Source: Planctomycetaceae bacterium UBA4732 (lineage in GTDB: Bacteria > Planctomycetota > Planctomycetia > Gemmatales > Gemmataceae). Taken from it: a stretch of DNA of 14,534 nucleotides. The notes below the pieces were generated by a model, which ran no database searches, was not told the origin of the DNA, and worked only from the letters and a program-made list of their open reading frames with translations. The stretch covers positions 1 through 14,534 of the forward strand of contig DHJA01000268.1 of assembly GCA_002404095.1 (NCBI GenBank), in the 5' to 3' direction. Shown in pieces: positions 1 to 14,534 of the stretch (its first letter is position 1; each line of letters opens with the position of its first letter). The position numbers and the translations under genes were made by a program.

Positions 1-567
1 CCACAGAAGTACGCTCTGATGATTTCCCAGGTTCCGAGCGAGGCTGTGAGCGTGGAACCGGATCGCATCAAGCTGATGGCTCACGTGCCGAAAGACGCTC
101 GGGTCTGGATCGAGGACGCCCCGACCACCTCCACCGGCGTCGAGCGCGTGTACAAGTCGCCGCCGCTTGTCCCCGGCAAGGAATATAGTTACACGATTCG
201 CGTGGCGTGGCCGGAGGACGGCCACTGGGTGTCAAAGGAAGCCGTCGCCCAGGTCAAGCCCGGCCAGTGCCACTGCTTCTACCTCGAACGGGCGGGGACG
301 CCGGTGGAGAAGGACGCGGACATCAAGGCCAACCTGGCCAAGCTTGCCCCCGAAGACCGGAAGCTCGCGGAGGAGCAGAAGTTCTGCGTCGTGCAGAGCG
401 ATACGCCGTTGGGCGCGGTGGGCGTACCAGTGAAAATCATGGTGAAGGGCCAGCCCGTGTTCCTGTGTTGCAAGACCTGTGTGAAGGAGGCCCAGGCGGA
501 CCCGGACAAGACGCTGGCCAAGCTCAAAGAACTGAAAGCCAAGAACGCCGAGCCGCCGCCAAATTGA
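1..567 (+). CDS. TIGR03000-like domain protein with C-terminal Cys-rich putative metal site (5' partial)
   Basis: The frame is open to the left edge. The first in-window ATG (19) has no Shine-Dalgarno, and from there the protein would lack a signal peptide, so the true start is probably upstream. Numbering from that ATG (182 residues), residues 17-90 read like the planctomycete TIGR03000 domain: VPKDARVWI, a T.STG..R.Y.SP.L core, then PGKEYSYTIRVAW. A helical linker (about 97-120) leads to a second module with C123 and a CCKTC cluster (C150, C151, C154) after the PVKIMVKGQPVFL strand. This resembles small YHS/heavy-metal-binding modules. C84 and C86 add a CxC. It lies 89 nt before the CusB-like gene, so a role in binding or sensing copper outside the cytoplasm is a reasonable inference. 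The molecular function is not established. Confidence 0.8.
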   Translation, partial: PQKYALMISQVPSEAVSVEPDRIKLMAHVPKDARVWIEDAPTTSTGVERVYKSPPLVPGKEYSYTIRVAWPEDGHWVSKEAVAQVKPGQCHCFYLERAGTPVEKDADIKANLAKLAPEDRKLAEEQKFCVVQSDTPLGAVGVPVKIMVKGQPVFLCCKTCVKEAQADPDKTLAKLKELKAKNAEPPPN

Positions 568-581
568 CGCGACGAGGTTCC

Positions 582-603
582 GGGGCGGTCTCTCGACCGC
601 CCC
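582..603 (+). terminator. Perfect 9-bp hairpin between first gene and cusB-like gene
   Basis: GGGGCGGTC, loop TCTC, GACCGCCCC: a perfect 9-bp GC stem starting 14 nt after the stop of the first gene. No T-run follows, so it is not a standard intrinsic terminator. It may be an attenuator, a 3'-end stabiliser or a Rho-related pause site in the leader of the efflux genes. Confidence 0.5.
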
Positions 604-642
604 CATCGGACGACAGGACACAACGCCGGAAGCGATCCGGCC

Positions 643-650
643 AAAGGAGG
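643..650 (+). promoter_or_regulatory. Strong ribosome binding site of the CusB-like gene
   Basis: AAAGGAGG ends 6 nt before ATG 657. It fixes the start, although the frame is open back to 207. Confidence 0.85.
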
Positions 651-656
651 ATCGTC

Positions 657-1904
657 ATGAAGGCGACGCGACGAACGTGGTTCATCGGGTCGGCGGCCGC
701 GGCCGTGCTACTGGCGGTCGCGGGCGGATTCTGGTTCGCCCACAGCCGCGGCTGGCTGGCCCCCGCCGAGAACTGGCTACAGAGCCTGACGCGGCGGGGC
801 GGCGCTGGCGGCGGCAAGGACATGGGCGGCATGAACATGCCGGGCGGCGAAACCTCTGAGGTTCCCGGCCAAGCGCAAGTGACCATCCCCGACGAGATCC
901 AACAGCGTATCGGCGTCACCATCGGCGCGGTCGAAAAGGCGCCTTTGAAGATGAGCATTCGCGCCGTCGGAATCGTGCAGGCCGACGAGACGAAGATCAA
1001 CCATGTCCACCTGAAGACCGAGGGCTGGGTAACGAAGCTCTCCGTGGACTACACCGGGCAGGTGGTGAAAAAAGGAGACCCGCTGCTGGCGATCTACAGC
1101 CCAGACTTCGTGACCACCCAGCAGAATTACCGCGACGCCCGCAAGTCCGGGCAGGCGTCGATGGCCGACCTGTCGCGGCAGCGGCTGGAGTTGTGGGACG
1201 TGCCGGCCGAGGAGATCAAGAAGCTGGAGAGCGGCGGCAAAGCCCCGACCGACCTGACCCTGCGCAGCCCGCTGACCGGGACCGTCCTGACCAAAAACGC
1301 CTTCGCCGGGCAGTACGTCATGCCCAAGGACGAGTTGTACGTCGTGGCGGACCTCTCGACGGTTTGGGTGCAGGCCAAGGTCTACGAGTACGAGCTGCCG
1401 CACGTCGAATTGGGCCAGCCGGCCGCCGTGACGCTTACCGCCGTCCCCGGCAAGGAGTTCACGGGCAAGGTCGCGTTCATCCAGCCCACCGTGGACGAGG
1501 CCACGCGAACCGCCGAGGTTCGCGTCGAGCTGCCGAATCCCAAGGGTCTGTTCAAGCCGGGCATGTTCGCCAACCTCGTCATCCAGCATACGATGGGGGA
1601 CGGCCTGCTCGTGCCGGCGTCGGCCGTCATCCACACCGGCGAGCGCGACATTGTCTTCAAGGCGGAGTCGGAAAATCGGTTCCTGCCGGTGGCGGTGAAG
1701 ATCGGCCCGTTCCCATTCGGCGACCGCTTCCAGGTTCTCGAAGGATTGGAGGCGGGCGACCGGGTGTCCACATCGGCCAACTTCCTGATCGACTCGGAGA
1801 GCCGCCTGCAAGCCGGCGGGGGCGGCATGGCGGGCATGGACATGGGCGGCAAGAAGGGCGGCGACATGAAAGGGATGGACATGGGCGACGGGAAGAAGCA
1901 CTGA
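657..1904 (+). CDS. cusB: CusB-like RND efflux periplasmic adaptor (membrane fusion protein)
   Basis: A 415-residue adaptor that would link the RND pump to the outer-membrane channel. An N-terminal signal/membrane segment (about 8-28) is followed by a Gly/Met stretch (M56, M59, M61). The lipoyl/barrel-sandwich halves lie at about 115-150 and 198-230, with a short helical hairpin between them (about 152-192). The beta-barrel is at about 235-310 (DLSTVWVQAKVYE; the R284-containing TRTAEVRVELPNP; FKPGMFANL) and the membrane-proximal domain at about 315-382. The C-terminal tail is Met-rich (M391, M394, M396, M404, M407, M409) and ends in His, which suggests Cu(I)/Ag(I) capture. It lacks the separate YTCPMHP-type metal-binding domain that many relatives carry. 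The start is set by the AAAGGAGG site. It is followed after 28 nt by a small membrane protein and then the CusA-type pump, as in an operon. Confidence 0.93.
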   Translation: MKATRRTWFIGSAAAAVLLAVAGGFWFAHSRGWLAPAENWLQSLTRRGGAGGGKDMGGMNMPGGETSEVPGQAQVTIPDEIQQRIGVTIGAVEKAPLKMSIRAVGIVQADETKINHVHLKTEGWVTKLSVDYTGQVVKKGDPLLAIYSPDFVTTQQNYRDARKSGQASMADLSRQRLELWDVPAEEIKKLESGGKAPTDLTLRSPLTGTVLTKNAFAGQYVMPKDELYVVADLSTVWVQAKVYEYELPHVELGQPAAVTLTAVPGKEFTGKVAFIQPTVDEATRTAEVRVELPNPKGLFKPGMFANLVIQHTMGDGLLVPASAVIHTGERDIVFKAESENRFLPVAVKIGPFPFGDRFQVLEGLEAGDRVSTSANFLIDSESRLQAGGGGMAGMDMGGKKGGDMKGMDMGDGKKH

Positions 1905-1932
1905 GCAGGCGTTGCGAAGCGAAGGGGATCGC

Positions 1933-2415
1933 GTGCCTACACAGAAGACCTCCCTCTGGACGTTCTTGCTCGCCCTGTGCCTGATCGCGTTCGGCCTGAA
2001 TTGGCCGTGGGAAATGGCGCAGATGCCGGCCTACGCCGAAATGGCCGGGCGTTCGTGGCTGGAAACCGCGCTCCCCTGCACGGTCGCCGCCCTGGGAGAC
2101 GTGGGGCTAACGCTAGGCGTCTGCGGCCTGGGCGCGCTTGCGGCAGGGAGGGCCGGCTGGGGAATGGAAGGCTCGTGGAACGTCTACGCGGCGGCGGCGC
2201 TGCTCGGCGGGATTTGCGCCCTGGCGTTTGAATGGCAGGCCCTGGCCTTCGGACGTTGGTCTTACGATGAAAGGATGCCGGTCGTGCCGCTACTCGGCGT
2301 GGGCCTGTGGCCCGCCCTCCAGTTGATCTTGTTGACGCCCGTTTCCCTGGGCGCCGCCCGTTGGTGTGTCAGGATGATGAGCCGCAAACGGCGAACCGAG
2401 GAGTTTTCCCCATGA
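1933..2415 (+). CDS. Unrecognised four-helix membrane protein between cusB and cusA
   Basis: A 160-residue hydrophobic protein with about four predicted membrane helices (about 8-24, 48-72, 83-105, 117-142) and a basic C-terminus (RMMSRKRRTEEF). I chose GTG 1933 because AAGGGG (1922-1927) sits 5 nt upstream. The frame also allows TTG 1912, which has no good ribosome site and would add seven residues. Noticeable motifs are NWPWEMAQMP after helix 1, and GRWSYDERMPVVP followed by GVGLWPALQ before helix 4, so aromatic residues and Met cluster near the membrane faces. I cannot assign a family. Its place between adaptor and pump, 28 and 31 nt from each, suggests co-transcription and a supporting role in metal efflux, but this is only context. 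Confidence 0.8.
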   Translation: MPTQKTSLWTFLLALCLIAFGLNWPWEMAQMPAYAEMAGRSWLETALPCTVAALGDVGLTLGVCGLGALAAGRAGWGMEGSWNVYAAAALLGGICALAFEWQALAFGRWSYDERMPVVPLLGVGLWPALQLILLTPVSLGAARWCVRMMSRKRRTEEFSP

Positions 2416-2446
2416 GCCGGATTTTCACCAATCAGGACACAGATCC

Positions 2447-5400
2447 ATGCTCGCACGCATCATCGACTTCAGCGCCCGCAATCGCCTCATCATGGTACTC
2501 TTCATCGTGGCCATCATCGGCGGCGGCCTCTATGCCGTCTACCACACCGCGCTGGACGCCATCCCCGACCTGTCCGACGTCCAGGTGATCGTCTACACCC
2601 CCTGGGAGGACCGCAGCCCCGACATCATTGAGGACCAGATCACCTACCCCGTCGTCACGGAACTGCTGTCCGCTCCCCACGTCAAGGCGGTGCGGGCCAC
2701 CTCCTTCTTCGGCTTCTCGCTCGTCTACGTCATCTTCGAGGACGGGACGGACCTCTATTGGGCGCGAAGCCGCGTTCTGGAGTACCTCAGCGGCATGGCC
2801 GGCAAGCTGCCCCCCGACGTGGCCCCCGCACTCGGCCCCGACGCCACCGGCGTCGGCTGGGGCTTGGAATACGCCCTCGTCGATACGACCGGCAAGCACG
2901 ACCTGGCCCAGCTGCGCAGCCTCCAGGATTGGAACGTGCAGTACCAGTTGCGCGCCGTGCCCGGCGTGGCCGAGGTCGCGGCGGTCGGCGCCTACGTCAA
3001 GCAGTACCAAATCACCATCGACCCCGACAAGCTGCTGGCCTACAAGGTGCCGATCAACCGCGTGGCCGACCGTGTCCGCAAGAGCAACCAGGAGGTGGGC
3101 GGCCGGGTGCTGGAGTTCACCGGCCACGAGTACATGGTGCGCGGCCGCGGCTACTTCAAAAAGCCGGCCGACATCGAGGAAGTCAGTCTGGGGGCGAAGG
3201 CGGACGGCACGCCGATCCGGGTGAAGGACGTCGGCTTCGTGCAGCTCGGCCCCGAAATCCGCCGGGGAGTGGTCGATTACAACGCCGAGGGGGACGCGGC
3301 CGGGGGCGTCGTCGTCATCCGCTTCGGCGAAAACGTCTACGACGTGATCCGCCGCGTCAAGCAGAAGCTGCACGACGATGTGCAGCCCACGCTCCCCGAG
3401 GGCGTCGAAGTTCGCATCGTCTACGACCGCTCCGAGTTGATCGAGCATTCGGTAGCCACTCTGCGCCAGAAGCTCATCGAGGAGAGCGTTATCGTCAGCA
3501 TCGTTTGCGTCGTGTTCCTGTTCCACTTCCGCAGCGCCCTGGTGGCCGTGCTTACTTTGCCGCTGGCCATCCTGCTGGCGCTCCTCGCCATGTGGGCGAT
3601 CGGCCTGACCTCCAACATTATGAGCCTCGGCGGCATTGCCATCGCCATCGGCGTTATGGTGGACGCCTCGATCGTCATGATCGAGAACGCCCTCAAGCAC
3701 ATCGAACACGAGCAGGCCAAGCCGGAGGGCGAGCGGCGGTCGCGCACCGAAGTGATCATCGCGGCGGCCAAGGAGGTGGGGCCGTCCCTGTTCTTCTCGC
3801 TGCTCATCATCACGGTGAGCTTCCTGCCGGTCTTCACGCTGGAGGACCAGGAGGGCCGCCTCTTCAAACCTCTGGCCTACACCAAGTCGTTTTCGATGGG
3901 CTTCGCGGCGCTCCTCGCCATCACGGTGACGCCCTTCTTGATGACGCTGTTGATCCGCGGCCGCATCCCGCCGGAGGACAGGAACCCGATCAATCGGTTA
4001 CTGATCTGGCTGTACCACCCCGTCGCCCGCCTGACGCTCCGCTGGCGCTACACCATGATTCTGCTGGCGGTGCTGGCCGTCGCCGCGGCCGTACCCATTT
4101 ACCTCAGTCTCGGCTCGGAGTTCATGCCGCCGCTGTGGGAGGAGACGATCCTGTACATGCCCACTTCCCTCCCTGGCGCGTCCATCGACGTCATGCGCCG
4201 GTCGATCCAGGATCAGGACCGCATCCTCATGGAATTTCCCGAAGTGGCCAGCGTCTTCGCCAAGGCTGGCCGCGCCGAAACCGCCACCGACCCGGCCCCA
4301 TTGGAAATGGTCGAGACCATCGTCAACCTCAAGCCCCCCGAACAGTGGCGGCCGGGCATGACGCACGAGCTTCTTATCGCCGAGATGGACAAGGCGCTGA
4401 AAGAGAAGCTGATTGGCTTCAGCAACAGCTGGACGATGCCCATCAAGGGCCGCCTCGACATGCTCGCCACCGGCATCCGCACCCCCATCGGCGTGAAAAT
4501 CTTCGGTCCGGACCTCAAGGAGATCAGCCGCATCGGCCAGGAGATGGAAAAGCACGTCGGCATGGTCCCCGGCACGCGCAGCGTGTTCGCCGAACACGTG
4601 GCCGAGGGCTATTACCTCGATTTCGACGTCCGCCGCGACGCCATCGCCCGCTACAACCTGACGGTCATGGATGTGGAGGAGGTCATCCAGTCGGCTGTGG
4701 GCGGCGCCGACGTGACCACGACCATTGAGGGGCGCGAGCGCTACCCGGTCAACGTCCGCTATGGCCGCGCCTTCCGCAGCGATCTTTGGAGTCTCAAGCG
4801 GGTGCTGGTGGAGACGCCGACGGGCGCGCAGGTGCCGCTGGAACAGCTGGCCGATCTGCGCATCACCTCGGGACCGGGCATGATTAAAAGCGAGGCGGCC
4901 CAGCCAGTCGGCTACGTCTATATCGACGTCGCCGCCCGCGACACCGGCGGCTATGTTGCGCAGGCCAAGGCGATGGTGGAGCAAAACGTGAAGCTGCCAG
5001 CGGGCTATCACCTGGAGTGGAGCGGATCGTATGAGTCCATGCAGCGCTCCAACCGCCGGCTGGCCTATGTGATCCCGGTGACGCTGTTGGTGATTTTCGT
5101 CCTGCTATACTTCAGTACGCGATCGGTGGCGAAGGTGCTGATCGTCTTGCTGGCGGTGCCCTTCTCGCTGGTGGGGGCCTTCCTGCTCCTCTACCTGCTG
5201 AACTACAACCTGAGTGTGGCGGTCTGGGTGGGGATCATCGCCCTGGCGGGGGTGGACGCCGAGACAGGGGTAATTATGCTGCTGTACCTGGACCACGCCC
5301 ACGACCGCCGGAAGCGGGAAGGCCGGATGAAAAATCTGAAGGACTTGGAGGAGGCGGTGCTTGAGGGCGCGGTGCAGCGGGTCCGCCCCAAGATGATGAC

Positions 5401-5623
5401 GGTGATGGCGATCCTGATGGGGCTGCTGCCCATCATGTGGTCCACGGGGACGGGGGCCGACGTGATGAAGCGCATCGCCGCCCCGATGGTCGGCGGCATC
5501 GTCACGTCCTTCATCATGGAACTGCTGATCTATCCGGCGGTCTACACCATCTGGAAATGGTGGGCCGAGGTGCGCAGGGTCGGCCGTCCCGACGGAACGG
5601 CGGAGACCGTGCGGCCGGAGTGA
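2447..5623 (+). CDS. cusA: CusA-type heavy-metal RND efflux pump (Cu/Ag class)
   Basis: A full-length (1058 residues) inner-membrane proton/metal antiporter of the HME-RND family. TM1 begins at about residue 14, porter domains lie at about 40-335 and 560-865, and TM bundles at about 340-550 and 870-1035. TM4 reads GGIAIAIGVMVDASIVMIEN with D406 and E413, matching the CusA-type proton-relay pair (E. coli D405/E412). The three methionines of the CusA metal site are present: M571 (ILYMPTSLPG), M621 (APLEMVET) and M672 (RLDMLATG). Together these favour Cu(I)/Ag(I) over the Zn/Co/Cd (CzcA) class. GVDAETGVIMLLYLDH near TM10-11 is also typical. ATG 2447 has a modest AGGA (2434-2437) upstream. It is the last + strand gene here and runs convergently into the - strand gene that ends 5 nt away. 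Confidence 0.96.
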   Translation: MLARIIDFSARNRLIMVLFIVAIIGGGLYAVYHTALDAIPDLSDVQVIVYTPWEDRSPDIIEDQITYPVVTELLSAPHVKAVRATSFFGFSLVYVIFEDGTDLYWARSRVLEYLSGMAGKLPPDVAPALGPDATGVGWGLEYALVDTTGKHDLAQLRSLQDWNVQYQLRAVPGVAEVAAVGAYVKQYQITIDPDKLLAYKVPINRVADRVRKSNQEVGGRVLEFTGHEYMVRGRGYFKKPADIEEVSLGAKADGTPIRVKDVGFVQLGPEIRRGVVDYNAEGDAAGGVVVIRFGENVYDVIRRVKQKLHDDVQPTLPEGVEVRIVYDRSELIEHSVATLRQKLIEESVIVSIVCVVFLFHFRSALVAVLTLPLAILLALLAMWAIGLTSNIMSLGGIAIAIGVMVDASIVMIENALKHIEHEQAKPEGERRSRTEVIIAAAKEVGPSLFFSLLIITVSFLPVFTLEDQEGRLFKPLAYTKSFSMGFAALLAITVTPFLMTLLIRGRIPPEDRNPINRLLIWLYHPVARLTLRWRYTMILLAVLAVAAAVPIYLSLGSEFMPPLWEETILYMPTSLPGASIDVMRRSIQDQDRILMEFPEVASVFAKAGRAETATDPAPLEMVETIVNLKPPEQWRPGMTHELLIAEMDKALKEKLIGFSNSWTMPIKGRLDMLATGIRTPIGVKIFGPDLKEISRIGQEMEKHVGMVPGTRSVFAEHVAEGYYLDFDVRRDAIARYNLTVMDVEEVIQSAVGGADVTTTIEGRERYPVNVRYGRAFRSDLWSLKRVLVETPTGAQVPLEQLADLRITSGPGMIKSEAAQPVGYVYIDVAARDTGGYVAQAKAMVEQNVKLPAGYHLEWSGSYESMQRSNRRLAYVIPVTLLVIFVLLYFSTRSVAKVLIVLLAVPFSLVGAFLLLYLLNYNLSVAVWVGIIALAGVDAETGVIMLLYLDHAHDRRKREGRMKNLKDLEEAVLEGAVQRVRPKMMTVMAILMGLLPIMWSTGTGADVMKRIAAPMVGGIVTSFIMELLIYPAVYTIWKWWAEVRRVGRPDGTAETVRPE

Positions 5624-5641
5624 GCGGACTATTCCTCCGGC
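5614..5641. terminator. Possible bidirectional terminator between convergent genes
   Basis: GCCGGAG (5614-5620) and CTCCGGC (5635-5641) form a 7-bp dyad around a 14-nt loop. It spans the stop codons of the pump gene and the opposing membrane protein. There is no T-tract, so this is a weak call. Confidence 0.3.
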
Positions 5642-6153
5642 GCCAGGCGCGCTTCCGTCGGGCTGTGGTCGAACAGTTCTTTCACGCCGGGGCGCGCCAA
5701 CACCACGATGGTGAAGACGCCGAGGATCGTGCCTAGCGGTATTTGAATGCAACAGATGCACGCATCGACGAAGCAGAACATATAACGCTTCTTCCGGGAG
5801 AGGTTATATCCCGTATAGAGGGCGAGCGCCGCCAGAACTAAAAAGAACAGACTGAGCCCGGCGCCTAAGCCGATCATCAGCCAGGCGATCTGGGCCTCCG
5901 GTACGGGAGGGCCGCCCGGCGGCGGCGTAGGCATGGAAAGCAACATGGCGCCGATCATTACATAGATCAGGGGGAAGAGGCCCACGAAGACCCCCAGGCC
6001 GCCCCAGACGTAATAAAGGATGGAGAGGATGCGTACATGCTCCTTGTCCTGCGAATACGGGCCGCGGCGAACGTCGTAATGGTCGTCGCGCCGGTAGTCG
6101 CGGTCTTCGTCCTCATTTTCTCGGTCCTGACCCGACGGCAAGTCGGACCGCAC
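5629..6153 (-). CDS. Small three-helix membrane protein with acidic N-terminus (probable start ATT 6174)
   Basis: From GTG 6153 the product has 174 residues: a highly charged N-terminus (about 1-40, rich in Asp, Glu and Arg) and three membrane segments (about 43-72, 88-114, 124-152). A Pro-rich loop PTPPPGGPP lies between the first two, and a short cytoplasmic tail carries RPGVKELF. The last helix (KKRYMFCFVDACICC..PLGTILGVFTIVVL) resembles a small family of membrane proteins I associate with planctomycetes and acidobacteria. No function is known to me. The only strong ribosome site (AAAGGAGG, 6182-6189) lies 28 nt before GTG 6153 but 7 nt before an in-frame ATT at 6172-6174. The native protein may therefore start at ATT and be 181 residues long. 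It follows the TolC-like gene on the same strand. Confidence 0.8.
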   Translation of the reverse strand: MRSDLPSGQDRENEDEDRDYRRDDHYDVRRGPYSQDKEHVRILSILYYVWGGLGVFVGLFPLIYVMIGAMLLSMPTPPPGGPPVPEAQIAWLMIGLGAGLSLFFLVLAALALYTGYNLSRKKRYMFCFVDACICCIQIPLGTILGVFTIVVLARPGVKELFDHSPTEARLAPEE

Positions 6154-6181
6154 GTAATCGTCGTCGGTGTTAATGGCTTGG

Positions 6182-6189
6182 CCTCCTTT
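6182..6189 (-). promoter_or_regulatory. Strong ribosome binding site pointing to an ATT start
   Basis: On the - strand AAAGGAGG is followed by CCAAGCC (7 nt) and then ATT AAC ACC GAC, in frame with the membrane protein. No ATG, GTG or TTG lies at a usable distance. Confidence 0.6.
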
Positions 6190-6270
6190 GCGTCGAGGTT
6201 CGCGCCTTCTGCCCCGCGGAAGTCTTCTTCCTCACACCATACTCGTACTTCGCACGGTAGGCGAGAAGAT

Positions 6271-7569
6271 TTACGGTTTCGGCGCGTCCGCCGTGGGAAG
6301 AGGACCGCCGACGGCCCGTTCCAGAGCCGCCCGGCGACGGAAGGCGTCGGCCGTGGCCTCGTAGTAGCGGTCGCGCAGCCCGACCACGCTCCGCTCCGCC
6401 TCGATCAGGCTGATAAAGGGGATTTTGGCCGTCGTGTAACTGGTTTGGGCGGACTTCACGTTCTGCTCGGCCGCGGGAAGGATGGTCTGCTCGTATAGGC
6501 GCACCGTCTTGTCGCTCTCCCCAGTTTCCTGGTAAGCCTGATCCACTGCGTAGTTCACGTCGTCCGTCAGCCGGTTCAGCTCCGCGATGCGCTGTCCGAG
6601 CCGCGCCTCGGCCTCGCGCACCGCCGCGTCGCGCTTCGCCAGCCGTATGGGTACGTTCATGCGCACGCCGACTTGCGGGCGCAACTGCCGCTCCGACCAG
6701 AAGTCGTCGTAGGCCGCCACGGCCTCGAAGTCCGGGTAGTACTCCTTGTGAGCGAGGCCAAGGGACGCCCGGTCGGCCGCGATGTGGTCGGCCATCGCCT
6801 GAAGGTCCGGCCGGCGGGCTAATGCGAGGGCGCGCAGCACGGTCTCGTCGGGCAACGTCCCCCTCGTCGGAACTTGCCCGGGCGGCGGCGGCAGGGGACT
6901 GTCGGGGGGCAGGTGCAGCAGCGTGTTGATGCGGGCGAGAGCCACCAGGCGCATGCGCTCCAGGGTCAGCTGCCGCTGGCGCTGTTGGCCGATTTCTACG
7001 TCGGCCTGGAGCAGATCCTGCTGCTGTACCGTGCCCGTCTTGTAGCGCGTCTCGGCGTTGCCGCGAAAGTCTTTCAGCAGGCGCAGGGACTCCCGGTTCA
7101 CCTCAAGGCCGCGTTCGGCCAGATAGTAATCGGCGAAGGCGTTGCGGGCGCTCTCGATAAGTTGCAGGCGCGTGTCCTCGACGTCGTGGCCCGCCGCTCG
7201 CGCCTCCGCTGCGGCGTTCTGGCCGCGCAGGCGCAGCTTTCCCGGCCAAGGATATTTCTGCGCCAATTCCAGGCGATAACCGCCGTCAAGGTCGTGGGAG
7301 CCGAACAAGCGCGGACTGATCGTGGCGGCGAACATCGGGTCTTCGAGGGAGACCACCTGCGGATAGCGAGCCGCGGCCGCTTCCGCGGCGGCGACCATCT
7401 GCGTCAGGGTGGGATTGCGCGCCAAGACTTGCTCGATCAACACATCAGCGGACAGCTCATGTGCATCGGCGAAAGGGCTGGACGCCGGCGGCGCGTCGGC
7501 GGCGATGCAGGCCAGGGCCGCGACGACCAGGAGAAACGATACGCCGGGCCGTTTCCTTGGATCGATCAT
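6271..7569 (-). CDS. TolC/CusC-like outer-membrane efflux protein
   Basis: A 432-residue outer-membrane channel of the TolC family and the probable exit duct for the CusBA-like pump. ATG 7569 is chosen over the longer open frame because AAGGAAGG (7576-7583) lies 6 nt upstream and the N-terminus (MIDPRKRPG, then a hydrophobic stretch at about 10-23) is a signal peptide. C21 in LALAC could be a poor lipobox, since CusC is a lipoprotein. The two OEP halves can be seen at about 40-220 (LARNPTL; QKYPWPGKLRLRG; R175-YKTGTVQQQDLLQA-D190) and about 245-420 (RRPDLQA; YYPDF; NVPI; TSYTTAKIPFISLIEAER). The gene is convergent with, not part of, the + strand adaptor/pump operon. Confidence 0.92.
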   Translation of the reverse strand: MIDPRKRPGVSFLLVVAALACIAADAPPASSPFADAHELSADVLIEQVLARNPTLTQMVAAAEAAAARYPQVVSLEDPMFAATISPRLFGSHDLDGGYRLELAQKYPWPGKLRLRGQNAAAEARAAGHDVEDTRLQLIESARNAFADYYLAERGLEVNRESLRLLKDFRGNAETRYKTGTVQQQDLLQADVEIGQQRQRQLTLERMRLVALARINTLLHLPPDSPLPPPPGQVPTRGTLPDETVLRALALARRPDLQAMADHIAADRASLGLAHKEYYPDFEAVAAYDDFWSERQLRPQVGVRMNVPIRLAKRDAAVREAEARLGQRIAELNRLTDDVNYAVDQAYQETGESDKTVRLYEQTILPAAEQNVKSAQTSYTTAKIPFISLIEAERSVVGLRDRYYEATADAFRRRAALERAVGGPLPTADAPKP

Positions 7570-7596
7570 CGCCAGCCTTCCTTGCCGGTGTGTGTG

Positions 7597-7616
7597 CAGG
7601 ACATCCCTTTGTCCTG
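7597..7616. promoter_or_regulatory. Perfect dyad (possible operator) upstream of TolC-like gene
   Basis: CAGGACA-TCCCTT-TGTCCTG: 7-bp perfect arms with a 6-nt spacer, centred about 37 nt before ATG 7569. It could bind a dimeric regulator or fold as a leader hairpin. I do not recognise a known metal-regulator box. Confidence 0.4.
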
Positions 7617-7663
7617 TTATCGGCGCGGCGCCGCCCTCCAATTCAGTAAAGTCGGCGCGGAAA

Positions 7664-7723
7664 GAATGAAGAATGAAGAATGAAAGACAATGGTTTTCAT
7701 TCTTCATTCTTCATTCTTCATTC
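7664..7723. repeat. GAATGAA heptamer inverted repeat at the 3' end of the oxidoreductase gene
   Basis: The left arm (7664-7685) holds three GAATGAA units. The right arm (7694-7723) holds four reverse-complement TTCATTC units. They are separated by a short loop (gacaatgg). The stem of about 22 bp is AT-rich, unlike the surrounding GC-rich DNA. The TGA stop of the Gfo/Idh/MocA gene (7722-7724) is embedded in the right arm. It is likely a 3'-end or terminator-like structure, or a mobile intergenic repeat. Confidence 0.75.
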
Positions 7724-8939
7724 ACTCCTTCCACGTCGCCGTCTGTCCGCTGCGCAAGGCGAGGTTCGCCAAGTGCATCGCGGCCGCCGCGCGCACGCCC
7801 GCCTCCACCGGCGCATTCGGCTCCTTCCGGCTGCGCACACACTCCACCCAGTTCGTCAAATGTAGCAATTCGCCGTCCGGCTTGTCGTAGAAGTCGCGGC
7901 CGCGCTGTTTATCTGTTCCGAGGATTAACTCCTCAAACTGTCCTTTACCGCGCTCCGGGAAGATCTGATAGCCGCCGCGGTCGATGTTAAGGGTCGCGTC
8001 CGTCCCCATGAACTCGATCATGGCGCCGTAGCGAGCGTTGGAGAACGTCGCCTCGAAGTAGACGTTCACATCGTTCGGATAGAGCAGCAGCGTCTCGGCC
8101 GTATCCGGCGTTTCCCACACGCCCTTGCTGTTAAAGTGCGATCCGATGGCCGTCGCCCGCAACGGGTGATCGAGGTCGAGCAGCCAGTCGGCCACGTCGA
8201 GCCAGTGGACGCCAAGGTCGGTGAAGACGCCGCCGCCGAAGTCCCAGAACCAACGCCAATTGCGAAAGCGATACTCGTCGAACGGCTGGGCCGGCGCGTT
8301 GCCCAGAAACGCCTTCCATTCCACGGTCTTGGGGTCGATGTTTAACGGCGTCTTCTGCACCCGGTCGCCGTTGCGGTTCCAGGTCAGATGCACTTTGGAG
8401 ATCTTGCCAAGGCGTCCTTCCTTGATGAGCTGGCGGGCTTTCGCAATATGCGGCATACTGCGCTGCTGCATTCCGACTTGAACGATCTGTTTTGACTTAC
8501 TTTGCGCCTCCAGGATGATCTTGCCCTCTTCCAGCTTGTGCGTCAACGGCTTTTCAACGTAGACGTCCTTGCCGGCGGCGACGGCGTCCACGGCCATCGG
8601 TACATGCCAATGGTCTGGGGCGCCAATAAGTACGGCGTCGATGTCCTTGTTGTCGAGAATATCCTTGTACACTTTCGTGGCGACGGCTTTGGGATCGGCG
8701 ATCTTGCGGGCGGCGTCGAGGTGGGCGTCGTAAATGTCACAGACGGCGGCGATGCGGACATTGGGGACTTTAACGAGTGATTTCATCAGCGTTTGGCAAC
8801 GGCCGCCGGTGCCGATGCAACCGATGTTGAGCGTTTCGCCGGCAGACCTGGCCCGCGCGGCGGGGGCGCCGACGGCGGCGAGCGCCGCGGCGGACGTCAT
8901 CAGGAAGGTACGGCGGGATACGTCATTTGGGATAGACAT
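7722..8939 (-). CDS. Tat-exported Gfo/Idh/MocA-family NAD(P)-dependent oxidoreductase
   Basis: A 405-residue sugar or sugar-derivative dehydrogenase of the glucose-fructose oxidoreductase family. ATG 8939 places SRRTFLM at residues 8-14 followed by a hydrophobic Ala-rich stretch, a clear twin-arginine signal with likely cleavage after APAARA (about 30). The Rossmann fold begins LNIGCIGTGGR (37-47). APDHWH (107-112) and the hallmark EKP (VYVEKPL, E129-P131) follow. The C-terminal domain has GGGVFTDLGVHWLDVADW with D241 and H245 in the usual active-site region. A longer GTG start at 8978 would overlap the upstream gene and bury the Tat signal. It lies 22 nt after the enolase-superfamily gene, so the two are probably co-transcribed. 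The substrate cannot be told from sequence. Confidence 0.93.
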   Translation of the reverse strand: MSIPNDVSRRTFLMTSAAALAAVGAPAARARSAGETLNIGCIGTGGRCQTLMKSLVKVPNVRIAAVCDIYDAHLDAARKIADPKAVATKVYKDILDNKDIDAVLIGAPDHWHVPMAVDAVAAGKDVYVEKPLTHKLEEGKIILEAQSKSKQIVQVGMQQRSMPHIAKARQLIKEGRLGKISKVHLTWNRNGDRVQKTPLNIDPKTVEWKAFLGNAPAQPFDEYRFRNWRWFWDFGGGVFTDLGVHWLDVADWLLDLDHPLRATAIGSHFNSKGVWETPDTAETLLLYPNDVNVYFEATFSNARYGAMIEFMGTDATLNIDRGGYQIFPERGKGQFEELILGTDKQRGRDFYDKPDGELLHLTNWVECVRSRKEPNAPVEAGVRAAAAMHLANLALRSGQTATWKE

Positions 8940-8961
8940 TGTTGGTAATTCCTTGGTTGAT

Positions 8962-10065
8962 TCATTTTTCCGCAACACGATACTTCGCCGCCGCGTCCGG
9001 ATCGACCGTCAGGCCGAGTCCCGGCCCCGACGGCGGCATGAGCCGGCCGCTCTGAACTTGCGGCGGCGCCGTGAACAGCGGATACAGCCACGGCATGTAT
9101 TCCACCGACGCCACGAGCGGCAGACCGCACGCCAGATGGACGCCGATCTCCGGCAACAGGTGTGGCGACAACGGCCGATGACGTTGCTCGGCCAGCGCCG
9201 CCGTCTTCAACCAGCCGGTGACGCCGCCGAGGCGCGTCACGTCCGGCTGCACCACGTCCAGGGCGCCGCGGTCGAGGTAGGCGGCGAACTCGTCGCGGCC
9301 GAAGAGCATTTCACCCGCCGCGATCGGCAGGTCCAACTTCGACGCCAGTCGGGCGTGGCCCTCCACGTCTTCGCACGAAATCGGCTCCTCGAACCAGGCG
9401 GCGCCGATCTCTTCCTGAAAGAACCGGCCCATCGCCAGGGCGGTGGCATAATCGTAGCGCTCATTGGCGTCCACCGCCAGCCAGGCGTTGTCGCCGAACG
9501 CTTCGCGAAGCGTGGTAAGCCGGTCGGCGTCGGCCTCCGGGTCGGCGCCGACTTTGACCTTAATGCCCATCATGCCCTGATCGAAGTAGGGCTGCGACGC
9601 CTCGATAATCTGGTCCGTACTCATCCACAGCCAAGCGGAATCGGAACCGTAAACCGGCGTCGATTCGCGGGCGCCGCCGAGCAGCTTGTACAGCGGCATG
9701 TTGGCCGCCTTTGCCTTCAGATCCCACAAGGCCACGTCGAAGGCCGAATACGCCTGTTGCACCAGTCCGCGCCGGCCGACGGTCTGCAAACTCCAATAAA
9801 CCTTGGCGCCGAGGCGTTCATGATCGCGGGCGTCTTCGCCCTGAAGCAGAGGCGAAATGTCGTCCACGGCGACGGCGTGGAGGGCGCGGCCGCTGCTTTG
9901 GAGGGCATAGGCGAAGCCGAGGCCGCGCAGGCCGGCGTCCACGTCGAGTTGGACGAGCAGCACGGAGATTTGGTTAAGCCGGCCGGCCGCGGCCTCGTTC
10001 AGCGAGGCGCGCGGTCTCGACAGCGGGATTTTCAGTAGCTGACAGTCGATTCGCTCGATGCGCAT
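8962..10065 (-). CDS. Enolase-superfamily mandelate racemase/muconate lactonizing-type enzyme (acid-sugar dehydratase or racemase)
   Basis: A 367-residue cytoplasmic enzyme with the enolase-superfamily capping domain (about 1-125) and a beta-barrel (about 130-330). The KxK motif is K169-V170-K171. Metal-ligand positions are D199 (VDANERYD), E226/E227 (WFEEP) and E252 (AGE). The D275/H302 dyad (QPDVTRLGG; SPHLLPE) and E322 follow the mandelate-racemase subgroup pattern. That subgroup abstracts a proton alpha to a carboxylate and usually dehydrates sugar acids. The exact substrate is unknown. ATG 10065 is preceded by AGAGG with 6 nt spacing. It is the first gene of a likely two-gene operon with the exported Gfo/Idh/MocA oxidoreductase, suggesting uronate/aldonate catabolism. 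Confidence 0.92.
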   Translation of the reverse strand: MRIERIDCQLLKIPLSRPRASLNEAAAGRLNQISVLLVQLDVDAGLRGLGFAYALQSSGRALHAVAVDDISPLLQGEDARDHERLGAKVYWSLQTVGRRGLVQQAYSAFDVALWDLKAKAANMPLYKLLGGARESTPVYGSDSAWLWMSTDQIIEASQPYFDQGMMGIKVKVGADPEADADRLTTLREAFGDNAWLAVDANERYDYATALAMGRFFQEEIGAAWFEEPISCEDVEGHARLASKLDLPIAAGEMLFGRDEFAAYLDRGALDVVQPDVTRLGGVTGWLKTAALAEQRHRPLSPHLLPEIGVHLACGLPLVASVEYMPWLYPLFTAPPQVQSGRLMPPSGPGLGLTVDPDAAAKYRVAEK

Positions 10066-10087
10066 TCGTGGCCTCTACTTAATGGCA

Positions 10088-10168
10088 GGCGAGCCGGGTT
10101 GCGTAAGCGCCCGGAGTTGCTTTCCGCGACTGCATCGAACTCCGGGCGCTTACGCGACCCGGCTTGCC
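10088..10168. repeat. Paired REP-like hairpins (element A)
   Basis: The 31-nt arms (10088-10118 and 10138-10168) are inverted repeats with two mismatches and a 19-nt centre. Each arm is itself an 8-bp hairpin with a one-base bulge. The left has apical GTAA (10103-10106) and the right has TTAC (10150-10153), which is GTAA on the other strand. The element begins 8 nt behind the permease stop codon. It shares GCTTACGC and its architecture with the element at 12940-13023. Confidence 0.8.
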
Positions 10169-10176
10169 AAAGCGCC

Positions 10177-12387
10177 TTACTCGTTCGGGGCGGCCATCAT
10201 CACGCTCGTGTCGAGGATTTTGTCGTCGTCCTTTGTCGGCCCCGCGACCGGCAACGGGTCCAGGCCGCGCAGCCCCCGGCCGACGGAACTGCGCCTCATG
10301 CCATAGCCGAAGTAGATGCACAGGCCGATCACCAGCCAAATTACCAGACGCCACCAGGTGTCCGGCGGTAGGAAGAGCATCATCAGCATGTTGACGAGGA
10401 TGCCCAGCGGCCCCACGACCCAGATGAGCGGGCAGCGGAAGGGCCGTTCCGCCTCGGGCCTTTTGAGGCGCAGGAGCATGACGGCCGCGCAGACGATGAC
10501 GAAGGCGAACAGTGTGCCGATGTTGACCATCTCTTCCAGCTTTTGAATGGGGGTAATCGCGGCGACGACGGCGATGATGCCGCCGGTCAGCATGGTGGAG
10601 ATGTGCGGCGTGCGGAACTTCTCGTGGATGGCGGCGAAGACGGCGGGCGGCAGCAGATGGTCGCGCGCCATGGCAAGGAAGATGCGCGCCTGGCTGAGGA
10701 AAGTGATGAGCAGTACGCTAGTCATGCCGGCCAGGGCGCCGATGGAAATCAGCCCCGATGCGCCTAGCAAAAGGGGGTTGTTTAGCTCCAAGCCCTTGAC
10801 GGTGAAGGCGTTGGCCACGGCCGCGTCGGGATTGATCTTGTAATACGGAATCATTCCGGTCAGCACGGACGACACGCCGATGTAGAGTACGGTGCAGACG
10901 ACAAGCGAGGTCAGGATGGCGATGGGCACGTCACGCGCCGGCTTCTTGGCCTCCTCGGAGTGGGTGGACACGGCGTCGAAGCCAATGTAGGCGAAGAAGA
11001 CGATCGACGCTCCGAAGATGACGCCGGCCAGGCCGTAGGGCATAAAGGGCGAGCGGACCTGATCGTCCACCGACTCCAGATACTTATTCAATCCGAGATA
11101 GCCGAGAATACCCCATTTTTCCGTCGCATTGTGCGGCGCTTTTTCCACCACCGCCGCGAAGAGGCGTTGGGCGACGGCCTCTTCCTCCGGAGTGGAGGGA
11201 AGGTAAGCGTCTTCGTCCTCGGCCTGCTTCGACAAGTCGTCGGCTTGGGTCTGGTTGATCTGACCCTTCTCTTGACGGGCCGCCAAATCTTTGTCCGTAG
11301 CGGACTTGTTCGATACCGCCAACGTCGCCTTGAACTCCTCCATCTCGGCGTCGCGGTCGGCGGCCGTCATGGCGCCGGCGTCTACTTCCTGCTGCAATTC
11401 CTTGCGTTTCCGCTCGACGCGGTTGAGACCCCGGACCTCCGCGGTGAGTTGCTGGACTCGCGCCTTGGCTTCCTCCTCCGGTAGGCGGGCGGTTTCCTGG
11501 TAGAGCGCCTGGATTTGTCGCTTCACTTCCTCAATCCGGTCCCGCGCCTCCGGGGGAGTCAGCTTGGCCTTCTCGGTATAAAGCACTTTGATTTGCCCGG
11601 TGATGGCGTCGATGCGCCTCTCTGCCTCTTTGGTAGGTATTGTATCGCTCTTGACTGCCGCCTTCGCCAGATCGGGGATGGTCGTGTGATCTTCGGGAAA
11701 GATGCGTTTCGACGGCGATTGGCTAGTCCAGTTCGCCGGGTCGATGAAAAAGACCCCCACGCCGATGACGAAAAGGACGACGCCGACCTTGACGGCCACC
11801 AGGACGGCGTTGGTCGTGGCGCTCTCGCGGATGCCGATGACCAGGATCGCGGTCACGAGCAGGGTGATGAGCAGGGCCGGCAGGTTCAGCCACGCGCCGG
11901 GGTGCGAAAACGGGTCGTTGCAAAGGAAGTCCGGCACCGGCCCGCAATAGGGCACGTTCCACGCTTGGAGGACTTTGAGGAGTTCATTGAGATATTTCGA
12001 CCAGGCGGCGGCCACGCAGGCGCAGGCCATGGCGTATTCGAGGATGAGATCCCAGCCGATGATCCAAGCGAGCAGCTCGCCAAGCGTGGCGTAGGCGTAA
12101 GTATAGGCGCTGCCAGCCACGGGCGCCAGAGCGGCGAACTCGGCGTAGCATAGGGCGGCGAAGAGGCAGCCAAGGCCGGCCAAGACGAACGACAGCACGA
12201 TGGCCGGCCCTGCGTCGAGGGCGGCCGAGCGCCCGGTCATGACGAAGATGCCCGCCCCGATGATGGCGCCGACGCCGAGCGAGGTGAGGTTGATCGGCCC
12301 GAGAATGCGGCGCAGCCGATTATGGCCCACGGCCTCGGCGTGGAGCATTTCGAGCGACTTCGTGGCAAACAGCTGTTTCCAGAACAT
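10177..12387 (-). CDS. APC/CAT-family amino-acid permease with large TM5-TM6 insertion
   Basis: A 736-residue inner-membrane transporter, against roughly 450-500 for typical bacterial CAT-type members. ATG 12387 is chosen because TGAGG lies 6 nt upstream and the protein then starts MFWKQLFATKSLEML, the usual family beginning. GTG 12435 has no ribosome site. TM1 carries GVGAIIGAGIF (about 38-48) and TM6 has FFAYIGFDAVSTHSEE (about 464-479), both CAT signatures. About 12 helices are visible: 33-52, 61-85, 101-129, 167-186, 193-215, 452-474, 487-513, 538-567, 596-614, 620-639, 653-673 and 677-696. Between TM5 (ending FFIDPANW) and TM6 is a charged helical insertion at about 221-446, where relatives have a short loop. 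Family topology would place it outside the cytoplasm. The substrate is probably an amino acid, not specified further. Confidence 0.92.
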   Translation of the reverse strand: MFWKQLFATKSLEMLHAEAVGHNRLRRILGPINLTSLGVGAIIGAGIFVMTGRSAALDAGPAIVLSFVLAGLGCLFAALCYAEFAALAPVAGSAYTYAYATLGELLAWIIGWDLILEYAMACACVAAAWSKYLNELLKVLQAWNVPYCGPVPDFLCNDPFSHPGAWLNLPALLITLLVTAILVIGIRESATTNAVLVAVKVGVVLFVIGVGVFFIDPANWTSQSPSKRIFPEDHTTIPDLAKAAVKSDTIPTKEAERRIDAITGQIKVLYTEKAKLTPPEARDRIEEVKRQIQALYQETARLPEEEAKARVQQLTAEVRGLNRVERKRKELQQEVDAGAMTAADRDAEMEEFKATLAVSNKSATDKDLAARQEKGQINQTQADDLSKQAEDEDAYLPSTPEEEAVAQRLFAAVVEKAPHNATEKWGILGYLGLNKYLESVDDQVRSPFMPYGLAGVIFGASIVFFAYIGFDAVSTHSEEAKKPARDVPIAILTSLVVCTVLYIGVSSVLTGMIPYYKINPDAAVANAFTVKGLELNNPLLLGASGLISIGALAGMTSVLLITFLSQARIFLAMARDHLLPPAVFAAIHEKFRTPHISTMLTGGIIAVVAAITPIQKLEEMVNIGTLFAFVIVCAAVMLLRLKRPEAERPFRCPLIWVVGPLGILVNMLMMLFLPPDTWWRLVIWLVIGLCIYFGYGMRRSSVGRGLRGLDPLPVAGPTKDDDKILDTSVMMAAPNE
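11395..11628 (-). repeat. Three tandem 26-residue repeats inside the permease insertion
   Basis: Permease residues 254-279, 280-305 and 306-331 (ATG 12387 numbering) align without gaps. They begin EAERRIDAITGQIKVLY, EARDRIEEVKRQIQALY and EAKARVQQLTAEVRGLN. The pattern is amphipathic and charged, as expected for long helices or a coiled coil. Confidence 0.75.
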
Positions 12388-12393
12388 GCGATA

Positions 12394-12397
12394 CCTC
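12394..12397 (-). promoter_or_regulatory. Ribosome binding site deciding the permease start
   Basis: GAGG (within GTGAGGT) on the - strand, 6 nt before ATG 12387. The upstream GTG 12435 lacks such a site. Confidence 0.6.
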
Positions 12398-12482
12398 ACG
12401 TCCAGGGCGTCTGTACGGTACGGAGGATTATGCACGGACAGTCCACGAAGAGCAAGGATATGCCGTCAGAAAACGGATAGAT

Positions 12483-12923
12483 TTAATGCGCGTCGATAAT
12501 AAGAGTAACGGGACCGTCATTGACCAATTCAACTTGCATCAGGGCGCCAAAGCGGCCGGCGGCGACCGGAATACCGAGCGCGCGCACGCCGTTGAGGAAT
12601 GCCTCGTAGAGAGGTTCGGCGATTTCCGGCGCCGCGGCGCCGACGAAACTAGGCCGACGGCCCTTGCGGCAATCGCCATAAAGCGTGAACTGACTGACCA
12701 CCAGTACGCCGCCGCCGATTTCGGCCACGCCGCGATTCATTTTGCCGTCGGCGTCGGCGAAGATGCGCAGACCGACGACCTTGTCTGCCAGCCAATGCAC
12801 TTGGGCGACCGTATCGGTTGGCGCGACGCCGAGTAGCACGAGCAGACCCTGGCCGATGGCGCCGACGACCTCGTCGCCCACCAATACCCGCGCCGATCGG
12901 ACTCGCTGCACGACGGCGCGCAT
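12483..12923 (-). CDS. dtd: D-aminoacyl-tRNA deacylase
   Basis: A 146-residue cytoplasmic proofreading enzyme that hydrolyses D-aminoacyl-tRNA (and Gly-tRNA(Ala)), full length for bacterial DTD. It begins [13 protein letters not shown]. It has the LRIF.D.DGKMN segment (52-63), the active-site SQFTLYGD (77-84), and the C-terminal NDGPVT (135-140) that holds the Gly-cisPro chiral-selection motif (G137-P138). ATG 12923 is preceded by GAGGGAG (AGGG at 12931-12934, 7 nt spacing). The frame is open further upstream only through the neighbouring repeat and has no family similarity there. It lies 95 nt before the permease and may be co-transcribed with it. No functional link is obvious. Confidence 0.97.
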
Positions 12924-12939
12924 ATTCGCTCCCTCGCCA

Positions 12940-13023
12940 GGCGAACGGCCGGCGTGAGCCGGCTGGTACATTATGCTATCGCCGACAAAAGATGCACCAG
13001 CCGGCTTACGCCGGCCGTTCGCC
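12940..13023. repeat. Paired REP-like hairpins (element B)
   Basis: The 28-nt arms (12940-12967 and 12996-13023) are inverted repeats with a single mismatch and a 28-nt centre. Each arm folds alone into a stem of about 8 bp. The loop is GTGA (12954-12957) on the left and TTAC (13006-13009, GTAA on the other strand) on the right. The one mismatch falls inside the loop and keeps the GNRA pattern. It lies 9 nt behind the stop of the vWA gene and directly upstream of the dtd ribosome site. Confidence 0.8.
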
Positions 13024-13032
13024 AAAACCTTT

Positions 13033-13959
13033 TCACTCTTCAGGATCAATTCGCCGATACGTACCGCCGTTGTCGGCCGCCAACTTGTGCAGCGGACCGT
13101 CCGTCCGCGCGGCGCGGCCGCCGTGTAGCTCGATAACGTGAATGACCGTGCGGTGATCGCCCAGGCGCGTCACGGTTCGCACGTCATCCAAGCTCACGTC
13201 ATCGGCGTCCGTGAGAAAGTAGATGAGATCAGGATGAAATGCGATGGCGCGGCGGAGGGCGCGGCCGTGGTCGGTAGGGCCGGCCGCGCGCAATGCGGTT
13301 ACGGATTCGGCGGCCATCCGTACCGTATTGGGGTCGGCAGCGAGCAGCCCATAGCGGCCGTCAACGCCCATCGGCTCGGCCTCACGGTTATACGCGATGA
13401 TCTGGAAACGGGTGGAAGGCCCCAAGCGCCTAAGACTGGCGAGGATTTCAAGGCGGGCGCGGGCAAGGGCGCCGTGAAAGCCCATGCTGATGGAGCGATC
13501 AACGACGTAGACGACGCTTCGCGCCGACCTCCCGACTTCCAGGGCGCAGGGAGCATTTCCTTTTCCCGTTTCATCGCCGGCCTGGCCTGGCGAAGAAGCA
13601 GGAGCACCCGCTCCCGGCGCCGTCAAACCCGGCGCGGCGACCACCGTCTGCGGCAACAAGGCAGGCGCGGGAGGCGAGTCCACAAGATGGACATCGAAGG
13701 ACGCCTGAGCGAGACGTGGGTCGTCGTGTGGTTTCTGCGCTGCCGCGACAGGTTTGGTACGTGGCGGGGTGTCGTCGAGACGCAGGGTGCAATCGTTTTC
13801 GTGAGGCGCTTGAGTAAGGTCCGCGTCGGCAGACGAAACCGTCTGACGCGCGGGGAACTGCCACAGTCCCACGACGAATAAGCCGTGAAGCACAAGCGAA
13901 AGAACCACCGGCGCGGCGTAGCGCGCCAGGACGGAAACCTTTCGGGTCGGCGAGCGCAT
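13033..13959 (-). CDS. Membrane-anchored von Willebrand factor A (vWA) protein with TonB-like N-terminus
   Basis: A 308-residue protein. Residues 17-34 ([18 protein letters not shown]) form one membrane anchor with the S21-x3-H25 pattern and the following G/VVGL stretch of TonB's transmembrane helix. A low-complexity Pro/Ala linker (about 36-137) leads to a vWA domain at about 147-300. This has a complete MIDAS: D154-x-S156-x-S158 (VVDRSISMG), T229 (GPTDHGRAL) and D251 (YFLTDADD). A divalent metal and a protein ligand are therefore likely bound in the periplasm. ATG 13959 has AAGGA about 9 nt upstream. It sits 44 nt after the lipoprotein gene on the same strand, so the two are probably co-transcribed. 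The ligand is unknown. I see no ExbB/ExbD genes in the window. Confidence 0.88.
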
Positions 13960-14003
13960 ACGAGACCATCCTTGTCCGCGTCATGCGAAAGAGGCAAGCA
14001 GCA

Positions 14004-14417
14004 TTACGGCGCGACGGGAGGCGTCAACGGCGCCGTATCCGATTTCGGCGCGGCGACGGCGGCCGCGAGTTGCAGCCAGAACGCCTGATCGGCGTCTTTT
14101 TCCCACTTAATATTCACTTGCGTCTCGTCGCCGTGGTCCGTCTTGCGGCCCTTCAGCACCAGCGTGAAGCGTTTGCCGCTAGGCGTCGTCGAAGTCAACT
14201 TCGCCGACTCGCCGTCGCGGCTGGAGCTCACAAACAGATTCATTTCTCCCATTGTTTTCTGTGAGGCAGCGGCGACGGCGTCCAGCGACCCCGCGACAAC
14301 CGGGCCGTCGCCTTTCGCCGTACCGAAAGCGGCAAGCGAAAAAGAATCCAGCGTGCAGCCGGCGACCAGGAAGAGACAAGTACACGCCGCACCGATTAGC
14401 CCATACGTCTTGACCAT
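14004..14417 (-). CDS. Small putative lipoprotein, DUF3568-like
   Basis: A 137-residue secreted lipoprotein. ATG 14417 is chosen because AAAGGGGG (14423-14430) ends 5 nt upstream and gives a short signal peptide with the lipobox LVAGC (C21). An upstream in-frame ATG at 14441 would cover the ribosome site. The mature part has a helical segment (GSLDAVAAASQKTMGEMNLFV) followed by beta-rich sequence with TPSGKRFTLVLKG and ETQVNIKWEKD, then a Pro/Ala tail. The pattern resembles the DUF3568 lipoprotein family, in which a short domain is exposed at the outer membrane, but this match is from memory and tentative. Its function is unknown. It precedes the vWA protein by 44 nt. Confidence 0.82.
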   Translation of the reverse strand: MVKTYGLIGAACTCLFLVAGCTLDSFSLAAFGTAKGDGPVVAGSLDAVAAASQKTMGEMNLFVSSSRDGESAKLTSTTPSGKRFTLVLKGRKTDHGDETQVNIKWEKDADQAFWLQLAAAVAAPKSDTAPLTPPVAP

Positions 14418-14455
14418 ATGATCCCCCTTTCCCGCATCCATAGGAATGGGGGCGG

Positions 14456-14484
14456 ACGATAACGAGCCGCGGTCGCTAAAGCAA
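14456..14484 (-). promoter_or_regulatory. Weak sigma70-like promoter candidate for the lipoprotein/vWA genes
   Basis: On the - strand TTGCTT (14479-14484) and TATCGT (14456-14461) are 17 nt apart, about 38 nt upstream of ATG 14417. The hexamers match the consensus only partly (3/6 and 4/6). Confidence 0.25.
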
Positions 14485-14534
14485 GGTCATCTGCTAGTAG
14501 GCGGTCGTCGCACCCCGGGTTCATGAGTACATTC
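14485..14534. other. Right edge, no feature seen
   Basis: No supported gene, repeat or RNA is seen here. An ATG at 14527 on the + strand is too close to the edge to judge. Confidence 0.4.

Follow-up and report, generated by a model that had tools for sequence, protein, structure and literature searches.

A branch of planctomycete CAT-type amino-acid permeases with a large TM5-TM6 insert whose base is constant and whose crown varies

Light chains of the SLC7 family associate with heavy chains. KCC proteins (SLC12) have a large extracellular domain between TM5 and TM6 with a proposed role in the outer gate, and an ionic gate between TM1 and TM10 was reported for LeuT and KCC4 (PMC7200160). The same loop, EL3, is lengthened in two yeast proteins: EL5-6 of Ssy1 by about 60 residues (PMC12958826), and that of Lyp1, in which 50% of the mutations made in EL3 disturb its location or activity (PMC7687128). 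In mammalian CAT1 (SLC7A1) ECL3 moves with TM1b and is a platform that binds a viral protein, and Leu53, Tyr257 and Leu398 form the extracellular gate (PMC13022406). For the bacterial CAT homologue GkApcT (PDB 5OQT/6F34), which has the LeuT fold, its authors reported that Glu115 (proton coupling), Lys191, Phe231 and Asp237 matter, that Met321 obstructs large side chains, and that the Met321Ser substitution results in strong arginine binding (PMC5803215).

Here we describe a permease of this family encoded in the window, that is, the whole stretch of 14,534 nucleotides that was analysed (Table 1). The gene more likely starts with the ATG at 12387, the position at which most of the full-length homologues begin; this gives 736 residues, with the stop codon at 10177-10179. 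The GTG start at 12435 adds 16 residues, which are not present in most relatives. The Pfam domains AA_permease_2, AA_permease and AA_permease_C all matched above their gathering scores (PF13520, 151.4, cut-off 27; PF00324, 120.8, cut-off 24.6; PF13906, 43.1, cut-off 27). The permease scored below the cut-offs of the BcaP equivalog NF053761 (539 bits, cut-off 690), TIGR00909 (404.9, cut-off 556.8) and TIGR00906 (396.4, cut-off 681.7), and an ordinary CAT paralogue was also below the NF053761 cut-off (572.7). The nearest solved structure was GkApcT, matched in two pieces with an E-value of about 1e-126; the permease shares its LeuT-type fold and is 52% identical to it in the core that aligns structurally. 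The GkApcT residues E115, K191, F231 and D237 are all retained. Judged from its sequence, the protein is probably a transport-competent, proton-coupled amino-acid permease of the CAT type.

Table 1. Positions of the permease, its parts and its neighbours in the window
Feature	Position	Strand	Remark
CAT-type APC amino-acid permease	10177..12435	-	752 aa from GTG at 12435
Arg53	12229..12231	-	TM1b, outer side; putative partner of Glu618
Glu117	12037..12039	-	equivalent to GkApcT Glu115, proton-coupling, TM3
Lys200	11788..11790	-	equivalent to GkApcT Lys191, TM5
TM5-TM6 insert	11050..11727	-	residues 221-446 of the 736-aa form
Crown repeat unit 1	11575..11652	-	about residues 246-271; profile self-match, offsets 26 and 52
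Crown repeat unit 2	11497..11574	-	about residues 272-297; profile self-match
Crown repeat unit 3	11419..11496	-	about residues 298-323; counterpart stays in forms without about two units
Weaker internal repeat	11239..11421	-	about residues 323-346 and 360-383; offset 37, score 23.5
Conserved membrane-proximal base	11050..11118	-	residues 424-446, KWGILGYLGLNKYLESVDDQVRS; kept by base-only relatives
Asp471	10975..10977	-	equivalent to GkApcT Asp237, TM6b
Thr562	10702..10704	-	aligned with GkApcT Met321, substrate selectivity (PMC5803215)
Glu618	10534..10536	-	near outer end of TM10
dtd, D-aminoacyl-tRNA deacylase	12483..13049	-	directly upstream of permease; TIGR00256 181 bits, cut-off 101.5
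Mandelate racemase/muconate lactonizing (enolase superfamily) enzyme	8962..10065	-	downstream of permease

The place of the insert was defined by phmmer against GkApcT. Query residues 6-221 aligned with chain residues 3-212 and query residues 446-703 with 212-461, both in frame. The two pieces meet at chain residue 212, and GkApcT thus has no residue at the position of the insert; nothing stands between its NWT and PFMPYG. The pieces flank residues 221-446, that is 11727-11050, exactly, and so bear out the sequence-only reading, which had put an in-frame insert between TM5 and TM6. The same loop in mammalian CAT1 is far shorter. Of the 226 residues of the insert 78 (34.5%) are charged, 35 being K or R and 43 D or E, and there is no cysteine. 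No TM-like stretch was found in it, the highest 19-residue Kyte-Doolittle mean being 0.37. When modelled alone, the insert was predicted to form an all-helical domain (pLDDT 85), in agreement with its earlier description as helical and highly charged. A comparison of this insert-only model with the PDB gave no convincing relative. KCC was absent among the PDB sequence matches of the insert, and no KCC entry was seen among the listed structural matches of the model, an absence that excludes nothing. The KCC domain occupies the same TM5-TM6 place in a transporter of the APC fold, but the KCC loop has disulfides and glycans, and the substrates differ. By homology to GkApcT and mCAT1, in which it is the third extracellular loop, the TM5-TM6 loop with its insert should lie on the extracytoplasmic side, which supports the periplasmic placement proposed before. 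The charges of the loops agree with this, as weak evidence (16 K+R in 122 residues inside, 2 in 57 in the outside loops without the insert).

The insert is shared by other planctomycete permeases. The insert region of the permease, used as query, gave 51 clusters, every one of which has a permease Pfam domain; a shorter member, used as query in turn, raised the number by 19. The insert was present in 69 of the resulting 70 clusters (by pattern of the base motif in 68, and in P0019 with one extra residue in the motif); in P0069 the frame is lost inside the insert. Among 30 genome loci, 26 have the insert and the remaining four keep the base only. The clusters with a named organism (7 of 70) belong to Gemmataceae or Pirellulales. 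An insert profile found it, own genome included, in at least 17 of 102 genomes and 8 of 44 genera of the order, in at least 30 of 397 genomes and 19 of 185 genera of the class, and in at least 3 of 392 genomes of a phylum-wide draw, all three in the class of the window; these are lower bounds, as the first look scored only some candidates per genome. A scan of species genomes with two short patterns gave at least 16 loci, also a lower bound because known members were missed; its insert loci L031-L034 and L036 are planctomycete, L031 being identical with G017 and L032 and L033 lying on two contigs of one genome. On plasmids, tblastn gave 84 records, none with 80% query coverage in one place. 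Among the open-licence PMC papers listed for permeases of planctomycetes or for permease loops, no title or start of an abstract describes the insert.

Ordinary CATs are far commoner; a search from a neighbouring paralogue gave at least 8000 matches. The ordinary planctomycete CAT paralogues belong to the same family and in several relatives sit at the same dtd locus. The insert was found in none of 151 distinct ordinary relatives, namely 33 from our alignment and 120 among the matches listed for that neighbouring ordinary CAT, two proteins being common to both sets; in the 120 the base motif was absent as well. We measured the loop with its flanks (residues 228-468 in the 752-residue numbering). 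It has 16-32 residues in 33 of 33 ordinary rows in one alignment and 16-39 in 32 of 32 in another, and the spacing is short in all 120 ordinary relatives listed (117 measured; three apparent outliers were mis-hits of the motif), whereas all 82 insert rows have 106-296. The dozen or so residues given earlier as the usual spacing was roughly right, GkApcT having none. An equally long loop is thus not common to most CATs, nor is the insert unique to this assembly, the two findings that had been named as fatal to the idea.

It was found that the insert- and base-bearing permeases are one branch of the CAT family. In a FastTree analysis of 115 rows with EL2 and EL3 removed, all 82 insert rows formed one clade, with a node support of 0.469 after re-rooting. 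In an IQ-TREE analysis of 81 rows (48 insert, 33 ordinary), obtained by removing 34 of the 115 rows at more than 90% identity, a single change was needed, with an SH-aLRT of 100. One change was also sufficient (SH-aLRT 99) in an 83-row tree thinned at 88%, to which 11 class-genome loci had been added (47 crown-bearing, 4 base-only and 32 ordinary rows). Both of these runs were quick searches and gave long-branch warnings, mostly for ordinary rows. P0022, P0034, P0057, P0069 and P0070 were dropped from the 115-row tree, and P0022 (tail out of frame), P0034 and P0070 (fragments), P0069 (frame) and P0042 (near copy) from alignment A2.

The insert evolves faster than the rest of the protein. With the nearest two relatives (P0001 and P0002) left out, identity to the window among 63 relatives was 27-61% in the insert and 67-89% in the core; core identity was at least 67% in 65 aligned relatives. 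Nei-Gojobori estimates were made for the 18 of 78 pairs with a core identity above 0.78, none of which includes the window. The dN/dS values were 0.036/0.741 in the core and 0.143/1.302 in the insert for G466 and G465, and 0.083/0.861 and 0.265/1.576, respectively, for G477 and G482. In the 17 pairs with a usable insert estimate the dN/dS ratio of the insert lay between 0.11 and about 0.6, and dS was in many cases close to saturation. Close pairs thus show purifying selection on the insert, although by dN it changed at roughly three to five times the rate of the core.

The insert has two parts, a base that is constant and a crown that varies, can be dropped and is built in part of tandem units of about 26 residues. 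The base, which precedes TM6, is its most conserved part: W425, G426, L428, G432, L437, D441 and R445 are invariant in the 66-row alignment, and the motif reads KWGxLGxxGLNxxLxxxDDxxRS. The permease of the window has this motif and sits inside the single branch. A lead, NWxxxPxxxRxxPE, recurs as well. The amphipathic moment of the base helix is unremarkable (0.22-0.26). In four relatives from class genomes, L103-L106, the lead is followed almost at once by the base, and their loops have 54-56 residues with flanks. Loop length is therefore a graded series, and these four rule out two discrete length classes and an insert that is never lost. They are scattered among crown-bearing rows and do not group together; the base-only state needs three changes on the tree, of which strongly supported branches force one. 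Because they are nested in this way, the base is constant and the crown was lost or gained, probably repeatedly, and the crown cannot be essential to the role of the base. L103-L106 may serve as natural controls; L091/L103 and L094/L105 are close pairs with and without the crown.

When a crown profile of long-form members was matched against itself, offsets of 26 and 52 gave scores of 33.4 and 32.3, compared with a mean of 12.1 (s.d. 3.1, maximum 23.1) in 200 column shuffles. An offset of 37 scored 23.5, which should not be leaned on because column shuffles destroy helix periodicity too. In short forms the insert has about 167-174 residues, about 56 fewer, which equals two units, and at least five switches between long and short crowns are required on the tree. 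Arg310, in the third unit, is kept in at least 90% of 66 crown-bearing rows, in which crown retention is over-represented because the rows were found by crown similarity.

The branch also differs at the selectivity site. Where GkApcT has Met321 the permease has Thr562. At this site the 82 insert rows have Thr (74), Ser (7) and Leu (1), the 33 ordinary rows Met (21), Leu (4), Phe (4), Gly (3) and Gln (1), and the 120 further ordinary proteins among the matches listed Met (116) and Leu (4). Thr or Ser is thus present in 81 of 82 insert rows and in none of the 151 distinct ordinary ones, 120 of them from the matches listed. The link is weakened by 11 additional class-genome loci, with nine Thr and two Leu. 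Other pocket residues, Val317 and Ile234, stay as in GkApcT. By analogy with Met321Ser it is a reasonable guess that the substrate is larger or more cationic than in the ordinary paralogues, bearing in mind that Thr is not Ser.

At 16 core positions almost all insert rows share a residue that few ordinary rows have; Met50, Arg53 and Asp58 in TM1b and Glu618 near the top of TM10 are among them. The pair of a basic residue at 53 and an acidic residue at 618 is present in 72 of the 82 insert rows versus none of the 33 and none of the 120 ordinary rows (0 of 151 distinct, the 120 being among the matches listed); GkApcT has Val and Ala there. Among the additional class-genome loci the pair was seen in 5 of 10 readable ones, which weakens the link. 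The two residues may form a salt bridge, and the pair resembles the TM1-TM10 ionic gate of LeuT and KCC4. Positions 50, 465 and 614 align with the mCAT1 gate residues Leu53, Tyr257 and Leu398. The outer side has no significant excess of clade-specific positions (8 of 155 there versus 8 of 300 elsewhere, Fisher p 0.19). The linked residue changes are not independent, because all lie on one branch; on both counts the gate changes are a lead and not proof of coupling.

We consider that the insert probably alters the admission of amino acids. Our tentative preference, held with somewhat less than even confidence, is that the base belongs to the outer gate and carries the crown on top as an accessory. 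EL3 of one planctomycete branch would have gained the constant base W425-R445, running straight into TM6a, and in most members a folded all-helical crown would have been added to it, built and trimmed partly by the tandem units of about 26 residues. The same branch would have altered its outer gate (basic in TM1b and acidic in TM10, in most members) and exchanged the selectivity residue Met for Thr or Ser. The base could then be a part of the outer gate or vestibule that moves with TM1b and TM6a, and might change outer access and the capture of a larger or more cationic substrate, with the crown acting as a lid. This reading fits best because the base is constant and joined to TM6a, the transport machinery is retained, and gate and pocket are altered. 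EL3 of Lyp1 (PMC7687128), the extracellular domain of KCC4 (PMC7200160) and ECL3 of mCAT1 (PMC13022406) are precedents for the importance of such loops. A crown so variable and droppable leaves room for docking or for a tolerated spacer.

In the docking reading the crown would bind an envelope or periplasmic partner or the neighbouring second permease, much as SLC7 heavy chains bind their light chains, and would control assembly, stability or location, not the gate. A second APC permease adjoins the insert CAT in 7 of 30 loci (L078, L079, L082, L083, L084, L086 and L087). G477 and G482 have the order dtd, second permease, insert CAT, priA; G030 has dtd, ordinary CAT, second APC permease, insert CAT, priA, and G027 differs from it in that the insert CAT precedes the second permease. 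The second permease of L083, the sole one run against family models, is LAT-like, with TIGR00911 as the best model, under its cut-off. This association, the charged, soluble, fast-evolving crown of variable size, and the finding that EL3 mutants of Lyp1 affect location as well as activity (PMC7687128) all speak for docking. Against it, the window's own locus is without a second permease, and within the DNA examined no gene family besides the permease was common to the 30 loci, not counting clusters of open reading frames that overlap the permease or its neighbours in other frames. Within the same DNA dtd was found in 10 loci, priA in 8 and neither in 17, two of which are of the window's family. 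Linkage of dtd specifically to the insert CAT was ruled out, as dtd also precedes ordinary CATs (L011-L015, L017, L020 and L081); it therefore marks not the insert but an old CAT locus, in which the insert CAT originated or to which it moved. We regard docking as rather unlikely.

A weakly constrained expansion, in which the base is needed for folding or gating and the crown is a tolerated spacer arising from repeat slippage, is in our opinion unlikely. The range of loops from 54 to 296 residues, the four nested members without a crown, the repeated switches between long and short crowns and the several-fold faster evolution of the insert would all be expected of a spacer, but the confidently predicted autonomous fold, the purifying selection in the closest pairs and the retention of Arg310, albeit in rows that were found by crown similarity, argue against it.

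An amino-acid receptor (transceptor) like yeast Ssy1, in which the insert would help sensing and not transport, is improbable. EL5-6 of Ssy1 is lengthened too (about 60 residues, PMC12958826), although by tens of residues and not 226, and Ssy1 has a cytoplasmic N-terminal signalling domain of its own of about 280 residues; the permease has about 30 residues before TM1 and hence no long cytoplasmic domain. Its key transport residues are retained and no signalling neighbour is shared among the 30 loci. In addition, its own genome (about 90% complete) gave four matches to the permease, the two others listed being about 30% identical, and no close ordinary CAT was found there. The sensing role raised in the sequence-only reading is thus disfavoured. 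A chimeric assembly or erroneous fusion of two genes, which that reading had also rejected, is already refuted by the insert standing at the same place in 69 of the 70 clusters and in 26 of the 30 genome loci.

The gate-associated base with its accessory crown, which we prefer, is set on a real, branch-defining variant of a known transporter type, whose anatomy and evolution are well supported. A more far-reaching claim, that the branch rebuilt its outer gate with a TM6a-fused base, a TM1b-TM10 ionic pair, a changed pocket and a modular crown of undescribed fold, seems to us doubtful as a whole. If it is true, a single chain would have converged on a solution comparable to the KCC extracellular domain and the SLC7 heavy chains. 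On related cores the loop is found in its ordinary form, as the base alone (about 37 residues) and at lengths of up to about 280 residues; together with the close pairs with and without the crown, this natural series makes the tuning of gating and selectivity by an outer domain testable in an SLC7-type transporter without a second subunit.

Several minor observations were made at these loci. In L079 and L087 an ordinary CAT, the insert CAT and a second APC permease lie between dtd and priA, the last two in opposite orders. In L080 (G036:C207) the insert CAT is split at about 8127-8148 into two overlapping frames, by a sequencing error or in a broken gene, and in L073 the contig has a stretch of N, for bases that are masked or unresolved, from about 16545, near its end. 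A long EL2 (TM3-TM4) of 86-135 residues was seen in some ordinary CATs without the insert (L010-L013, L015, L040, L041, L044, L046 and L081), the other ordinary rows having 35-78 residues; it is a separate elaboration of an outer loop in planctomycetes and acidobacteria. The enolase-superfamily neighbour of the permease is talarate/galactarate-dehydratase-like, scoring below the cut-off of that model, and adjoins the permease in a few related genomes only. Elsewhere in the window, judging by eye, we take 207-7707 to hold a putative metal efflux set, perhaps with a CusB/CzcB-like membrane-fusion protein, presumably a CusA/CzcA-like RND pump at 2447-5623 and, on the opposite strand at 6271-7707, what we assume to be a TolC-like outer-membrane factor.
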